From contig NC_008048.1 in NCBI RefSeq assembly GCF_000013985.1, positions 186,001-250,000 on the forward strand: a DNA stretch of 64,000 nt. Direction: 5' to 3'. This stretch comes from Sphingopyxis alaskensis RB2256. Its GTDB lineage: Bacteria; Pseudomonadota; Alphaproteobacteria; Sphingomonadales; Sphingomonadaceae. Numbering within the stretch: the first letter of the stretch is position 1; every line of letters starts with the position of its first letter. A program made the translations under genes and the position numbers. Below are positions 1 through 64,000 of this stretch, piece by piece. Under the pieces are notes generated by a model, which was given only the letters and a program-made list of their open reading frames with translations, ran no database searches and had not been told where the DNA came from.

Positions 1-2
1 TT

Positions 3-1952
3 TATTCGGACTTCAAGGACGACCAGATCAAGCGCGGGATCGAACTGCCGCTCGCCTTCGGCGGCGCCGGGGTCAATGTCACCGACATCGACGAGAGCGG
101 CGAGTTCGTCTTTGCCCGTGCCGGAACCTTCACCAATGTCGAGGGCGTCGTGCGCAACGACGTGTTCGAGCGCAAGGCCAAGCTTTACAGCTTCGGATGG
201 AACAACCGCTGGGAAGGCGACGATGGCTGGAACGTCACCGCCGACGTCAGCCTGTCGAAGACCGACCGCAACGAGCTGATCTTTGAAAGCAATGCCGGCA
301 CTGGCCGCGGCGGCGGCGTCGGCGCGGTCGACACGATCGGTTTCCGTAGTGACCGTAATGGCACGGTGTTCAGCCCGACGCTCAACTATGGTGACTATGA
401 CCTCATCCAGCTCACCAGCCCGCTCGGCTGGGGCGGCGATCAGACGAGCGTTGACGGCCGCCGCATCCTTGGCGGGCAGGACGGTTATTACAACAACCGC
501 ATCATTGAGGACGAGCTGTGGCAATATCGCGTCGAGGTCGAACGCGAACTCGAAGGCTTTTTCCGCTCGGTCCAGTTCGGCGTCAACTACACCGATCGCT
601 CGAAAAGCCTCGTCCCCGACGAAGCCTTTGTCGGGCTCGTCGCCAACACCGACGGGTTGACCAGCGTGCCGGTGCCCGAACAGTTCCGCCTCGGCACCAC
701 CGACCTCGAATATCTCGGCCTCGGTCCCGTCATCAGCTACGATCCGCGCGACCTGCTTGCGGCCGGGCTCTACCAGTTGGTACCGAACCCCTATGGCGAT
801 GTGGTCGTCAAGGCCTATGATGTCTCCGAAAAGCTGATGACCACCTATGTTCAGGCGAATATCGACCATGAAATGGGCTCGTCGCTGCTCACGGGCAACA
901 TCGGCGTCCAGGCGATCTTCACCGACCAGAACTCGAACGGCGCGAGCGCGTCCTTCATCGGCACCAATCCCAATGGATCGCCCAACATCCAGGGCATCCC
1001 GCAGCGTCGCAGCACCGACTATGTCGATGTGCTGCCCAGCCTCAACCTGTCGCTGCGCACGGCGGGCGATTTCGTGATCCGGTTCAGCGCGGCGCGCGAG
1101 ATCATCCGCCCGCGCCTCGACGACATGCGCGCTTCGCTGAGCTATGGCACCACCGTCGGCGATCCGGGCGGCATGACCTGCCCAGCCGGACGGCTGTGCG
1201 CTGTCGTACGCGGCGATGCGGGCAATCCCGATCTCCGACCGTGGCGCGCCAACGCTGTCGATCTGACCTTCGAAAAATATTTCGGGTCAAAGGGTTATCT
1301 GGCGTTGCAACTCTTCTACAAGGATCTGAAGAGCTATATCTATAATCAGGCGATCCCCTTCGACTTCACCGGCTATCCGATCGCGCCGGTTGGTAATGAC
1401 TCGAACGGCAACCCGATCATCGTCAACTTTATGGGCACGGTGAACGCCCCGATCAACGGCGAGGGCGGCGAGCTCTACGGCGCCGAAGTCGCGGGCACCT
1501 TGCCCTTCGGCGAGATTGTCGGCGCGCTCGACGGCTTCGGTGTGACCGGCGGCGCTTCCTATACCAAGACGAAGATTGCGCCGACCCCCGGTGCGCCCGC
1601 GGAGGATATCCCCGGCTATTCGAAATGGGTCGCGAACGGCACCATCTTCTTCGAAAAATGGGGATTCAACGCCCGTGCCAGCGCACGTTACCGGTCGAGC
1701 TTCGTCGGCGAGCTGTCGGGCTTCGGTGGCAATCGTGTGCGCCGCCGCGCGCGGCCGGAAACGATCATCGACGCGCAGATCGGCTATGATTTCCAGCCGG
1801 GCAGCGCGCTCGAAGGCCTGTCGATCTTCGTGCAGGGCCAGAATCTGACCGACGAACCCTTCGTCACCGACGATCCGCGCGACGCGCGTGCGGTCATCGA
1901 CTATCAGGTCTATGGTCGCCGCTTCCTGGCGGGCGCCTCGTTCAAGTTCTGA
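3..1952 (+). CDS. TonB-dependent receptor, C-terminal part (cut by window start)
   Basis: The frame is open from base 3, so the gene begins upstream; 649 residues are visible. The sequence alternates aromatic/polar beta-strand segments with Gly/Asn/Asp-rich loops, as in a 22-strand outer membrane barrel, and it ends in the terminal Phe (GASFKF) typical of outer membrane proteins. The plug domain and TonB box lie outside the window. TonB receptors take up oligosaccharides or metal chelates across the outer membrane. The following genes are a halogenase-family protein and three alpha-glucan hydrolases, so the substrate is probably maltodextrin or a related glucan (inference from context). The gap to the next gene is 73 bp. 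Confidence 0.9.
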   Translation, partial: YSDFKDDQIKRGIELPLAFGGAGVNVTDIDESGEFVFARAGTFTNVEGVVRNDVFERKAKLYSFGWNNRWEGDDGWNVTADVSLSKTDRNELIFESNAGTGRGGGVGAVDTIGFRSDRNGTVFSPTLNYGDYDLIQLTSPLGWGGDQTSVDGRRILGGQDGYYNNRIIEDELWQYRVEVERELEGFFRSVQFGVNYTDRSKSLVPDEAFVGLVANTDGLTSVPVPEQFRLGTTDLEYLGLGPVISYDPRDLLAAGLYQLVPNPYGDVVVKAYDVSEKLMTTYVQANIDHEMGSSLLTGNIGVQAIFTDQNSNGASASFIGTNPNGSPNIQGIPQRRSTDYVDVLPSLNLSLRTAGDFVIRFSAAREIIRPRLDDMRASLSYGTTVGDPGGMTCPAGRLCAVVRGDAGNPDLRPWRANAVDLTFEKYFGSKGYLALQLFYKDLKSYIYNQAIPFDFTGYPIAPVGNDSNGNPIIVNFMGTVNAPINGEGGELYGAEVAGTLPFGEIVGALDGFGVTGGASYTKTKIAPTPGAPAEDIPGYSKWVANGTIFFEKWGFNARASARYRSSFVGELSGFGGNRVRRRARPETIIDAQIGYDFQPGSALEGLSIFVQGQNLTDEPFVTDDPRDARAVIDYQVYGRRFLAGASFKF

Positions 1953-2025
1953 TCCTCCCTGATGGGGGCGGCTGCGTCCAGCCGTCCCCATCATCTTGTT
2001 GCGTAAAGAGGCATTGGCCGATCAA

Positions 2026-3534
2026 ATGACCCCCATGCGGATCATCATCATCGGCGGCGGGACGGCAGGCTGGATGGCCGCCGCCTGCTTCACCCGCTTC
2101 CTGCCTCCCGGCTGGTCGGTCACGCTGGTCGAATCGGACGCGATCGGCACCGTCGGCGTGGGCGAGGCGACGATCCCGCAGATCCGCCTGTTCAATCAGG
2201 CGCTCGGCATCGACGAGGACGAGTTCCTCACCGCGACGCAGGGCACGATCAAGCTCGGCATCGAATTTGCGGACTGGACGCGCCCCGGCCACCGCTACAT
2301 GCACGCCTTCGGCGCGATCGGGCGCGGGCTCGGCCTGCTCGAGTTCCAGCATTACTGGCTGCGCGCGCGCGCCGCCGGGGTCGCGGGTGAGCTGGGCACC
2401 TATTCGCTCAACGAAACGGCCGCGCACGCGCGGCGGATGCAGCGCGGCGCCCCGCGCACCTCGCCGCACCTCGCCGAAATGCCCTATGCCTTTCACTTCG
2501 ACGCCGCGCTTTACGCTGCTTACCTGCGCCGCCGCGCCGAAGCGGGCGGTGCGCAGCGGGTCGAGGGCAAGGTCGCCGACGTTCGCCTCGACGGCGACAG
2601 CGGCAATGTCGCGGGGGTGACGCTCGACGACGGGCGCCGCATCGACGGCGATCTCTTCATCGACTGTTCGGGTTTTCGCGGCCTGCTGATCGAGGGCGCG
2701 CTGGCGACGGGTTATGACGACTGGTCGCGCTGGCTGATCAATGATCGCGCGATCGCGGTGCCCTGCGTGCACGGCGCCACGCCGCAGTTGCCGTGGACCG
2801 GCGCCACCGCGCGCGAGGCCGGCTGGCAATGGCGCATCCCGCTCCAGCATCGCATCGGCAACGGCTATGTCTATTCGTCGCATCATATTTCGGACGAAGA
2901 CGCCGAACGGACGCTGCTTGCCCATCTCGACGGCGCGCCGCAGGCGCAGCCCAACCGGCTGCGCTTCGTCAGCGGCAAGCGGCGCAAGCTGTGGAACCGC
3001 AACGTCGTCGCGCTGGGGCTGGCGAGCGGCTTCATGGAGCCGCTCGAATCGACGAGCATCCATCTCGTCCAGTCGGGCATCTCGCGGCTTTTGAAGATGC
3101 TTCCTGTCGGCGTCGCCGACCCCGCGGTTGCCGCCGAATATAATCGCCAGAGCGATTTTGAATGGGAACGCATCCGCGACTTCCTCATCCTGCACTTCAA
3201 GGCGACCGAGCGGCGCGACACGCGCTATTGGCAAGACCGCGCCGCCATGCCGATTCCCGACACGCTCGCCGCGAAGATCGATCAGTTCCGCGCGCAGGGG
3301 CTTATCTTTCGCGAGCATGAGGAATTGTTCACCGAATCGGGCTGGCTGCAGGTGCTCATCGGGCAGGGGATCGAACCCCGCGCCTGGCATCCCCTCGCCG
3401 ACGGGATCGGTGAGGCCGAGCTCGCCAAATATATGGCGGGGATTTCGCTGATGATCGAACGCGAGGTGGCAGTCATGCAAAGTTACGACGACTTCCTTGC
3501 CGCGACGCGGCCCGCCGCGGGGGTCGCGGCATGA
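2026..3534 (+). CDS. Tryptophan 7-halogenase family flavoprotein in a glucan-uptake operon
   Basis: 502 aa, close to the family length. Visible signatures are the FAD-binding GGGTAGWMAA (about residues 10-19), GEAT, the conserved lysine in QGTIKLG (K76, equivalent to PrnA K79), WQWRIP (267-272, the halogenase WxWxIP motif) and EPLEST with the catalytic glutamate (about 341). All diagnostic residues are therefore present, so an active FADH2-dependent halogenase is possible. Such genes recur beside TonB receptors in carbohydrate loci of Caulobacter, Xanthomonas and sphingomonads, where their substrate is unknown. ATG 2026 is preferred to an in-frame TTG at 1996; ATG 2035 is also possible. The stop overlaps the next ATG by 4 bp. 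Confidence 0.9.
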   Translation: MTPMRIIIIGGGTAGWMAAACFTRFLPPGWSVTLVESDAIGTVGVGEATIPQIRLFNQALGIDEDEFLTATQGTIKLGIEFADWTRPGHRYMHAFGAIGRGLGLLEFQHYWLRARAAGVAGELGTYSLNETAAHARRMQRGAPRTSPHLAEMPYAFHFDAALYAAYLRRRAEAGGAQRVEGKVADVRLDGDSGNVAGVTLDDGRRIDGDLFIDCSGFRGLLIEGALATGYDDWSRWLINDRAIAVPCVHGATPQLPWTGATAREAGWQWRIPLQHRIGNGYVYSSHHISDEDAERTLLAHLDGAPQAQPNRLRFVSGKRRKLWNRNVVALGLASGFMEPLESTSIHLVQSGISRLLKMLPVGVADPAVAAEYNRQSDFEWERIRDFLILHFKATERRDTRYWQDRAAMPIPDTLAAKIDQFRAQGLIFREHEELFTESGWLQVLIGQGIEPRAWHPLADGIGEAELAKYMAGISLMIEREVAVMQSYDDFLAATRPAAGVAA

Positions 3535-5333
3535 TGCGCCGCCTCGCCGCGTTCGCGCTGCTGCTCGCGCCGCTCCCCGTCGCGGCGGACGAGGCGGCGC
3601 TGCGCGTCCGCCCCGCAAACGACGAGATCATCTATTTCGTGCTTCCCGACCGTTTCGAGAATGGCGATGCGTCGAACGATAGAGGCGGGCTGAAAGGCGA
3701 TCGCCTCGCCACCGGCTATGACCCCGCGGCGAAGGGCTTTTTTCACGGCGGCGACCTTGCGGGCCTCACGAAGCGGCTGGGCTATATCCAGGGGCTCGGC
3801 GCCACGGCGATCTGGTTCGCCCCCATTTTCAAGAACAAGCCGGTGCAGGGCGCGCCGGGGCAGGAAAGCGCGGGCTATCACGGCTATTGGGTGACCGACT
3901 TCACGCAGGTCGATCCGCATTTCGGCACGAATGCGGAGTTCAAGGCCTTTGTCGACGCGGCGCACGCCCGCGGCATGAAGGTCTATATGGACATCATCGC
4001 CAACCACACCGCCGACGTCATCACCTACAAGGAAGGCGCGGCCACGGATTTCCGCTACCGCAGCCTTGCCGACTATCCCTGGTCGCGCCGCGGCGGGGTC
4101 GATGGCCCGGCGATCAACCCCGGCTTTGCCGGCGACGGGGTCGCGAGTGCGGACAATTGGGCAAAGCTCACCGATCCCGCCTTCGCCTACACGCCCGTGG
4201 TGCCGAAGGGCGAGGAGCGGGTGAAGGTGCCCGCATGGCTCAACGACCCCATTTATTATCACAATCGCGGCAACAGCGACTGGGTGGGCGAATCCGCCCT
4301 CTATGGCGACTTTGCCGGGCTCGACGATCTGGCGACCGAAAATCCGCGTGTGGTGCAGGGCTTCATCGACATCTTCGGTCGCTGGATCGACGAGTTCGGC
4401 ATCGACGGTTTCCGCATCGACACCGCCAAACATGTGAACCCGGAGTTCTGGCGCGCCTTCGTCCCCGCGATGCAGGCGCGGGCGAAGGCGCGCGGTATCC
4501 CGAACTTTCACATCTTCGGCGAAGTCTATATCGACGGCGTCGATCCGGGGGCGCTCGCCGCCTGGACGCACAGCGCGGGCCTGCCCGCCGTGCTCGATTT
4601 CAGCTTCGCGCGCGCGGTGATCGACAGCGTCAGCGGGACCAGGGGCACCGACTTGTTCGCGCGGCTGTTCGACGGTGACGTGCTGTACAAGGGCGGCGCC
4701 GACGCGGCGCTCCAACTGCCGACCTTCCTCGGCAATCACGACATGGGCCGCTTTGCGATGTTCGTGAAACAGGCGAACCCGGATGCGGACGACGCCGAAC
4801 TGCTCGCGCGGACGATGCTCGGCCATGCGATGCTGCTGACGCTGCGCGGGGTGCCGACCATCTATTATGGCGACGAACAGGGTTTCGTCTCCGACGGCCA
4901 CGACCAGCTCGCGCGCGAGGACATGTTCGCGTCAAAGGTTGCCGTCTATAACGACAACGACCTGATCGGCACCGACGCGACCACCGCCGATGCCAATTTC
5001 GACACCGCGCACCCGCTCTATCGGCATATCGCGGCGCTGGCGGGTATCCGCCGGAGCACCCCCGCGCTGATGCGCGGCGCAACGAAATTGCGTGCTTTCT
5101 CCGACAAGCCCGGTCTGCTCGCGGTGTCGCGCTTCGACCCCGACACGGGGCGCGAGGTCGTGCTCGCCTATAATACGTCTGCGGCGCCGTTGCGGGCGAC
5201 GATCTCCGTCGATATGAAAAGCGCGGCCTTCACCGCGCTCCACGGCGATTGTCCGGCCCGCCCCGTGGCGCCGGGCAGCCTCTCTATTTCTCTCCCCGCC
5301 TTCGGCACGCTCATCTGCCAGGCCAGCGAATAA
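3531..5333 (+). CDS. Secreted GH13 alpha-amylase
   Basis: 600 aa. The N-terminus is a signal peptide (MMRR, hydrophobic stretch, AAD at about 18-20), so the enzyme is periplasmic or surface-exposed. The GH13 regions are in order: DIIANHT (154-160), GFRID with nucleophile D297, the general acid E331 in FGEVY, and GNHD with D404. It should hydrolyse internal alpha-1,4 bonds of starch or maltodextrin; exact specificity (amylase, neopullulanase or cyclomaltodextrinase) cannot be read from sequence alone. It overlaps the halogenase gene by ATGA and sits 11 bp before the next GH13 gene, which indicates one transcript. Confidence 0.93.
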   Translation: MMRRLAAFALLLAPLPVAADEAALRVRPANDEIIYFVLPDRFENGDASNDRGGLKGDRLATGYDPAAKGFFHGGDLAGLTKRLGYIQGLGATAIWFAPIFKNKPVQGAPGQESAGYHGYWVTDFTQVDPHFGTNAEFKAFVDAAHARGMKVYMDIIANHTADVITYKEGAATDFRYRSLADYPWSRRGGVDGPAINPGFAGDGVASADNWAKLTDPAFAYTPVVPKGEERVKVPAWLNDPIYYHNRGNSDWVGESALYGDFAGLDDLATENPRVVQGFIDIFGRWIDEFGIDGFRIDTAKHVNPEFWRAFVPAMQARAKARGIPNFHIFGEVYIDGVDPGALAAWTHSAGLPAVLDFSFARAVIDSVSGTRGTDLFARLFDGDVLYKGGADAALQLPTFLGNHDMGRFAMFVKQANPDADDAELLARTMLGHAMLLTLRGVPTIYYGDEQGFVSDGHDQLAREDMFASKVAVYNDNDLIGTDATTADANFDTAHPLYRHIAALAGIRRSTPALMRGATKLRAFSDKPGLLAVSRFDPDTGREVVLAYNTSAAPLRATISVDMKSAAFTALHGDCPARPVAPGSLSISLPAFGTLICQASE

Positions 5334-5344
5334 GCGATCATAGC

Positions 5345-6988
5345 GTGACACCCTACCAGCCCCTTGCCCAGGACCAGCTTGCGCCCGCCGCGGATGCCGA
5401 CACCCCATGGTGGAAGGGGGCGGCGATCTATCAGGTCTATCCGCGCAGCTTTGCCGATTCGAACGGCGACGGTGTGGGCGACCTTGCGGGGATCACCGCA
5501 AGGCTCGACCATATCGCCTCGCTTGGTGTCGATGCGATCTGGCTGTCGCCCTTCTATCCCTCGCCGATGGACGATTTCGGATACGACATCGCCGATTATT
5601 GCGGTGTCGATCCGATCTTCGGGACGCTCGCCGATTTCGACGCACTGGTGGCGCGCGCGCATGCGCTGGGGCTGAAGGTCACCACCGACCTCGTGTTCGC
5701 GCACACCTCCGACCGGCACGCCTGGTTTGCGGAGAGCCGCGCGAGCAAGGATAATGACAAGGCCGACTGGTATGTCTGGGCCGACGCGCGGGCGGACGGT
5801 TCGCCGCCGACCAACTGGCAGTCGGTGTTCGGCGGTCCGGCGTGGACGTGGGACGCGCGCCGCGGCCAATATTATATGCACAATTTCCTGAGCTCGCAGC
5901 CGCAGCTCAACGTCCACAACCGCGATGTACAGGACGCGCTGCTCGGCGTCGTGCGCTTCTGGCTCGACCGCGGCGTCGACGGCTTTCGCATCGACGCGAT
6001 CAATTTCGCGATGCACGACCCCGAGTTTCGCGACAATCCGCCCGCGCCGCCGTCGAACAAGGTCCGCACGCGCCCCTTCGATTTCCAGCAGAAAATCTAT
6101 AACCAGTCGCACCCCGACATTGCGCTCTTCCTCGAACGCATCCGCGCGCTCACCGACGAGCGCGAGGGGTGCTTCACCGTGGCCGAGGTCGGCGGCGACG
6201 ATGCGATGCGCGAAATGAAGCTCTTCACGGCGGGCGAGACGCGCCTCAACAGCGCCTATGGCTTCGACTTTCTCTATGCCGACCGGCTGACGCCGCAACT
6301 CGTGCGCGAGGCGGCCGAGGCATGGCCCGACGCGCCGGGCATCGGCTGGCCGAGCTGGGCGTTCGAGAATCACGACGCGCCGCGCGCGCTGTCGCGCTGG
6401 ACTCCGCAAGACGTCGACCGCGACGCCTTTGCGCGCATGAAGATGGCACTGCTCTGCGCGCTCCGCGGCAATATCATCATCTATAATGGCGAGGAACTGG
6501 GGCTCGACCAGGTCGATATTCCCTTCGATCAGGTCAAGGATCCCGAAGCGCGCAAGAACTGGCCGCTCACCCTGTCGCGCGATGGCGCGCGCACGCCGCT
6601 GCCCTGGGCGGCGGCGGCGGCGAACGCCGGTTTTTCGGAGGCCGACCCCTGGCTGCCGCTCGGCCCGTCGCACCGCGATCTGGCGGTCGACCGGCAACAG
6701 GATGATCCCGCGTCGCTGCTCAACCTCACGCGCCGCCTCGTTGCGCTGCGCGCCGCGCACCCCGCGCTCCGCCTCGGCGGCAACGCCAACTGGGTGGCCG
6801 AGGGCGACCTGCTCGCCTTCGACCGCGTCGCGGGGGAGCAGCGCATTCGCTGTCTTTTCAACTTCGGCGGCGGCGCGATCGGGATTTCGGCGCTTGCCGA
6901 CGGCCGCGCGCCGCTGATCGCGCTGAACGGCGCCGACACCGCACAGTTGCCGCCATGCGGCGCGCTCTGGCTCAAAATGGAAGGATGA
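5345..6988 (+). CDS. GH13 alpha-glucosidase (oligo-1,6-/alpha-1,4-glucosidase type)
   Basis: 547 aa from a GTG start at 5345; the longer frame from 5249 would run 85 bp back into the amylase gene and its extra residues are not enzyme-like. The protein starts the barrel at once (WWKGAAIYQVYPRSF) and has no signal peptide, so it is cytoplasmic. Catalytic sites: nucleophile D217 in GFRID, acid E281 in VAEVGG, and D344 in FENHD. The DLVFAHTS region I and a QPQLN motif resemble exo-acting oligosaccharide glucosidases. It would convert imported maltodextrins to glucose. It overlaps the next gene by ATGA if that gene starts at 6985. Confidence 0.92.
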   Translation: MTPYQPLAQDQLAPAADADTPWWKGAAIYQVYPRSFADSNGDGVGDLAGITARLDHIASLGVDAIWLSPFYPSPMDDFGYDIADYCGVDPIFGTLADFDALVARAHALGLKVTTDLVFAHTSDRHAWFAESRASKDNDKADWYVWADARADGSPPTNWQSVFGGPAWTWDARRGQYYMHNFLSSQPQLNVHNRDVQDALLGVVRFWLDRGVDGFRIDAINFAMHDPEFRDNPPAPPSNKVRTRPFDFQQKIYNQSHPDIALFLERIRALTDEREGCFTVAEVGGDDAMREMKLFTAGETRLNSAYGFDFLYADRLTPQLVREAAEAWPDAPGIGWPSWAFENHDAPRALSRWTPQDVDRDAFARMKMALLCALRGNIIIYNGEELGLDQVDIPFDQVKDPEARKNWPLTLSRDGARTPLPWAAAAANAGFSEADPWLPLGPSHRDLAVDRQQDDPASLLNLTRRLVALRAAHPALRLGGNANWVAEGDLLAFDRVAGEQRIRCLFNFGGGAIGISALADGRAPLIALNGADTAQLPPCGALWLKMEG

Positions 6989-6990
6989 TC

Positions 6991-9033
6991 ATGCTCCGTC
7001 TCGCCCCCCTCGCGCTCCTCGCCGCCGCTGCGGCTCCCGCCGCCGCGCAGCAGGCGCCCGCGCCGGTCACCGCGACCTCGCCCGACCGCAGCCTGGTCCT
7101 GACCGTCACGACCGACAATGACGCGCGCCCGACCTGGTCGCTCTCGCGCAAGGGCAAGCTGCTGATCGCGCCATCGAAACTGGGGTTCCTGATGGCCGAT
7201 CGCGTCGGGCTTCAGCGCGGTTTCCGGATCGAGGGCAGTGAAACCGCCAGTGCCGACAGCCGCTGGGAACAGCCGTGGGGGGAGCGCCGCTTTGTGCGCG
7301 ACCAGCATAATGAGCTGCTCGTCCGGTTCCGTCAGCACGAAAGCTGGGGCGGCCATGCGATGAACGTGCGCTTCCGCCTGTTCGACGACGGCATCGGCTT
7401 CCGCTACGAACTGCCCGAACAGGAGGGGCTCAAGACCGCGAAGATCGCCGACGAGATCACCGAGTTCGACATCGCGGCCGAGGGCACCGCATGGTGGATC
7501 GCGGGCGGCGAATGGAACCGTTACGAACAGGTCTATCAGCAGACGCCGATCGACGCGGTATCGACCGCGCACACGCCGATCACGATGCGCCTTGCCGACG
7601 GCACGCACCTCGCGTTCCACGAAGCCGCGCTCGTCGATTATGCCGGCATGTGGCTGAAACGCGTCGAGGGACGCAAGTTCCGCGCGACGCTGGCGCCTTC
7701 GTCGCAGGGCCCGCGCGTCGTGCGCGACCTGCCCTTTGCGACGCCGTGGCGGACGATCCGCATTTCGGACGATGCTGCGGGGCTGGTCGAAAGCGACCTC
7801 GAACTCAACCTCAACGAACCGAACAAACTGGGCGATGTAAGCTGGGTCAAGCCGATGAAATATATCGGCATCTGGTGGGGCATGATCCGCGGCCCGTGGA
7901 GCTGGGCCGAAGGGCCGAACCATGGCGCGACGACCGAACGCACCAAGCAATATATCGATTTCGCGGCCAAGCATGGCTTCGGCGGCGTGCTCGTCGAGGG
8001 CTGGAACAAGGGCTGGAACAGCAACTGGTTCGGCCATGGCGACGCCTATAGCTTCACCGAAGCCTATCCCGATTTCGACCTCAAAGCCGTCACTGACTAT
8101 GCGCGCAAGAAAGGCGTGACCTTGATCGGTCATCACGAAACCGGCGGCAATATCGCGGTATATGAGGCACAGCTTGACGATGCGATGAAGCTCTATGGCC
8201 AGCTTGGCGTCAGGGCGGTCAAGACCGGCTATGTCGCCGATGCCGGCGGTATCATCGCGCCGGGCGCGACGCCCGGCAGCAAGGCGATGGAATGGCACGA
8301 CGGCCAGCGCCAGGTGCAGCATCACCAAAAGGTCGTCGAGACGGCGGCGAAATACAAGGTCGCGGTCAATCCGCACGAACCGGTGAAGGATACGGGGCTT
8401 CGCCGCACCTGGCCCAACTGGGTCGCCCGCGAAGGCGCCCGCGGCATGGAATATAATGCCTGGGGCGCCTTCGCCAACAATCCCGACCACGAACCCACGC
8501 TCGTCTACACGCGGATGCTGTCAGGGCCGATGGACTATACGCCAGGGGTGTTCAGCCTGAAGGGGGCCGAGGATGTTCCGATGACCTCGACCCTCGCGAA
8601 GCAGCTCGGCCTCTATCTCGCCATCTATTCGCCGATCCAGATGGCGGCCGACTTTATCGAGAATCTGGAAGCGCACCCGCGCGAGCTTGCATTTGTGAAA
8701 CAGGTGCCGACCGACTGGGCCGAAAGCCACCTGATCGCGGGCGCGGTCGGCGACTATGCGATCTTCGCGCGCAAGGACCGGAAAAGCGCCGACTGGTATG
8801 TCGGCGGCGTCAACGACGGCACCGAACGCACGCTGACGCTGTCGTTCGATTTCCTCGATCCCGGCAAGACCTATACCGCGACGATCTGGAAGGATGGCGA
8901 CGGCGCCACCTATCTGACCGACGCGCGCCGCAACATCGCCTATGACACGATCAAGGTGAAAAAGGGCGACACGTACAAGCTCTGGCTTGCCCCCGGCGGC
9001 GGCGCGGCAATGCGGGTGACGCCCGGCCGCTAA
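6991..9033 (+). CDS. GH97 family alpha-glucosidase (SusB-like), periplasmic
   Basis: 680 aa with a clear signal peptide (LRLAPLALLAAAAAPAAAQ). Ordered GH97 features include the N-terminal beta-sandwich, the barrel segment VEGWNKGWN, and NPHEPVKDTGLRRTWPN, whose Glu aligns with the SusB base, followed by EGARGMEYNAW and YSPIQMAAD. Keeping that Glu suggests the inverting, glucoamylase-like branch of the family. The product would be glucose released from maltodextrin in the periplasm. ATG 6991 has GGAAGG six bases upstream; ATG 6985 overlaps the previous stop and is the alternative. It ends the operon, followed by a palindromic repeat. Confidence 0.92.
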   Translation: MLRLAPLALLAAAAAPAAAQQAPAPVTATSPDRSLVLTVTTDNDARPTWSLSRKGKLLIAPSKLGFLMADRVGLQRGFRIEGSETASADSRWEQPWGERRFVRDQHNELLVRFRQHESWGGHAMNVRFRLFDDGIGFRYELPEQEGLKTAKIADEITEFDIAAEGTAWWIAGGEWNRYEQVYQQTPIDAVSTAHTPITMRLADGTHLAFHEAALVDYAGMWLKRVEGRKFRATLAPSSQGPRVVRDLPFATPWRTIRISDDAAGLVESDLELNLNEPNKLGDVSWVKPMKYIGIWWGMIRGPWSWAEGPNHGATTERTKQYIDFAAKHGFGGVLVEGWNKGWNSNWFGHGDAYSFTEAYPDFDLKAVTDYARKKGVTLIGHHETGGNIAVYEAQLDDAMKLYGQLGVRAVKTGYVADAGGIIAPGATPGSKAMEWHDGQRQVQHHQKVVETAAKYKVAVNPHEPVKDTGLRRTWPNWVAREGARGMEYNAWGAFANNPDHEPTLVYTRMLSGPMDYTPGVFSLKGAEDVPMTSTLAKQLGLYLAIYSPIQMAADFIENLEAHPRELAFVKQVPTDWAESHLIAGAVGDYAIFARKDRKSADWYVGGVNDGTERTLTLSFDFLDPGKTYTATIWKDGDGATYLTDARRNIAYDTIKVKKGDTYKLWLAPGGGAAMRVTPGR

Positions 9034-9070
9034 GGCGGGCGCGGGCTCGGCCGGACCAGCCCCCTTTTTC

Positions 9071-9148
9071 GTCATTCCGGCGAAGGCCGGAATCCCGCCC
9101 TCGCGCTCCAAGGCAACGGCGAGATTCCGGCCTTCGCCGGAATGGCGA
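9071..9148. repeat. Palindromic intergenic repeat, family A (copy A1)
   Basis: Two arms, ATTCCGGCGAAGGCCGGAAT (9074-9093) and its exact reverse complement (9124-9143). Each arm is itself an 8-bp palindrome around a GAAG/CTTC loop, so the unit can fold as two small hairpins or one long one. The same design recurs at 18103, 24538 and 59875 with base changes that keep pairing. It resembles REP/BIME elements. It sits after the glucan operon and may act as a transcript end. Confidence 0.85.
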
Positions 9149-9233
9149 GATTATTGAGGCTGGTCGTTTGCAGTCGCGCACGCCGCACCAAAGAGCGGTG
9201 GCCAGCCGCCGGGCGCTGTGCTTAGATGCGTCC

Positions 9234-11504
9234 ATGGCCGAGCACCGCCCCCGCTACAAACGCTACGATCGCCCCGCCGGCGGCTGGGGCGCTGCGGCGG
9301 CGACGGCAAAGGTGCTGCTCGAACAGAGCGTCGTCACCAAGGGGTCGCGCGCGCTCCTGTCGATGAACCAGCCGGGCGGCTTCAAATGTCCCAGTTGCGC
9401 CTTTCCCGACGCCGCCTGCACGAAGAAGCTCGAGTTCTGTGAAAATGGCGCCAAGGCGCTCGCGCACGAAGCGACCAAGTTTCGCGTCACGCGCGACTTT
9501 TTCGCGCAGCATAGCGTCACCGAGCTGATAGCGCAGTCGGACCATTGGCTCGAAATGCAGGGCCGGTTGACCGAACCGATGCGCTACGACGCCGCGACCG
9601 ACCATTATGTGCCGGTGGGTTGGGACGACGCCTTCGCACTGATCGGCCGCCACCTTCGCGCGCTCGACAGCCCGCACCGCGCCGAGTTCTATACGTCGGG
9701 CCGCACGCCGAACGAGGCCGCCTTCCTCTATTCGATCTTCGTGCGCGAGTTTGGCACGAACAATTTTCCCGACTGTTCGAACATGTGCCACGAACCGACG
9801 AGCCGCGGCCTGCCGTCGTCGATCGGCATCGGCAAGGGCACGGTGATCCTCGAGGATTTCGACCATGCGGAAGCAATTTTCCTCATCGGCCACAATGCCG
9901 GGACCAACGCGCCGCGGATGATGACCCCGCTCGTCGAGGCGCGCAAACGCGGGGTGCCGATCGTCGCGGTCAACCCGATGCCCGAACGCGCGCTCATCCG
10001 CTTCACCGAGCCGCAGGATATCGTCCAGATGGCGACCTTCGGCTCGACCGAGATCAGCAGCGAGTTCGTGCATATCAAGATCGGCGGCGACCTCGCGCTG
10101 CTCAAGGGCATGATGAAGGTGCTTTTCGAGCGCGACGCCGCGGGCGAGGCGGTGCTCGACCATGATTTCATCGCCGAACATACCGAAGGCCTCGCGGCGC
10201 TGTGCGCCGATGTCGAGGCGCAATCGTGGGACGCGATCACCGCCGCTGCGGGGGTCGACGCGGCGCAGATCCGCCGCTGCGCCGACATCTATATCCGCTC
10301 GAACGCGACGATCATCTGCTACGGCATGGGCGTGACCCAGCATCAGCGCGGGTCCGAACTCGTCCAGCAGGTCGCGAACCTGCTGCTACTCCGCGGCAAT
10401 TTCGGCAAGCCCGGCGCGGGCATCTCGCCGATCCGTGGCCATTCGAACGTGCAGGGCGACCGCACCGTCGGCATCGACGAGCGGCCCGCGCCCGCCTATC
10501 TCGACCGTCTCCGCGACGTCTTCGGCTTCGATCCGCCGCGCGAGCACGGGCATCACAGCGTCGAGGCGGTCGAGGCGATGCTCGCGGGCGAGGCCAGGGT
10601 CTTCATCGGCCTCGGCGGCAATTTCGTTCGCGCGGTGCCGGATACGACCCGTGCCTGTGCCGCGATGCAGCGACTCGACCTCACTGTTGGCATCGCGACC
10701 AAGCTCAACCGCGGCCACCTCGTCCACGGCAAGGATGCGCTGATCCTGCCGGTGATCGCGCGATCCGAACGGATCGAAACCGCGAGGGGCGAGCAGTTCG
10801 TGACGATCGAGGATTCGATGTCGAACGTCACCGCCTCGCGCGGCGTGCTCGACCCAGCCAGTGAGCACCTGTTGTCAGAGGTCGAGATCGTCTGCCGCAT
10901 GGCGATGGCGACGCTGCCCGGCAGCAAGGTCGACTGGCGGCGCTATATCGACGATTATGACGCGATCCGCGACAAGATCGCCGCCGTCTATCCCGCCATC
11001 TACGAAGGCTTTTCGCAGCGCATCCGGGCGCCGATGGGCTTTCACCTCGACATTCCGCCGCGCCGCCGCGTCTGGCCGACGCCGACGGGCAAGGCCAATT
11101 TCCTTGTCCTGCCGGGGCTCGCGGTAAACGCGGCGGTCGACGATCCCGCCATGCTGCGCCTCGCGACGGTGCGATCGCACGACCAGTTCAACACGACAAT
11201 CTATAGCTACAACGACCGGTATCGCGGCATTTACGGCGACCGGATGGTGCTGTTCATGAACGCCGACGACAGGACAGACCGCGGGCTGGAGGCTGGCGCG
11301 CGCGTCGCGCTCGAAACGATCGCCGACGACGGCACCGCGCGGCGCGTCGAGGGGTTGACGCTGATCGACTATCCGATGTCGCGCGGTTCGGTCGCGGGCT
11401 ATTATCCCGAACTCAACCCGCTGCTCCCGCTCGCCTTCCACGACCGGGTGAGCGGCTGCCCGGCGGCGAAAGCGATCCCGGTGCGCGTTGTCGCAATGTC
11501 CTGA
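9234..11504 (+). CDS. FdhF/YdeP-family molybdopterin oxidoreductase alpha subunit
   Basis: 756 aa, like Escherichia coli YdeP (about 760 aa). Four N-terminal cysteines (about C52, C55, C62, C69 in CPSC-x6-C-x6-C) fit a [4Fe-4S] site; SNMCHEPTS carries the Cys expected near the molybdenum; later segments match the bis-MGD binding domains of the DMSO-reductase superfamily. The physiological substrate of this branch is not settled, and true formate dehydrogenase activity should not be assumed. ATG 9234 is chosen because the extra 22 upstream residues are arginine-rich and unlike the family. mobA and fdhD, needed to mature such enzymes, face it with only one base between stops. Confidence 0.88.
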   Translation: MAEHRPRYKRYDRPAGGWGAAAATAKVLLEQSVVTKGSRALLSMNQPGGFKCPSCAFPDAACTKKLEFCENGAKALAHEATKFRVTRDFFAQHSVTELIAQSDHWLEMQGRLTEPMRYDAATDHYVPVGWDDAFALIGRHLRALDSPHRAEFYTSGRTPNEAAFLYSIFVREFGTNNFPDCSNMCHEPTSRGLPSSIGIGKGTVILEDFDHAEAIFLIGHNAGTNAPRMMTPLVEARKRGVPIVAVNPMPERALIRFTEPQDIVQMATFGSTEISSEFVHIKIGGDLALLKGMMKVLFERDAAGEAVLDHDFIAEHTEGLAALCADVEAQSWDAITAAAGVDAAQIRRCADIYIRSNATIICYGMGVTQHQRGSELVQQVANLLLLRGNFGKPGAGISPIRGHSNVQGDRTVGIDERPAPAYLDRLRDVFGFDPPREHGHHSVEAVEAMLAGEARVFIGLGGNFVRAVPDTTRACAAMQRLDLTVGIATKLNRGHLVHGKDALILPVIARSERIETARGEQFVTIEDSMSNVTASRGVLDPASEHLLSEVEIVCRMAMATLPGSKVDWRRYIDDYDAIRDKIAAVYPAIYEGFSQRIRAPMGFHLDIPPRRRVWPTPTGKANFLVLPGLAVNAAVDDPAMLRLATVRSHDQFNTTIYSYNDRYRGIYGDRMVLFMNADDRTDRGLEAGARVALETIADDGTARRVEGLTLIDYPMSRGSVAGYYPELNPLLPLAFHDRVSGCPAAKAIPVRVVAMS

Positions 11505-11505
11505 G

Positions 11506-12018
11506 TCAGCTTTTCGCCAGCCGTTCGAGGTCGGCAAGGCTGTTGATATTGGGCGGCGCAAAATCGCACTGCACCGCGCGCGCGGCGATGCGGCGGGCGA
11601 AAGCGCGCATCGCGAGGTCGTCTTCCGCCTCCAGCATCGCCTTCAGTTCGCCCAGCACCGCAACCGGCCACAGCCCGATCACCGGCTGGCTGTCGAGGAA
11701 AGCGGGGGCAGGGGACAGCAACGCCGCAAGGTCGCCGGGCAGGCGCACGCAATCGACCGGCACGCTCAGCACCTGCGCAAACCCCTCCGACGCGGCTCGA
11801 TCCAGCGCCCCCGCGATCGCGCCGAGCGGCCCCATGCCGGGACGCGGCCAGTCGGCGATCCCGCCCGCGCGCCCGACGACGACCACCGCGTCGCAATGCG
11901 GCGCGAGCGCGGCCAGAACATGATCGAGCAGCGTGCGCCCACCCAGCATCGCCAGCGCCTTGTCCGACCCGAAGCGGCGCGACGCCCCGCCGGCGAGGAT
12001 CGCGCCGAGCGTCCTCAT
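11506..12018 (-). CDS. mobA: Molybdenum cofactor guanylyltransferase MobA
   Basis: 170 aa. The N-terminus LGAILAGGASRRFGSDKAL is the nucleotidyltransferase signature of MobA, which attaches GMP to molybdopterin to give MGD. The family is usually about 190 aa, so this is a short member. The start at 12018 overlaps the fdhD stop by 4 bp (ATGA); the longer frame back to 12153 only reads through fdhD. Its partner is the oxidoreductase encoded opposite, which needs bis-MGD. Confidence 0.9.
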   Translation of the reverse strand: MRTLGAILAGGASRRFGSDKALAMLGGRTLLDHVLAALAPHCDAVVVVGRAGGIADWPRPGMGPLGAIAGALDRAASEGFAQVLSVPVDCVRLPGDLAALLSPAPAFLDSQPVIGLWPVAVLGELKAMLEAEDDLAMRAFARRIAARAVQCDFAPPNINSLADLERLAKS

Positions 12019-12818
12019 GCAATCATGCCCTGCGGGTCCGCGACGACCAGCGCCGCGTCGGGCCGTGCCAGCGCCACCAGCGTCAGACCCGCCGCCGCGG
12101 CGCGCGTCGCGGCCAGGCTCGTCGGCGCCGAAATGGTGACGAGCATGGGACATCCCGCGCGCACCGTCTTTTCGACCAGTTCATAGCTGCACCGCGCCGA
12201 CAGCAGCATGAAGCCCTCGCCCGCGTCGATCCCCGCCCGCGCGAGTGCGCCGATCAGCTTGTCGAGCGCATTGTGCCGCCCGACATCCTCGCGCACCAGC
12301 CGGATAGCCCCCGCGGGCGAGCAGAAGGCGGCGGCGTGGACGGCGCCTGTCGCGCGGCCGAGCGGCTGATGCGCATCGAGCGCCGTCAGCGCGGCGGCGA
12401 TGGCAATGCGGTCGGTCCCGATGTGCGCGGTCACCGGGGGCAGCGGGCGCAGCACCTCCTCGATATTCGCGATCCCGCACAGGCCGCAGCTGCTCTCGCT
12501 CACCCGCGTCCGCGCCCGTTCGAGCGCCGCGGCGTTGCGCTCGGTGGTCAGCCACAGCCGCAGCGCCCAGCCGCCCTCGATCGGCTGCACGTCGGTCCGC
12601 CGGATGTCGGCGGACGCCCCGATCAGCCCCTCGCTCAACGCAAAGCCGACGGCATAATCCTCAAGGTCGGCAGGCGTTGCCATCATCACCGCATAGGCGA
12701 TGCCGCCAACCTCGACTGAAACCGGCGCCTCGACCGCAACGCAGCGGTCCAGCGCGACATCGCCGGGCACGCCGAGCCCCAACCGCCGGACAGGAAGGTC
12801 GATCGCCGCGTCGTTCAT
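12015..12818 (-). CDS. fdhD: FdhD, sulfurtransferase for formate dehydrogenase-type enzymes
   Basis: 267 aa. The CxxC motif SSCGLCG (C111, C114) carries the persulfide passed from IscS to the molybdenum cofactor. The body matches FdhD: EAPVSVEVGG near residue 31, LSEGLI, and VREDVGRHNALDKLIG. FdhD sulfurates bis-MGD and is required for activity of FdhF-like enzymes, which fits the gene opposite. The start is ATG 12818 with an AGGAAG-like site upstream; GTG 12821 directly before it is an alternative. It is translationally coupled to mobA. Confidence 0.93.
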   Translation of the reverse strand: MNDAAIDLPVRRLGLGVPGDVALDRCVAVEAPVSVEVGGIAYAVMMATPADLEDYAVGFALSEGLIGASADIRRTDVQPIEGGWALRLWLTTERNAAALERARTRVSESSCGLCGIANIEEVLRPLPPVTAHIGTDRIAIAAALTALDAHQPLGRATGAVHAAAFCSPAGAIRLVREDVGRHNALDKLIGALARAGIDAGEGFMLLSARCSYELVEKTVRAGCPMLVTISAPTSLAATRAAAAGLTLVALARPDAALVVADPQGMIA

Positions 12819-12869
12819 CACCGCTTCCTAACCGATCCGCCGCGACAGTGCGGCATCGAGCGGAAAGAC

Positions 12870-14369
12870 CTATTGCAGTTCGCGCAGCGTCGCTGCAAAC
12901 CGCGCCTTGTCTTCCTCGCCGAAGACGAGTCCCAGCTTGCTCCGCCGCCACAAAATATCGTCGGCCGTGCGCGCCCATTCCTGTTCGACCATCCACTCGA
13001 CCTCGGCGACGCTCAGGCCGTGCGCGATCTCGCCGCCCAGCGCGTCCCAGTCGCCCGCATCGCCCAGCCAGCGCCGCGCCCCGGTGCCATAGGCGCGCGC
13101 GATCCGCTCGGCGGTCGTCGCCGCGAGAAAGGGGTGAGCGGATCGATATTCGGCGGCCAGCGCCGCGGCGCCGGTCATCGGAAAATCGCCGCCGGGCAGC
13201 GCCGCCTTCGCCGTCCAGTGCTTGCCCGTCAGCGCCGGCACATGGCGCGCGAGCGCGTCGACCGCCTCCTCGGCGACATGGCGATAGCTGGTGATTTTGC
13301 CGCCATAGATGGTGAGCAGCGGCGCGCCTTCTTCCATGTCGAGGTCGATCCGGTATCCGCGCGTCGCCGCCTCGGGCCGCCCCGATCCGTCTTCGACCAG
13401 CGGCCGCACGCCCGAATAGGTCCACACCACGTCGGCCGGGGTGACGGGGGTGCGGAAATAGAGGCTCGCGCCCTCGCACAGATAGGCGATTTCCGCCTCG
13501 CTCGCCTGCGCCTCGCTCGCGGGTCCGTCATGGTCCACGTCGGTGGTGCCGATCAGCGTGAAGTCGTGCTCATAGGGAATGGCAAAGAAGATGCGCCCGT
13601 CAGGCAGCTGGAAAAAATAGGAATAATGATGCTCGAACAGGCGGCGCACGACGATGTGCGATCCGCGCACGAGGCGCATCTGATGGTCGGGCTCCGCATC
13701 GGCGCGTTTCAACAGGTCGAGCACCGCCGGCCCCGCGGCATTGACCACGCTGCGGCCGGTGAAGCGATAGCGATGCCCCTGATCGTCCGCCGCGTCGACG
13801 ACCCACAGCCCGCCGTCGCAGCGCAGCATCTCGGCGCGCGTGCGCGTGCGGACGCGCGCGCCGCGATCGGCGGCATCGCGCGCGTTGAGCAGCACCAGCC
13901 GCGCGTCGTCGACCCAGCCGTCCGAATATTCAAAGCCATGGACATAATGCGATTGCAGCGGCGCGCCCGCTACATGGCGCCTGAGGTCGATCGAGCGCGT
14001 CCCGGGCAGCTTCCTGCGCCCGCCGATATGGTCATAGAGGAACAGCCCCAGCCGCAGCAACCAGCGCGGGCGCAGCCCGTCGCGATAGGGCAGGACAAAG
14101 CGCATCGGACGGATGATGTGCGGCGCGATGCTCCACAAGACCTCGCGTTCCTTCAGCGCCTCGCGAACGAGGGTGAACTCATAATGCTCAAGATAGCGCA
14201 GCCCGCCGTGGATCAGCTTGGTCGATTTCGACGAGGTGCCTTGCGCAAGGTCGCCCGCCTCCAGCAGCAGCACCCGCGCGCCGCGCCCCGCGGCATCGCG
14301 CGCGACGCCCGCGCCATTCACCCCGCCGCCGACGACGATGATGTCATAGGGTGGGGGAGTGTCGGCCAT
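12870..14369 (-). CDS. glpD: Aerobic glycerol-3-phosphate dehydrogenase GlpD
   Basis: 499 aa, normal for GlpD. The FAD-binding motif GGGVNGAGVARDAAGRG lies at about residues 14-30, followed by TSSKSTKLIHGGLRYLEH, the family signature, and later YGGKITSYR. The enzyme oxidises sn-glycerol-3-phosphate to dihydroxyacetone phosphate at the inner membrane and passes electrons to quinone. The start is ATG 14369; the longer frame runs into a repeat region. It is read away from zwf. With gpsA (28037) it gives both directions of the G3P/DHAP exchange in this window. Confidence 0.95.
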   Translation of the reverse strand: MADTPPPYDIIVVGGGVNGAGVARDAAGRGARVLLLEAGDLAQGTSSKSTKLIHGGLRYLEHYEFTLVREALKEREVLWSIAPHIIRPMRFVLPYRDGLRPRWLLRLGLFLYDHIGGRRKLPGTRSIDLRRHVAGAPLQSHYVHGFEYSDGWVDDARLVLLNARDAADRGARVRTRTRAEMLRCDGGLWVVDAADDQGHRYRFTGRSVVNAAGPAVLDLLKRADAEPDHQMRLVRGSHIVVRRLFEHHYSYFFQLPDGRIFFAIPYEHDFTLIGTTDVDHDGPASEAQASEAEIAYLCEGASLYFRTPVTPADVVWTYSGVRPLVEDGSGRPEAATRGYRIDLDMEEGAPLLTIYGGKITSYRHVAEEAVDALARHVPALTGKHWTAKAALPGGDFPMTGAAALAAEYRSAHPFLAATTAERIARAYGTGARRWLGDAGDWDALGGEIAHGLSVAEVEWMVEQEWARTADDILWRRSKLGLVFGEEDKARFAATLRELQ

Positions 14370-14407
14370 GGCGTGGCTTCTTAAAGCCGGACGGCATCGA
14401 ATGGAAT

Positions 14408-14523
14408 CGTCTTTGCGAGCGGAGCGGGCCGAAGGCGGCCGGAGGCCAGCCAATCTCCAGCCTTCGGAAAGGCCGAACGATAGCGGGAGATTGCTTCGTC
14501 GCCTGCGGCTCCCCGCAATGACA
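14408..14523. repeat. Degenerate palindromic repeat, family C (copy C2)
   Basis: The stretch between glpD and zwf contains CGTCTTTGCGAGCGGAGCG at the left and a matching GAGATTGCTTCGTCGC ... CCCGCAATGAC at the right, with CAATCTCC/GGGAGATTG internal arms. It is a diverged copy of the element at 29047-29141, whose ends read CGTCATTGCGAG and CTCGCAATGACG. Confidence 0.6.
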
Positions 14524-14599
14524 TATGCGGCTTACGTATGCGCGTTGCATTCGGGGGGCGCATCCTCCACTTCTCTCACTGCTATCCAAGGGGACGAAT

Positions 14600-16063
14600 G
14601 TGAGCGTCAAGGTCGAAACATTGGTGTTGTTCGGGGCAACGGGCGACCTGGCGCAGCGTATGCTTTTCCCCTCGCTCTACAATCTGCACATGGACGGACT
14701 GCTCGCCGACGCGCTGACGATCGTCGGGTCGGGGCGCTCGGCGATGGACCGCGACGCCTTTCGGGCGCAGGTCCGCGCCGCGCTGACCGAGTATCTGCCC
14801 GAAGACCGCATCGAGGCGGCGGTCGTCGACGGCTTCCTTGCGCGCATCGATTATTGCGCGATCGACGCTGGCGCTGGCACCGGCTATGCGGAACTCGCGG
14901 CTTTGCTCGGCGACCGCATGGCGCGCCCGATTGGCGTTTACCTCTCGACGCCGCCGTCGATGTTCGGACCGATCGCGCAGGGGCTTAAAGCTGCGAACAT
15001 CGCGTGCGCCGAATGCCGTATCGCGATGGAAAAGCCGATCGGCCACGACCTCGCCTCGTCGCGCGAAGTCAATGCCCAGGTCGGCGACGCCTTTGCCGAG
15101 GACCGGGTGTTCCGCATCGACCATTATCTCGGCAAGGAAACGGTGCAGAATCTGCTCGCGCTGCGCTTTGCCAACATGTTGTTCGAACCGCTGTGGAACG
15201 CGCAGGCGATCGACCATGTCCAGATCACCGTTGCCGAAACCGTCGGGCTGGAGGGCCGCGTTTCCTATTATGACGGCGTCGGCGCGCTGAAGGACATGGT
15301 GCAGAATCACATGCTCCAACTGCTCGCAATCATCGCGATGGAGCCCCCGGCCAGCGTCGGGGCGACCGCAGTGCGCGACGAAAAGGTCAAGCTGTTGCGC
15401 TCCTTGCGCAAGATGACCGCGGAGGATGTAAAGGCGCACAGCGTCAAGGGCCAGTACAGCAGCGGCGCGGTTAACGGCGCCGCGGTCGCGGGCTATGCCG
15501 ACGAACTCGGCCAGCCGTCGAACACCGAAACCTTCGTCGCCTTGAAGGCCTTTATCGACAATTGGCGGTGGAAGGGCGTGCCCTTTTACCTGCGCACCGG
15601 CAAACGGATGCCGCAGCGCAAATCCGAAGTGCTGATCCAGTTCAAGCCCGTGCCGCACAATATCTTCGCGCGCGTCGGTGCGGGCAAGCTCGACGCGAAC
15701 ATGATGATCATCAATTTGCAGCCCGAGGAAAATATCCGCGTCAAGGTGATGGCAAAGCAGCCGGGGCTCGACCGCGACGGGGTGAAGCTCAAGGAAGTGA
15801 CGATGGACGTCTCGCTCTCGCACAGCTTCGCGGGCGAGCGCCGCCGCATCGCCTACGAGCGCCTGCTGCTCGATTTCATCGAGGGCGACCAGACCCTCTT
15901 CGTGCGCCGCGACGAGGTCGAGGCGCAGTGGGAGTGGATCGACGCGATCCGCGATGCCTGGGATCAGGTCGACATGACACCGCAAAGCTACACCGCTGGA
16001 AGCTGGGGGCCGAGTTCGGCGATCGCGCTGATCGAGCGCGACGGGGCGAGCTGGCATGATTGA
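14600..16063 (+). CDS. zwf: Glucose-6-phosphate 1-dehydrogenase
   Basis: 487 aa from a GTG start at 14600, which has AAGGGG six bases upstream; the 25 codons before it are not family-like. NADP-binding GATGDLA is at 12-18 and the substrate signature RIDHYLGKE at 172-180. It makes 6-phosphogluconolactone from glucose-6-phosphate, the entry to the Entner-Doudoroff pathway used by sphingomonads that lack phosphofructokinase. edd and eda follow in order. No 6-phosphogluconolactonase gene is in the cluster; the 195-bp gap before edd contains only repeats. Confidence 0.96.
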   Translation: MSVKVETLVLFGATGDLAQRMLFPSLYNLHMDGLLADALTIVGSGRSAMDRDAFRAQVRAALTEYLPEDRIEAAVVDGFLARIDYCAIDAGAGTGYAELAALLGDRMARPIGVYLSTPPSMFGPIAQGLKAANIACAECRIAMEKPIGHDLASSREVNAQVGDAFAEDRVFRIDHYLGKETVQNLLALRFANMLFEPLWNAQAIDHVQITVAETVGLEGRVSYYDGVGALKDMVQNHMLQLLAIIAMEPPASVGATAVRDEKVKLLRSLRKMTAEDVKAHSVKGQYSSGAVNGAAVAGYADELGQPSNTETFVALKAFIDNWRWKGVPFYLRTGKRMPQRKSEVLIQFKPVPHNIFARVGAGKLDANMMIINLQPEENIRVKVMAKQPGLDRDGVKLKEVTMDVSLSHSFAGERRRIAYERLLLDFIEGDQTLFVRRDEVEAQWEWIDAIRDAWDQVDMTPQSYTAGSWGPSSAIALIERDGASWHD

Positions 16064-16075
16064 GCGCACCCCAAA

Positions 16076-16247
16076 CCTTCTCCCCTTGGGGGAGAAGGAT
16101 ACGAAGCCTTGGCGCGCAGCGCCTGGGCGCAGTTGGATGAGGGTCGCTGCCGTCGCTTTCGCCGCTGCCGTTCACACCCTCACCCAGCTTCGACTAGCGA
16201 GCAAGCTCGCAAGTCTGCGCATCCCTCTCCCCCAAGGGGGGAGGATT
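16076..16247. repeat. Palindromic repeat pair, family D (copy D3)
   Basis: Left hairpin CCTTCTCCCCTTGGGGGAGAAGG (16076-16098, 23 nt, written here as CCTTCTCCCC-TTG-GGGGAGAAGG) and right hairpin around CCCTCTCCCCCAAGGGGGG (16223-16241) flank a region with a smaller GCGAG/CTCGC palindrome. The right hairpin leaves GGGGGGAGGATTT 12 bases before the edd start, so it may supply its ribosome binding site. Confidence 0.75.
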
Positions 16248-16258
16248 TTGGAATTGTC

Positions 16259-18100
16259 ATGACCCCCCTCCATCCCACCATCGCCGCCGTCACCGACCGC
16301 ATCATCGCCCGCAGCGCCCCGCGCCGCGCCGCATATCTCGACCTGATGGACCGTCAGCGCGACGCCGGCACCAACCGCGGCAATCTGTCGTGCGGCAATC
16401 TCGCCCACGGCTTCGCCGCCGCGGGCGATGACAAGCCCGTCATCCGCACCGGCGCCGCGATGAATATCGGCATCGTCACCGCCTATAACGACATGCTTTC
16501 GGCGCATCAGCCCTATGGCCGCTATCCCGAACAGATCAAACTCTTCGCGCGCGAGGTCGGCGTGACGGCGCAGGTCGCGGGCGGCGTGCCGGCGATGTGC
16601 GACGGGGTGACGCAGGGGCAGGCGGGCATGGACCTGTCGCTGTTCAGCCGCGACAATATCGCGCAGGGCACCGTCATCGCCCTCAGCCATGCGATGTTCG
16701 AGGGCGCGCTCCTGCTCGGCATCTGCGACAAGATCGTCCCCGGCCTGCTCATCGGCGCGCTGCGGTTCGGCCATCTGCCGCAGATCCTTGTTCCCGCCGG
16801 GCCGATGCCGTCGGGGCTCGCGAACAAGGAAAAGCAGCGCGTGCGCCAGCTTTATGCAGAGGGCAAGGCGACCCGTGACGAACTGCTGGAGGCCGAGGCG
16901 GCGAGCTATCATGGCGCGGGCACCTGCACCTTCTATGGCACCGCCAACTCGAACCAGATGATGATGGAGCTGATGGGGCTGCACATCCCCGGCAGCGCCT
17001 TCACCAATCCGGGAACGAAGCTGCGGCAGGCGCTGACGCGCGCCGCGACGCACCGGATTGCGCAGATCGGCTGGGACGGCGACGATTATCGCCCGCTTGG
17101 CCGCTGCATCGACGAAAAGGCGATCGTCAACGCCGCGATCGGCCTGCTCGCGACGGGCGGCTCGACGAACCATGCGATCCATCTGCCCGCGATCGCCCGC
17201 GCCGCAGGGATCATCATCGACTGGCAGGATTTCGACGAGCTCAGCCACGCGGTGCCGCTGCTCGCGCGCGTCTATCCGAACGGCGCGGGCGACGTGAACC
17301 AGTTTCACGCCGCGGGCGGCATCGGCTTCGTCGTGCGCGAGCTGCTGGGTGCGGGATTGCTGCACGGCGATGTGCTCACCGTTGGCGGGACGATGGCGGA
17401 CTATGCCGCCGAACCCGTGCTGGTGAATGACGAACTTCACTGGCAAGCCGCCCCCGGCCAGAGCCGCGACGACACTATGCTGCGCCCCGTCGCCGATCCT
17501 TTCTCGCCCGATGGGGGGATGCGCCTGCTGACCGGCAATCTCGGCCGCGCGATCATCAAGACGAGCGCGGTCGCCGAAGATCGCTGGACGATCGAGGCGC
17601 CGGCCCGGATCTTCGACGACCAGAATCAGGTTCTCGCGGCCTTCAAGGCAGGCGAGCTTGATCGCGACGTTGTCGTCGTCGTCCGCTTTCAGGGGCCGCG
17701 TGCGAACGGCATGCCCGAACTCCACAAGCTGACCCCGGCGCTCGGCGTGCTTCAGGACAAGGGCTACCGCGTCGCGCTGCTGACCGATGGCCGCATGTCG
17801 GGCGCCAGCGGCAAGGTTCCCGCCGTCATTCATCTGTCGCCCGAAGCCTTGCCCGGCCCTGACGGGATGAGTGGCCCGCTCGCCTATCTCCGGGACGGCG
17901 ACATGGTGCGTGTCTGCGCGGTGAGGGGCGAAGTCGCCGCGCTGGTTGACGAAACCGAATGGGCTGCGCGAAGTCCCGCTGCCGCGCCGCCCCCCGCGGT
18001 GGGTGTCGGCCGCGAGCTGTTCGCGCTGTTCCGCCATCACGCCGACGAGGCGGAGAAGGGCGGATCGGCGGTGCTCGCGGCGATGGAGGCTGTGACTTAA
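16259..18100 (+). CDS. edd: Phosphogluconate dehydratase
   Basis: 613 aa, matching the IlvD/Edd family length. The N-terminus ([19 protein letters not shown]) is typical of Edd, and the iron-sulfur cluster cysteines can be seen in [15 protein letters not shown] and [13 protein letters not shown]. The C-terminal [14 protein letters not shown] is the Edd/IlvD signature. It dehydrates 6-phosphogluconate to KDPG. ATG 16259 is chosen over a longer frame that translates the upstream repeat. It lies between zwf and eda and is read in the same direction. Confidence 0.95.
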
Positions 18101-18102
18101 TC

Positions 18103-18180
18103 CGTCGCCCCCGCGAAGGCGGGGGCCGCTACCGGCCTTGGGCCACCTTGCCACCGGCCCCCGCCTTCGCGGGGGCGACG
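18103..18180. repeat. Palindromic intergenic repeat, family A variant (copy A4)
   Basis: CGTCGCCCCCGCGAAGGC... at the left and its reverse complement ending ...GCGGGGGCGACG at the right (18155-18180), each arm a palindrome around GAAG/CTTC. It has the same layout as the copies at 9071, 24538 and 59875 but with the flanks recoded from ATTCCGG to GCCCCCG. It fills the edd-eda gap and leaves the eda ribosome binding site free. Confidence 0.8.
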
Positions 18181-18198
18181 AACGAAATTGGAGTGAAC

Positions 18199-18819
18199 AT
18201 GTCCGACAGCGGTATCGAGCAGATCATGACCCTCGCGCCGGTCATCCCGGTGATCGTGATCGACCGCGTCGAGGATGCGGTGCCGATGGCCGAGGCGCTG
18301 GTCGCGGGCGGGCTCCGCGTGCTTGAGGTGACGCTGCGGACCCCCGCCGCGCTCGACGCGATCCGCGCGATGAAAAGGGTTCCGGGCGCGGTGGTCGGCG
18401 CGGGCACCGTGCTCAATCCCCGGATGCTCAAGGATGCGCTGGACGCGGGCAGCGAGTTCATCGTCTCGCCTGGTCTCACCGACAGCCTGGGCGAGGCGGC
18501 GGTAGCGAGCGGCATTCCCTTCCTTCCCGGCGTCGCCAATGCGTCGAACGTGATGATGGGGCTCGACATGGGGTTGGGCAGCTTCAAATTTTTCCCCGCG
18601 GCGACGAGCGGCGGCATTCCGGCGCTGAAGGCGCTCGCGGGTCCTTTCGGCGGGGTCAATTTCTGCCCCACCGGCGGCATCAGCGCCGCAACCGCGCCCG
18701 AATGGCTCGCGCTCGAACCCGTGCGCTGCGTCGGCGGCAGCTGGGTCGTTCCGGCGGGGCCGCTCGATCCGGTGCGGATCGAAGCATTGGCGAAGGAAGC
18801 GGCGGCGCTTCGGACCTGA
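18199..18819 (+). CDS. eda: KDPG aldolase (2-dehydro-3-deoxy-phosphogluconate aldolase)
   Basis: 206 aa. The catalytic glutamate is in VLEVTLRT (E43) and the Schiff-base lysine in GSFKFFPA (K130), aligning with E45 and K133 of the E. coli enzyme. It splits KDPG into pyruvate and glyceraldehyde-3-phosphate and closes the Entner-Doudoroff route begun by zwf and edd. The start ATG 18199 follows GGAG; the longer frame back to 17959 is edd shadow and repeat. Confidence 0.96.
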   Translation: MSDSGIEQIMTLAPVIPVIVIDRVEDAVPMAEALVAGGLRVLEVTLRTPAALDAIRAMKRVPGAVVGAGTVLNPRMLKDALDAGSEFIVSPGLTDSLGEAAVASGIPFLPGVANASNVMMGLDMGLGSFKFFPAATSGGIPALKALAGPFGGVNFCPTGGISAATAPEWLALEPVRCVGGSWVVPAGPLDPVRIEALAKEAAALRT

Positions 18820-18897
18820 CTCCCAAAGGAACGCCGGATTTCCCGGCCATTGATAAACGCCATCTTACCTGCCATCGTGCAGCCCTGAAGCGGCAGG

Positions 18898-20478
18898 ATG
18901 ACCGCCTGTGGGGAGATGTGCGTGCCAAGACCGCAGCCGCATCTGGATGAAGTGCTCGCGTCCGAGCCCGGATCGCATATCGCCGCGCTTTTCGATTTCG
19001 ACGGAACGATCATCGCCGGCTATTCGGCGACCGCGATGCTGCGCGAAAAGTTCCAGCGCCGCGAAATGTCGGTCGAGGAGATTGCCGAAACCGCACAGGT
19101 GATCGCGCAGCATAGCCTGGGCCAGATCGGCTTTTCCGGCCTGATGACTGCCGCCGCCAGATTCATGAAGGGGGTCGACGAGCAAAGCTTCATCGACTTC
19201 GGCGAGGAACTCTACCGCAAGCATATCGCGCGCAAAATCTATCCCGAAACGCGCGCGATCATCGAGGCGCATCAGGCCAAGGGTCATCGCGTCGCAATCA
19301 TCTCGTCGGCGACGATCTACCAGATCGAACCGACCGCGCGCGATCTCGGCATCACGGACATCAAATGCTCGGCCTATGAGATCGAGGACGGGGTTTTCAC
19401 CGGCGAAATCATCCGCCCGCTCTGTTTCGGCGAGGGCAAGGTGCTCGCCGCCGAGGACCTTGCCGCCGACTATGGCCTCGATCTCGATCAGAGCTATTTC
19501 TATTCGGACAGCGACGACGATATCGAACTTTTGGAGCGCGTCGGCAAACCGCGTCCGCTCAACCCGAACATGAAATTAAAGGCGATCGCCGACGAGCGCG
19601 GCTGGCCGGTGCAGCGCTTTGCAAGCCGCGGCACACCGTCGTGGATCGACTATGCCCGCACCCTCTATGCCACCGGCTCGCTCGTCGGCGCCTTCGCCGC
19701 GGGCCTGCCGATCTGGGCGCTCACCCGCTCGCAGCGCGAGGCGGTCAATTTCTCGATGGGGCTGTTCGGCGACTTCGCCACTGCGATCACCGGTGTCGAG
19801 CTGGAGGTCGAGGGCGAGCGCCACCTCTGGTCGTCGCGCCCCTGCGTCTTCGTCTTCAACCATCAGAGCAAGGCCGATGTAATGATCCTCGCCAAGCTCA
19901 TCCGCCGCGACATGGGCGGGGTGGGCAAGAAGGAGATCAGGGACATCCCCATCCTCGGCAAGCTGATGGAATGGGGCGGCACCGTCTTCGTCGACCGCGC
20001 CGATGGAAAGAGCGCGATCAAGGCGATGGAACCGCTGATCGATGCGATCCAGAAGGAAGGCAAGTCGATCTGCATCGCGCCCGAAGGGACGCGCAGCCTG
20101 ACCCCGAAGCTCGAACCCTTCAAAAAGGGCGCTTTCCACCTCGCGATGCAGGCCGGTGTCCCGATCGTCCCGATCGTGATTCATAACGCCACGGACGTCG
20201 CGCCGAAGAACGAGTTTGTGATGCGCCCCGCGACGGTGCGCGTCACCGTGCTGCCGCCCGTCGATACGTCGGGGTGGAGCGTCCGCACGATCAACAACCA
20301 TGTCCGTGACGTGCGCAACATGTTCCTGCGCACGCTGGGGCAGCCGCAGGAAAGCGTCGCGGAATCGGTGGCGAGGGAAGCTGCGGTCGAGGCAAAGGGG
20401 GAAAAGACTCCGAAGAAGGCGGCCACCAAAAGGGCCGCGCCGAAGAAGAAGGCAACCGGAAAGAGCGCCAAGGCATGA
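18898..20478 (+). CDS. HAD-IB phosphatase / 1-acyl-G3P acyltransferase fusion (PlsC-type)
   Basis: 526 aa, two domains. Residues about 28-240 are a HAD-IB phosphatase: LFDFDGT with D33 and D35, ISSAT, and YSDSDDD. Residues about 300-480 are a PlsC acyltransferase: NHQSKAD (the HxxxxD site, H322/D327) and PEGTRS (E396). The last 50 residues are Lys/Ala-rich. The acyltransferase half would acylate lysophosphatidate to phosphatidate; the HAD half could dephosphorylate phosphatidate or lysophosphatidate (inference). The fusion is also known in mycobacteria (PlsC next to PlsB2). ATG 18898 is uncertain; ATG 18916 is possible. Confidence 0.88.
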   Translation: MTACGEMCVPRPQPHLDEVLASEPGSHIAALFDFDGTIIAGYSATAMLREKFQRREMSVEEIAETAQVIAQHSLGQIGFSGLMTAAARFMKGVDEQSFIDFGEELYRKHIARKIYPETRAIIEAHQAKGHRVAIISSATIYQIEPTARDLGITDIKCSAYEIEDGVFTGEIIRPLCFGEGKVLAAEDLAADYGLDLDQSYFYSDSDDDIELLERVGKPRPLNPNMKLKAIADERGWPVQRFASRGTPSWIDYARTLYATGSLVGAFAAGLPIWALTRSQREAVNFSMGLFGDFATAITGVELEVEGERHLWSSRPCVFVFNHQSKADVMILAKLIRRDMGGVGKKEIRDIPILGKLMEWGGTVFVDRADGKSAIKAMEPLIDAIQKEGKSICIAPEGTRSLTPKLEPFKKGAFHLAMQAGVPIVPIVIHNATDVAPKNEFVMRPATVRVTVLPPVDTSGWSVRTINNHVRDVRNMFLRTLGQPQESVAESVAREAAVEAKGEKTPKKAATKRAAPKKKATGKSAKA

Positions 20479-20493
20479 CTGCACATCCCTTTC

Positions 20494-20576
20494 CCGTTCG
20501 CATCGAGCGAAGTCGAGATGCCTATCGGCCGGGCGCGTGCCGTCGGCGTGTCTCGACTTCGCTCGACACGAGCGGG
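20494..20576. repeat. Palindromic intergenic repeat, family B (copy B1)
   Basis: Left arm CCGTTCGCATCGAGCGAAGT (20494-20513) continues into CGAGATGCC; right arm GTGTCTCGACTTCGCTCGAC (20548-20567) continues into ACGAGCGGG. The arms pair across a 25-nt GC-rich loop. Related copies are at 31444-31549 and 38231-38312. The element fills the gap between the PlsC and PlsB genes. Confidence 0.82.
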
Positions 20577-20600
20577 GATGAAGTGGAGGCTCATTAGAAG

Positions 20601-22952
20601 GTGCCCGACGGCTCGCCCCGCACCCCGATCGTGACGGAGCAGGCGGCCGACCGGCTCTACATCATCGATGCACGTAACGGGGTCGAACGCCGCATCCTGC
20701 TCGACTGGATTCACGCGACGTCGGACGGTGCCGGGAGCGACGACGAACCGGGCTGGGCGAGCCTCGACATCGAGGACGGCGATCACGCGCTGCCCGTCGA
20801 CGTTTTGCAGGCGCGGCTCGGCGCGACGCCCTCGCGGCTCGTCGTTCCGCTGCGCGTCGCATGGCGCATCCCCGGCTTCGACAAGGGCCGCGCGCTCAAG
20901 TTTCGCCACCTGATCTTCGGCGACCCGCGCCATCCGGGTTCGCTGCGCGCGCGGCTGATCCTGCTCCGCGATCGCCGCCGAGCGCAGATATTGGTGGGGG
21001 AGGCGGCGACGCTCGACGCGCTGCGTAGCCGTTTCTGCGCACAGACCGGCGGTGGCGATGGCGAAGGCGCGGATAGCCCCGAATTCGCACGTTTCGTCGC
21101 GCGGCAGGCGGCATTGGCGCTCGACGTCGCCGAGCGCGGCATCCGGGGAACGCGCTACAAGGTGCCGCGCTTCGTCGCCGATGGGCTCCGCACCAGCCCC
21201 AAGTTCCGCGCGGCGCTCGCCGACCTCGCAGAGAAGACGGGCCGCCCCGTCGCCGACCTGTTTCGCGAAGCGCGGCCGCTGATGAAGGAAGTGATCGCGC
21301 GGCCCAGCGCGCTTTTTCTCGACCTCCGGGCCCGGCTCGATCGCATGATGTTCGGCGGCTATGCGCCGGATATGGAGATCGACGCCGCTGAACTGGCGAA
21401 GCTGCGGGGTATCCTGCGCGAACATCCCACCTGCATCCTCTTTACGCACAAAACCTATATCGACGGCGCGACGCCAAGCCGACTGGCCTATGAAAACGAT
21501 CTGCCGATGCTGCACAGCTTCGGCGGCGCCAACCTCGACTTCGCCGTCATGGGCGAATTTTTCCGACGGTCGGGCATGATCTTCATCCGCCGCAGCTTTC
21601 AGGACCAGCCGGTCTATAAACTCGTGCTGCGCCACTATATCGCCTGGCTGCTCGCCAAGCGCTTTCCGCTGAGCTGGGCGTTCGAGGGAACCCGCTCGCG
21701 GCTCGGCAAGCTGATGCCGCCGAAGTACGGCCTGATGAAATATGTCCTCGACGCCGCCCACGCCACCGGCACGCGCGGCGTCCATTTCATCCCCTTCGTC
21801 ACCAGTTTCGACCTCATTCGCGATGTCGAGGAATATGCCGCCGAACAGACCGGCCGCAACAAGAAGCCCGAAAGCCTGTCGTGGTTCATCGGCTATATGA
21901 AAAGCCTGAAGGAGCCGTCGGGGCGCATCCGGCTCGACATCGGCGATCCTGTGGTCATCGACACCGCGCCCGGTCCCGACGACAGGCGCGCGCTCGAAAA
22001 GATCGCCTTTGCCGTCGCGGTCGAGGCGAACCGCGTCACCCCGCTCACGGTCACCTCGGTGATGTGCCTGATCCTGCTCGGCATGGCGCCGCGCGGCGCG
22101 ACGTCGGCCGAACTGCTCGGCGCGATCGGCGCGGTGACCGGCTGGGCGCGGGCGCGCGGCATCAGGCTCAGCAGTGAACTCGAAAGCGGCGGCGATGCCG
22201 CGCTCTCGGCGACCATCGACACGCTCGTCACCAGCGGCCTGCTCGCGCGTTATGAAGCGGGCAGCGAGACGATCTATTCGATCGACCCCGCCAAGCATCC
22301 GATGGCGAGCTATTACCGCAACATCATCGCGCATCATTTCCTGGGTCGCGCGATGATCGAACTGGCGCTGTTCGCGCTGCGCGACGCCGACAGCGGCGAT
22401 GCGACCGCTGCCTTCTGGGACAGGATCGACCGATTGCGCGACCTGTTCAAATTCGAATTTTTCTACCCGCCGCGTGACGAGCATATGGCGTCCTTGCGCG
22501 CCGAACTGACACGCATCGACCCCGTGTGGGATCGCCGCCTCGCCAGCGGCGACCGCGGTATCGCGCAGCTCATCCGTCGCTGCCAGCCCGTTGTCGGCCA
22601 CGCGATATTGCTGCCCTTTGCCGAGGCTTATTCGGTCGTAGCCGAGCTGCTCGCGCGCGCGCGGCCGGGCGATGCGGTCGATGAAAAAACCCTGCTCGAC
22701 GCCGCGCTGGTCGAAGGCAAACAGGCCTATCTGCTGCGCCGGATCAGCAGCGAGGCGGCGATCGGAAAGCTGCTCTTCGCCAACGGTCTGTCGCTGATGC
22801 GGCATATGGGGCTGGCCGACGAGGCGACGCCGGAGATTATCGCGCAGCGCCGCGCGCTGCTGATGGAACTGCGCGGCCTTGCCAATGTCATGGAAACGAT
22901 GCGCCTGTCGACGGTCGCGCTCGCCGATCGCTTGATGGGGGCGGGGGAATGA
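20601..22952 (+). CDS. Glycerol-3-phosphate 1-O-acyltransferase (PlsB-like)
   Basis: 783 aa, the length of PlsB-type acyltransferases. Acyltransferase blocks are FTHKTYIDG with H283/D288 (block I), FIRRSF (block II, about 328-333) and FEGTRSR with E362 (block III). The long alpha-helical C-terminal half after about residue 480 is typical of PlsB. It puts the first acyl chain on glycerol-3-phosphate. It lies between the PlsC fusion and the WS/DGAT gene, an arrangement resembling plsB2-plsC-DGAT in Mycobacterium tuberculosis. The GTG start at 20601 has AGAAGG directly before it with poor spacing; GTG 20631 cannot be excluded. Confidence 0.88.
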   Translation: MPDGSPRTPIVTEQAADRLYIIDARNGVERRILLDWIHATSDGAGSDDEPGWASLDIEDGDHALPVDVLQARLGATPSRLVVPLRVAWRIPGFDKGRALKFRHLIFGDPRHPGSLRARLILLRDRRRAQILVGEAATLDALRSRFCAQTGGGDGEGADSPEFARFVARQAALALDVAERGIRGTRYKVPRFVADGLRTSPKFRAALADLAEKTGRPVADLFREARPLMKEVIARPSALFLDLRARLDRMMFGGYAPDMEIDAAELAKLRGILREHPTCILFTHKTYIDGATPSRLAYENDLPMLHSFGGANLDFAVMGEFFRRSGMIFIRRSFQDQPVYKLVLRHYIAWLLAKRFPLSWAFEGTRSRLGKLMPPKYGLMKYVLDAAHATGTRGVHFIPFVTSFDLIRDVEEYAAEQTGRNKKPESLSWFIGYMKSLKEPSGRIRLDIGDPVVIDTAPGPDDRRALEKIAFAVAVEANRVTPLTVTSVMCLILLGMAPRGATSAELLGAIGAVTGWARARGIRLSSELESGGDAALSATIDTLVTSGLLARYEAGSETIYSIDPAKHPMASYYRNIIAHHFLGRAMIELALFALRDADSGDATAAFWDRIDRLRDLFKFEFFYPPRDEHMASLRAELTRIDPVWDRRLASGDRGIAQLIRRCQPVVGHAILLPFAEAYSVVAELLARARPGDAVDEKTLLDAALVEGKQAYLLRRISSEAAIGKLLFANGLSLMRHMGLADEATPEIIAQRRALLMELRGLANVMETMRLSTVALADRLMGAGE

Positions 22953-23033
22953 ATATCGCGTATCGCTCCCGCCATTCCGGCGACGGCCGGATCGTCCCCC
23001 GCTGGGGGAGGATTTTCAAGTCAGGAACCTAAC

Positions 23034-24590
23034 ATGCTCAAACAGCTCAGCGCGCAGGACGCCCAGTTCCTCTACACCCAGACCGCGAACAACCTCACGC
23101 ACATCATGGGCGTCTATATCTATGATCCGTCGACCGCGCCGGGGGGCTTCGTGCGCTTCAAGGACATCATCGCCCATGTCGAAAGCCGCGTCGATACCTC
23201 GCCCCTGTTCAAGCGCCGCCTCCACCGCCTGCCGTTCGACATCGATCATCCCTATTGGGTCGAGGACGAGCATTTCGACGTCGAGGCCCACATGAGCCAC
23301 GCGCGCCTGCCCGAACCGGGCGACTGGCGGCAATTCTGCATCGCGGTGGCGCGCTGGTTCTCGAAGCCCATGGACATGAACCGCCCGCTCTGGGACATTT
23401 ATGTGATCGAAGGGCTCGACCGCATCCCCGGTATTCCCAAGGGCAGCTTCGCGATGCTCCATCGCGTCCATCACGCCGCGGTCGACGGCGCTTCGGGCGC
23501 GCACGCCTTCATCGCGATGAGCGATATCGACGCGAACGGCACGCCGGCGATCGCCGAACCGCCGCCGGTCGAGGATCTGGGCGATCCGCCGTCGAGCGCC
23601 GAAATCCTTTCGCGCGCCTGGTCGGCGTCGATGCAATCGCCGGTAAAGTTCATGAACGCGCTGATGAAAATCTCGCCGGCGATCGTCGCTTCGGCGCGCA
23701 GGTCGATCGCCGAGGGCGGGATGACCGCCGGGGTGCCCGAGACGCGCTTCAACGTCCCTGTCGGCCCGCACAAGATGTTCGACGGGACGACCGTGGCGCT
23801 CGCCGACGTCGCAGAGATCCGCAGAAAGGTTCCGGGCGCGACGGTCAACGACGTCGTGCTCACGACGGTCGGCGGCGCGCTGCGCAAATATCTGGCGAAG
23901 CATAAGGAATTGCCGAAGGAAAGCCTCGTCGCGGTCGCGCCGGTCAATCTGCGCGGCAAGGGCGGAAAGGCGTCGACGCCGGGCAATCAGGTGTCGGCGA
24001 TGAGCGTGCCGATCCGCACCGACATCGCCGATCCGCTCGAACGGCTCGCCGCGGTGCGCGACTATACGGTCGAGGCCAAGGAGGCCAAAGCCGGCGTGAG
24101 CGCGCGGATCATGACCGACCTGTCACAGCATATCCCCGGCGCCACGATGGCGGCGGTCGCGCGGCTCGTCACCAGCGAGCGCTTTGCGGTGCGCGGCACC
24201 AATCTCTTCATCTCGAACGTCCCCGGCGCGCAGGTGCCGCTCTACCTCGCGGGCGCCAGGCTGGTGCAGCAGCACGGCATGGCGCCGCTCGCGAACAATA
24301 TGGGGCTGTTCATAGCGACCCCCAGCTACAATGGCCGCATCGCCTTCTCGATCATTTCGGAACGTGCGATCATGCCCGACATCGCTTTCTTTCGAACATG
24401 TATCGACGAAAGTTTCGCCGATTTGATGGCGGCGGATCCGAAACCTGAAAAGCCAAAAGCCGCTACGGCAAAGCCGAAAGCGGCGGCAAAGCCCAAAGCG
24501 AAAGCGACGGCCAAAGCGGACAGGAAAAACACCTCTTCGTCATCCCGGCGAAGGCCGGGATCTCGCCCTCGCGTTAAATCTCCACGGTGA
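23034..24590 (+). CDS. Wax ester synthase / diacylglycerol acyltransferase (WS/DGAT)
   Basis: 518 aa. The condensation-type active site HHAAVDG is at 146-152, with the WS/DGAT C-terminal domain after it (NLFISNVPG near 387). The enzyme esterifies diacylglycerol or a fatty alcohol with acyl-CoA, giving storage triacylglycerol or wax. After about residue 465 the chain is a Lys/Ala/Pro repeat, and the last 18 or so residues (SSSSRRRPGSRPRVKSPR) are encoded by the family A palindrome that begins at 24538, so the native stop was probably replaced by repeat insertion. AGGAA precedes ATG 23034 by 8 bp. Confidence 0.92.
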   Translation: MLKQLSAQDAQFLYTQTANNLTHIMGVYIYDPSTAPGGFVRFKDIIAHVESRVDTSPLFKRRLHRLPFDIDHPYWVEDEHFDVEAHMSHARLPEPGDWRQFCIAVARWFSKPMDMNRPLWDIYVIEGLDRIPGIPKGSFAMLHRVHHAAVDGASGAHAFIAMSDIDANGTPAIAEPPPVEDLGDPPSSAEILSRAWSASMQSPVKFMNALMKISPAIVASARRSIAEGGMTAGVPETRFNVPVGPHKMFDGTTVALADVAEIRRKVPGATVNDVVLTTVGGALRKYLAKHKELPKESLVAVAPVNLRGKGGKASTPGNQVSAMSVPIRTDIADPLERLAAVRDYTVEAKEAKAGVSARIMTDLSQHIPGATMAAVARLVTSERFAVRGTNLFISNVPGAQVPLYLAGARLVQQHGMAPLANNMGLFIATPSYNGRIAFSIISERAIMPDIAFFRTCIDESFADLMAADPKPEKPKAATAKPKAAAKPKAKATAKADRKNTSSSSRRRPGSRPRVKSPR

Positions 24591-24615
24591 GATCCCGGCC
24601 TTCGCCGGGATGACG
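24538..24615. repeat. Palindromic intergenic repeat, family A (copy A2)
   Basis: Arms ATCCCGGCGAAGGCCGGGAT (24542-24561) and its exact reverse complement (24592-24611), bounded by CGTC and GACG. Its first 53 bases are translated as the C-terminus of the WS/DGAT gene. The spacer contains the stop codon. Confidence 0.87.
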
Positions 24616-24687
24616 AGTGTATGGCAAGCATCGTCAAAACAGTTGCCAAAGACAACGTAAGCCCGCAAGAATCGAGAAAAACATACC

Positions 24688-26157
24688 ATGCTCTCGCAGG
24701 ATTACCGAATGCTCTTCACCCCGACGCTCAGCGCCGACCGCGATCTCGCGACCGCGCCCGACTATGCCGCCTGGAGCAAGGCGGCGCGCGAGCATGACAG
24801 GAAATCGGGGATGCAGGCGTGGCGCGATGCCGACGAGAGCAAGCATTTCGATTATAAGGCCATTCGGGCAAGGCTCGAAAAGCTGCGCAAGCTGTCGGCG
24901 GCGGGCGACGTCAAGGGGCTGCTCTTCGTGCTCAACGAGGGCATCCACGGCAATATCGACGGCATGGGGCACGAGCGGCTGTATCAGAAGGCGCGTTTCG
25001 GGACGAAAAAGCTCGTCGAAGCCTATATCGCGGAGGTCGTCGCCTCGCTCGACAAGATCGCCGCCGCGCGCAGCATCGGTCGTGAGGAAAAGCGCGACTT
25101 CTTTCGCCGCGCCCAGCATTGTTACGGCCGCTCGGCGCTATTGCTGTCGGGATCGGGCAGCTTCCTCTTCTTCCACATCGGCGTCGTCAAGGCGCTCTGG
25201 TCCGAAGGCGTGCTGCCGTCGATCATGTCGGGCGCGAGTGGCGGGTCGATCGTCGCCGCGGTCGTCTGCACGCGCAAGGACGCCGACATCGGCGCCTTTC
25301 TCGAAAGCGAGCGCCTCGCCAACCCCGATCGCGCGCCCGACGGACGGCGCCTCGCCTCGGACGCGGTGCGCGAACGGCTCGCGGGCCTGATCCCCGACCT
25401 GACCTTTCAGGAGGCCTATGAGATCAGCGGGCGTCACCTCAACGTCTCGGTCGCGCCCGCCGAAAAGCATCAGAACGGGCGGCTCCTGAACGCGATCACC
25501 GCGCCCAATGTGCTGATCCGCGAGGCCGTGCTCGCGTCATGTGCGGTCCCCGGCGTCTTTCCGCCCGTCATGCTGATGGCACGCGACGACGATGGCGCGC
25601 GCATCGCCTATCAGCCCGATCGTCGCTGGGTCGACGGGTCGGTGACGCACGACATCCCGACCAGGCGCCTCGAACGCCTTTATGGCGTCAACCACCATAT
25701 CGTCAGCCAGGCGAACCCGATCGCGCTGCCCTTCGCGACCGACACGCGCAAGCAGATGGCGCCGATCGAGGCGATCCAGCATGCCTCGATGACCACCTTC
25801 AAGGCGTGGCTCAACGCGAACATGGTGATTTTCCAGAAACCGCTCGAGCTGATTCCGCCCTTGAACAGCCTCGCCAACATGGCGCGGTCGGTGATCAACC
25901 AGGAATATACCGGCGACATCAACATCATCCGCCCGCCCAAATTCTGGTCGCCCGCGAAGATCCTCTCCGATCTGGGGCAGGATGATATCGACGAACTGGT
26001 CGACACCGGCATGCGCACCGCCTGGCCCAAGATCGAAATGGTCCGCACCCAGACCGCGATCAGCCGCGCGCTCGAAGCGATCCTTGCGAAGATCGACAAG
26101 GCGGGCGACGACGGCCCCGGCCACCGCAGCGCCGCGCTCAAGAAAGCGGTGCGGTGA
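24688..26157 (+). CDS. Patatin-like lipase with DUF3336-type N-terminus
   Basis: 489 aa. Oxyanion region SGSGSFLFF at about 154-162, nucleophile elbow GASGG with S184, and DGS with D316 give the patatin Ser-Asp dyad. The helical N-terminal 140 residues resemble DUF3336, found with patatin in yeast and bacterial triacylglycerol lipases. The likely role is release of fatty acids from the triacylglycerol made by the adjacent WS/DGAT (inference). The last codons overlap the next gene as GTGA. Position after a 97-bp gap from the DGAT stop. Confidence 0.88.
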   Translation: MLSQDYRMLFTPTLSADRDLATAPDYAAWSKAAREHDRKSGMQAWRDADESKHFDYKAIRARLEKLRKLSAAGDVKGLLFVLNEGIHGNIDGMGHERLYQKARFGTKKLVEAYIAEVVASLDKIAAARSIGREEKRDFFRRAQHCYGRSALLLSGSGSFLFFHIGVVKALWSEGVLPSIMSGASGGSIVAAVVCTRKDADIGAFLESERLANPDRAPDGRRLASDAVRERLAGLIPDLTFQEAYEISGRHLNVSVAPAEKHQNGRLLNAITAPNVLIREAVLASCAVPGVFPPVMLMARDDDGARIAYQPDRRWVDGSVTHDIPTRRLERLYGVNHHIVSQANPIALPFATDTRKQMAPIEAIQHASMTTFKAWLNANMVIFQKPLELIPPLNSLANMARSVINQEYTGDINIIRPPKFWSPAKILSDLGQDDIDELVDTGMRTAWPKIEMVRTQTAISRALEAILAKIDKAGDDGPGHRSAALKKAVR

Positions 26158-27020
26158 GCGCCGACAACGAACCGCTGACGCTGCCGGCCTGGCAGGGCGG
26201 CGACGGGTCGAACCTCAATGTCACCCGCTGGTTGCCGCAGGGCGATCCGAAGGCGGTGGTGCTGCTCGCGCACGGCTATGCCGAACATGCCGGGCGCTAT
26301 GGCCATGTCGCGGCGCGGCTGACCGCGGCGGGCTATGCCGTTTACGCCGTCGACCATTGGGGGCATGGCAAGTCGAGCGGGACGATGGGGTTCGTCCCGG
26401 CCTTTTCAGTCTACATCGACGGAATGGCGGCGCTGATCGCGCGGGTGCGCGAGGCGTGGCCGGGCAAGCCACGACTGCTGCTCGGGCACAGCATGGGCGG
26501 GCTGATCGCGGCATTGCTGCTGCTCGGGCATCAGCGGGACTTTGCCGCAGCAGCGCTGTCGGGGCCGGCGATCCTGACCGCGAAACCACCATCAAGGCTG
26601 ACCATCTGGATAAGCCGTTTGCTCTCGCGATATTTCCCGCGTGCCGGGGTGATGGCTCTCGATCCCACCGGGGTCAGCCGCGACCCGGCGGTCGTCGCCG
26701 CCTATCTCGCCGACCCCTTCGTCCATAGTGGCAAGATGAGCGCGCGGCTCGCGGCGGAAATGTTCGACGCGATGGCGACGGCGCGCGACCGGGCGCCGGA
26801 GATCGGCCTGCCGCTGCTGCTCCAGCACGGCGCCGAGGACAGGCTGACCGCTCCTGCGGGCTCGCGCTTCCTTTTCGATCATGTCGCCTCGACCGACAAG
26901 CGCCTCGAAATCTATGCTGGCCTCTTTCACGAAATCTACAACGAACCCGAACGCGATGCGGTGCTGGACGACCTGATCGGCTGGTTCGATGCGCATGTGA
27001 AAGTCGAGGACGCGCCATGA
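26154..27020 (+). CDS. Alpha/beta hydrolase, monoacylglycerol lipase type
   Basis: 288 aa from a GTG that overlaps the patatin stop by 4 bp. HGYAEHAGRY near residue 40 is the hallmark of monoacylglycerol lipases; the nucleophile elbow is GHSMGG (S113); Asp in HGAEDRLT and His in GLFHEIYNE complete the triad. It would finish glyceride breakdown to glycerol and fatty acid. No signal peptide is seen, so it is cytoplasmic. The next gene overlaps by ATGA, so three hydrolases are translationally coupled. Confidence 0.88.
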   Translation: MSADNEPLTLPAWQGGDGSNLNVTRWLPQGDPKAVVLLAHGYAEHAGRYGHVAARLTAAGYAVYAVDHWGHGKSSGTMGFVPAFSVYIDGMAALIARVREAWPGKPRLLLGHSMGGLIAALLLLGHQRDFAAAALSGPAILTAKPPSRLTIWISRLLSRYFPRAGVMALDPTGVSRDPAVVAAYLADPFVHSGKMSARLAAEMFDAMATARDRAPEIGLPLLLQHGAEDRLTAPAGSRFLFDHVASTDKRLEIYAGLFHEIYNEPERDAVLDDLIGWFDAHVKVEDAP

Positions 27021-27952
27021 AAATCCTCCTCTTCCTGATCGTCGCGCCGCTCATCGCCCTCGCGCTCCTCTACTTCCTCTTTCCCGAACAGCTGGTTCGG
27101 ATGATGCGCGCGCTGATGCGCAAACGCGCGCGGGTGGTGCGCAGGAGCATCACCGTCGACGGCCGAAACTGGCCCTATCTCGAGGGCGGCGATCCGTCGA
27201 AGCCCACCCTCGTGATGGTCCATGGCTTCGGCGCCGACAAGGATCACTGGATCTTCTACGCGCCGTGGATGACGCGCGATTACCACCTGATTGCGCCCGA
27301 CCTGCCGGGTTTTGGGGAGAATGACCGCGACGGCGCACTGCCTTTCGACGTCGCGAGCCAGGCGGCACGGCTCAAGGCCTTCCTCGACGCGCTCGGCGTC
27401 GACCGTCCGCACCTCGGCGGCAACAGCATGGGCGGCTGGATCGCGCTGCGCTTTGCCATCGACTATCCCGATCGCCTGCGCACGCTGACCCTGATGAACA
27501 ATGCCGGCGTTGTCGGCGAAAACGAAAGCGAGCTGCAAAAGCTCGCCGCGACCCGTGATTATAACCCGCTCGTGCTTGCGAACCTCGACGACGCCGATCG
27601 CCTCATTGCCTTCGTCGTGCGCAAGCCGACCTATGTGCCCGCGCGGCTGAAGCCCGTGATCTACGCCGATGCGCTCCGCCATCGCGAACTGCTCGACCGG
27701 ATTTTCTGGATCATCGCCGACGAGATGGAACAGGCGCCGCTCAACGGCGAACTGGACAAGGTGACGGTGCCGACGCTCATCCTCTGGGGCCGCCACGACA
27801 AGCTGATCGACGTCAGCTGCGTCGCGGTGCTCGAAAAGGGCATCGCGAACAGCCGCGCGCATATCTTCGAACATGTCGCGCACGTCCCGATGATCGAGGA
27901 TCCGAAAGCGACCGCCGAAGTGCAGCGCGCGTTTCTCGCCGACCATCCCTGA
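27017..27952 (+). CDS. Membrane-anchored alpha/beta hydrolase (lipase-like)
   Basis: 311 aa. A single N-terminal hydrophobic helix (KILLFLIVAPLIALALLYFL) anchors or exports the protein. HGFGADKDHW gives the oxyanion region, GGNSMGG the nucleophile (S137), GRHDKLID the Asp, and HVAHVPM the His. Close relatives are annotated as triacylglycerol lipases. It overlaps the preceding monoacylglycerol lipase by ATGA. A half copy of a family A palindrome (TTCGCCGGGATGACGGG) follows its stop. Confidence 0.85.
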   Translation: MKILLFLIVAPLIALALLYFLFPEQLVRMMRALMRKRARVVRRSITVDGRNWPYLEGGDPSKPTLVMVHGFGADKDHWIFYAPWMTRDYHLIAPDLPGFGENDRDGALPFDVASQAARLKAFLDALGVDRPHLGGNSMGGWIALRFAIDYPDRLRTLTLMNNAGVVGENESELQKLAATRDYNPLVLANLDDADRLIAFVVRKPTYVPARLKPVIYADALRHRELLDRIFWIIADEMEQAPLNGELDKVTVPTLILWGRHDKLIDVSCVAVLEKGIANSRAHIFEHVAHVPMIEDPKATAEVQRAFLADHP

Positions 27953-28007
27953 ACTTCGCCGGGATGACGGGCGAGTGTTGCCTTGCCAACCCCCCGATCG
28001 CGCGCCA

Positions 28008-28032
28008 CTCTCCCCTGAAAAACAGGGGAGAG
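28008..28032 (+). promoter_or_regulatory. Hairpin containing the gpsA ribosome binding site
   Basis: CTCTCCCCTG (28008-28017), loop AAAAA, CAGGGGAGAG (28023-28032): a perfect 10-bp stem. The 3' arm holds AGGGGAG, the Shine-Dalgarno site 6 bases before ATG 28037. When paired the site would be hidden. It is a family D type hairpin, so regulation is possible but unproven. Confidence 0.5.
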
Positions 28033-28036
28033 ACAT

Positions 28037-29038
28037 ATGCGCCTCAAAGTGGGCCTGCTCGGCGGGGGCAGCTGGGGAACGACGGTCGCGGCGGTCGTGT
28101 CGCGCAACGCGCCGATCCAGCTATGGGCGCGCGACGCGGAAACGGTCGAGGGCATCAACCGCGATCACGAAAACCGCAAATATCTGCCCGGCATCACGCT
28201 GCCCCCCGCGCTCGGCGCGACCAGCGACATGGCCGAGGTCGTTGCGGGCGCCGACGTGCTCGTCATGGCGGTGCCCTCGCACAGTTTCCGCAGCGTGTTG
28301 GAGGAGGCTCGCGATCATATCCGCCCGTGGGTGCCGGTCATCAGCCTCACGAAAGGACTCGAACTCGCCTCGGGCAAGCGCATGACCGAATTGATCGAGG
28401 ACGTGCTGCCCGGCCACCCCGTCGGCGTGCTCACCGGGCCCAACCTCGCGCGCGAGATCATGGCGGGACAGGCGGCGGCGAGCGTGCTCTCGATGGCGGA
28501 CGAAATCGTCGTCCGTGCGCTCCAGCCGCTGTTCCATTCGGGCCTGTTCCGCGTCTACACCAACACCGACCTGCTCGGCTGCGAGCTCGGCGGGGTGCTC
28601 AAGAATATCATCGCGATCGCGGTGGGCATGGGCGACGGGCTCGGCGCCGGCGACAATACGCGCGCCGGCCTGATGACGCGCGGGCTGGCGGAGATCACGC
28701 GCCTCGGTGTCGCGATGGGCGGGCGCCCTGAAACCTTCGCCGGGCTCACCGGCATGGGCGACCTGATCGCGACCTGCACCAGCCCCCTGTCGCGCAACCG
28801 CCACGTCGGCGTCGAACTCGGCAAGGGGCGCCCGATCGACGCGATCATCGCGGGCATGAACATGGTCGCGGAGGGCGTGAAAAGCGCGCCGACGGTTATG
28901 GCGCTCGCCGACCGCCACGGCATCGCGATGCCGATCGCGCGCGACGTGTTCGACGTGACGCAGGGCAAGCGAACGGCCATGGATGTCTTCCGCGGCCTAT
29001 TGAAATCGAGCGTCGGCGACGAGGCGCATCCGGGGTAG
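28037..29038 (+). CDS. gpsA: NAD(P)-dependent glycerol-3-phosphate dehydrogenase
   Basis: 333 aa. NAD-binding GGGSWGT is at residues 9-15; SLTKGLE and ELGGVLKNIIAIAVGMGDGL carry the catalytic lysines typical of GpsA. It reduces dihydroxyacetone phosphate to sn-glycerol-3-phosphate, the backbone consumed by the PlsB-like and PlsC enzymes upstream. It is 84 bp behind the hydrolase genes and in the same direction, so it belongs functionally, and perhaps transcriptionally, to the glycerolipid block. A hairpin covers its ribosome binding site. Confidence 0.95.
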   Translation: MRLKVGLLGGGSWGTTVAAVVSRNAPIQLWARDAETVEGINRDHENRKYLPGITLPPALGATSDMAEVVAGADVLVMAVPSHSFRSVLEEARDHIRPWVPVISLTKGLELASGKRMTELIEDVLPGHPVGVLTGPNLAREIMAGQAAASVLSMADEIVVRALQPLFHSGLFRVYTNTDLLGCELGGVLKNIIAIAVGMGDGLGAGDNTRAGLMTRGLAEITRLGVAMGGRPETFAGLTGMGDLIATCTSPLSRNRHVGVELGKGRPIDAIIAGMNMVAEGVKSAPTVMALADRHGIAMPIARDVFDVTQGKRTAMDVFRGLLKSSVGDEAHPG

Positions 29039-29046
29039 CACAGCCT

Positions 29047-29141
29047 CCGTCATTGCGAGGAGCGTAGCGACGAAGCAATCTCCAGCTATCGGCCTGACAA
29101 GCCGATAGCTGGAGATTGCTTCGCTTCGCTCGCAATGACGG
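29047..29141. repeat. Palindromic intergenic repeat, family C (copy C1)
   Basis: Left end CCGTCATTGCGAGGAGCG and right end TTCGCTCGCAATGACGG pair, as do the inner arms CAATCTCCAGCTATCGGC (29078-29095 region) and GCCGATAGCTGGAGATTG (29101-29118). The element fills the convergent gap between gpsA and the thioredoxin-like gene and may end both transcripts. A diverged copy is at 14408-14523. Confidence 0.82.
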
Positions 29142-29169
29142 TTTTTGAATGACGCCAAGCCATCACGCG

Positions 29170-29793
29170 CTAGCGAATACCCTCCGCCAGCAGCGCCTTC
29201 GCCTCATCGCCCTGCCAGTCAATCGCGCCCACCACGCGCCATATCTCGCGCCCCTCGGCATCATAATAGATGCTCGTCGGCAGCGCGCTGTTCGCCGCGT
29301 CGAGCAGGCCGTTTTCGGGGTCGAGATAGGGTTGCAGCGCTTTCAGCCGCGCCTTCCGGAACCAGGGATCGACGACCTCGGCGCCCTGCAAATCCTGCGC
29401 CACCGCCACCACGGTCATCGCCTCGCCCCGCGCCGCCGCCAGCGCGTCGAGTGTCGGCATCTCCGCCACGCAGGGCGCGCACCATGTCGCCCACAGGTTG
29501 ACGAGCAGCGGCCGCCCGCGAAAGTCCGCCAGCGTCACCGGCGCATCGTCGGGACCGGTGAAGGTCGCCGTCGGCGCCGCCGTGCCCCTGTGGCTGCGGT
29601 CGATCATATAGTCGAACTTCGCCGCACCCGTCGCTTGGCCCGCCGAAACATTTGCTTGGCCTTGCTGCGCTTGCCCGCCGCCCGCCTTTTCCCTATCGCA
29701 GCCCGCGACCGATCCGGCCAGCAACAGGCCCAGGATCAACAGCGACGGATTTGGAACGCGGCGGATGGCGAATACTCCGGACAAGAGCAGCAT
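29170..29793 (-). CDS. TlpA-like thiol:disulfide lipoprotein
   Basis: 207 aa if it starts at ATG 29793. A lipoprotein signal ([15 protein letters not shown], Cys 32) is followed by a low-complexity linker and a thioredoxin fold with the redox motif WCAPC (C105/C108) in the TlpA/ResA context ([16 protein letters not shown]). It should reduce disulfides in the periplasm, for example of cytochrome apoproteins. The start lies 28 bp inside the divergent argH start, so one of the two starts may be wrong; a TTG at 29784 is another option, and the open frame continues to 30165 over argH. Confidence 0.85.
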
Positions 29794-31171
29794 GTGGGGC
29801 GGCCGCTTCGGTGGCGGACCGGCGGCGATCATGCAAGAGATTAACGCCTCGATCCCCATCGACAAGCGCCTTTGGGAAGAGGACATCGCCGCCAGCCGCG
29901 CCCACGCCGCGATGCTCGGTGCTTGCCGAATCATCAGTGCCGACGATGCGGCAGCGATCGACCGCGGTCTTGCCCAGATCGCCGAAGAATTTGCCGAAAA
30001 CGGCGTGCCCGTCGACCTCAGCCTCGAGGACATCCACATGACCGTCGAGGCGCGGCTGAAGGAGTTGATCGGCGAACCCGCCGGGCGCCTCCACACCGCG
30101 CGCTCGCGCAACGACCAGGTCGCGACCGATTTCCGCCTGTGGACGCGTACCGCCTGCGAGCGCATCGACGCCGGGCTCGCCGCGCTCCAGTCGGCGCTGC
30201 TTCAGCGCGCCGACGAGCATGCCGACAGCATCATGCCGGGCTTCACGCATTTGCAGGTCGCGCAGCCGGTGACGCTCGGCCACCATCTGCTCGCCTATGT
30301 CGAAATGGCGCGCCGCGACCGCGGCCGCTTCGCCGATGCGCGCCGCCGCCTCAACGAATCGCCGCTCGGCGCCGCGGCGCTCGCGGGGACGGGCTTTCCT
30401 GTCGATCGCGACGCCACCGCTGCGGCGCTCGGCTTCGACCGGCCGATGGCGAACAGCATCGACGCGGTATCCGACCGCGACTTCGCGCTCGAGTTCTGCG
30501 CCGCCGCGGCGATCGCCGCGATCCACCTGTCGCGCCTTGCCGAAGAAATCGTCATCTGGGCCAGCCAGCCCTTCGGCTTCGTCGCGCTGCCCGATGCCTG
30601 GTCGACGGGCAGTTCGATCATGCCGCAAAAGCGCAACCCCGACGCCGCCGAACTGGTGCGTGGGCGCGCGGGCCTGCTGCTCGGCGCCTTCCAGCGGCTC
30701 GCCGTCATCGTCAAAGGGCTGCCGCTCACCTATTCGAAAGACCTTCAGGACGACAAGGAAACGCTCTTCGGCGCGTTCGACGCGCTCGCGCTGTCGCTCG
30801 CGGCGATGACGGGCATGGTCGAAACGCTGAGCTTCCGCACCGACCGGATGCGCGCGCTCGCCGCGTCGGGCTATTCGACCGCGACCGACCTTGCCGACTG
30901 GCTGGTGCGCGAGGCGGGGCTGCCGTTCCGCGAAGCGCATCATGTCGTCGGCGCCTGCGTCAGGCGCGCCGAGGAACTGGGCGTCGAGCTGCCCGCGCTG
31001 CCCGCCGCCGACGCGGCGGCGATCCACGCCGCGGTCACCCCCGATGTCCTCGCCGCACTCACGGTCGAAGCATCGGTCGCCAGCCGCATGAGCTATGGCG
31101 GGACCGCGCCCGAACGGGTAAGACAGGCCATCGCTGCGGCGCGCGCTGCCGCGGCCCAGGGACAGGATTGA
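29765..31171 (+). CDS. argH: Argininosuccinate lyase
   Basis: 468 aa. [11 protein letters not shown] near the N-terminus and the fumarase-family signature [12 protein letters not shown] (about 281-292) identify ArgH, which splits argininosuccinate into arginine and fumarate. ATG 29765 is preferred because ArgH proteins have a short extension before WGGRF; ATG 29792 is the alternative and would remove the overlap with the divergent gene. The stop shares one base with the start of the following lipoprotein gene. Confidence 0.95.
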
Positions 31172-31422
31172 TGTCGCACCGCCACCATATCCTTGCCACG
31201 CTCGCCGTTGCCGCGCTGCTCGGCGCGTGCGGGGCCAAGGAAGATCTGAAGCCGCCGGCGAACCAGCCGGCGCCCGTCGTTCCCATCGGCGCCGACCGCG
31301 CCCCGACCACACAGGAGCTCACGACGCCCGACGCGCAGGCCCGGCCCGCGCGCAGCGACGAACTTCTCAAACGGTCCGAACAGCGCGAACCCGACGATTT
31401 CGACCTGCCGCCTCCGGGCTGA
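31171..31422 (+). CDS. Small LptM-like outer membrane lipoprotein
   Basis: 83 aa, starting on the last base of the argH stop (TGATG). The signal peptide ends in a lipobox LLGAC (Cys about 20), followed by GAKEDLKPP, which resembles the CGxKxxLxxP start of LptM (YifL), and a disordered Pro/Ala/Asp-rich tail. LptM-like lipoproteins often lie next to lysA or dapF, as here (lysA follows). LptM helps mature the LptD-LptE lipopolysaccharide translocon; transfer of that role to this protein is inference from position and the short motif. Confidence 0.75.
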   Translation: MSHRHHILATLAVAALLGACGAKEDLKPPANQPAPVVPIGADRAPTTQELTTPDAQARPARSDELLKRSEQREPDDFDLPPPG

Positions 31423-31443
31423 GTCGAACCGAACTTATCTGAT

Positions 31444-31549
31444 CCGTTCGTGTCGAGCGAAGTCGAGACACCCATCGGTGTAGCTCCGTTCCCAGGGGCA
31501 TCTCGATCTTTCGACCGGCTCAAGACAGGCTTCGCTCGATGCGAACGGG
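31444..31549. repeat. Palindromic intergenic repeat, family B (copy B2)
   Basis: Left end CCGTTCGTGTCGAGCGAAGT and right end CTTCGCTCGATGCGAACGG (31531-31549) pair; internal GGGGCATCTCGATCTTTCG is a further partial unit. It separates the small lipoprotein gene from lysA. Confidence 0.75.
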
Positions 31550-31573
31550 AACATAGGACCAGGATTTCCTTCG

Positions 31574-32833
31574 ATGGATCATTTTGAATATCGTGACGGC
31601 GTCCTCCACGCCGAAGACATCCCGCTGCCGCGTATTGCCAAGGAAATCGGCACCCCCGTCTATGTCTATTCGCGCGCGACGCTCGAACGCCACGCGCAGG
31701 TGTTCGCCGACGCGCTCAGGGATATTCCCAGGAAGCACATCGCCTTTGCGATCAAGTGCAACCCCAACCTTGGCGTGCTGCGCGTCCTCGCGCGGCAGGG
31801 CTATGGCGCCGACGTCGTGTCGGGCGGCGAACTCGAACGCGCGCTCGCCGCGGGCATGGCGGCGGAGGACATCGTTTTTTCTGGGGTCGGCAAGACGCGC
31901 GCCGAGCTGGCGCAGGGGCTCGACCGCGGCATCGGCCAGTTCAACATCGAGCATGAACCCGAGGGCGTCGCGCTGTCCGAAATCGCGGTGGCGAAGGAAA
32001 TGACCGCGCGCGCGGTGCTGCGCGTCAATCCCGACGTCGATGCCGGCACCCACGCCAAGATTTCGACCGGCAAGGCCGAAAACAAGTTCGGCGTCGGCAT
32101 CGATTCGGCGCCCGCGATCTTCGACCGGCTCTCGGCGTTGCCGGGGCTCAAGATGCGCGGCGTCGCGCTCCATATCGGCAGCCAGCTCACCAGCCTCGAT
32201 CCGTTGGAGGCCGCGTTCGAGCGCGTCGGCCGCCTCGTCGCCGACCTGCGCGCTGCGGGGCACAGCATCACCCACGTCGACCTCGGCGGCGGCCTTGGTG
32301 TCCCCTATCGGCCGGAGGACAATCCCCCGACTCCGGCCGAATATGGCGCGATGGTCGCACGCGTGACAAAGGATTGGGACGTCACCCTGATGTTCGAGCC
32401 CGGCCGCGTCATTGCGGGCAACACCGGCGTGCTCCTGACCGAAGTGCTGTGGGTCAAGCCCGGCGCGACCCACCCCTTCGTCATCGTCGACGCCGCGATG
32501 AACGACCTTGCGCGCCCCGCGCTCTACGATGCCTGGCATGATTTTGTCGCGGTGAAGCCGACGGGTGAAAAAATGATCGCGTCGATCGTCGGCCCGGTGT
32601 GCGAAACGGGCGACACCTTCGCGCGCGACCGCGAAATCGACGCGGTTCAGCCGGGCGCCCTCGCGGTGTTCCGTACCGCGGGCGCTTATGGTGCGACCAT
32701 GGCCTCGACCTACAACAGCCGCAGCCTCGTGCCCGAGGTGCTCGTCGATGGTGATCGCTACATCACCGTCGCCGACCGCATCGCCGCGGGCACGATCATG
32801 GCGGCGGAGCGCGTCCCCGACTGGATCGATTGA
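31574..32833 (+). CDS. lysA: Diaminopimelate decarboxylase
   Basis: 419 aa. PLP lysine in FAIKCNPN (K61), HIGSQLTSLDP, GGGLGVPY, and the substrate site GPVCETGDTFARDR identify LysA of fold type III. It decarboxylates meso-diaminopimelate to lysine. The order argH - small lipoprotein - lysA is common in alphaproteobacteria. A family B palindrome lies upstream and a family D palindrome downstream. Confidence 0.95.
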   Translation: MDHFEYRDGVLHAEDIPLPRIAKEIGTPVYVYSRATLERHAQVFADALRDIPRKHIAFAIKCNPNLGVLRVLARQGYGADVVSGGELERALAAGMAAEDIVFSGVGKTRAELAQGLDRGIGQFNIEHEPEGVALSEIAVAKEMTARAVLRVNPDVDAGTHAKISTGKAENKFGVGIDSAPAIFDRLSALPGLKMRGVALHIGSQLTSLDPLEAAFERVGRLVADLRAAGHSITHVDLGGGLGVPYRPEDNPPTPAEYGAMVARVTKDWDVTLMFEPGRVIAGNTGVLLTEVLWVKPGATHPFVIVDAAMNDLARPALYDAWHDFVAVKPTGEKMIASIVGPVCETGDTFARDREIDAVQPGALAVFRTAGAYGATMASTYNSRSLVPEVLVDGDRYITVADRIAAGTIMAAERVPDWID

Positions 32834-32838
32834 ATCGG

Positions 32839-32965
32839 TCCTCCCCCGCAGGGGGAGGGGGACCACCCGAAGGGTGGTGGAGGGGCAGGGGAGGGCAGGC
32901 GCTGCGTTTGACTGCCCCGTGCCCCTCCACCACTTCGCTGGTCCCCCTCCCCGTTCCGGGGAGGA
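32839..32965. repeat. Palindromic repeat pair, family D (copy D1)
   Basis: TCCTCCCCCGCAGGGGGAGG at the left (32839-32858), CCACCCGAAGGGTGG in between, and CCCCTCCACCACTTCGCTGG ... CCCCGTTCCGGGGAGGA at the right. Several nested arms pair across the element. It fills the lysA-siroheme synthase gap. Confidence 0.78.
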
Positions 32966-32983
32966 TCTGTTAGGGCCTCCACC

Positions 32984-33766
32984 ATGCACCAACTCCCCAT
33001 CTTCCTGAACCTGACCGGCCGCACCGTCGTGCTGGTCGGCGAAGGGGAGGCGGCGGAGGCCAAGGCGCGCCTCATCCAGCGCGCGGGCGGGCGCATCATC
33101 TCCGCGTGGGAGGCAGGCGCGACCATCGCCTTCGTCGCGCTGGGCGACGAGGCCGCGGCGCGCGCCGCCGCCGACGCGCTCCGCGCCCACGGCCTGCTCG
33201 TCAATGTCGTCGACCGTCCCGATCTCTGCGATTTCACCACCCCGGCGATTGTCGACCGCGCCCCCGTCACCATCGCCATCGGCACCGGCGGCGCGTCGGC
33301 GGGGCTCGCCAAAGCGATCCGCCAGCGCCTCGAGGCGCTGCTCCCCGCGCGGCTTGGCGACCTTGCCGGGGCGCTCTACGCCGCGCGCGCCGCGATGAAG
33401 GCGCGCTGGCCTGTCGCCGCCGACCGCCGCCGTGCGATCGACGCCGCCCTCGCGCCCGGCGGCGCGCTCGATCCGCTCGACGCCGGCGCGGCGGACCGAG
33501 TGGGCGAATGGCTCGCTGCCGCAGCGCCGGATCGGCCATCGCGTCTCGAAACCATTCGCCTGACGAGCGCCGACCCGGACGAGCTCACGCTGCGCGCCGC
33601 GCGTCTGCTCGGCGAGGCCGATCATGTCTTTCACCCGCCGCACATCCCCGCCGCGATCCTGGCCCGCACCCGCGCCGACGCGGCGCGCCACATCGCCGCC
33701 GCACCGCCGCGGGAATCGCCGCCCGGCCTGTCGTTATGGCTGGAGATGCAGGTCATCGCGCTCTAG
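32984..33766 (+). CDS. Precorrin-2 dehydrogenase / sirohydrochlorin ferrochelatase domain protein
   Basis: 260 aa. The start LPIFLNLTGRTVVLVGEGEAAEAKARLI matches the NAD-binding N-terminal domain of CysG/Met8, although the usual VGGGxVAxRK is changed to VGEGEAAEAK. PAIVDRAPVTIAIGTGGASAGLAKAIR is the second family block. The protein oxidises precorrin-2 and inserts iron to make siroheme. The last six codons plus stop (33749-33766) are identical to the end of the mobile element at 48760-48777, so the native C-terminus may have been altered. Confidence 0.88.
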   Translation: MHQLPIFLNLTGRTVVLVGEGEAAEAKARLIQRAGGRIISAWEAGATIAFVALGDEAAARAAADALRAHGLLVNVVDRPDLCDFTTPAIVDRAPVTIAIGTGGASAGLAKAIRQRLEALLPARLGDLAGALYAARAAMKARWPVAADRRRAIDAALAPGGALDPLDAGAADRVGEWLAAAAPDRPSRLETIRLTSADPDELTLRAARLLGEADHVFHPPHIPAAILARTRADAARHIAAAPPRESPPGLSLWLEMQVIAL

Positions 33767-33782
33767 GCTGTATCGGCATTCA

Positions 33783-33805
33783 GCCCGGGGTAAGGGCTCC
33801 CGGGC
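33783..33805 (+). terminator. Possible hairpin terminator after the siroheme gene
   Basis: GCCCGGG (33783-33789), nine-base loop, CCCGGGC (33799-33805), then CTTTCC. The T-run is poor, so termination is only plausible. Confidence 0.35.
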
Positions 33806-33906
33806 CTTTCCGGCCTCGCGACACGAACGGAAAGATGGGGCGGCTCGCGGGTCGTCGTCACCCCTCCCCGACCTTGCGGTCGCCGGTCAGGATCGTCGCG
33901 CGCGGT

Positions 33907-34932
33907 TCATTGATTCAGTCCATGTTTTTTCAGCGCGTGGCGAATCTGGTCGTAACTCAGGCCAAGCGCCTCGGCGGCGACTTTCTGGTTATAGCGGCAT
34001 CGCGCCATCGTGTCGGCGAGGATCGCCTTTTCATAGCTGTCGACCGCAGCGCGCAGGTCGCTCACCGGGCCCGGCGAGGGTGACGGCGCGGCGGGAGGGG
34101 CGGCGACGGACGCCGCGGCGTTCGCACGTTCGGCCTTCGCCGCGCGCACCGTGGGTTGCCACGGGCTGGCAAAGGGGTCGAAGCTCAATGCGTCGATCGG
34201 CTTCGTCGGATCGCCCCAGCGATAGACGGCGCGCTCGATGACGTTCCTGAGTTCGCGGACGTTGCCCGGCCAGTCGTGCCCTTCCATCGCCGCCAGCGCG
34301 CGCGGGCCGAATCCGGGCCATTCGTCCCAGCCGACGACCGCCGCCATGCGCTGCCCGAAGTAAGTGGCAAGCACCTCGATATCGCCTTCGCGTGCGCGCA
34401 AGGGGGGCAGGGTGATGACCTCGAACGACAGCCGGTCGAGCAGGTCGGCCCTGAACCGGTTTTCTTCGACCAGCGCGGGGAGATGCTCGTTGGTCGCCGC
34501 GACGATGCGCACATCGACGCGGATCGGGCGCGACGCGCCGACGCGCGTGATCTCGCCATATTCGACCGCGCGGAGCAGCCGTTCCTGCGCGCCCATCGAC
34601 ATGGTCGCCAGTTCGTCGAGAAAGAGCGTGCCGCCGTCGGCCTCCTCGAAGCGTCCCGCGCGGCTGCGCGTCGCGCCGGTGAAGGCGCCCGCTTCGTGTC
34701 CGAACAGTTCGCTTTCGATCAGCGTCTCGGGCATCGCGGCGCAGTTCATGATCACATAAGGCCGATCCCAGCGCGTCGACAGACGGTGCAGGCGCTCGGC
34801 GATCAGTTCCTTGCCCGTCCCGCGCTCGCCGATCACCAGCACCGGGCGGTCGAGCAGCGCCGCCTGGCTCGCGCGATCGACCGCGTCCTGAAAGGCCGCC
34901 GACTGGCCGATGAATTGCGTTTCGCGCTCCAT
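33907..34932 (-). CDS. pspF: PspF, sigma-54 enhancer-binding activator of the psp operon
   Basis: 341 aa. It lacks an N-terminal receiver domain, as PspF does. Walker A GERGTGK (35-41), the sigma-54 contact loop GAFTGA (82-87), Walker B GGTLFLDE (100-107), and a Fis-type HTH at the C-terminus (NQKVAAEALGLSYDQIRHAL). PspF activates pspA and is held inactive by PspA in non-stressed cells. ATG 34932 is chosen because the longer frame needs a TTG at 34968 and covers the upstream repeats. It is divergent from the psp operon, as in enterobacteria. Confidence 0.95.
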   Translation of the reverse strand: MERETQFIGQSAAFQDAVDRASQAALLDRPVLVIGERGTGKELIAERLHRLSTRWDRPYVIMNCAAMPETLIESELFGHEAGAFTGATRSRAGRFEEADGGTLFLDELATMSMGAQERLLRAVEYGEITRVGASRPIRVDVRIVAATNEHLPALVEENRFRADLLDRLSFEVITLPPLRAREGDIEVLATYFGQRMAAVVGWDEWPGFGPRALAAMEGHDWPGNVRELRNVIERAVYRWGDPTKPIDALSFDPFASPWQPTVRAAKAERANAAASVAAPPAAPSPSPGPVSDLRAAVDSYEKAILADTMARCRYNQKVAAEALGLSYDQIRHALKKHGLNQ

Positions 34933-34940
34933 TCCCAACC

Positions 34941-34968
34941 ATTGGCAAATTTCCCCGATGATTGGCAA
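34941..34968. promoter_or_regulatory. Candidate PspF upstream activating sequences (direct repeats)
   Basis: ATTGGCAA occurs at 34941-34948 and again at 34961-34968, 20 bp apart (about two helical turns). They lie about 95 and 115 bp before the start point predicted from the -24/-12 promoter at 35033, the distance expected for PspF hexamer sites, and just upstream of pspF, which would allow autoregulation. Confidence 0.6.
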
Positions 34969-35032
34969 GATAAATCAGCGCGGAGAGTGAATTGCGCGTA
35001 AAGTTTCCCGCATTTCTGCCAGTTTTGATAGT

Positions 35033-35048
35033 TGGCACGCCTCCTGCA
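35033..35048 (+). promoter_or_regulatory. Sigma-54 (-24/-12) promoter of the psp operon
   Basis: TGGCACG-N4-CTGCA: the GG (35034-35035) and GC (35046-35047) doublets have the required 10-base separation, and the only deviation from TGGCACG-N4-TTGCA is one T to C. The predicted start point is near 35059. PspF is encoded divergently 100 bp away. Confidence 0.9.
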
Positions 35049-35106
35049 AAGATTTCTGCGAACCGGCGCACAGCGCTCCGGTGCAGCACATAGGAAGGTT
35101 GAAACG

Positions 35107-35277
35107 ATGAAAACGAAGATTGCCCAGGCCGCTACTTTCGCGTTCAGCGCGGTGGGCGCGCTGGCCATTTTCGTCGGCGCGATCAACTATCCTGCCGCCT
35201 CTGCCAGCGCCGCCGGCCTCCCCGTCGTCGGCCTGGTGGGTGCTGCTTCGACCCCGGCGGTCGGCCCGATGGCCTGA
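35107..35277 (+). CDS. 56-aa hydrophobic leader protein of the psp operon
   Basis: First gene after the sigma-54 promoter, with AGGAAGG 8 bases before ATG 35107. The 56-aa product has one hydrophobic helix (FAFSAVGALAIFVGAI) after a short basic start, then small residues (AASASAAGLPVVGLVGAAST). It could be a membrane peptide or a cleaved secreted peptide. I do not recognise a family; it is not PspD, PspE or PspG by sequence pattern. A strong terminator-like hairpin separates it from pspA, so it may be made in larger amounts than the rest of the operon. Confidence 0.7.
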   Translation: MKTKIAQAATFAFSAVGALAIFVGAINYPAASASAAGLPVVGLVGAASTPAVGPMA

Positions 35278-35283
35278 CCGGCA

Positions 35284-35335
35284 CTGGTGCCGGGGCACTC
35301 TCCCCCCTTGCCCCGCCCCGGCACCAGCCTTTTTT
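35284..35335 (+). terminator. Strong intrinsic terminator/attenuator between leader gene and pspA
   Basis: CTGGTGCCGGGGC (35284-35296) pairs perfectly with GCCCCGGCACCAG (35315-35327) across an 18-base loop and is followed by CCTTTTTT (35328-35335). This is the best hairpin-plus-T-run in the window and lies inside the psp operon, 44 bp before pspA. No second promoter is obvious between it and pspA, so partial read-through is expected. Confidence 0.8.
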
Positions 35336-35378
35336 GAACAAGACAACCAGGTCTCAAGTTTTCGACAGGAGTTTCCCA

Positions 35379-36041
35379 ATGGGTATTTTTTCACGAACCC
35401 GCGACATCATCGCCGCCAACGTCACCGACCTGCTCGACCGGGCCGAGGATCCTGAAAAGATGATCCGCCAGATCATCTTCGAGATGAACGAAACGCTTGT
35501 CGAAGTTCGCGCTTCCGCCGCCCGCACCATTGCGGACCAGAAGGAGATGCGCCGCCACATCGCCAAACTCGAGAGTCTGCAGGACAGCTGGAAGGAAAAG
35601 GCCGAACTCGCGCTGTCGAAGGACCGCGAAGACCTCGCCACCGCCGCGCTCGTCGAAAAGCAGAAGGCCGGCGACATGGCCGAGCGACTCAAGGCCGAGA
35701 TCGCCGTCCTCGACGACGCGCTGTCCGGTTATGAAGCCGACATCGCCAAGCTTCAGAAAAAGCTGTCGGAAGCGCGCGCGCGCCAGTCGAATATCGTCAA
35801 CCGCCTCGAAAGCGCCGAGAACCGCTATCGCCTCCGCGAAATGACCAACGGCGACCGCGTCGAAGACGCTTTCTCGCGCTTCGAGATCCTTGAGCGCCGC
35901 GTCGACGAAGCCGAGGGCCGGGCCGATGCGCTGGGTCTCGGTTACAAGAAGTCGCTCGACGAAGAGATCGCCGAACTTCAGGCTGCCGACAAGGTCGCCG
36001 ACGAGCTCGCCGCGCTGAAGGCCGCGCAGGCCAAGAAATAA
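35379..36041 (+). CDS. pspA: Phage shock protein A (PspA/IM30 family)
   Basis: 220 aa, the PspA length. FSRTRDIIAANVTDLLDRAEDPEKMI is replaced here only in detail: GIFSRTRDIIAANVTDLL (2-19) forms the amphipathic membrane helix, then a long alpha-helical hairpin rich in Glu/Lys/Ala follows, as in ESCRT-III-like PspA. PspA oligomers guard the inner membrane and inhibit PspF. AGGAG lies 8 bases before ATG 35379; the longer frame from 35334 starts in the terminator. pspB follows after 12 bp. Confidence 0.96.
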   Translation: MGIFSRTRDIIAANVTDLLDRAEDPEKMIRQIIFEMNETLVEVRASAARTIADQKEMRRHIAKLESLQDSWKEKAELALSKDREDLATAALVEKQKAGDMAERLKAEIAVLDDALSGYEADIAKLQKKLSEARARQSNIVNRLESAENRYRLREMTNGDRVEDAFSRFEILERRVDEAEGRADALGLGYKKSLDEEIAELQAADKVADELAALKAAQAKK

Positions 36042-36053
36042 GGAGCCGGACCG

Positions 36054-36329
36054 ATGGAAGAAGTCATCATCGTCCCGATCGTCATCGGAACGCTCTTCCT
36101 CGGTCTGCCCTGGCTGATCCTCCACTATATCACCAAGTGGAAACAGGCCAAGACGCTGACCGGAGAAGATGAACAGCTGCTCGACGAACTTTACGATACG
36201 GCCAGACGGCTCGAGAATCGTCTACATACCGTCGAACGGATTATCAGCGCCGACCATCCCGACTTCCGCCCCGCGGTACGCAGCGATGAAGAGCTGGCGC
36301 AGCTTGAAAACATAAACCGGAGGAACTGA
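36054..36329 (+). CDS. pspB: Phage shock protein B
   Basis: 91 aa. One N-terminal membrane helix (IIVPIVIGTLFLGLPWLILHYI) then a basic segment and coiled coil (LYDTARRLENRLHTVERII) ending with SADHPDFRP, a typical PspB. PspB works with PspC in the inner membrane to sense stress and relieve PspA inhibition of PspF. The RLENRLHTVERII motif is the template repeated in the five small genes downstream (36744-38210). Confidence 0.93.
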   Translation: MEEVIIVPIVIGTLFLGLPWLILHYITKWKQAKTLTGEDEQLLDELYDTARRLENRLHTVERIISADHPDFRPAVRSDEELAQLENINRRN

Positions 36330-36330
36330 G

Positions 36331-36711
36331 ATGTCTGCCAGCCGCACCAAATTCTACCTCGACAAACAGAACGCCAAATGGAGCGGCGTATGTTCGGGAA
36401 TCGCGGACTATAGCGGGATCGACGTGCTCTGGGTTCGCGTCGGCGCCGTGCTGCTCACCCTGATGGGCGGCTTTCCCTGGACGTTGATCGCTTACTGGAT
36501 GGTCGCCTGGATGGGATCGCCCAAGCCTTTCGCGCTATACGGATCGCAGGAAGAAGCCAAGTTCTGGCAAGGGGTGCGCAGCAACCCCGCCGCGTCGACC
36601 CGCGACATCAAGTCGCGCTTTCGCGACATCGATCGCCGGCTTGCCGACATCGAACTTTACTACACCAGTCACAACCGTCGGCTCGCCGACGAGATTGAAA
36701 GCCTGCGCTGA
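36331..36711 (+). CDS. pspC: Phage shock protein C
   Basis: 126 aa. The PspC domain is clear: KFYLDKQNAKWSGVCSGIAD near the N-terminus, DVLWVRVGAVLLT and a second hydrophobic segment (GGFPWTLIAYWMVAWMG), followed by a cytosolic or periplasmic helical tail (DIDRRLADIELYYTSHNRRL). It is the polytopic partner of PspB in signal relay. One base separates it from pspB, and 32 bp from the first PspB-like gene. Confidence 0.94.
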   Translation: MSASRTKFYLDKQNAKWSGVCSGIADYSGIDVLWVRVGAVLLTLMGGFPWTLIAYWMVAWMGSPKPFALYGSQEEAKFWQGVRSNPAASTRDIKSRFRDIDRRLADIELYYTSHNRRLADEIESLR

Positions 36712-36743
36712 GCGGCGGCTGAAACGCAACAGGGAGACTTTTC

Positions 36744-37043
36744 ATGAATTTCGGTGGCACCACCTTCGTCCTCGCCATCATCGCCCTGTCGATCGGCGGC
36801 TGGATGTTCACCACCTGGATCCGCGCCAAGCATGGCTATCCGGTCGAAAATGAATGGGGTGGCACGGTTCATCGAACCGACCCCGACGCTGATCGAAAAA
36901 TCAGGCTCCTGACCGACGACAATGCCAAGCTCGCCAGCCAGGTCAGCCGGCTGGAGGAACGGATCGCGGTGCTCGAAAGGATCGCGACCGAAGAGGGCGG
37001 CAAAGCGGCACAGCTTGCCGATCAGATCGACCGCCTGCGCTGA
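36744..37043 (+). CDS. PspB-like membrane coiled-coil protein 1
   Basis: 99 aa. N-terminal membrane helix (TFVLAIIALSIGGWMFTTWI), a basic/aromatic stretch RAKHGYPVENEWGG, then a coiled coil SRLEERIAVLERIATEEG. RxKxGYPxEN is shared with protein 2 (37052), so these two are the closest pair. The RLEERIAVLERIA core matches PspB RLENRLHTVERII. No enzymatic motif. GGGAG precedes the ATG by 8 bases. The role is probably in the Psp membrane complex (inference from operon and similarity). Confidence 0.82.
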   Translation: MNFGGTTFVLAIIALSIGGWMFTTWIRAKHGYPVENEWGGTVHRTDPDADRKIRLLTDDNAKLASQVSRLEERIAVLERIATEEGGKAAQLADQIDRLR

Positions 37044-37051
37044 GGGGAAAA

Positions 37052-37372
37052 ATGATGAATCTCGATGTTCTGAATGCCATTGCACCCGTGGCGGCCCTCG
37101 TCGGCCTCGCCGGGGTCGCGGGTTGGGTTTTCACCACCTGGCTGCGCGTCAAGAACGGCTATCCGCTCGAAAACAGCTGGGGCAAGGCGGTCTATCCGCG
37201 CACCAATGACGAAGCGATGGAGCGCGTGAAGCTGATCAGTCAGGAAAATGCCCAGCTGCGCGCCGAGCTTGGCTCGGTGAAGGACCGGCTGGCGGTGGTC
37301 GAGCGCATCGTCACCGACGAGAGCCACCGCGTCGCGGCCGAGATCGAGGCGCTGCGGCGTCCCGCGAACTGA
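37052..37372 (+). CDS. PspB-like membrane coiled-coil protein 2
   Basis: 106 aa. Membrane helix (VAALVGLAGVAGWVFTTWL), then RVKNGYPLENSWGKAVYP, nearly the same linker as protein 1, and the coiled coil SVKDRLAVVERIVTDES. Two ATGs in tandem (37052, 37055); GAGGGG lies upstream. It begins 8 bp after protein 1, so they are co-translated. The shared FTTW-x-R-x-K-x-GYP-x-EN block with protein 1 points to a recent duplication. Function unknown; a stress-sensing partner of PspC/PspA is the most economical guess. Confidence 0.82.
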   Translation: MMNLDVLNAIAPVAALVGLAGVAGWVFTTWLRVKNGYPLENSWGKAVYPRTNDEAMERVKLISQENAQLRAELGSVKDRLAVVERIVTDESHRVAAEIEALRRPAN

Positions 37373-37384
37373 GGAGATAGGTAG

Positions 37385-37648
37385 ATGGAAACGATCATCA
37401 TCCTGTTCATCGTCGTCGGCCTGCCGGTCACGCTCGGCATCGGCTACGCCGCCTATGAACGTCACCTCAAGTTCAAGGAACGGCAGTTCCAGGCGATCAG
37501 CAGCGAGACGGCGGAAAAGGCCGCGCAATATGCGGTGCACACCGAACGGCTCGAACAACGCGTCCGCGTGCTCGAACGCATCGTGACCGACAAGGGAATT
37601 GACGTCGCCGACGAGATCGAAAAGCTGCGCGACGCCCCGCTCAACTGA
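37385..37648 (+). CDS. PspB-like membrane coiled-coil protein 3
   Basis: 87 aa. Membrane helix (IIILFIVVGLPVTLGIGYAAY), a charged stretch ERHLKFKERQFQAIS, and the coiled coil RLEQRVRVLERIVTDKG, close to PspB both in length and in the helix sequence (VVGLPVTLG against GTLFLGLPW in PspB). It lies 12 bp after protein 2 with GAGGAGATAG upstream. The coiled coil ends with DEIEKLRD, also found in protein 4. Confidence 0.82.
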   Translation: METIIILFIVVGLPVTLGIGYAAYERHLKFKERQFQAISSETAEKAAQYAVHTERLEQRVRVLERIVTDKGIDVADEIEKLRDAPLN

Positions 37649-37680
37649 CGCAACGATAAAAGCAGGAAAGGAACCTCCCC

Positions 37681-37941
37681 ATGGGTCCGTTTGAAATGGT
37701 CGTCGGCATCGTCCTCATCGTGACGATCGGCAGCATTATCCGCGCCAGGTACGGCATCCGGCGCGACCGCCACGGCAACGGCCATGTCGCCGGACACGAC
37801 GTCGAGACCAAGGCGCTGCAGGCCGAAATCCGCGCGCTCAAGGAGCGCATTCAGGTGCTCGAACGCATCGCCACCGACCATAATCGCGCCGTCACGCTCG
37901 ACCAGGAAATCGAGAAGCTGCGCGACGGCAGCAAGATCTGA
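37681..37941 (+). CDS. PspB-like membrane coiled-coil protein 4
   Basis: 86 aa. Membrane helix (FEMVVGIVLIVTIGSII), a basic/His-rich linker (RARYGIRRDRHGNGHVAGHD), then LKERIQVLERIATDHNRA and QEIEKLRDG. The His-rich linker is unique among the paralogues and might bind metal or sense pH (speculative). AGGAAAGGAACC precedes ATG 37681. Function is not known beyond membership of the psp operon. Confidence 0.82.
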   Translation: MGPFEMVVGIVLIVTIGSIIRARYGIRRDRHGNGHVAGHDVETKALQAEIRALKERIQVLERIATDHNRAVTLDQEIEKLRDGSKI

Positions 37942-37964
37942 ACGCCGGTAAAGGAGCAACGCTC

Positions 37965-38210
37965 ATGGCTTTCATCACTCCCGACCTCACCACCGCCGCG
38001 ATCGCGCTGACCGCGCTCACCATCGTCAGTCTCGTCGCGCTGCGCGGCTGGCGCGACTGGATCCAGCTCAAGCGCGAGGAGCTCGCCGCGGGTCACACCC
38101 AGCTGGCGCACGATCCCACGGTGCCGCACGCCGGATCACGGATCGAGATTGCCGACCTCAAGGAACGGCTGCGCAAGCTGGAAGCGATCGCGGCAGGGGT
38201 CGATCTGTAA
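37965..38210 (+). CDS. PspB-like membrane coiled-coil protein 5
   Basis: 81 aa. Membrane helix (TAAIALTALTIVSLVALRGW), a charged linker (RDWIQLKREELAAG) and a shorter, more diverged coiled coil (LKERLRKLEAIAAG). It is the last gene of the psp operon and the least like PspB, having lost the ERI part of the core motif. AAGGAG lies 8 bases before the ATG. A family B palindrome follows and may end the transcript. Confidence 0.78.
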   Translation: MAFITPDLTTAAIALTALTIVSLVALRGWRDWIQLKREELAAGHTQLAHDPTVPHAGSRIEIADLKERLRKLEAIAAGVDL

Positions 38211-38230
38211 GACTTTGGTCTGGTAAATGG

Positions 38231-38312
38231 CCGTTCGCATCGAGCGAAGTCGAGATGCCCCGCGGCCCGGCGCACGGTTGCAGGGTGTCTCGACTTCGCT
38301 CGACACGAACGG
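38231..38312. repeat. Palindromic intergenic repeat, family B (copy B3)
   Basis: Left arm CCGTTCGCATCGAGCGAAGT (38231-38250) and right arm ACTTCGCTCGACACGAACGG (38293-38312) pair across a GC-rich loop. Nearly the same as the copy at 20494. It ends the psp operon. Confidence 0.85.
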
Positions 38313-38368
38313 AAGTATAGGTTTGCGCCCCTTCCAACGCCCGGCAAAATCTGCCACTGCCCGCGCCC

Positions 38369-38779
38369 ATGCGCAGCCTTTCCGACATTTTCGAAGAATA
38401 TGAGTTTCTCGACGGTGACGACCGCTATCGCCTGCTGATCGAACTCGGCCGCGAACTGGAGCCGATGCCCGATGCGCTCAAGACCGACGCGACGCTGGTG
38501 CGCGGCTGTTCGGCGAGCGTGTGGGTCTATCCGGTACCGCGGGACGACGGCCGCCTGCATTTCCTTGCCGACAGCAATGCCGCGATCACCAAGGGCATCG
38601 TCGCGCTCGTCCTCGCCGCGGTGCAGGACAAGCCCGCGGCCGAGGTCGCCGACATGGACGTCGCCGCCGCGCTCGCGCCCTTCGACCTGACGCGCCAGCT
38701 TTCGTCGAACCGCACGCAGGGCGTGCCCAACATGATCGCGCTCGTCCGGGACACCGCCCGCCGCCTCGCCGCGGGCTGA
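38369..38779 (+). CDS. sufE: SufE-family cysteine desulfurase activator
   Basis: 136 aa. The sulfur-accepting cysteine is in VRGCSASVWV (C47, compare E. coli C51). The fold signature FEEYEFLDGDDRYRLLIELG at the N-terminus (given here in two parts: FEEYEFLDGDDRY and RLLIELG) is standard. It takes persulfide sulfur from SufS for iron-sulfur cluster assembly. The other suf genes are not nearby. It is a single gene, convergent with the M20 peptidase 4 bp away. Confidence 0.93.
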   Translation: MRSLSDIFEEYEFLDGDDRYRLLIELGRELEPMPDALKTDATLVRGCSASVWVYPVPRDDGRLHFLADSNAAITKGIVALVLAAVQDKPAAEVADMDVAAALAPFDLTRQLSSNRTQGVPNMIALVRDTARRLAAG

Positions 38780-38783
38780 CCGG

Positions 38784-40157
38784 TCAGTTCGAAAGCTCGC
38801 GCAGCAGGCTGTCCCAATGCGCGAGCGCCGGGGCAATCGCCGCGACGGGGACGCGCTCGTTGAGTCCGTGGGCAAAGCTGTCGCTCGCTTTCGAGAACAG
38901 CCCGGCGACGCCGTAACTCGGCACGCCGTTCATGCGGAAATGATAGCTGTCGGTCGCCCCCGCGCTCATCGACGGGATGATCGGCAGGCCCGGCGCGCGC
39001 GCGTGGACGGCTTTCTTCACCGCCGCCATCACATCGGCGCGGAGCGGCGAGGCGTCGCTGGCGCTTGCGTCGGGATCGGTCAGCACCTTGACCGCGGGGT
39101 CGGCGATGACGCGCTCCAGCTCGGAACGCACCGCCTCGACCGCGACGCCGGGAAAGATACGGCAGTTGATGTTCGCCGTCGCGCGCTGCGGCAGCGCATT
39201 TTCGGCGTGCCCGCCCTTCACCAGCGTCGGCACGCAGGTGGTGCCGATCTGCCCGACATATTCGGGATCGGCGCGAATCGTCGCGATCGCCTTGGTATCG
39301 GTCGGGTCGGCGGCAAAGGTCTTCAGCGCCGCCCCGATCTCGCCGCCGACCCGATCGGCGACGATCGGCAGGCCGATCCGGGTCAGCTCGTTGACCTGCG
39401 GCCGGAAGCGATAGGCGCCGACCTTGACCAGGGCATCGGCAAGCTGAACGATCGCGTTGACCGGCGACGGGCGCGAGCTGTGGCCGCCGGCATTGGTCAC
39501 CTCCAGCGTGAAATCGGCATAGGTCTTCTCGCCCGCTTGCAGGCTGTAGTATTGCGGCTTGCCGTCTTCGCCGATCAGCCCGCCGCCGCCGTCGCCGTTT
39601 AGCGCGAACTCGGCGTTGCGATACTTGGCGGCAAGCGCACGCGTCGTCGCCATTTCGGTTTCCTCGTCACCCGTCAGCAGCAGGATGATCGACCGCTTCG
39701 GCTTGAACCCGTCGCGCTTCAGCTGCGCCATCGTCGCGACCATCATCGCGATGTCGAACTTGTTGTCTTCCGACCCGCGCCCGAAAATATAGCCCTCCTC
39801 CTCGACCGGCAGGAAGGGATCGCGCGTCCAGTCCTTCGGGTCAGCCTCGACGACATCCATATGACCGAGCAGCAGGATGGGTTTTTTGTCGGTCGTGCCG
39901 CGCAGCGTGACCGCCAGCGTCGCCGTCTCGCCCATCGGGGTGATTTCGATGTCGGCGTCGGCATAGCCCGCGGCCTTGAGCACCCCGGCGTAATAGGCGG
40001 CAAGTTCGGGCACCTTGCCGCGGCCCTTGACCGTCGGGATCGCGATGCTGTCCTTCAATATCTGCTTCGCGGCTGCGGCGTCGGCGGGTTTGGCGTGGGC
40101 GGGCGCGGCGGCGACAAGCGCGGCGGCGAGGGCGAGCGGCAGGGACAGGTTGCGCAT
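38784..40157 (-). CDS. Exported M20 family metallopeptidase
   Basis: 457 aa with a signal peptide (LPLALAAALVAAAPAHA). Dizinc ligands are visible: GHMDVVEAD (H99, D101), GRGSEDNK (D131) and GDEETEM (catalytic E165 with E166). The insertion between halves is the usual dimerisation domain. Substrate is a dipeptide or N-acyl amino acid; which one cannot be told. It is periplasmic. Divergent from the SPFH operon, with the shared 150-bp region holding a 32-bp palindrome nearer the SPFH side. Confidence 0.9.
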   Translation of the reverse strand: MRNLSLPLALAAALVAAAPAHAKPADAAAAKQILKDSIAIPTVKGRGKVPELAAYYAGVLKAAGYADADIEITPMGETATLAVTLRGTTDKKPILLLGHMDVVEADPKDWTRDPFLPVEEEGYIFGRGSEDNKFDIAMMVATMAQLKRDGFKPKRSIILLLTGDEETEMATTRALAAKYRNAEFALNGDGGGGLIGEDGKPQYYSLQAGEKTYADFTLEVTNAGGHSSRPSPVNAIVQLADALVKVGAYRFRPQVNELTRIGLPIVADRVGGEIGAALKTFAADPTDTKAIATIRADPEYVGQIGTTCVPTLVKGGHAENALPQRATANINCRIFPGVAVEAVRSELERVIADPAVKVLTDPDASASDASPLRADVMAAVKKAVHARAPGLPIIPSMSAGATDSYHFRMNGVPSYGVAGLFSKASDSFAHGLNERVPVAAIAPALAHWDSLLRELSN

Positions 40158-40262
40158 GAAAAGCAGTTAAGCGGCTTCGCCCGATGGCGGCAAGAGCCAA
40201 TGTCCCGCCTTGCCCGTTCGCGAGCAAAGGGCATCGCCGAATCGGCTTGACTGATGCTCGTT

Positions 40263-40294
40263 TCGATATAAATATGATATCATCTTTATATCGA
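40263..40294. promoter_or_regulatory. 32-bp operator-like palindrome before the SPFH operon
   Basis: TCGATATAAA (40263-40272), T, ATGATATCAT (40274-40283), C, TTTATATCGA (40285-40294): a 32-bp dyad with a single mismatched pair and a palindromic centre. It is strikingly AT-rich for this genome and ends 14 bp before ATG 40308, overlapping the expected promoter or leader. A repressor site is the simplest reading. Confidence 0.75.
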
Positions 40295-40307
40295 CTCGGA
40301 GGGATTT

Positions 40308-41210
40308 ATGGTCGAGAGTGGGGCACCGGCGCTCAATCGCAGCCGCGAAACGCGCGCCAATACGCAAAGCGGCTATTGGATGCTGTTCATCTGGCTGGTG
40401 CTGCTCGGCATCGCCGTCTGGGCGGCGATCACCAATGCCAACGCCGACGTGGTGATGGCATGGAAATGGATCGTCGCGGCCACCGCCGCGGTCGTCGGCA
40501 CGCTCATCCTTTGCGGCTTTTATCTCATCAACCCCAATGAAGCCGCGGCGATCCAGCTGTTCGGCGCATATAAGGGCACCGACCGGCAGGAAGGGCTGCG
40601 CTGGGTGCTCCCCTGGCTGACGCGCAAGAAGATCGCGGTGCGCGCGAACAACGTCATTTCGGACAAGATCAAGGTCAACGACCTGCGCGGCAACCCGATC
40701 GAGATGGCGGCGCAGGTCGTGTGGCGCGTCACCGACACCGCGCAGGCGCTGTTCGACGTCGACGATTACAAGGAGTTCGTCATGGCGCAGATCGAGGCGG
40801 CGGTGCGCTCGATCGGCTCGCGCTACCCCTATGACGATATCGAACATCAGGAAGTCACGTTGCGTGGCAACCATGAAGAGGTCGGCGCCGAGCTGCGCAA
40901 GGCACTGATCGAGCGGTTGACCGTCGCGGGCATCACCGTCGACGAATGCGGCCTCACCCACCTCGCTTATGCGCCCGAGATCGCGGGGGCGATGCTCCGC
41001 CGCCAACAGGCCGAAGCGGTGATCGCCGCGCGCAAGAAGCTGGTCGAGGGCGCGGTGACGATGGTCGAAATGGCACTCCAGCACCTGTCGGACAAAAAGG
41101 TCGTCGACCTCGACGACGAGCGCAAGGCGGCGATGGTGTCGAACCTGATGGTCGTGCTGTGCGGCGAACGCGATACGCAGCCGGTCGTCAACGCCGGCTC
41201 GCTTTACTGA
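40308..41210 (+). CDS. SPFH/band-7 domain membrane protein
   Basis: 300 aa. Two hydrophobic helices near residues 22-42 and 50-74, then a band-7 domain ([20 protein letters not shown] ... [16 protein letters not shown]) and a helical tail ([24 protein letters not shown], typical of SPFH oligomers, given here for residues near 230). SPFH proteins scaffold membrane microdomains and often control proteases. GGAGGG precedes the ATG. It leads a three-gene operon with a ribbon-helix-helix protein and a small membrane protein. Confidence 0.88.
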
Positions 41211-41229
41211 GGCGCGCCGGACGCGAACG

Positions 41230-41439
41230 ATGACCGGTTCTGCCAAAAAGGCCTTTGCCCTTCGCCTTGATCCCGCGCTGTTCGCCGCGGTCGAGCGGAT
41301 GGCCGCGGCCGACCTGCGCAGCGCCAACGCCGAGATCGAAGTGCTGCTGCGCGAGGCGCTGGCGCGGCGCGGCGTGCCGGTCAAGCCACCCGCGCCGCCG
41401 CGCCGTGGCCGTCCGCCGAAGACCGATGCGCAGGACTGA
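41230..41439 (+). CDS. Arc-like ribbon-helix-helix DNA-binding protein
   Basis: 69 aa. FALRLDPALFAAVERMAAAD forms the beta strand and first helix, and RSANAEIEVLLREALAR the second helix of a ribbon-helix-helix fold. The tail PPAPPRRGRPPK is AT-hook-like. It is 19 bp after the SPFH gene. It could repress its own operon through the 32-bp palindrome at 40263 (inference). It lacks a toxin partner, so a toxin-antitoxin role is unlikely. Confidence 0.82.
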   Translation: MTGSAKKAFALRLDPALFAAVERMAAADLRSANAEIEVLLREALARRGVPVKPPAPPRRGRPPKTDAQD

Positions 41440-41477
41440 TCCGGCGATTGCCGCGCAATCACAAAAGGAGTTTCGAC

Positions 41478-41720
41478 ATGCTGCACCTGTTCCTCGACGA
41501 CCGCCCCTGGTTCCGCGCGAAACGGCGCGGTTATGGCACCGGCCTGCCGATCGCGTGGCAGGGCTGGGCGATGCTGGCGGCGCATATCGCACTCATCACC
41601 GGCATTGCGGTGCTGCTGCGCGACCAGCCCGTGGCGCTCACCCTTGCCGTCATCCTCGCCGGGCTGGCGCCGATGCCGCTCTATCGGGCGCGCACCGAGG
41701 GCGGCTGGCGCTGGCGTTGA
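41478..41720 (+). CDS. Small two-helix membrane protein
   Basis: 80 aa from ATG 41478, with AAAGGAG 7 bases upstream; the frame opens 10 codons earlier. FFxxRPWFxxKxxGYGxGLP-like N-terminus (FLDDRPWFRAKRRGYGTGLP), then two hydrophobic helices (WAMLAAHIALITGIAVLL and PVALTLAVILAGLAPMPLY). Ends GGWRWR. Family not named by me; similar small proteins accompany SPFH genes in sphingomonads, as I recall. Third gene of the SPFH operon. Confidence 0.8.
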   Translation: MLHLFLDDRPWFRAKRRGYGTGLPIAWQGWAMLAAHIALITGIAVLLRDQPVALTLAVILAGLAPMPLYRARTEGGWRWR

Positions 41721-41775
41721 TGCGGCGCCGAGGGTTGATGTAGCAGCGGCTTTGGGGTGGGGGGCGGCCATAAAG

Positions 41776-41878
41776 CCCTCTCCCCTTCAGGGGAGAGGGG
41801 GACCATCCAAAACCCTCTCAACTGCGGCTAGGCAGCAAGCTGCCAAGCCTTCGTGTCTCTCCCCTGAAGGGGAGAGAG
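41776..41878. repeat. Palindromic repeat pair, family D (copy D2)
   Basis: CCTCTCCCCTTCAGGGGAGA (near 41777-41796) and CTCTCCCCTGAAGGGGAGAG (41857-41876) are hairpins of the same type, in opposite orientation. They lie in the convergent gap between the SPFH operon and the acyl-CoA ligase. Confidence 0.8.
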
Positions 41879-41942
41879 CCCGAAATGCCAACGGCCACTT
41901 CCGGTCGAAACCGGCCGCAACACCGACCATCTTCGCGAACGG

Positions 41943-43475
41943 CTATCCGCCATGCGCGTCGCGCAGTTCGCGTTTCAGTACCTTGCCGATGGGACTGCGC
42001 GGCAGTTCGTCGACTTGCCTGATCGCGCTCAGCCGCTGCGTCTTGCCGACCTTGGCGTTGCACGTCTCGCGCACGCTTTCGGCATCGGCGCCGGGTTTCA
42101 GCACGACGAAGGCGACGGGGGTTTCGCCCCATTCCTCGCTGGGCATCCCGACCACGGCCGCCTCGACGACGCGCTCGTCGGCGAGCAAAATGGCCTCAAG
42201 GTCGCTCGGAAAGATGTTGAAGCCACCCGAAATGATCATGTCCTTCGCGCGGTCCATCAGCGTCAGGAAACCGTCCTCGTCGATCCGCCCGATATCGCCA
42301 TGGCGATAGAAGAGCTGTCCCTCGCTGTCGTACCAGTGCATCGCCTTCGTCGCGTCGGGGCGGTTGTTGTACCCGGTCATCATTGCGGGTGAACGGCCGA
42401 CAATCTCCCCCACCGACCCTTGCGGCAGTTCGTTGCCGTCCTCGTCGATCACCTTGGCGACATGGCCCGGCGCGGGTTTGCCGACGGTGTGCAGCTTGTC
42501 AGGGAACTGATGCGCTTCGAGGATGAAGGCCGCGCCGCCTTCGGTCATGCCGTAAATCTCGACCAGCCCACCCGGCCAGCGTTTCAGCACATCGGCCTTG
42601 AGCGCCGCTGGAAAAGGCGCCGAGGTGCAGTATTTCATCACGAAGCTCGAAAGGTCGAAGCGGTCGAAATCGTCGAGCGCCATGATGCGGCGATATTGCA
42701 CCGGCACGAGCATGCAGTTGGTCGCGCGCTCGCGCTCCGCCAGTTCGAGGAAGCCGCGCGCGTCGAACTTTTTCATCAGGACGACCCGTCCGCCCGATCC
42801 GACGGTTGGCATGAAACTGGCCATCGTCGTGTTCGAATAGAGCGGCGTCGACAGGATCGTCACTGCGTTCGGGCCATAGGCGGGCGCGCCGCGCTGGATA
42901 TGCTGCCAGCGCATTGCATGGCTGTGGATGATGCCTTTCGGCGTGCCGGTGGTGCCCGATGAATAGATGATGTTGAAACCGTCGTCGGGGCCGATCGCGG
43001 CGGGCTGCGGCGCGGCGTCTGCGGGCGCAATCCAGTCGGTCAGCGGCGTGCCCGCGTCGCCGCCGTCCATCGCGATCAGGTCGCTCGCGGCGATGTCCTG
43101 CCCGTCGAGGCTCGCCTTCGCCGCCGTGTCGAGGAACAGGTGGCGCGCCCCGGTGTCGGCGATCATCGCCGCCATCTGTTCGCCCGTCGCGCTGTTGGTG
43201 ATCAGCCCCGCAACCCCGCCGGCGCGCAGCGTGCCAAGGATCACCGCCATCTGCTCGACGCTGTTCAGGCCCGCGATCGCCGTGCGGTCGCCCTTGACCA
43301 AACCGTCCCGTTGCAGGCGCGCGGCGATTCGGTCGGTCAATCGATCGAGGTCGGACCAGGTGAGCCGTCGTTCTGCGTCGGCCGCCGCTACGGCATCGGG
43401 ACGTTCCGCGGCGTGCGCGCGGACAAGGGCGGGCAGGGTGGCAAAGCCGCTGTCGAGCATTTCGAGACTGGTCAT
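41943..43475 (-). CDS. Acyl-CoA synthetase / AMP-dependent ligase (1)
   Basis: 510 aa. The adenylate motif YSSGTTGTPKG (about 167-177) and the C-terminal block SGGFNIFPSDLE ... GKVLKREL with the catalytic lysine identify the ANL superfamily. It activates a carboxylate to acyl-CoA; chain length unknown. ATG 43475 starts the family-like sequence MTSLEMLDSGFATLPALV; the frame open to 43685 overlaps the divergent gene and is not used. It faces a second ligase across 204 bp. Confidence 0.88.
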   Translation of the reverse strand: MTSLEMLDSGFATLPALVRAHAAERPDAVAAADAERRLTWSDLDRLTDRIAARLQRDGLVKGDRTAIAGLNSVEQMAVILGTLRAGGVAGLITNSATGEQMAAMIADTGARHLFLDTAAKASLDGQDIAASDLIAMDGGDAGTPLTDWIAPADAAPQPAAIGPDDGFNIIYSSGTTGTPKGIIHSHAMRWQHIQRGAPAYGPNAVTILSTPLYSNTTMASFMPTVGSGGRVVLMKKFDARGFLELAERERATNCMLVPVQYRRIMALDDFDRFDLSSFVMKYCTSAPFPAALKADVLKRWPGGLVEIYGMTEGGAAFILEAHQFPDKLHTVGKPAPGHVAKVIDEDGNELPQGSVGEIVGRSPAMMTGYNNRPDATKAMHWYDSEGQLFYRHGDIGRIDEDGFLTLMDRAKDMIISGGFNIFPSDLEAILLADERVVEAAVVGMPSEEWGETPVAFVVLKPGADAESVRETCNAKVGKTQRLSAIRQVDELPRSPIGKVLKRELRDAHGG

Positions 43476-43679
43476 GGCGCATGGGTTAGCACAGTCGAAA
43501 GGCGGTGCAACGCCGCCGCCGGTCCCTTCCTTGCCGGACAGGCCGACCGGCGTTGCGTCCGGCAGGGACGAATCGGCGACTTCGAACCTGTCACGCCATC
43601 CAGCTTGCTTGACCAAAAGTTTCAGCTTGCTACTCATCTTCGACATAAAGAAACCAGCGATTCCCGGAGATGATGCCCG

Positions 43680-45212
43680 ATGCACCCCTCAGTCCACGCC
43701 CGCACCAACCCTGAAAAGGCCGCGATCATCGTCGCCGAGACGGGAGAGGAAATCAGCTATGGCGACCTTGACGCCGCCTCGAACCGCGCCGCGCAGCTGT
43801 TCCGCGCCAACGGGCTGGGGCATGAGGATGTCGTTGCCTTCATGCTCGACAACACGCCGCATTATTACGGCCTGACCTGGGGCGCGCAGCGCGCGGGGCT
43901 GCGCTATGTCTGCATCTCGTCGCGGCTGACGCAGGACGAGACCGACTATATCCTGGACAATTCGGGCGCGCAGATCCTCGTCGTCTCGGCCAGTCTCGCC
44001 GACGCCGCGCAGCGGCTGACGACCGGCATCAAGCGCTTTGTGATGGGCGGCGCCATCGCGGGTTATGAAAGCTGGGAGGATGCCGTCGCGGCCATGCCCG
44101 CGACGCCCGTTGCCGACGAGCGCGCGGGGGTTGACATGCTCTATTCGTCCGGGACCACCGGGCGCCCCAAGGGTGTGCGCGTTCCGCTGCCCGAGGATCC
44201 GGCGATCGACGCGACGAACAGCCTGGTCATGCTCGCTTCGGCAGTGTTCCAGATCAATGCGGACAGCATCTATCTCTCGCCCGCGCCGCTCTATCACGCC
44301 GCGCCGCTCCGCTGGTCGATGACGATCCACCGGCTCGGCGGCACCGTCGTCCTGATGAAGAAGTTCGATCCCGAAGCGGCGCTGGCGCACATCGAACGCT
44401 ATCGCGTGAACAGCAGCCAATGGGTGCCGACGCATTTCGTGCGGATGCTGAAACTGCCGGAGGAGGTGCGGAACCGCTACGATCTTTCGTCGCTCAAGGT
44501 CGCGATCCATGCCGCCGCGCCGTGCCCGGTGCCGGTGAAGCAGGCGATGATCGACTGGTGGGGACCGGTATTGTATGAATATTATGCCGGATCCGAAGGC
44601 AATGGCATGACCTTCATCTCCAGCACCGACTGGCTGACGCACAAGGGCAGCGTCGGGCGCCCGATCCTCGGCGCCGTGCATATCATGGGCGAGGACAATG
44701 AAACCGAACTCGGCGTGGGCGAGGAAGGCACGATCTTTTTCGAGAGCGAGAATGTCTTCGAATATCATGGCGACGACGAAAAAACGGCGTCGAGCCGCAA
44801 TTCGAAAGGCTGGTCGACGCTCGGCGATGTGGGCAGGCTCGACGAGGAGGGCTTTCTCTACCTCACCGACCGCAAGAGCTTCATGATCATCTCGGGCGGG
44901 GTGAACATCTATCCGCAGGAAATCGAGAATCACCTTGTCACCCATCCCAAGGTCGCCGACGTCGCGGTGGTCGGCGGTCCGCACGAGGAGATGGGCGAGG
45001 AGGTGATCGCGGTGGTCCAGCCCGCCGACATGGCCGAGGCGGGCGACGCGCTGCGCGACGAGCTCATCGCCTATGCGCGCGAAAAACTGTCGGGGGTGAA
45101 GATTCCGCGCCGTATCGACTTCCTCGAAGCCTTGCCGCGCCATGACACGGGCAAGCTCTACAAACGCCTGCTTCGCGACCGATATTGGGAGAAGGCGAAG
45201 GCGGAGGCCTGA
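43680..45212 (+). CDS. Acyl-CoA synthetase / AMP-dependent ligase (2)
   Basis: 510 aa. YSSGTTGRPKGVR (about 156-168), YEYYAGSEGNGMTF and GKLYKRLL give the ANL motifs. Distinct from the divergent ligase, with which it shares length and fold only. It begins a coupled run of three genes ending in an enoyl-CoA hydratase, which suggests degradation of an aromatic or branched acyl compound by CoA-dependent beta-oxidation steps (inference). Confidence 0.88.
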   Translation: MHPSVHARTNPEKAAIIVAETGEEISYGDLDAASNRAAQLFRANGLGHEDVVAFMLDNTPHYYGLTWGAQRAGLRYVCISSRLTQDETDYILDNSGAQILVVSASLADAAQRLTTGIKRFVMGGAIAGYESWEDAVAAMPATPVADERAGVDMLYSSGTTGRPKGVRVPLPEDPAIDATNSLVMLASAVFQINADSIYLSPAPLYHAAPLRWSMTIHRLGGTVVLMKKFDPEAALAHIERYRVNSSQWVPTHFVRMLKLPEEVRNRYDLSSLKVAIHAAAPCPVPVKQAMIDWWGPVLYEYYAGSEGNGMTFISSTDWLTHKGSVGRPILGAVHIMGEDNETELGVGEEGTIFFESENVFEYHGDDEKTASSRNSKGWSTLGDVGRLDEEGFLYLTDRKSFMIISGGVNIYPQEIENHLVTHPKVADVAVVGGPHEEMGEEVIAVVQPADMAEAGDALRDELIAYAREKLSGVKIPRRIDFLEALPRHDTGKLYKRLLRDRYWEKAKAEA

Positions 45213-45216
45213 TGCA

Positions 45217-45849
45217 ATGACCGCCGCGCGCGTCGAGTTTTTCTTCGATCTATCCTCGCCCTGGACCTGCCTCGCCTTTCACAACCTGCCTGCCGTGCTC
45301 GAACGGACAGGCGCGAGCGCGCTGTATCGGCCGATCCTCGTCGGCGGCGTGTTCAATGCGGTCAATCCCGCCGTCTATGCGGCGCGCGAGCAGACCGACA
45401 ACCGGCGGCTCCAGCATAGCTGGAAGGTGCTGAAGGACTGGGCGCGCCTTGCCGACGTGCCGATGAATTTTCCCTCGCGATGGCATCCGGCAAAGAGCAT
45501 CGCCGCGATGCGTTTCTGCTGCGCGATCGAAGCGGATCAGGCGGCGCTCGTCCGCTTTGCGCGCGGCGCCTTCGCGAGCTATTTCGACCGGCAGGAAAAT
45601 CTCGACGACCCGGTGGTGCTCGCGGCGGTCGCCGATGCCGAGGGGCTCGACGGCGCCGCGCTCGCCGCCGCGGCGGGGAGCGATGCGGTCAAGGCGCGGC
45701 TGCGTGCGAACACCGATGAACTCATCGCGCGCGGCGGCTATGGTTCGCCGACGATCTTCGTCGATCGCGATGACATGTATTTCGGCAACGACCAGCTTCC
45801 GCTTGTCGAGGCGGCTCTAAAACATAAAACGCAGAGGACTCTCGCATGA
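45217..45849 (+). CDS. DsbA/GST-kappa family protein (2-hydroxychromene-2-carboxylate isomerase-like)
   Basis: 210 aa from ATG 45217. The N-terminus VEFFFDLSSPWTCLAFHNLP has the SPxxxLA pattern of the kappa GST/HCCA isomerase family, and GSPTIFVDRDDMYFGNDQLP is the second signature. Members isomerise hydroxychromene carboxylate in naphthalene breakdown, but many act on other compounds. It lies 4 bp after ligase 2 and overlaps the hydratase start (ATGA), consistent with a catabolic operon. Confidence 0.87.
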   Translation: MTAARVEFFFDLSSPWTCLAFHNLPAVLERTGASALYRPILVGGVFNAVNPAVYAAREQTDNRRLQHSWKVLKDWARLADVPMNFPSRWHPAKSIAAMRFCCAIEADQAALVRFARGAFASYFDRQENLDDPVVLAAVADAEGLDGAALAAAAGSDAVKARLRANTDELIARGGYGSPTIFVDRDDMYFGNDQLPLVEAALKHKTQRTLA

Positions 45850-46649
45850 AGGACCGGATTTCGATCACCATGCTCGACGGCGGGATCGCCGACGTCCGGC
45901 TGATCCGCGCCGACAAGATGAATGCGCTCGACAGCGCAATGTGGGAAGCACTGGCCGAAGCGGTCGATCAGCTGAAGGCGACGGCGGGGCTGCGCGTCGT
46001 CGTCCTGTCGGGCGAGGGGCGCGCCTTTTGCGCGGGCCTCGACCTTTCGAGCCTCGGCGGCGATCGCGACCCCGGCGCGAGCAGCGCGGGCGGGGGGCTC
46101 GCCGAACGGACACGGGGCATCGCCAATAATGCCCAATATGCCGCCTGGGGCTGGCGCGAGCTGCCTGTGCCGGTGATCGCGGCGGTGCACGGCGTCGCCT
46201 TTGGCGCGGGCAGCCAGATCATGGCCGCCGCCGACATCCGCATCGTCCACCCCGACACGCGCATCGCGATCATGGAGATGCGCTGGGGCCTCGTCCCCGA
46301 CGTGGCGGGGATGGCGCTGTGGCGCACGCAGGTCGCCGACGATGTGCTGCGCGAGCTTGTCTACACCAACCGCGAGTTCACCGGGTCGGAGGCGAAGCTG
46401 CTTGGCTTTGCGACGCATGTGTCGGACGACCCGCTGGCCAAGGCGATGGAACTCGCCGCGGTGATTGCCGACAAGAACCCGCACGCGATCCGCGGCGCCA
46501 AGCGCCTCTGCAACATGCTCGGCGATGCGAGCGACGCCGAAATCCTGCAGGCCGAAAGCGACGAGCAGGTCAAGCTCATCCGCACCCCGAACCAGATCGA
46601 GGCGGTGATGGCGCATATGGAAAAGCGCAGGCCCAATTTTGTCGACTAG
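45846..46649 (+). CDS. Enoyl-CoA hydratase/isomerase family protein
   Basis: 267 aa crotonase fold. GEGRAFCAGLDLSSL and VHGVAFGAGSQIMAAADIRI are the two oxyanion-forming blocks. The usual two catalytic Glu are not both evident (in GAGSQ and MEMRWGLVPD), so it may hydrate, isomerise or hydrolyse. Its stop codon TAG is part of the CTAG at 46646-46649, into which a transposon was inserted without changing the protein. Confidence 0.88.
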   Translation: MKDRISITMLDGGIADVRLIRADKMNALDSAMWEALAEAVDQLKATAGLRVVVLSGEGRAFCAGLDLSSLGGDRDPGASSAGGGLAERTRGIANNAQYAAWGWRELPVPVIAAVHGVAFGAGSQIMAAADIRIVHPDTRIAIMEMRWGLVPDVAGMALWRTQVADDVLRELVYTNREFTGSEAKLLGFATHVSDDPLAKAMELAAVIADKNPHAIRGAKRLCNMLGDASDAEILQAESDEQVKLIRTPNQIEAVMAHMEKRRPNFVD

Positions 46650-47653
46650 CTGTTTGGTCCCAGCATGTGATGGTGTAGACTTGTCGCCGTTGCAGCGGAG
46701 GGAGCTATGGGACAGATTTTACACGGGAGCGCCAAGACCACGCACGCCATTCGAGGCGAGCTACAGCGATCGCAAGCTTCGGTCGCGAGCCTCGCGAGGA
46801 AGTACGGGATCAACGAGAAGACCGTCTTGAAGTGGCGCCATCGGCAGTCTGTGGACGACATGCCGATGGGGCCGAAGGAGCGCCGCAGCACCGTCCTCTC
46901 GCCTATGGAAGAAGCTGCCATCGTGGCGTTGCGGGTTCAGGCGCGGTTGCCGCTCGACGACGTCTACATCGCGCTAAAGGACGTGATCCCGCAGTTGACG
47001 CGCTCGTCGCTGCATCGCTGCCTGCAACGGCATGGCATCAGCCGCCTGCCCAAAGCGGACCGCGAGAAGCCGAAGAAGTTCAAGGATTATGAGATCGGCT
47101 ACTTCCACATCGACATCGCCGAGCTACGCTATGAGGGCGGCAAGGCCTTCCTCTATGTGGCGGTGGACCGCACCTCGAAGCTGGTCTTCGCCCGCATCTA
47201 TCGCAAGGCCACAAAGCTTGCCGCCGCAGCTTTCCTCAAGGTGCTGGTCAAGACCGTGCCTTACAGGATCCACACCGTGCTGACCGACAATGGCGTCCAG
47301 TTCGTCCAGCCCCAGCGCGGCCAGAGCCGGCAATGGCTGATCCACATCTTCGAGCGGGTCTGCCTCGAAAACGGCATCGAGCATCGGCTGACCAAGCCCT
47401 ACCACCCATGGACCAATGGTCAAGCCGAGCGGATGGTCCGAACCATCAAGGAAGCGACCGTCAAATCCTTCCATTATGCCTCGATCCAGGAACTGCGACG
47501 ACACGTCAGCGACTGGCTGATCGCCTACAACTTCGCCAAGCAGCTCAAGGCTCTCAAGTTCAGGACACCATATGAAGCCATCGAGGAACTCTGGAAATCA
47601 AAGCCCGATGTCTTTATCGTCAAACCCAACCATCACATGCTGGGACCAAACAA
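46650..47653 (+). mobile_element. IS481-family insertion sequence
   Basis: Ends pair as TGTTTGGTCCCAGCATGTG... (46651-46674) and its reverse complement (47629-47652), 24 bp perfect. The element is flanked by CTAG on both sides (46646-46649 and 47654-47657), extended to ACTAG. It carries one transposase gene. Both ends of the element sit at a stop codon. Confidence 0.88.
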
Positions 47654-47657
47654 CTAG
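46707..47657 (+). CDS. IS481-family transposase
   Basis: 316 aa. N-terminal HTH (KYGINEKTVLKWRHRQ) and a DDE rve domain: FHIDIAELRY (first D), TDNGVQF (second D), and NGQAERMVRTIKEA (E). The last codons are encoded by the right inverted repeat and the stop TAG is in the flanking CTAG copy, so it ends only because of the target sequence. GGAGGG lies 6 bases before the ATG. The frame is complete and looks functional. Confidence 0.9.
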   Translation: MGQILHGSAKTTHAIRGELQRSQASVASLARKYGINEKTVLKWRHRQSVDDMPMGPKERRSTVLSPMEEAAIVALRVQARLPLDDVYIALKDVIPQLTRSSLHRCLQRHGISRLPKADREKPKKFKDYEIGYFHIDIAELRYEGGKAFLYVAVDRTSKLVFARIYRKATKLAAAAFLKVLVKTVPYRIHTVLTDNGVQFVQPQRGQSRQWLIHIFERVCLENGIEHRLTKPYHPWTNGQAERMVRTIKEATVKSFHYASIQELRRHVSDWLIAYNFAKQLKALKFRTPYEAIEELWKSKPDVFIVKPNHHMLGPNN

Positions 47658-47675
47658 GCTGTAGTGACAATTTAA

Positions 47676-48170
47676 TCATTTGAGCCACAACATTATGCTT
47701 GCGAGTTTGATGAAGCCAAGGAAGTTTGCGGCGAGTTTGTCATGGCGGGTGGCGATGCGTCGCCATTGCTTGAGTTTGGCGAAGAAGCCCTCGATGCCCC
47801 AGCGCTGCTTGTATGCGATGCGGTCGTAACTGCGCTGGACCTTGCGGTGGCGGCGGGGCGGAATGACCGGTTCGCCGCCTTGTTCGGTGATGAGATCGCA
47901 CAGGCTATCGGCGTCGTAGGCGCGGTCGGCCAGCACGTGTTCGGCCTTCAGGCCGCGGATCAGGTCGCAGGCCGGGGCCATATCGTTCTGCTGGCCGGGG
48001 CCGAGCATGAAGCGCACCGGCAGGCCGAGAGCATCGACTACAGCGTGGATCTTGGTCCCGAACCCGCCTCTTGAGCGGCCCAGAGCCTGGGCTTGAACGC
48101 CCCCCTTTTTACCCTGGCCCCGGCGGCCTGGGCTTGGGCACGGATTACGGTGGCGTCGATCGCCAGCCAT
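47676..48170 (-). CDS. IS5/IS427-group transposase, second frame (orfB)
   Basis: The meaningful part starts near 48110 at an AAAAAGGGGGG slip site (minus strand, 48110-48100); the 20 or so residues before it are out-of-frame shadow of orfA. From there GGFGTKIHAVVDALGLP, DRAYDAD (second Asp) and KQRWGIEGFFAKLKQW with the catalytic Glu complete the DDE domain. Programmed -1 frameshifting should make the active OrfAB fusion. Confidence 0.88.
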   Translation of the reverse strand: MAGDRRHRNPCPSPGRRGQGKKGGVQAQALGRSRGGFGTKIHAVVDALGLPVRFMLGPGQQNDMAPACDLIRGLKAEHVLADRAYDADSLCDLITEQGGEPVIPPRRHRKVQRSYDRIAYKQRWGIEGFFAKLKQWRRIATRHDKLAANFLGFIKLASIMLWLK

Positions 48171-48448
48171 TCGATGTCGGGGTCATCGGACACGGCTGCG
48201 AATATCCGGTCGATCACCCCCTGTTCGATCCAACGATAATAGCGCCGCTTTACAGTCTGGTAGGGGCCAAATCGCTCGGGCAGATCACGCCACCGCCCAC
48301 CCGAATGCGCCAGCCACAGCAAAGCATCCAGAAACCGCCGACCATCGCTGCGCGGTCCGCGCTTGCCCTTGCGGCCACCGGGCACAAACTCCCGAAGCCG
48401 CTCCCACTGATCGTCCCTGAGAACCTCGCCTTCCACACCAGCCTCCAA
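48038..48448 (-). CDS. IS5/IS427-group transposase, first frame (orfA)
   Basis: 136 aa. DDQWERLREFVPG and GRRFLDALLWLAHSGGRWRDLP are the DUF4096 N-terminal domain of IS5-type transposases, followed by the first catalytic Asp in IDATVI. The frame runs past the slip site at 48110-48100 and then adds an unrelated tail. orfB continues in the -1 frame. Confidence 0.9.
   Translation of the reverse strand: MEAGVEGEVLRDDQWERLREFVPGGRKGKRGPRSDGRRFLDALLWLAHSGGRWRDLPERFGPYQTVKRRYYRWIEQGVIDRIFAAVSDDPDIEWLAIDATVIRAQAQAAGARVKRGAFKPRLWAAQEAGSGPRSTL
48100..48110 (-). other. Programmed -1 frameshift slip site
   Basis: AAAAAGGGGGG on the minus strand, at the point where orfA and orfB reading frames (offset by -1) join in family position. 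Confidence 0.75.
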
Positions 48449-48506
48449 AAGCCAGTGTTGAATCAGAACTCGCGTCAGTTGGGAATCCCTAAATTGTCAC
48501 TACAGC

Positions 48507-48777
48507 CTAGAGCGCGATGACCTGATATTGACCCACCGTGATTGCCCCCTGAAGTTCGTCGGCAAGAAGCGTCTCGCAGGACGGGCTGGTTGCCCGGACC
48601 AGAGACGCGCCGCTGTCCGGCGGGCTTCAGGGGGCAACCCCTCCGGCGGGCCGATTCTGGCCGATTGCCACGTTGCTCGTCGGGCGCGATGTCCCGCATC
48701 GCGCCGCTCCTCGCCCCTCGCACTCGACCAGAATCGCCTCCGTCACGGTGGGTCAATATCAGGTCATCGCGCTCTAG
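48507..48777. mobile_element. MITE-like element with 35-bp perfect terminal repeats
   Basis: The first 35 bases (48507-48541, CTAGAGCGCGATGACC...) are the exact reverse complement of the last 35 (48743-48777). If the CTAG at both ends is target duplication, the element is 263 bp. Inside are two more hairpins: TTGCCCCCTGAAG/CTTCAGGGGGCAA (48542-48554, 48625-48637) and CGATTCTGG/CCAGAATCG (48651-48659, 48728-48736). It encodes no protein and depends on a transposase elsewhere. Confidence 0.85.
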
Positions 48778-50156
48778 GGGTTTGCAGGTTGTGTATGGCG
48801 TGCCGGGACCTGCGCCGGACGCGCCATCAGCGGGCGCCATCCCGCTTCCCGTTCGCGGCGGCGGCAATAGGTTGTCAGCCCGATTTCGAGCGCGAGCATC
48901 ATGTAGATGAACGGCTGGAAGGCGATGCCGACGAAAAGAGATCCGACCATATAGATGATATGGCCGTGCTGAAGCGCGGTCGCCAGCGGTGCAATCCACT
49001 GCTCTTCGGCGCGGCGCGTCCTGAGGTAGCGGCGTCGGAGCTGTTCCATGCGGGCGAGACCGATCGCGTGGAGGAGCAGCCAGAGCGCGAGGCCCGGATA
49101 ACCCTGTTCGCCGAGCATCTCGAAATAGCTCGAATGATAGGCGCGCGACTGTTCTTCATACACCGTCGGTTCGGCGTTCTGCGGGGCATCGGGGTCATAA
49201 TCGCTCGCCGCCTTTTCGACGCGCACGCGGTTCTGGATATAGGCCTCGAAACCGCCGCCGAAGGGGTTTTCCTTGGCATAGTCCCATGTCCACTGCCACA
49301 CCGCGACGCGGGTGGAAGCCGACTGGTCCGCGCGGTGGTTGCGGATCGTTTCCATGCGCTCGGTAAAGCTTTGCGGCAGGAAGGGAATGGCGGCGATGGC
49401 GAGCAGCCCCGCCCCGGTGATATAGAGAAAGCGGTGCCTGACCGCGCGCAGCGACAGCACCGCGAGCACCGCGAGACAGACGAGCCCGGTGCGCGCCTGC
49501 GTCCCCACGGGGAGCAACATGCACGCGAAACAAAGCGCGAAAGCGAAGAGCGACACGCGCCAGTCGGGCGGAAAGATCGTCCCGTGGCGTCGGTACCAGA
49601 GGATGAGAGGGATGATCGCGATGCCGACCGTCGACATGATCGACCCTTCGTAGAGCCCGTAATTTTCGTTGAGCAGCAGCTGGAGCGTCCCGTAACCGCC
49701 GCCGCCCGCCGCGGTCTTGATGCCGCCCGCGATCGCGATCGACGCGGCGGACAGCAACATGATGAGCGCAAGCGCCTCGATGCGCAGCCTGGTGCGCAGG
49801 GTGAGCGGCAGGAAGATCGCCCAGAGCAGCGCCTTCCAAACCCAGCTCCATTTGTCCGCCGCCTCGACCGGGAAATCGGCCTGGATCGTCGTCATCCAGC
49901 AATAGCCGAGGATGAGTACGAGCAGGGTCTGCCGCCCCGACCATCTGGTGTCGCGCTTGTCGTCGGCGACAAGCCAGCCGACGATGGCGAGGCCGAACAC
50001 GATCAGCGAGACGGGGATCGAATTGATGAGGAAATAGCTCAGCCGCTGCGGCGCGACGATGTCGATGTAGCAGAAGCAGAGGATGAACAGGAACGGCTTG
50101 CGAAAGCCGGTCCCGATGAAAGCGAACAGAAAGGCGACGAAGACCAGGTCACGCAT
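48774..50156 (-). CDS. Exosortase-A-associated O-antigen ligase-like protein
   Basis: 460 aa, about 11-12 membrane helices (FVAFLFAFIGTGF at the start, many hydrophobic segments to 440). The periplasmic loop with ENPFGGGFEAY and the H(S)SYFEMLGEQG region are typical of the wzy/ligase family called putative O-glycosylation ligase of the exosortase A system. It joins polysaccharide to an acceptor in the periplasm. Its stop codon is inside the last CTAG of the MITE. The start overlaps the small upstream gene by 8 bp. Confidence 0.87.
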   Translation of the reverse strand: MRDLVFVAFLFAFIGTGFRKPFLFILCFCYIDIVAPQRLSYFLINSIPVSLIVFGLAIVGWLVADDKRDTRWSGRQTLLVLILGYCWMTTIQADFPVEAADKWSWVWKALLWAIFLPLTLRTRLRIEALALIMLLSAASIAIAGGIKTAAGGGGYGTLQLLLNENYGLYEGSIMSTVGIAIIPLILWYRRHGTIFPPDWRVSLFAFALCFACMLLPVGTQARTGLVCLAVLAVLSLRAVRHRFLYITGAGLLAIAAIPFLPQSFTERMETIRNHRADQSASTRVAVWQWTWDYAKENPFGGGFEAYIQNRVRVEKAASDYDPDAPQNAEPTVYEEQSRAYHSSYFEMLGEQGYPGLALWLLLHAIGLARMEQLRRRYLRTRRAEEQWIAPLATALQHGHIIYMVGSLFVGIAFQPFIYMMLALEIGLTTYCRRREREAGWRPLMARPAQVPARHTQPANP

Positions 50157-50313
50157 CGGTCGGCGCGTCCCCGGTGGCGCGTTCGGCGTCGCGGCGCTGC
50201 TGCCACAGCATCCGCGGGCTCACCTCGCGGTCGAGATCGTCGCGATACAGCAGACGCCACAGCGCGATCGCCATCAGCAAGTGCGTCAGGCCAATGGAAA
50301 AATTGTCGACCAT
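50149..50313 (-). CDS. 54-aa single-helix membrane protein before the ligase
   Basis: ATG 50313 to TGA 50149, 54 aa, ending inside the ligase start. One hydrophobic helix (IGLTHLLMAIALWRLLY) and a charged tail (RDDLDREVSPRMLWQQRRDA). Overlap with the next gene points to translational coupling. No strong ribosome binding site is seen. I do not recognise a family; short proteins at this position occur in exosortase-A loci. Confidence 0.62.
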   Translation of the reverse strand: MVDNFSIGLTHLLMAIALWRLLYRDDLDREVSPRMLWQQRRDAERATGDAPTDA

Positions 50314-50379
50314 AGAGGACGCCGCCTAGGCTATCGGGGTTGACGCCGCGTTAAGCCTTGTCTGTCAAAGCCCCGCACG

Positions 50380-51585
50380 ATGACCCGCATATTGCATGTT
50401 CTTGATCATAGCCTGCCCACGCACAGCGGCTACACCTTTCGCACCCGCGCGCTGATGAAGGCGCAGGTCGCAAAGGGGTGGGAGGTCGCCGGGGTTACCG
50501 GCGTGCGGCATCCCGACGCCGGGCCGGACGGTGAAACGATCGACGGGCTGACCTTCTATCGCACCCCGCCGATCGCGCCCGCGCGCTCGCCGCTGTACGA
50601 ATGGCGTGAGATCGGCGCGCTGGCGCGGCGCGTCGAATCGCTGGCGCGCGACTGGAAACCCGATGTGCTCCACGCCCACTCGCCGGTGCTGGGCGGGCTC
50701 GCGGCGCTGCGCGTAGGCAAGCGGCTGGGCATTCCGGTGATTTATGAAATCCGGGCTTTCTGGGAGGATGCGGCGGTCGGCAACGGCACGGGGCGCGAGG
50801 GCAGTTTGCGTTACCGGCTCACCAAAATGGTCGAAACCTACGCCGTGAAATCGGCCGACGCGGTCGCGGTGATTTGCGAGGGGTTGCGCGGCGACCTGAT
50901 CGCGCGCGGGGTCGATCCGGCAAAGATCACCGTGTCGCCCAACGGCGTCGATCTGGCCCTGTTCGGCGACCCGCCGCCGCGCGACGATGCGCTCGCGTCC
51001 GAACTGGGCCTCGCTTCGGATGATTCGGTGATCGGCTATATCGGCAGCTTTTACGATTATGAGGGGATCGACGACCTGATCGCCGCGATGCCCGCGCTCG
51101 TTGCGGCGCAGCCGAAGGCGCGGCTGCTGCTCGTTGGCGGCGGGCCGATGGAGGCGGCGCTCAAGCGCCAAGCCGCCGCGTCGCCGGCGTCGGCGCAGAT
51201 TCATTTCGTCGGTCGCGTGCCGCATGGCGAAGTCGAACGCTATTATTCGCTGATCGACATCCTCGCCTATCCACGCAAGAAGATGCGCCTGACCGATCTT
51301 GTGACGCCGCTGAAACCGCTCGAAGCGATGGCGCAGGGCAAGCTGGTCGCGGCGTCGGATGTCGGCGGGCACCGCGAACTGATCGAGGATGGCGCGACGG
51401 GCACGCTGTTCGCGCCCGACGAGCCCGCGGCGATTGTGGACGCGCTCGACAAGCTGCTGAAAAATCGCGACATGTGGCCCCAACGGCGGCGGGCCGCACG
51501 TATTTTTGTCGAAAGTCATCGTAACTGGTCATCAAACATTTTACGTTACGAACCGGTTTACCAGCGACTGCTGCGCGGCAGCTGA
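50380..51585 (+). CDS. Exosortase-A-associated family 4 glycosyltransferase
   Basis: 401 aa, GT-B fold. The start LHVLDHSLPTHSGYTFRTRA is specific for the PEP-CTERM/XrtA-associated GT4 family; the C-terminal donor site shows EAMAQGKLVAASDVGGHREL. It adds a sugar to the exopolysaccharide repeat at the inner membrane. It is divergent from the ligase. The rest of the exosortase locus (xrtA, chain-length and export genes) is not in the window. Confidence 0.9.
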   Translation: MTRILHVLDHSLPTHSGYTFRTRALMKAQVAKGWEVAGVTGVRHPDAGPDGETIDGLTFYRTPPIAPARSPLYEWREIGALARRVESLARDWKPDVLHAHSPVLGGLAALRVGKRLGIPVIYEIRAFWEDAAVGNGTGREGSLRYRLTKMVETYAVKSADAVAVICEGLRGDLIARGVDPAKITVSPNGVDLALFGDPPPRDDALASELGLASDDSVIGYIGSFYDYEGIDDLIAAMPALVAAQPKARLLLVGGGPMEAALKRQAAASPASAQIHFVGRVPHGEVERYYSLIDILAYPRKKMRLTDLVTPLKPLEAMAQGKLVAASDVGGHRELIEDGATGTLFAPDEPAAIVDALDKLLKNRDMWPQRRRAARIFVESHRNWSSNILRYEPVYQRLLRGS

Positions 51586-51637
51586 CGCCGTCGGCACGAC
51601 GCGATGCGGGCCCGGCGGGCCATGGATTTGGGAAGAT

Positions 51638-52447
51638 ATGGACGAGACGAGCGACAAGCGGGTGAAGATCAGGGCGGGCGCGCTGCTGCGCGCGCTTCGG
51701 CCTGCGATCCCGGCGGTGATCGGCGCCGCGGCGCTGACCTTCCTTTTCGCCGCGCTGATGCCGTTCGCCTGGGTCAGCGCGATCAGCTGGAATCTGTATC
51801 TCGATCGCCTGTCGGACCTGTTCGTGCCGCCGATCGGCAATGGCGGGCGCCTTGCGCTTGCCTTTGGCATGGCTGCGGCCGCGGCGCTGATCGCCGGTTT
51901 TGTCGCGTTGCTCATCGCCAGACCCGAGGCGGCGGGGCTGTCGCGGCTGCGCGATCCGTTCCGTCGCGAAACCGAAACAAGCGACGATGATACGCCGGTG
52001 CTGACGCGCCGCCGCATCGACCTGCACCCCGACGACCCGCCGCGCCCGCCGCTTCGCGCGGGGCGCGATCTGCCCGTGGGGGGGCTCGATGGTTTCGAGA
52101 CACCCGGTCGCGCAGCGGCCGCCGTTCCGGGGCACGAGGAGGATGGCGACGATGAGCTGATCCTTGCCGACCTGGCGAGCGACGACGATTTTGGCGCCGA
52201 CGCGCCCTGGCTCCAGCCCGCCGAAATGACGAGTTCGGTGCCCGCATCCGATCCCGGTGACAAGTCGCTCGGCGCGATGGTCGCGCGCTTCGAGGCAGGG
52301 CTTGCGCGGCGTCGGCGGGTTGCGACCGGGCGCACGGCGGTTCCGGCGGCAGAGGCGATGGCACCCGCCGAAGAACCCGAGGTCGACTTCGCGCTCGAAG
52401 CCGCGCTCGGCACCCTGCAGCGCATGACGCGGCAATCGACGGGCTAG
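51638..52447 (+). CDS. Two-helix membrane protein of unknown function
   Basis: 269 aa from ATG 51638 (GGGAAG 5-7 bases before). Two hydrophobic helices in the first 100 residues (IPAVIGAAALTFLFAALMPF and LALAFGMAAAAALIAGFVAL), then a long acidic, disordered tail (DDDTPVLTRR, EEDGDDELILADLASDDDF) and a helical end (SLGAMVARFEAGLARRRRV). No family recognised. It follows the glycosyltransferase by 52 bp, and may be part of an envelope assembly set (inference). Confidence 0.72.
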   Translation: MDETSDKRVKIRAGALLRALRPAIPAVIGAAALTFLFAALMPFAWVSAISWNLYLDRLSDLFVPPIGNGGRLALAFGMAAAAALIAGFVALLIARPEAAGLSRLRDPFRRETETSDDDTPVLTRRRIDLHPDDPPRPPLRAGRDLPVGGLDGFETPGRAAAAVPGHEEDGDDELILADLASDDDFGADAPWLQPAEMTSSVPASDPGDKSLGAMVARFEAGLARRRRVATGRTAVPAAEAMAPAEEPEVDFALEAALGTLQRMTRQSTG

Positions 52448-52515
52448 ACGACGTGATCGCGCTTCCCGCTCGCCACGAGCGGAATCAAGGCGTTCCCAGT
52501 CTGGCGCATGCCGCT

Positions 52516-52842
52516 CTAATCTTCCACGGTCAATATCTCGATCCGCAGCGTTCGCGGATCGCGCCCGCACTCGACCAGGACGTCGGCGACGATATGGCCG
52601 GGCAGCCGCCATTCGAGCGCGCCCAGCCGCTCCTGTAGCGCGCGGCGCATCGGCTCAGCCTCGCCTGCGGCAAGGGCGCACGGAAAGATATGGCGCGCGC
52701 CGACGAAGCTCGCGCTGGCCCATGCCCGGAGGGTAGAGGCGCCGGGGGCAAGTCCGGGCGGCAACTCGCGGATCAGCAGATGACGCTGGCGGCGGTGCGG
52801 GCATCGGGGGCGCGGCGGGCGCGCGGGCGACCAGCGCATCAT
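52516..52842 (-). CDS. Hypothetical protein, operon partner of the DNA-binding-like gene
   Basis: 108 aa, starting ATG 52842 in a 4-bp overlap with the upstream gene. Basic N-terminus, then LRAWASASFVGARHIFPCAL and HIVADVLVECGRDPRTLRIEIL, which looks like a small alpha/beta fold. No family recognised and no membrane helix. The tight coupling and coding-like sequence argue that it is real. Confidence 0.65.
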   Translation of the reverse strand: MMRWSPARPPRPRCPHRRQRHLLIRELPPGLAPGASTLRAWASASFVGARHIFPCALAAGEAEPMRRALQERLGALEWRLPGHIVADVLVECGRDPRTLRIEILTVED

Positions 52843-53060
52843 GCCGCAACTCCCGTTCTGGCGTCCTCTCTCGCCTGGTCGGCGCGCCACATGTTCATGA
52901 AATGTTCTACACGGTTTTTCAGCCGCGCGCCCGGTTCGCGTCCGCCGCGCAGGTCGCTGACAAGGCGCGGGTCGCGCACCGCTGCGCGACCGAAGGCCGT
53001 CGGCGGCATCGCCGTTTCCTTCAGAAATGCCTCGATCCGCTGCAACAGGCTGCGCTCCAT
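52839..53060 (-). CDS. Small conserved hypothetical protein, possibly DNA-binding
   Basis: 73 aa. MERSLLQRIEAFLKETAMPP then TAFGRAAVRDPRLVSDLRGG, a helix-turn-helix-like segment of the type seen in small alphaproteobacterial proteins that sit beside S24 repressors, followed by RLKNRVEHFMNMW. It is divergent from the S24 gene with 137 bp of palindrome-rich DNA between, so it is probably controlled by that repressor. Confidence 0.7.
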   Translation of the reverse strand: MERSLLQRIEAFLKETAMPPTAFGRAAVRDPRLVSDLRGGREPGARLKNRVEHFMNMWRADQAREDARTGVAA

Positions 53061-53104
53061 CTTGTCCTCCCTGATGAGTCGTAAGGAAATCGGTCGATTC
53101 GTCC

Positions 53105-53122
53105 GATAGGATATTTCCTATC
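53105..53122. promoter_or_regulatory. Palindrome between divergent genes (operator candidate 1)
   Basis: GATAGGA-TATT-TCCTATC, a 7-bp inverted repeat (53105-53111, 53116-53122), AT-rich for the region. Confidence 0.6.
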
Positions 53123-53131
53123 TGGTATCCA

Positions 53132-53153
53132 TTTTCCTACTTGTCTAGGAAAA
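53132..53153. promoter_or_regulatory. Palindrome between divergent genes (operator candidate 2)
   Basis: TTTTCCTA-N6-TAGGAAAA, a perfect 8-bp inverted repeat (53132-53139, 53146-53153). It shares TCCTA/TAGGA with the first palindrome, as if one protein binds both. It is 45 bp before the S24 gene. Confidence 0.65.
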
Positions 53154-53197
53154 ATCCGCTTGCTAGGAAGAAACAGGAAGGACGGGACCAGACGGCG

Positions 53198-53866
53198 ATG
53201 ATCGACCCAGTTCACGACCCGCGCGCCGCGCTCGACCGGCTATTGTCCGAAAAGGGCGTCGATTATGCACGCCTGTCACAGGTGATCGGGCGCAATCCCG
53301 CCTATATTCAGCAATATATCAAGCGGGGCTCGCCGCGGCGGCTGGCCGAACAGGATCGCGCGCGCATCGCCGCCTATCTGGGGGTGTCGGAGGCGATGCT
53401 GGGCGGGCCGGTGGCGCGCGTCGCCACCCCGGCGCGGAGCCGCGGGGCGGGGATGATCCTGGTGCCCAAGCTCGCGATCGGGGCGTCGGCGGGCGCGGGT
53501 GCCAGCGTCGATGGCGAGCCGGTCGAGGGTGAGGTCGCCTTCAACCCCAAATGGCTGCGCGACCTTGGCGCCGATCCGCGCGCGCTCAGCATCATCCGCG
53601 TTGAGGGCGATTCGATGGCGCCGACGCTCGACGATGGCGACGATATCCTCGTCGATGGCAGCGATGCGGCGGCGCGGCTGCGCGACGGCATCTATGTGCT
53701 GCGCATGGACGATGTGCTGATGGTCAAGCGCATCGCGCGCGCGCCGGGGCCGGGGCGCGTGTCGGTCATCAGCGACAATCCGCATTACCGCAGCTGGGAC
53801 GACCTGCCTTTGTCGGCGATCCGGCTCGTCGGGCGCGTGGTGTGGACGGGGCGGCGGGTCCGGTAA
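53198..53866 (+). CDS. XRE/S24-type repressor
   Basis: 222 aa from ATG 53198. N-terminal helix-turn-helix (YARLSQVIGRNPAYIQQYIK, about 23-42); C-terminal S24 peptidase-like domain with Ser139 in EGDSMAPTL and Lys177 in VLMVKRIA. There is no clear Ala-Gly cleavage site in a LexA-like place, so autocleavage is uncertain. It probably represses the divergent small gene and itself through the two palindromes upstream. No phage genes are near. Confidence 0.88.
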   Translation: MIDPVHDPRAALDRLLSEKGVDYARLSQVIGRNPAYIQQYIKRGSPRRLAEQDRARIAAYLGVSEAMLGGPVARVATPARSRGAGMILVPKLAIGASAGAGASVDGEPVEGEVAFNPKWLRDLGADPRALSIIRVEGDSMAPTLDDGDDILVDGSDAAARLRDGIYVLRMDDVLMVKRIARAPGPGRVSVISDNPHYRSWDDLPLSAIRLVGRVVWTGRRVR

Positions 53867-53873
53867 GGACGCC

Positions 53874-54179
53874 TCAGTAAGGCGCGGCCATCAGGGCTTC
53901 GATTTCATGGTCGAGCACTTCGGCGCGGCGGCATTGGTCGGCGTCGCCGTCGCGGCATTTTTCGGCCGCCTGGTCGCGCTGGCGCGCCAGCTTGCCCATC
54001 TCCTCCTCGCGCTTGCGCAGTTCGCGGCCGCGGTTGCGGTCGGCCTCGTCCTGGCTCGTCGTCGACCAGTCGGCGACCTGGCCGACCGCCTTGACGGGTG
54101 CGGTGACGACCGACTTCACCGTGCTGACGCAGCCCGCGAGCAGGGGAGCGGCCATCAGGGGCAATATCAGGGCGCGCAT
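53874..54179 (-). CDS. Small lipoprotein with charged coiled coil
   Basis: 101 aa from ATG 54179 (GGAG 7 bases before; ATG 54182 is adjacent). Lipobox MAAPLLAGC, then a helical region DEADRNRGRELRKREEEMGK and LARQRDQAAEKCRDGDADQC with two Cys that may pair. Function unknown. Convergent with the S24 repressor (7 bp). Confidence 0.8.
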   Translation of the reverse strand: MRALILPLMAAPLLAGCVSTVKSVVTAPVKAVGQVADWSTTSQDEADRNRGRELRKREEEMGKLARQRDQAAEKCRDGDADQCRRAEVLDHEIEALMAAPY

Positions 54180-54360
54180 CATCTTTCTCCTCGCGGTGGT
54201 TGCCCATCGCATAATCGGCATAAGCTGAACAGTATCTTGCGACGGAGCGGCGCGCGCCACGGTCGGGATGTCACATCACTGAAACAAATGGTTAATTTCA
54301 TCTTTACTGCGATGGCGTAGGACGCGCTTATACCCATTGGACAGAGCCCAGCGAGATCCC

Positions 54361-55647
54361 ATGAACGCCATAGCCGACGCCCTTTCGCCAACGACGGGCC
54401 ATGCGGCGGCGATCGGGGTTCGCGCGCATATGTCGGAGGTGATCGACCAGTTCCGCGCCAACCCCGGCCTTCGCACGCTCGCGGTGGTCGATGCGGAAGA
54501 ACGGCCCGTCGGGGTGATTCGTGAACAGCGCGTGCGCGAACTGCTCTTCTGTCCCTTCTGGTTTTCGCTGATGCAGAATCCGACGATCGGCGGATCGATC
54601 GCGTCGATGATCGAGGATTGCCCGACCGCCGACGTCGAACGGTCGACGACCGAACTGCTGCGGATCGCGGCAAGCGCGCCCGATGGGCGGGATTTGATCC
54701 TCGTGCAGGGCGGGCGCTTCGTCGAGACGCTCGACGGCAGCCAGCTCGCCAGACTGGCGATGCAGCGCGAGGTCGAGCTGGCGCAGGAACGCGCGGCGCG
54801 CGCGACGCATATCGACGCGGCGGGGCGCGCCTTCCAGCGCGACATTGCGGCGCTGACCGCCAGCCTGTCCGACATGGCGGGGCAGGTCGAGGCGGTGGCG
54901 GGCGAATTGTCGCACCGTGCGCACCAGACCGGGCGCGATGCGGTAACGGTCGCGGGCGCCACGGCGCAGACGCTCGCCGGCCTTCAGGATCTGGGTGATC
55001 GCGGCCACGCGCTTGCCGCGACGATGGCGCGGATCGTCGAGGACAGCAGGCTGGCGCGCACGGTGCGCGGCGACGCGCACGCCAAGATCAGGCAGGCGAG
55101 CGAACGCGCAAGCGCGCTCAAGGCGGCGAGTCAGTCGATCGAGCAGATGCTTGCGCTGGTCATCGACATGGCAAGCCGCACCAACATGCTCGCGCTCAAC
55201 GCGGGGATCGAGGCCGCGCGCGCGGGCGATGCGGGACGCGGCTTCGCCGTCGTTGCTGCCGAGGTGAAGGCGCTCGCGCGCCAGACGCGCGCCGCCGCGG
55301 GCGACATCACGCGCTATGTCGACCATATCCGCGACATCGTCGGCGAGGTGTCGGCGGGCTTTGTTGAGGTCGAACGGGCGATCGACGCGAACAACGGCTT
55401 TTCCGACGCGATCGACCGCGCGGTCGACGGGCAGAGTGCGACAACGCTGACGATCGCATCCTATGTCGAGCAGGCGGTCTTCGCCGGGCGCGAGATCGAC
55501 ATGCGGGTGCAGGACATCGGCCGCGGTGCGAGTGCGGTGGGCGACGGCGCGCAGGCGCTCGGCCAATTGTCCGCGGGACTATCGGCGGCGGCGCTGTCGC
55601 TCGACCAGCGCGCGCGATATTTTGTCCGGGCGGTCGCCGCCGCGTGA
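54361..55647 (+). CDS. Soluble methyl-accepting chemotaxis-type protein
   Basis: 428 aa with no membrane helix. N-terminal about 150 residues resemble a CBS-like input domain ([20 protein letters not shown]) and end in [15 protein letters not shown]; the rest is a methyl-accepting signalling domain with the hairpin tip [35 protein letters not shown] (shown in two parts). It should signal to CheA or a related kinase from the cytoplasm. No che genes are adjacent. Confidence 0.86.
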
Positions 55648-55746
55648 TTTTGCCGCGTTTCGCAAGGTCTTGCTCCATGACCCGGCGCTGGTAGGATGAC
55701 ATCGCGCCGGAGGCGTCTGAGGCCGTCGGCGGGGAGGAGGGTCATC

Positions 55747-56472
55747 ATGACGAATATCCAAAAGGGTTTGGCCGAGTTCATCGGCACATTCTGGCTCGTG
55801 TTCGGCGGCTGCGGCAGCGCGGTGCTCGCGGCGGGTTTCCCCGACGTCGGGATCGGCCTGCTCGGCGTGTCGCTCGCTTTTGGCCTGACCGTGATCACGA
55901 TGGCCTATGCGATCGGCCATATTTCAGGATGCCACCTCAACCCCGCGGTGACGGTCGGGCTGTGGGCCGGCGGGCGCTTCGGGGCGCGCGACATTCCGCT
56001 CTATGTCGTTGCGCAGCTGCTGGGCGCGATCGTCGCCGCCTTCCTGCTCTTTTATATCGCGAGTGGCAGTCCGACCTATGACCTTGCCACCAACGGCCTC
56101 GCCGCCAACGGCTTCGGCGAAGGATCGCCCGGCGGTTATGACATCTGGTCGGCGCTGCTGATCGAGATCGTGCTGACGGCCTTCTTCCTGTGGATCATCA
56201 TGGGGTCGACCGACGGGCGCGCGCCCGCCGGTTTTGCGCCGATCGCGATCGGCCTTGCGCTGACGCTGATCCATCTGATTTCGATCCCGGTCACCAATAC
56301 CTCGGTCAATCCGGCACGCAGCACCGGCCCGGCGCTCGTCGTCGGCGGGCTCGCGATCCAGCAGCTCTGGCTGTTCTGGGTCGCGCCGATCGTCGGCGGG
56401 ATTATCGGCGGCGTGCTTTACAAGACGCTGGGCGCCGACAGCTTCCCGAAACCGAATATCGAGGGCGAATGA
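55747..56472 (+). CDS. aqpZ: Aquaporin Z
   Basis: 241 aa, six membrane helices and two NPA motifs (65-67 in HLNPAVTVG and 188-190 in SVNPARS), with the selectivity Arg191 after the second. These fit a water channel of the AqpZ group. ATG 55747 follows GGAGGAGGGTC; the frame is open 17 codons earlier but that part is not membrane-like. Convergent with galU. Confidence 0.95.
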
Positions 56473-56480
56473 CGTATCGG

Positions 56481-56507
56481 CCGGTGGAAGCGCCCCGCCT
56501 CCGCCGG
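56481..56507. terminator. Hairpin between convergent aqpZ and galU
   Basis: CCGGTGGAAGCG and CGCCTCCGCCGG pair with one wobble and one mismatch around CCC. It lies in the 37-bp convergent gap. The T-run is weak. Confidence 0.4.
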
Positions 56508-56509
56508 TC

Positions 56510-57373
56510 CTATTTGAGCAGGTCGATGGCGAAGGCGCGGACGTCGGCCGCAATGTCGGGGCGTTCGAGCGCGACCGCCAGATTGGCCTGGATATAGCCT
56601 GCCTTCGACCCGCAATCGTAGCGCGCGCCGGCGAAGGTCACGGCGTGGAAGGGCTGCGCGCCGATCATCGTCGCCATGGCGTCGGTGAGCTGGATTTCGC
56701 CGCCGGCGCCCTTCTCCTGGCGTTCGAGCACGCGCATGACTTCGGGTTGCAGGATGTAGCGGCCCGAGATGATGAGATTGGACGGCGCTTCGGCAACCGG
56801 TGGCTTCTCGACCAGCCCCTTGACCTCGGTAAGCGCGCCGTCGCGCGCGCCGGGGGCGATCACGCCATAGCTCGACACCTGTTCGTGCGGCACTTCGAGG
56901 ACCGAGATCAGATTGCCGCCGACGCGCGCATAGGCATCGACCATCTGCTTCATGCAGCCGGGGATGCCGTGCATGAACTCGTCGGGCAGGAAGATGGCAA
57001 AGGGCTCGTCACCGACGATGTCGCGCGCGCACCAGATGGCGTGACCCAGCCCCATCGGTTCCTGCTGGCGGACATAGGCGCAGGCGCCGGGGCCGAGGCG
57101 CGTGGGCGTCAGCACCGACAGATCCTTGCCGCGCTCCGACATCGTCTTTTCCAGTTCGAAGGCGATGTCGAAATGATCCTCGATCGCGCTCTTGCCGCGG
57201 CCGGTGACGAAGATCATCTGCTCGATCCCCGCCTCGCGCGCTTCGTCGACCGCATATTGGATGAGCGGCCGGTCGACGACGGGCAGCATCTCCTTCGGAA
57301 TCGCCTTGGTCGCCGGCAGGAAGCGGGTGCCGAGGCCGGCGACGGGAAAAACGGCTTTGCGGATCGGTTTCAT
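56510..57373 (-). CDS. galU: UTP-glucose-1-phosphate uridylyltransferase
   Basis: 287 aa. The N-terminus KAVFPVAGLGTRFLPATKAI contains the nucleotidyltransferase signature (GxGTRxxPxTK), and VEKP with the catalytic-region lysine is present. It makes UDP-glucose for lipopolysaccharide, exopolysaccharide and storage sugars; it could supply the exosortase-linked glycosyltransferase encoded upstream. Monocistronic, 60 bp after the yfiB-like stop. Confidence 0.96.
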   Translation of the reverse strand: MKPIRKAVFPVAGLGTRFLPATKAIPKEMLPVVDRPLIQYAVDEAREAGIEQMIFVTGRGKSAIEDHFDIAFELEKTMSERGKDLSVLTPTRLGPGACAYVRQQEPMGLGHAIWCARDIVGDEPFAIFLPDEFMHGIPGCMKQMVDAYARVGGNLISVLEVPHEQVSSYGVIAPGARDGALTEVKGLVEKPPVAEAPSNLIISGRYILQPEVMRVLERQEKGAGGEIQLTDAMATMIGAQPFHAVTFAGARYDCGSKAGYIQANLAVALERPDIAADVRAFAIDLLK

Positions 57374-57433
57374 GGTTGCCGGACCTAGCGACGAACGCCG
57401 CGGAGGAAAAGGGGCGGCGGACGGGCCGGGTGC

Positions 57434-57946
57434 CTATTGCGACGCAAGCGCCGGCGTGACAATCACCACCACGCGCCGGTTATCCTGCCGCCCTTCGGCC
57501 GTGTCGTTGCCCGACAGCGGCAGCGTTTCGCCGCGGCCGACGATCTGATCGGCGGTGAACGTCATGCCGCCCGCGCGCATCGGAGCCGCGACCGCCTCCG
57601 CGCGCGCCCGCGACAGCGTCAGATTATAGGCCGAGCTTCCCGTCGAATCGGTGTGGCCTTCGACCCGCGCGGTCGTGATGCCGACCGACACGAGCCGCAT
57701 CGCGATCGCCCGCATCCGTTCCTGCTGTTCGGCGGGCACGGCGCTTTCGTTGGTGGGGAACAGCAGGCGTTCGGGCATGCTGAGTTCCCAGCCGAGCGCG
57801 GTTTCGACAAAACCCTCGCTTTTGAGCACCGCGACCTGTTCGGGAGAGAATCCGCCGGGGGCGGGCAGGCTCTGGCACGCCGCCAGCAGCGCGGCGAAAG
57901 CGGTCAGGAACAGCGTACATAACGGTCGGACGAGTGGGATGGTCAT
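57434..57946 (-). CDS. YfiB-like OmpA-domain outer membrane lipoprotein
   Basis: 170 aa. Lipobox LLAAC (Cys 24), then an OmpA peptidoglycan-binding domain (VEGHTDSTGSSAYNLTLSRA). In Pseudomonas YfiB is the outer membrane sensor that sequesters the periplasmic repressor YfiR and frees the cyclase YfiN. The two genes upstream match YfiN and YfiR, so this is the third member. 17 bp from the cyclase stop. Confidence 0.88.
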   Translation of the reverse strand: MTIPLVRPLCTLFLTAFAALLAACQSLPAPGGFSPEQVAVLKSEGFVETALGWELSMPERLLFPTNESAVPAEQQERMRAIAMRLVSVGITTARVEGHTDSTGSSAYNLTLSRARAEAVAAPMRAGGMTFTADQIVGRGETLPLSGNDTAEGRQDNRRVVVIVTPALASQ

Positions 57947-57963
57947 GGCTTCTCTCCGCTGGT

Positions 57964-59190
57964 CTATCGGGAACGATGAGTCATCTTTTCGCTATACATC
58001 GCCGCATCGGCGGCGGTGAGCAGCGCGGTGGCGTCGCCGCCATCGTCGGGAAAGACCGCGACGCCGACGCTGACCGACGCACGATAGGATTCGCCGTCGG
58101 GCAGGGTGATGGGGTCGGCAATGCAGGCGCGCAGGCGGTTCGCCAGATCGGCCGGGACGACGCCGACGTCGAAGGGATCGATGATGACGACGAACTCGTC
58201 GCCGCCGATCCGCGCGGCGAAATCATCCTTACGCAGCGTATTCCGGATGCAGGCCGATATCGCGACAAGCACGGCGTCGCCTGCGGCATGGCCGAAATTG
58301 TCGTTCGCCGCCTTGAAATTGTCGGCATCGATGAACAGCAGCGCGAACCGGCCATCGCGCGCCTTTGCCGCAGCGATCCGCAGCGCAAGCTGTTCGTCGA
58401 AAGCCGCACGGTTGGGCAGCGCGGTCAGCGTGTCGTGCGACGCGCGGTGCGCGAGCAGCGCGCGTTCGCTTTCCATATGCCCCTGCCAGCCCTGAAGCTC
58501 GTCGAGCAGCGCATTGATGTCGCCGCCGAGCCGGTCGAGTTCGGCAATGCCGAGCGGCTTCACGCGCTTGTCGAAGCGGCGGTGGAGGCGCACGTCGTGC
58601 GCGACCGTCGCGATCTCGTTCAGCGGCTTGACCAGTTCATATTCGAACCGGCGGGCGAGGAAGATCGTCCCCAATGCGGTGACGAGGAGGCAGGCCAGTC
58701 CGGCGAGCAGGCCGAGCCGCACATAGTCGATCAGGGTCGAACTGTCGCCCCAGACCTCGACCGTGCCGATCGCCGATCCGTTGCGCCGGACAGTGACCGC
58801 AAAGGGGCGCGGGAAGAAGGTGCGGCTGAGCAGCGGCGCCGGATCTCCGGCAGGCGATTTCCATTCGATGACTGGTCTGCCGACATCGTCGATGACGCGC
58901 AGCCGCGTGATGCCGGGAATGCGCGTCAGCGGCTCGATCCCTTCGCGCGCGGCGACGGGGTCGTTGAAGACCAGCGCGGGTTCGACGCCATAGGCGCCAA
59001 GCTGCGCCGCGAGTTCCATGTTGCGGTCGGCATAGCCGCGCAGCGCCGTGACGCCGGCGAGCAGGATCGTCAGCCCCGACAGCGCGACCGCGAACAGGGT
59101 GATGCCGAAATGGAAGCGCGACAGCAGCTTTTGCAGCGTCGTGCGCGCGCCGATCCGTTCGACCGGGCGGGGCAGGTCGGGGCCGCTCAT
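57964..59190 (-). CDS. YfiN/TpbB-like diguanylate cyclase
   Basis: 408 aa. Two membrane helices (about 30-50 and 157-178) bound a periplasmic CHASE8-like sensor of about 105 residues; HAMP at about 180-235; GGDEF at 329-333, intact, with the inhibitory I-site RKDD at 320-323. It makes c-di-GMP at the inner membrane. The start ATG 59190 overlaps the YfiR-like stop by 4 bp. The longer frame to 59331 reads through yfiR. Confidence 0.92.
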   Translation of the reverse strand: MSGPDLPRPVERIGARTTLQKLLSRFHFGITLFAVALSGLTILLAGVTALRGYADRNMELAAQLGAYGVEPALVFNDPVAAREGIEPLTRIPGITRLRVIDDVGRPVIEWKSPAGDPAPLLSRTFFPRPFAVTVRRNGSAIGTVEVWGDSSTLIDYVRLGLLAGLACLLVTALGTIFLARRFEYELVKPLNEIATVAHDVRLHRRFDKRVKPLGIAELDRLGGDINALLDELQGWQGHMESERALLAHRASHDTLTALPNRAAFDEQLALRIAAAKARDGRFALLFIDADNFKAANDNFGHAAGDAVLVAISACIRNTLRKDDFAARIGGDEFVVIIDPFDVGVVPADLANRLRACIADPITLPDGESYRASVSVGVAVFPDDGGDATALLTAADAAMYSEKMTHRSR

Positions 59191-59720
59191 CCGGCGCCTC
59201 CATCGCCAGCCCCGATGCGCAGCACGCGCGGATCGATCTTGAGCGGACCGCGCGCTATGGCGTCGAGATTGACCGAGAAGCTGAGGCTTGCTGCGCGGCT
59301 GCTGAGGCAGAACATCGCGCCATAGAGGCACGCCGCATCGTCATCGGTGATGGTGAGGACAGGGCGCCCGCGCACCCAGGCGATGAGCTGCCGCCGGTCG
59401 GTCGCGGGCATCCGGCCGAGGAACAATATGTCGCAATCGGCATTGACCGCGGATGCCGCGATATAGCGCACCGAAATCGAACCGCGGCCCGGCGTGTCGG
59501 GGGCCATTCGCGGAGCCAGCCGGGGCGTTCCGACGACGCACATGTGGCGGTTTGTCGCGGGCGTCCCGCTCGGCCAGCGGACATAGCTGGCGATGCCGCC
59601 GACCATGCGATTGACCGCCTGCGTCATCCCGCCGTCCTCGACGACCGACTGCGCCGCGGCCTGAACCGACATCTGGGGCGTGGTCGAAACCGCGCCGATC
59701 AGCAACAATGATGCCAGCAC
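59187..59720 (-). CDS. YfiR-like periplasmic repressor of the cyclase
   Basis: 177 aa. An N-terminal signal (LASLLLIGAVSTTPQ) is followed by a YfiR/DUF4154 domain. Four cysteines sit as in Pseudomonas YfiR, the last two spaced CLYGAMFC exactly like C145-C152. YfiR binds YfiN in the periplasm and keeps it off until the disulfide state or YfiB changes this. It is first in the yfiR-yfiN-yfiB operon. Confidence 0.88.
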   Translation of the reverse strand: MLASLLLIGAVSTTPQMSVQAAAQSVVEDGGMTQAVNRMVGGIASYVRWPSGTPATNRHMCVVGTPRLAPRMAPDTPGRGSISVRYIAASAVNADCDILFLGRMPATDRRQLIAWVRGRPVLTITDDDAACLYGAMFCLSSRAASLSFSVNLDAIARGPLKIDPRVLRIGAGDGGAG

Positions 59721-59874
59721 CGGACAGTGCCCCCACAGCGTTTCGAGGTCATCCTGCCCCAGCGAAGGCGCGTCCGCTAGTCAAAATGACTGGAAAGTCA
59801 ATGAAAACTGACGTCATGCGGCCATATGGCAACAGCGATCCGAACCCGGATGCCAGGCACTCACGCACATGATT

Positions 59875-59952
59875 CGTCATCCCGGCGAAGGCCGGGATCT
59901 CGACCTTGCATCACCACGCAACGGCGAGATCCCGGCCTTCGCCGGGATGACG
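59875..59952. repeat. Palindromic intergenic repeat, family A (copy A3)
   Basis: Arms ATCCCGGCGAAGGCCGGGAT (59879-59898) and its reverse complement (59929-59948), bounded by CGTC and GACG, as in copy A2. It lies between the divergent yfi operon and the msrA end. Confidence 0.87.
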
Positions 59953-59963
59953 GTCCAATGAAA

Positions 59964-60497
59964 TCAGTTGCGAAGCCGCTCCGCGAACCCCTTGCGCAGC
60001 TTGGCGAGCTTGGGGGGGATCACCGCCATGCAATAGGGGTTGCGCTGCCCTTCGCCCTCCCAATAGGCCTGGTGATAATCCTCGGCCGGATACCATTCGG
60101 ATGCGTTTTCGATCGTCGTGACGATCGGCGCCGGCCAGTCGGGCGCGGCGCGCTCGATGCCTCTGCGCGCGGCCGCCGCCTGCGCGTCGTCGAGCGGGAA
60201 GATCGCGCTGCGATATTGCGTGCCGACGTCATTGCCCTGGCGGTTGAGCTGCGTCGGATCGTGCGTTGCGAAAAACACGTCGAGCAGATCGTCATAGCCG
60301 ATCACCGCCGGATCGAAGGTGATGCGGATCGCCTCGGCATGGCCGGTGTCGCCGCCGCACACCTGCTTGTAGGTCGGATTGGCGACGGTGCCGCCGATAT
60401 AGCCGCTTTCGACGCGCTCGACGCCCGCGAGCGACTGGAAGACAGCCTCGGTGCACCAGAAGCAGCCTCCGGCAAAAATGGCGGTCTCACGGGTCAT
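59964..60497 (-). CDS. msrA: Peptide methionine sulfoxide reductase A
   Basis: 177 aa. GGCFWC gives the catalytic Cys12, and GDTGHAEA and [10 protein letters not shown] are family blocks. It reduces Met-S-oxide in proteins and free Met. No signal peptide, so cytoplasmic. Single gene. Confidence 0.96.
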
Positions 60498-60554
60498 GGC
60501 GTCGATCCTTGTCGGGGAGGGGTGGGATGCCGCCGAAATAGGATGCGCGCGCGC

Positions 60555-61547
60555 TTATTCCAAGGGCGGCGGTGCATCGACGAGCGGTGGGTGCAGCGGC
60601 TGGCCCGCCGCGCGCGCCGCCGCGATCGTCGCGGCTTCGGCTTCCAGCGCCGCGACGCGGTCGCGCCAGCCCGGATGCGTGCCCGCCTGAAACAGCGGCC
60701 GCCCCTTGCGCTGGCCGAAGTTCGACCAGAAGCGCGCCGCCGCGCCGGGGTCATAGCCCGCGCCCGCGAGCAGCCACACCGACAGGCGGTCGGCCTCGAC
60801 CTCGGTCTGGCGGAACAGCCGGGCGCTGCGTCCGAATTGCTTGCCCAGCCCGCGATCGACCCCCGCCGCGTCGAGCCGCGCGCGGTGGCGGAGGATATTG
60901 TGGGCGAGTTCGTGCGCGATCGCCGCGGCAAGTTCGGCATCGTCGGCGGTAAAATCGGCGAGCCCCTGATTGACGAGCACCAGCCGCCCGTCGGCCACCG
61001 CGCCGGGCTTGTCCTTCGCCTCGACGCGGAAATCGCTGGCGCAGCCGGGCACGGGGGTCAGGCGGATGAGCTGGCCCCCACCGACATGCAGGTCGAGCGG
61101 CGCGTTGGCGGGCCGCGCCGCGATTTTCGCTTCGATTGCCGTGATCCGTGCGAAAGGATGGTCGCCTTCGCCGTCGGGGACGGGGGCGAGGTCGATCGCC
61201 TTGACCGGATCGCCGACGCGCAGCCCGGCGCCGGCCGCGGGCGAGCCGGGCGCGATGGCGGCGACGAAGGCGTGGTTCGCATCGTCGGCGCGATAGGCGG
61301 CCAGCGCCTCGACGCGCCGGTCGGCCTCGTACAGCCGGGGATCGCCCCACATCCACCCGAACTGCGGCTGTCGCACGGGGCACCATGCCGCGTTGGCGGT
61401 CGTCAGGCGAAATCCGATGGCGGCAACGCGGGCCTCGGTTGCCGCGAGCAGGGCGTAGGGGGAGGGCGCGGCGCTCGGCGCGGCGAGCGCCAGCGGTGCG
61501 ACGAGAAGCGATAAGGCGGCAAGGATCGGTCGGACGCGGCGCGGCAT
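60555..61547 (-). CDS. Exported M48-type metalloprotease with PDZ domain
   Basis: 330 aa. Signal peptide (ILAALSLLVAPLALAAP), a PDZ-like segment (IAPGSPAAGAGLRVGDPVKAI, about 98-119), then the zinc site HELAH (212-216) and EADR with the third ligand (E251). M48 peptidases of this size work in the periplasm on misfolded envelope proteins. Divergent from ctaA. Starts 57 bp before msrA. Confidence 0.9.
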   Translation of the reverse strand: MPRRVRPILAALSLLVAPLALAAPSAAPSPYALLAATEARVAAIGFRLTTANAAWCPVRQPQFGWMWGDPRLYEADRRVEALAAYRADDANHAFVAAIAPGSPAAGAGLRVGDPVKAIDLAPVPDGEGDHPFARITAIEAKIAARPANAPLDLHVGGGQLIRLTPVPGCASDFRVEAKDKPGAVADGRLVLVNQGLADFTADDAELAAAIAHELAHNILRHRARLDAAGVDRGLGKQFGRSARLFRQTEVEADRLSVWLLAGAGYDPGAAARFWSNFGQRKGRPLFQAGTHPGWRDRVAALEAEAATIAAARAAGQPLHPPLVDAPPPLE

Positions 61548-61660
61548 GGCGCCCGCTTATCAAGCTGCATCTGTCGTCGCCATGAATATCGGGATCGGGC
61601 TCCTCTCTTGTCGGCTGTCCGCCTCTTGCCTATCGCCCGGCAAGCGACGATAGGGCGGCC

Positions 61661-62728
61661 ATGACCAATAGCTCGGCCCTTTCTCCATCGTCCTCCGCAG
61701 TGGCGCCGCGCCCCGGCGCGCTGGCGCGCTGGCTGTGGGCGGTCGCCCTGCTCGTGATCATCGTCGTGGGTGTGGGCGGCATCACGCGCCTCACCGAATC
61801 GGGGCTGTCGATCACCGAATGGCGCCCCGTGTCGGGGGTGCTGCCGCCGCTCAACGAAGCCGACTGGGTCAGGGAGTTCGAGAAATACAAGCAGATCCCT
61901 GAATATAAGGAGATCAACCTCGGCATGACGCTGGCGGGGTTCAAGGCGATTTTTTTCTGGGAATGGCTGCACCGCATTCTCGGCCGCGTCGTCGGCATGG
62001 CGCTGGTCGTCCCGTTCGTCTGGTATGCGTGGCGCCGCGCCATCCCCGCGGGTTACGGCTGGCGGCTGTTCGCGCTGACCGCGCTCGTCGGCTTGCAGGG
62101 CGCGATCGGCTGGTGGATGGTGGCGTCGGGGCTGGAATATCGCACCGACGTCAGCCATTACCGCCTTGCGGCGCATCTGCTCACCGCGCTGTTCCTGCTC
62201 GCCGGGCTGGTGTGGACCGCGCGTGATCTGGGGGCGCTTGCGCGCGATCCCGGTGCGCCGCCGGCGCGGCTGACGGGCGCCGCGATCGGCGTCATCGCGA
62301 TCCTGTTCGTCCAGTTGCTGCTCGGTGCGTGGGTCGCCGGGCTCAATGCCGGCTATGTTTCGAGCAGCTGGCCGCTGATGAACGATCATTTCGTGCCCGA
62401 AGGGATCGACTGGAGCGGCGGCGCGTGGCTTGCCCTCACCAACGATCCCTTCCTCATCCATTTCCTCCACCGTTGGTGGTCGTGGGCCGCGGCGGGCGCG
62501 CTGCTGCTGCTCGCCCGGACGCTGGCGCGACGCGGCGCGCGCGCCGAAGCCTGCGCGCTCGTCATCGTCGTCGCGGCGCAGATGCTGCTCGGCATCTGGA
62601 CCATTGTGTCGGGGGTGTCGATGTGGGTCGCGGTGATGCACCAGGTCGTCGGGGCAATCCTCGTCGCCGTCACGGCGGCGGCATTGCATCGGCTCGGCCG
62701 CCGGTCAGCGATCACCGAGGTATCATAA
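61661..62728 (+). CDS. ctaA: Heme A synthase, COX15 type
   Basis: 355 aa, eight predicted helices. [16 protein letters not shown] and the [12 protein letters not shown] region with heme-ligand His are family hallmarks; later [12 protein letters not shown] and HQVVGA give the second His pair. It oxidises heme O to heme A for cytochrome aa3 oxidase. It stands alone before rplM. Confidence 0.94.
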
Positions 62729-62892
62729 TACCCGTCAGCAAAGCCGCACGATACTTGACTTTCCGCGCGTCCGGCGTCATTGGCCCGCGTCGAAGCGCCG
62801 CTGAGTCCGTTCGGAACAGGCGGCGCGGTTTGTTTCGGGGCAGGTCGGTATCACGCCGGGCGCTCCAGTCCATATCTGTCAAGGAGCGTGCC

Positions 62893-63372
62893 ATGAAGGC
62901 GCTGACCAAGACGACCGTTTCGGCGAACGCCGCCACGGTCGAAAAGAAATGGGTGCTGATCGACGCCGAGGGTCTCGTTGTGGGCCGCGTCGCGTCGATC
63001 ATCGCCAACATCCTGCGCGGCAAGCACAAGCCGTCGTTCACCCCGCACGTCGATTGCGGTGACAATGTCATCGTCATCAATGCGGAGAAGGTGGCGTTCA
63101 CCGGCAAGAAGATGCAGGACAAACGCTATTACAAGCACACCGGCTATGCCGGCGGCATCAAGGAAACCAGCCCGGCGAAGATCCTCGAAGGCCGTTTCCC
63201 CGAGCGCGTGCTCGAAAAGGCCGTCGAACGCATGATCCCGCGCGGGCCCCTCGGCCGCCAGCAGATGCGCAACCTGCGCATCTTTGCCGGCAGCGAACAT
63301 CCGCACGAAGGGCAGAACCCCGAAGTGATCGACGTCGCGTCGATGAACCGCAAGAACAAGGTGGGTGCATAA
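62893..63372 (+). CDS. rplM: 50S ribosomal protein L13
   Basis: 159 aa. [20 protein letters not shown] and [20 protein letters not shown] are the L13 sequence. AAGGAG is 7 bases before ATG 62893. The longer frame upstream is shadow of ctaA. Stop and rpsI start share one base (TAATG). Confidence 0.98.
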
Positions 63373-63869
63373 TGGCCGACGAACAGACCATGACCGATCT
63401 CAAGGACCTCGGCGGCGCCGTCGAAGGCAGTGTGGCAGCCCCGGTTTCGACCACGCCGCTGCGCGAGAAGATCGTCGACAAGCAGGGCCGCGCCTATGCG
63501 ACCGGTCGCCGCAAGGACGCCGTTGCGCGCGTGTGGCTCAAGCCCGGCACGGGCAAGATCACCGTCAACGGCCGCGATCAGGAATCCTATTTCGCGCGCC
63601 CGACGCTGCGCCTCGTCATCAACCAGCCCTTCGGCCTGACCGAACGCGTTGGCCAGTATGACGTGATCGCAACCGTCAAGGGCGGCGGCCTGTCGGGCCA
63701 GGCGGGCGCGGTGCTGCACGGCATCGCGCAGGCGCTGACCCGTTTCGAACCGGCGCTGCGCGGCCCGGTCAAGGCGGCCGGCTTCCTGACCCGCGACAGC
63801 CGCGCCGTCGAGCGCAAGAAGTACGGCAAGGCGAAGGCCCGCCGCAGCTTCCAGTTCTCGAAGCGTTAA
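63372..63869 (+). CDS. rpsI: 30S ribosomal protein S9
   Basis: 165 aa, longer than E. coli S9 because of an acidic N-terminal extension common in alphaproteobacteria. [21 protein letters not shown] and the basic C-terminus [19 protein letters not shown] are diagnostic. Coupled to rplM, the usual order. Confidence 0.98.
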
Positions 63870-63901
63870 GAGCTTTTTCCACCGACGGGTGGAGAAGAGG
63901 A

Positions 63902-63930
63902 GGGCGGTCCGGCAACGGGCCGCCCTTTTT
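63902..63930 (+). terminator. Intrinsic terminator of rplM-rpsI
   Basis: GGGCGGTCCG (63902-63911), GCAA loop, CGGGCCGCCC (63916-63925) with one wobble pair, then TTTTT (63926-63930). Confidence 0.85.
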
Positions 63931-63944
63931 CGTGGGGCTGGCGC

Positions 63945-64000
63945 TCAGGCCGTGCCGCCCGCCTTCATCTGCTGCGCATAGCCCGCCTGCACCATCACAC
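63945..64000 (-). CDS. C-terminal end of an unidentified gene (cut by window end)
   Basis: Reverse frame ends in TGA at 63945-63947 and stays open to the window edge, giving ...VMVQAGYAQQMKAGGTA. It is too short to identify. Facing the rpsI terminator is consistent with a convergent gene. Confidence 0.4.
   Translation of the reverse strand, partial: VMVQAGYAQQMKAGGTA

Follow-up and report, generated by a model that had tools for sequence, protein, structure and literature searches.

A conserved array of small membrane-protein genes behind pspC in the Sphingomonadaceae

Results

The window analyzed here, a stretch of 64,000 nucleotides from the genome of Sphingopyxis alaskensis RB2256 whose own numbering is used throughout, carries canonical psp genes followed by five small open reading frames. 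The gene for the sigma-54 enhancer-binding activator PspF lies divergently on the minus strand (33907..34968; TIGR02974, 1.4e-141, over the cut-off), and direct reading of the sequence places a sigma-54 -24/-12 site, TGGCACG-N5-TGCA, before the operon on the plus strand (35033..35048). All genes that follow are on the plus strand: a hydrophobic leader ORF of 56 aa before pspA (35107..35277), pspA itself (35379..36041; TIGR02977, 1.4e-80, over the cut-off), a canonical pspB (36054..36329; TIGR02976, 3.5e-26; PF06667, 2.9e-28) and a canonical pspC with a C-terminal tail (36331..36711; TIGR02978, 4e-34; PF04024, 3.5e-15). Two more PspC-domain matches are found in this genome off the operon (G000:C2:1798894-1799061 and 1002629-1002781).

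Behind pspC, a preliminary description made from the sequence had reported five consecutive genes of 81-106 aa at 36744..38210, and these ORFs were found with coordinates and lengths as given, all on the plus strand. We refer to them as p1 to p5 (alpha to epsilon); they encode proteins of 99, 106, 87, 86 and 81 aa, respectively. The intergenic gaps from pspC-p1 to p4-p5 are 32, 8, 12, 32 and 23 nt, and a purine-rich stretch precedes the ATG of each ORF. The product of p1 (36744..37043) is a predicted single-pass membrane protein with a PspC-like tail and the juxtamembrane signature WxRAxHGY; that of p2 (37052..37372) has the signature TTWxRxxxGYPLxxxWG, and p3 (37385..37648) is marked by AEKAAQYA. 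The protein encoded by p4 (37681..37941) begins with PFEMVV, an N-terminus common to several unlinked or single relatives, and p5 (37965..38210) encodes a separate small membrane protein with the C-terminal end RIEIADLKERLRKLEAIAAGVDL. The motif FTTW-[IL]-R-[AV]-K-[HN]-GYP-[VL]-EN that p1 and p2 had been said to share is present, as are the core segments quoted for the five proteins. A palindromic repeat with 33-nt arms, 85% complementary, lies behind the array (38231..38312) and is a possible transcript end; sufE (PF02657, 6.3e-34) comes after it. The repeat core, TCGACTTCGCTCGA, occurs 5 times in the window, where 0.11 matches are expected, at 20503-20566, 31453-31466 and 38231-38312, including two inverted pairs of the same spacing, one of which is the pair behind the array.

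The single N-terminal membrane helix proposed for each protein agrees with what we find, namely a single hydrophobic stretch close to the N-terminus, with K/R after it, in each of p1-p5. Among orthologues of up to 125 aa, a hydrophobic 19-mer is present in 93-99%, depending on the group, and K/R content is higher after it than before it in 95-99%. The predicted topology thus has the C-terminus in the cytoplasm in all five groups, as in PspB, and for p1-p4 the N-terminus outside. AlphaFold2 models of p2 (helices 4-35, 42-47 and 52-102; pLDDT 75, pTM 0.33) and p5 (two helices; pTM 0.39) are plain helical arrangements of modest confidence, an anchor helix and a further helix. Among solved structures, neither the PspB nor the PspC of the window had a match with E of 1 or less; the family profile had six, the best at 0.041, to prefoldin and other unrelated coiled coils.

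The distribution of the array was assessed in 146 non-redundant psp loci obtained from 149 (the window, 60 chosen by place, 80 named and 8 further Sphingopyxis loci), after L144 and L156, in which no pspC was found, and the duplicate L122 had been left out. The 80 named loci were picked by similarity to the PspA of the window and lean to its close relatives, while 33 loci of the window's family, taken as the Sphingomonadaceae, come from an even genome draw and were picked for having PspB (L044-L076). In the 119 loci of this family, p1-p4-type copies behind pspC number one in 3 loci, two in 11, three in 35, four in 51, five in 16 and six in 3; the counts for the 14 loci with one or two copies are as found, regardless of contig ends or missed ORFs. 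All 33 genomes of the even draw carry three to six copies behind pspC. A p5-type gene is present in 116 of the 119 loci and in 30 of the 33. Among 27 loci of other families within the same taxonomic order, 24 had no copy at E <1e-9 and three had one. The proposed paralogous amplification tied to psp was thus borne out across loci, with the genes lying behind pspC in this family.

Four kinds of copy recur, each with its own juxtamembrane signature and a tail common to all. By group models, p1 is found in 96 of the 119 loci, p2 in 91, p3 in 101 and p4 in 109. The ortholog groups were built from Sphingopyxis seeds and checked by motif (25 seeds per kind, of which 22, 23, 22 and 9 passed); sorting orthologues by separate iteration of p1-p4 profiles was dropped when the profiles merged. 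Eleven copies fall outside the four groups. A tree built with 128 sequences, taken from 33 of the 146 loci, gave clusters matching the kinds, with mixed branch supports. The commonest order, p1-p2-p3-p4, occurs in 43 of the 119 loci, and a recurrent variant, seen in 5, places a p3-type gene first. No single kind is indispensable, since all four occur together in just 59 of the 119 loci and in 18 of the 33 from the even draw. Within the genus of the window, taken as Sphingopyxis from the nearest named loci, the p1-p5 profile finds five to seven matches in 23 of 25 genomes, a count that includes the PspC tail; the exceptions, G125 with three matches and G133 with one weak match, are both incomplete assemblies. 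The genes p1-p5 are under purifying selection, with median dN/dS values in Sphingopyxis of 0.175, 0.220, 0.397, 0.291 and 0.220 (0.066-0.080 for pspA, pspB and pspC); the highest value belongs to p3 (0.40), for which one pair reaches 1.17.

A sigma-54 survey covered 106 of the 119 family loci; the other 13, which include the locus of the window, were set aside because upstream sequence or pspA was missing. Of the 106 loci, 95 carry a site matching at 10 or more of 12 positions ahead of pspA, and 103 have no such site in the 1.76 kb behind pspC. This arrangement suggests that the array belongs to the PspF/sigma-54 operon and is probably co-transcribed with pspABC. A hydrophobic ORF of 30-85 aa lies upstream of pspA in 72 of the 106 loci, and in Sphingomonas parapaucimobilis a CDS annotated as 'hypothetical protein' occupies this leader position.

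The preliminary description interpreted the five genes as paralogues arising from duplication of the PspB module. With curated models, the canonical Psp proteins alone pass. None of p1-p5 reaches the PspB cut-offs (PF06667, 25.6 bits; TIGR02976, 51.7), the best scores being 17.7 and 16.8, both from p3; against TIGR02978 (cut-off 104 bits) they reach at most 22.1, and no PF04024 match is listed for any of them. Below the cut-offs, p1, p3 and p4 are weak matches to PspB, p2 and p3 are weak matches to the C-terminal part of PspC (1.1e-4 for p3 with TIGR02978), and p5 has no match. Comparison of profiles, built on alignments from related loci, gave 96% for the p1-p4 family with PspB over anchor and tail, 94% with PspC, 93% with p5 and 1% with PspA, which served as a coiled-coil control; PspB compared with PspC gave 51%. 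When tails alone were compared, p1-p4 scored 33.5 (95%) with the PspC tail, where 60 heptad-preserving shuffles had a mean of 10.6 and a maximum of 21.1, and a marginal 23.2 (78%) with the PspB tail, where 60 such shuffles had a mean of 10.5 and a maximum of 21.2. A coiled-coil control of 48 PspA windows of 42 columns gave at most 15.8 in the tail comparison.

These controls bear on the possibility that the encoded proteins are generic small membrane coiled-coil proteins with an unrelated, for example divisome-like, function that merely share a transcript with pspABC. Weak subthreshold matches of the array proteins to DivIC/FtsL-like and other coiled-coil models speak for it. Chance coiled-coil likeness is nevertheless rejected by the shuffles, the PspA windows and the PspA profile, and relatives outside the Sphingomonadaceae are confined to PspB-bearing genomes of the draws described below, so that we regard an unrelated function as very improbable. 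A merely generic coiled-coil likeness to PspB, named in the preliminary description as an outcome that would count against it, was likewise not what we observed over anchor and tail, with the PspB tail by itself being marginal.

The resemblance to PspB lies in the same length, a single N-terminal membrane helix, positive-inside topology, a cytoplasmic helix with an RLExRhxxxERI core and a place in the same operon. The array proteins differ from PspB in that they score below its cut-offs and stand beside a canonical pspB in the window, and p1-p4 lack the PspB end after ERI and have instead a TDxxxxLxxEIxxLR end in common with PspC. The tail consensus common to all four kinds is ERIxTD..EIxxLR. 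The PspC C-terminal tail (approximately 64-121 of TIGR02978) gives the best tail-to-tail score for p1-p4, and p3 aligns with the PspC of the window gap-free over the last ~25 residues, with the same LR end. The alignment of the p1-p4 family with PspC runs through the anchor to the last residue, and in a single BLASTP comparison p3 (residues 5-82) matched PspC from residue 40 to its end with 22% identity (E 6e-4). Unlike this part of PspC, the array proteins are separate polypeptides, and they have neither a PF04024 match nor the first membrane helix. Based on the profile, tail and BLASTP comparisons, p1-p4 are best described as a PspB-like single-pass anchor joined to a PspC-like C-terminal tail. 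The claim of a duplicated PspB module is right as to amplified, psp-linked paralogues that are related to PspB by profile; it is too narrow because the PspB cut-offs are missed and the tail is closer to PspC, and plain PspB duplication is rejected as the full account. PspD and PspG, which belong to the PspF regulon of enterobacteria, are likewise small accessory proteins of the membrane; no PspD or PspG model is among the listed family matches of p1-p5.

The fifth protein requires separate treatment. At E <1e-6 its iterated profile stays apart, with 113 members compared with 422-423 for p1-p4, yet profile comparison relates the two as given above. Thus, of the five PspB-like paralogues proposed, p1-p4 form one family and p5 appears to lie outside it, as a distant companion. 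The C-terminal segment RIExADLKERxRKLEAIAxGVxL is strongly conserved in p5 orthologues, more so than the rest of the protein, and is possibly a binding or degradation signal.

Outside the Sphingomonadaceae, relatives were sought with a profile (A3) combining p4 and single relatives. Of the 83 genomes sampled from the order outside the family, it matches 56. At least 13 of these, from one family (f8), have a psp-linked copy, in the same orientation as pspB and ~1 kb or less away; elsewhere among the matches listed the relatives are unlinked, for instance following a sigma-70 gene in L185 or next to a GAF-domain gene in L184, L186 and L189. In 299 genomes drawn evenly from the phylum, A3 matches 26 (E up to 1e-4) and canonical PspB is found in 41. 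Setting the Sphingomonadaceae aside, a relative occurs in 13 of 29 PspB-bearing genomes of this draw and in 0 of 257 without PspB (Fisher 6.5e-15, which ignores phylogeny), and each of the 13 lies either on a different contig from pspB or at a distance of over 75 kb. The corresponding numbers for the order are 56 of 72 and 0 of 11 (Fisher 8.1e-7, which also ignores phylogeny, and several of the 11 genomes are incomplete). PspB-bearing genomes that have no relative number 16 of 29 in the phylum draw and 16 of 72 in the order. A draw of 289 genomes of the class, searched with a narrower profile, gave five matches, four of them in the Sphingomonadaceae. The preliminary description had held that finding the genes mostly away from psp operons would speak against it: inside the family they are in the operon, and outside it they are mostly unlinked, though confined to genomes that bear PspB.

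Regulation of these unlinked relatives by PspF, of the kind seen for pspG, was tested and not supported, as there is no clear sigma-54 site before them: 2 of 33 have 10 of 12 matches and none has 11, with 1.2% and 0 in control windows. Stress induction is therefore not general to the p1-p4 family.

The four group models were applied to 38 relatives, comprising 33 outside any array, three linked to psp and the two of a genome lacking PspB (G053, discussed below). The best model is p4 for 24 and p3 for 14, with a p3-p4 gap that is often a few bits, and p1 or p2 for none. For this reason p3 and p4 look ancestral and p1 and p2 newer. The array seems to derive from an older gene of single copy, which persists unlinked to psp in further families and classes, and not from a recent copy of pspB. 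Tandem pairs of relatives occur away from psp (L222, L227, L235, L236, L237), from which it seems that duplication of the relative gene happened more than once. In a genome of another class, two canonical PspB matches lie in tandem (G632:C1:1117368-1117807).

Discussion

How PspB and PspC perceive membrane damage is an old open question. The two proteins form a membrane complex, and in Yersinia the C-terminal cytoplasmic domain of PspC is reported to bind PspA in the stress-on state, by which PspF is freed (PMC5596341). A leucine-zipper motif of PspC is described as a determinant of its interaction with PspA, and two PspC topologies are discussed (PMC3068692). Our comparisons suggest that in the Sphingomonadaceae this switch may have more than one membrane input. 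We consider it about an even chance (a probability of roughly 0.5) that the products of the array are accessory subunits of Psp in the membrane, which would bring several inputs to one output. According to this proposal, the tails of p1-p4 would bind the same partners as the PspC tail, that is PspB at rest and PspA under stress, and their differing transmembrane and juxtamembrane parts would respond to or contact different membrane features. Induction from the PspF/sigma-54 promoter, which lies upstream of the array, would supply further subunits, and this could provide both positive feedback and more sites at which PspA docks on the membrane. Several findings weigh on the other side: the curated PspB and PspC cut-offs missed by all five proteins, a PspB tail score barely beyond its best shuffle, the incomplete sets of kinds in many loci, dN/dS values above those of pspABC, the unlinked relatives with no clear sigma-54 site, the PspB-bearing genomes that have no relative, and models that are plain helices.

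One genome of the family (G053), a single case and the sole representative of its genus in the sample, has no PspB over the cut-off. Its operon consists of pspA, pspC, a p3-like gene and a p4-like gene; the PspC, of 88 aa, ends soon after the membrane part without a tail, and the p3-like and p4-like proteins are the best TIGR02976 matches of the genome, both below the cut-off. The retention of these two genes despite the loss of pspB and of the PspC tail is consistent with accessory subunits. It would also suit an effector role without any sensing, in which the proteins are made in bulk after induction and offer extra PspA docking sites that build or hold PspA assemblies at the damaged membrane, and to which the downstream position in a presumably inducible operon and the PspC-like tail also lend themselves. 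It is not obvious why such a role should require four kinds whose distinct juxtamembrane signatures are maintained throughout the family, nor does the role sit easily with unlinked relatives that have no clear sigma-54 site, and we judge it unlikely.

G053 also bears on the idea that the array proteins act as decoys, with tails that titrate away PspB or PspA and so shut down the response once it has been induced. Probable co-induction with pspABC fits this idea, and such a tail, binding PspB or PspA but lacking the other parts of PspC, could act as a competitor of PspC. Titration alone leaves the four kinds unexplained, however, and G053 keeps the genes though the competing PspC tail is absent, which makes negative feedback of this sort more doubtful still than an effector role. 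The two alternatives share tail binding with the accessory-subunit reading and differ in its consequence, and the present data do not separate them firmly.

Building on the reading as accessory subunits, we tentatively suggest, and with rather less than even confidence, a history for the genes. They would represent an unnamed family of Psp accessory proteins that is found in more than one class as unlinked single genes confined to PspB-bearing genomes, and that was captured behind pspC and amplified in the Sphingomonadaceae to up to four kinds of receptor, with p5 beside them. Members of the family would be able to replace PspB and the PspC tail, as in G053, and would act as interchangeable inputs to one PspA-docking tail. 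Paralogues that combine one output tail with different membrane parts, together with a genome such as G053, would make input separable from output by simple deletions.

The array is genuine and conserved, and both its place in the genome and its co-occurrence tie it to Psp; it is not a new system. It had been put forward as undescribed, and this holds in part, insofar as no fuller description was found among the open-licence papers searched. In the portions of Ravi et al. 2024 available to us (PMC11237479), 'PspB duplicates' in the psp operon are mentioned in one clause with one example, AOL22920.1, and divergent PspB domains are noted at the PspC C-terminus. The likeness to the array is that of extra PspB-type genes in a pspFABC operon; copy number, orthologous kinds and unlinked relatives are absent from those portions, and AOL22920.1, whose organism they do not state, can be likened to the array by its operon description only. 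The main text of a 2022 survey (PMC9239133), as far as it was accessible, contains no word beginning 'Sphingo', and the available text of a report on Zymomonas (PMC3495753) names a hypothetical gene beside psp and no array. In the record of Sphingomonas parapaucimobilis, each of the four genes that separate pspC from sufE bears the annotation 'hypothetical protein', and for this reason the description of Psp in a large environmental family may be incomplete. In the same species, the psp operon and its array are located on a secondary replicon of 880 kb (L244; NZ_CP155749.1, 774116-781346).
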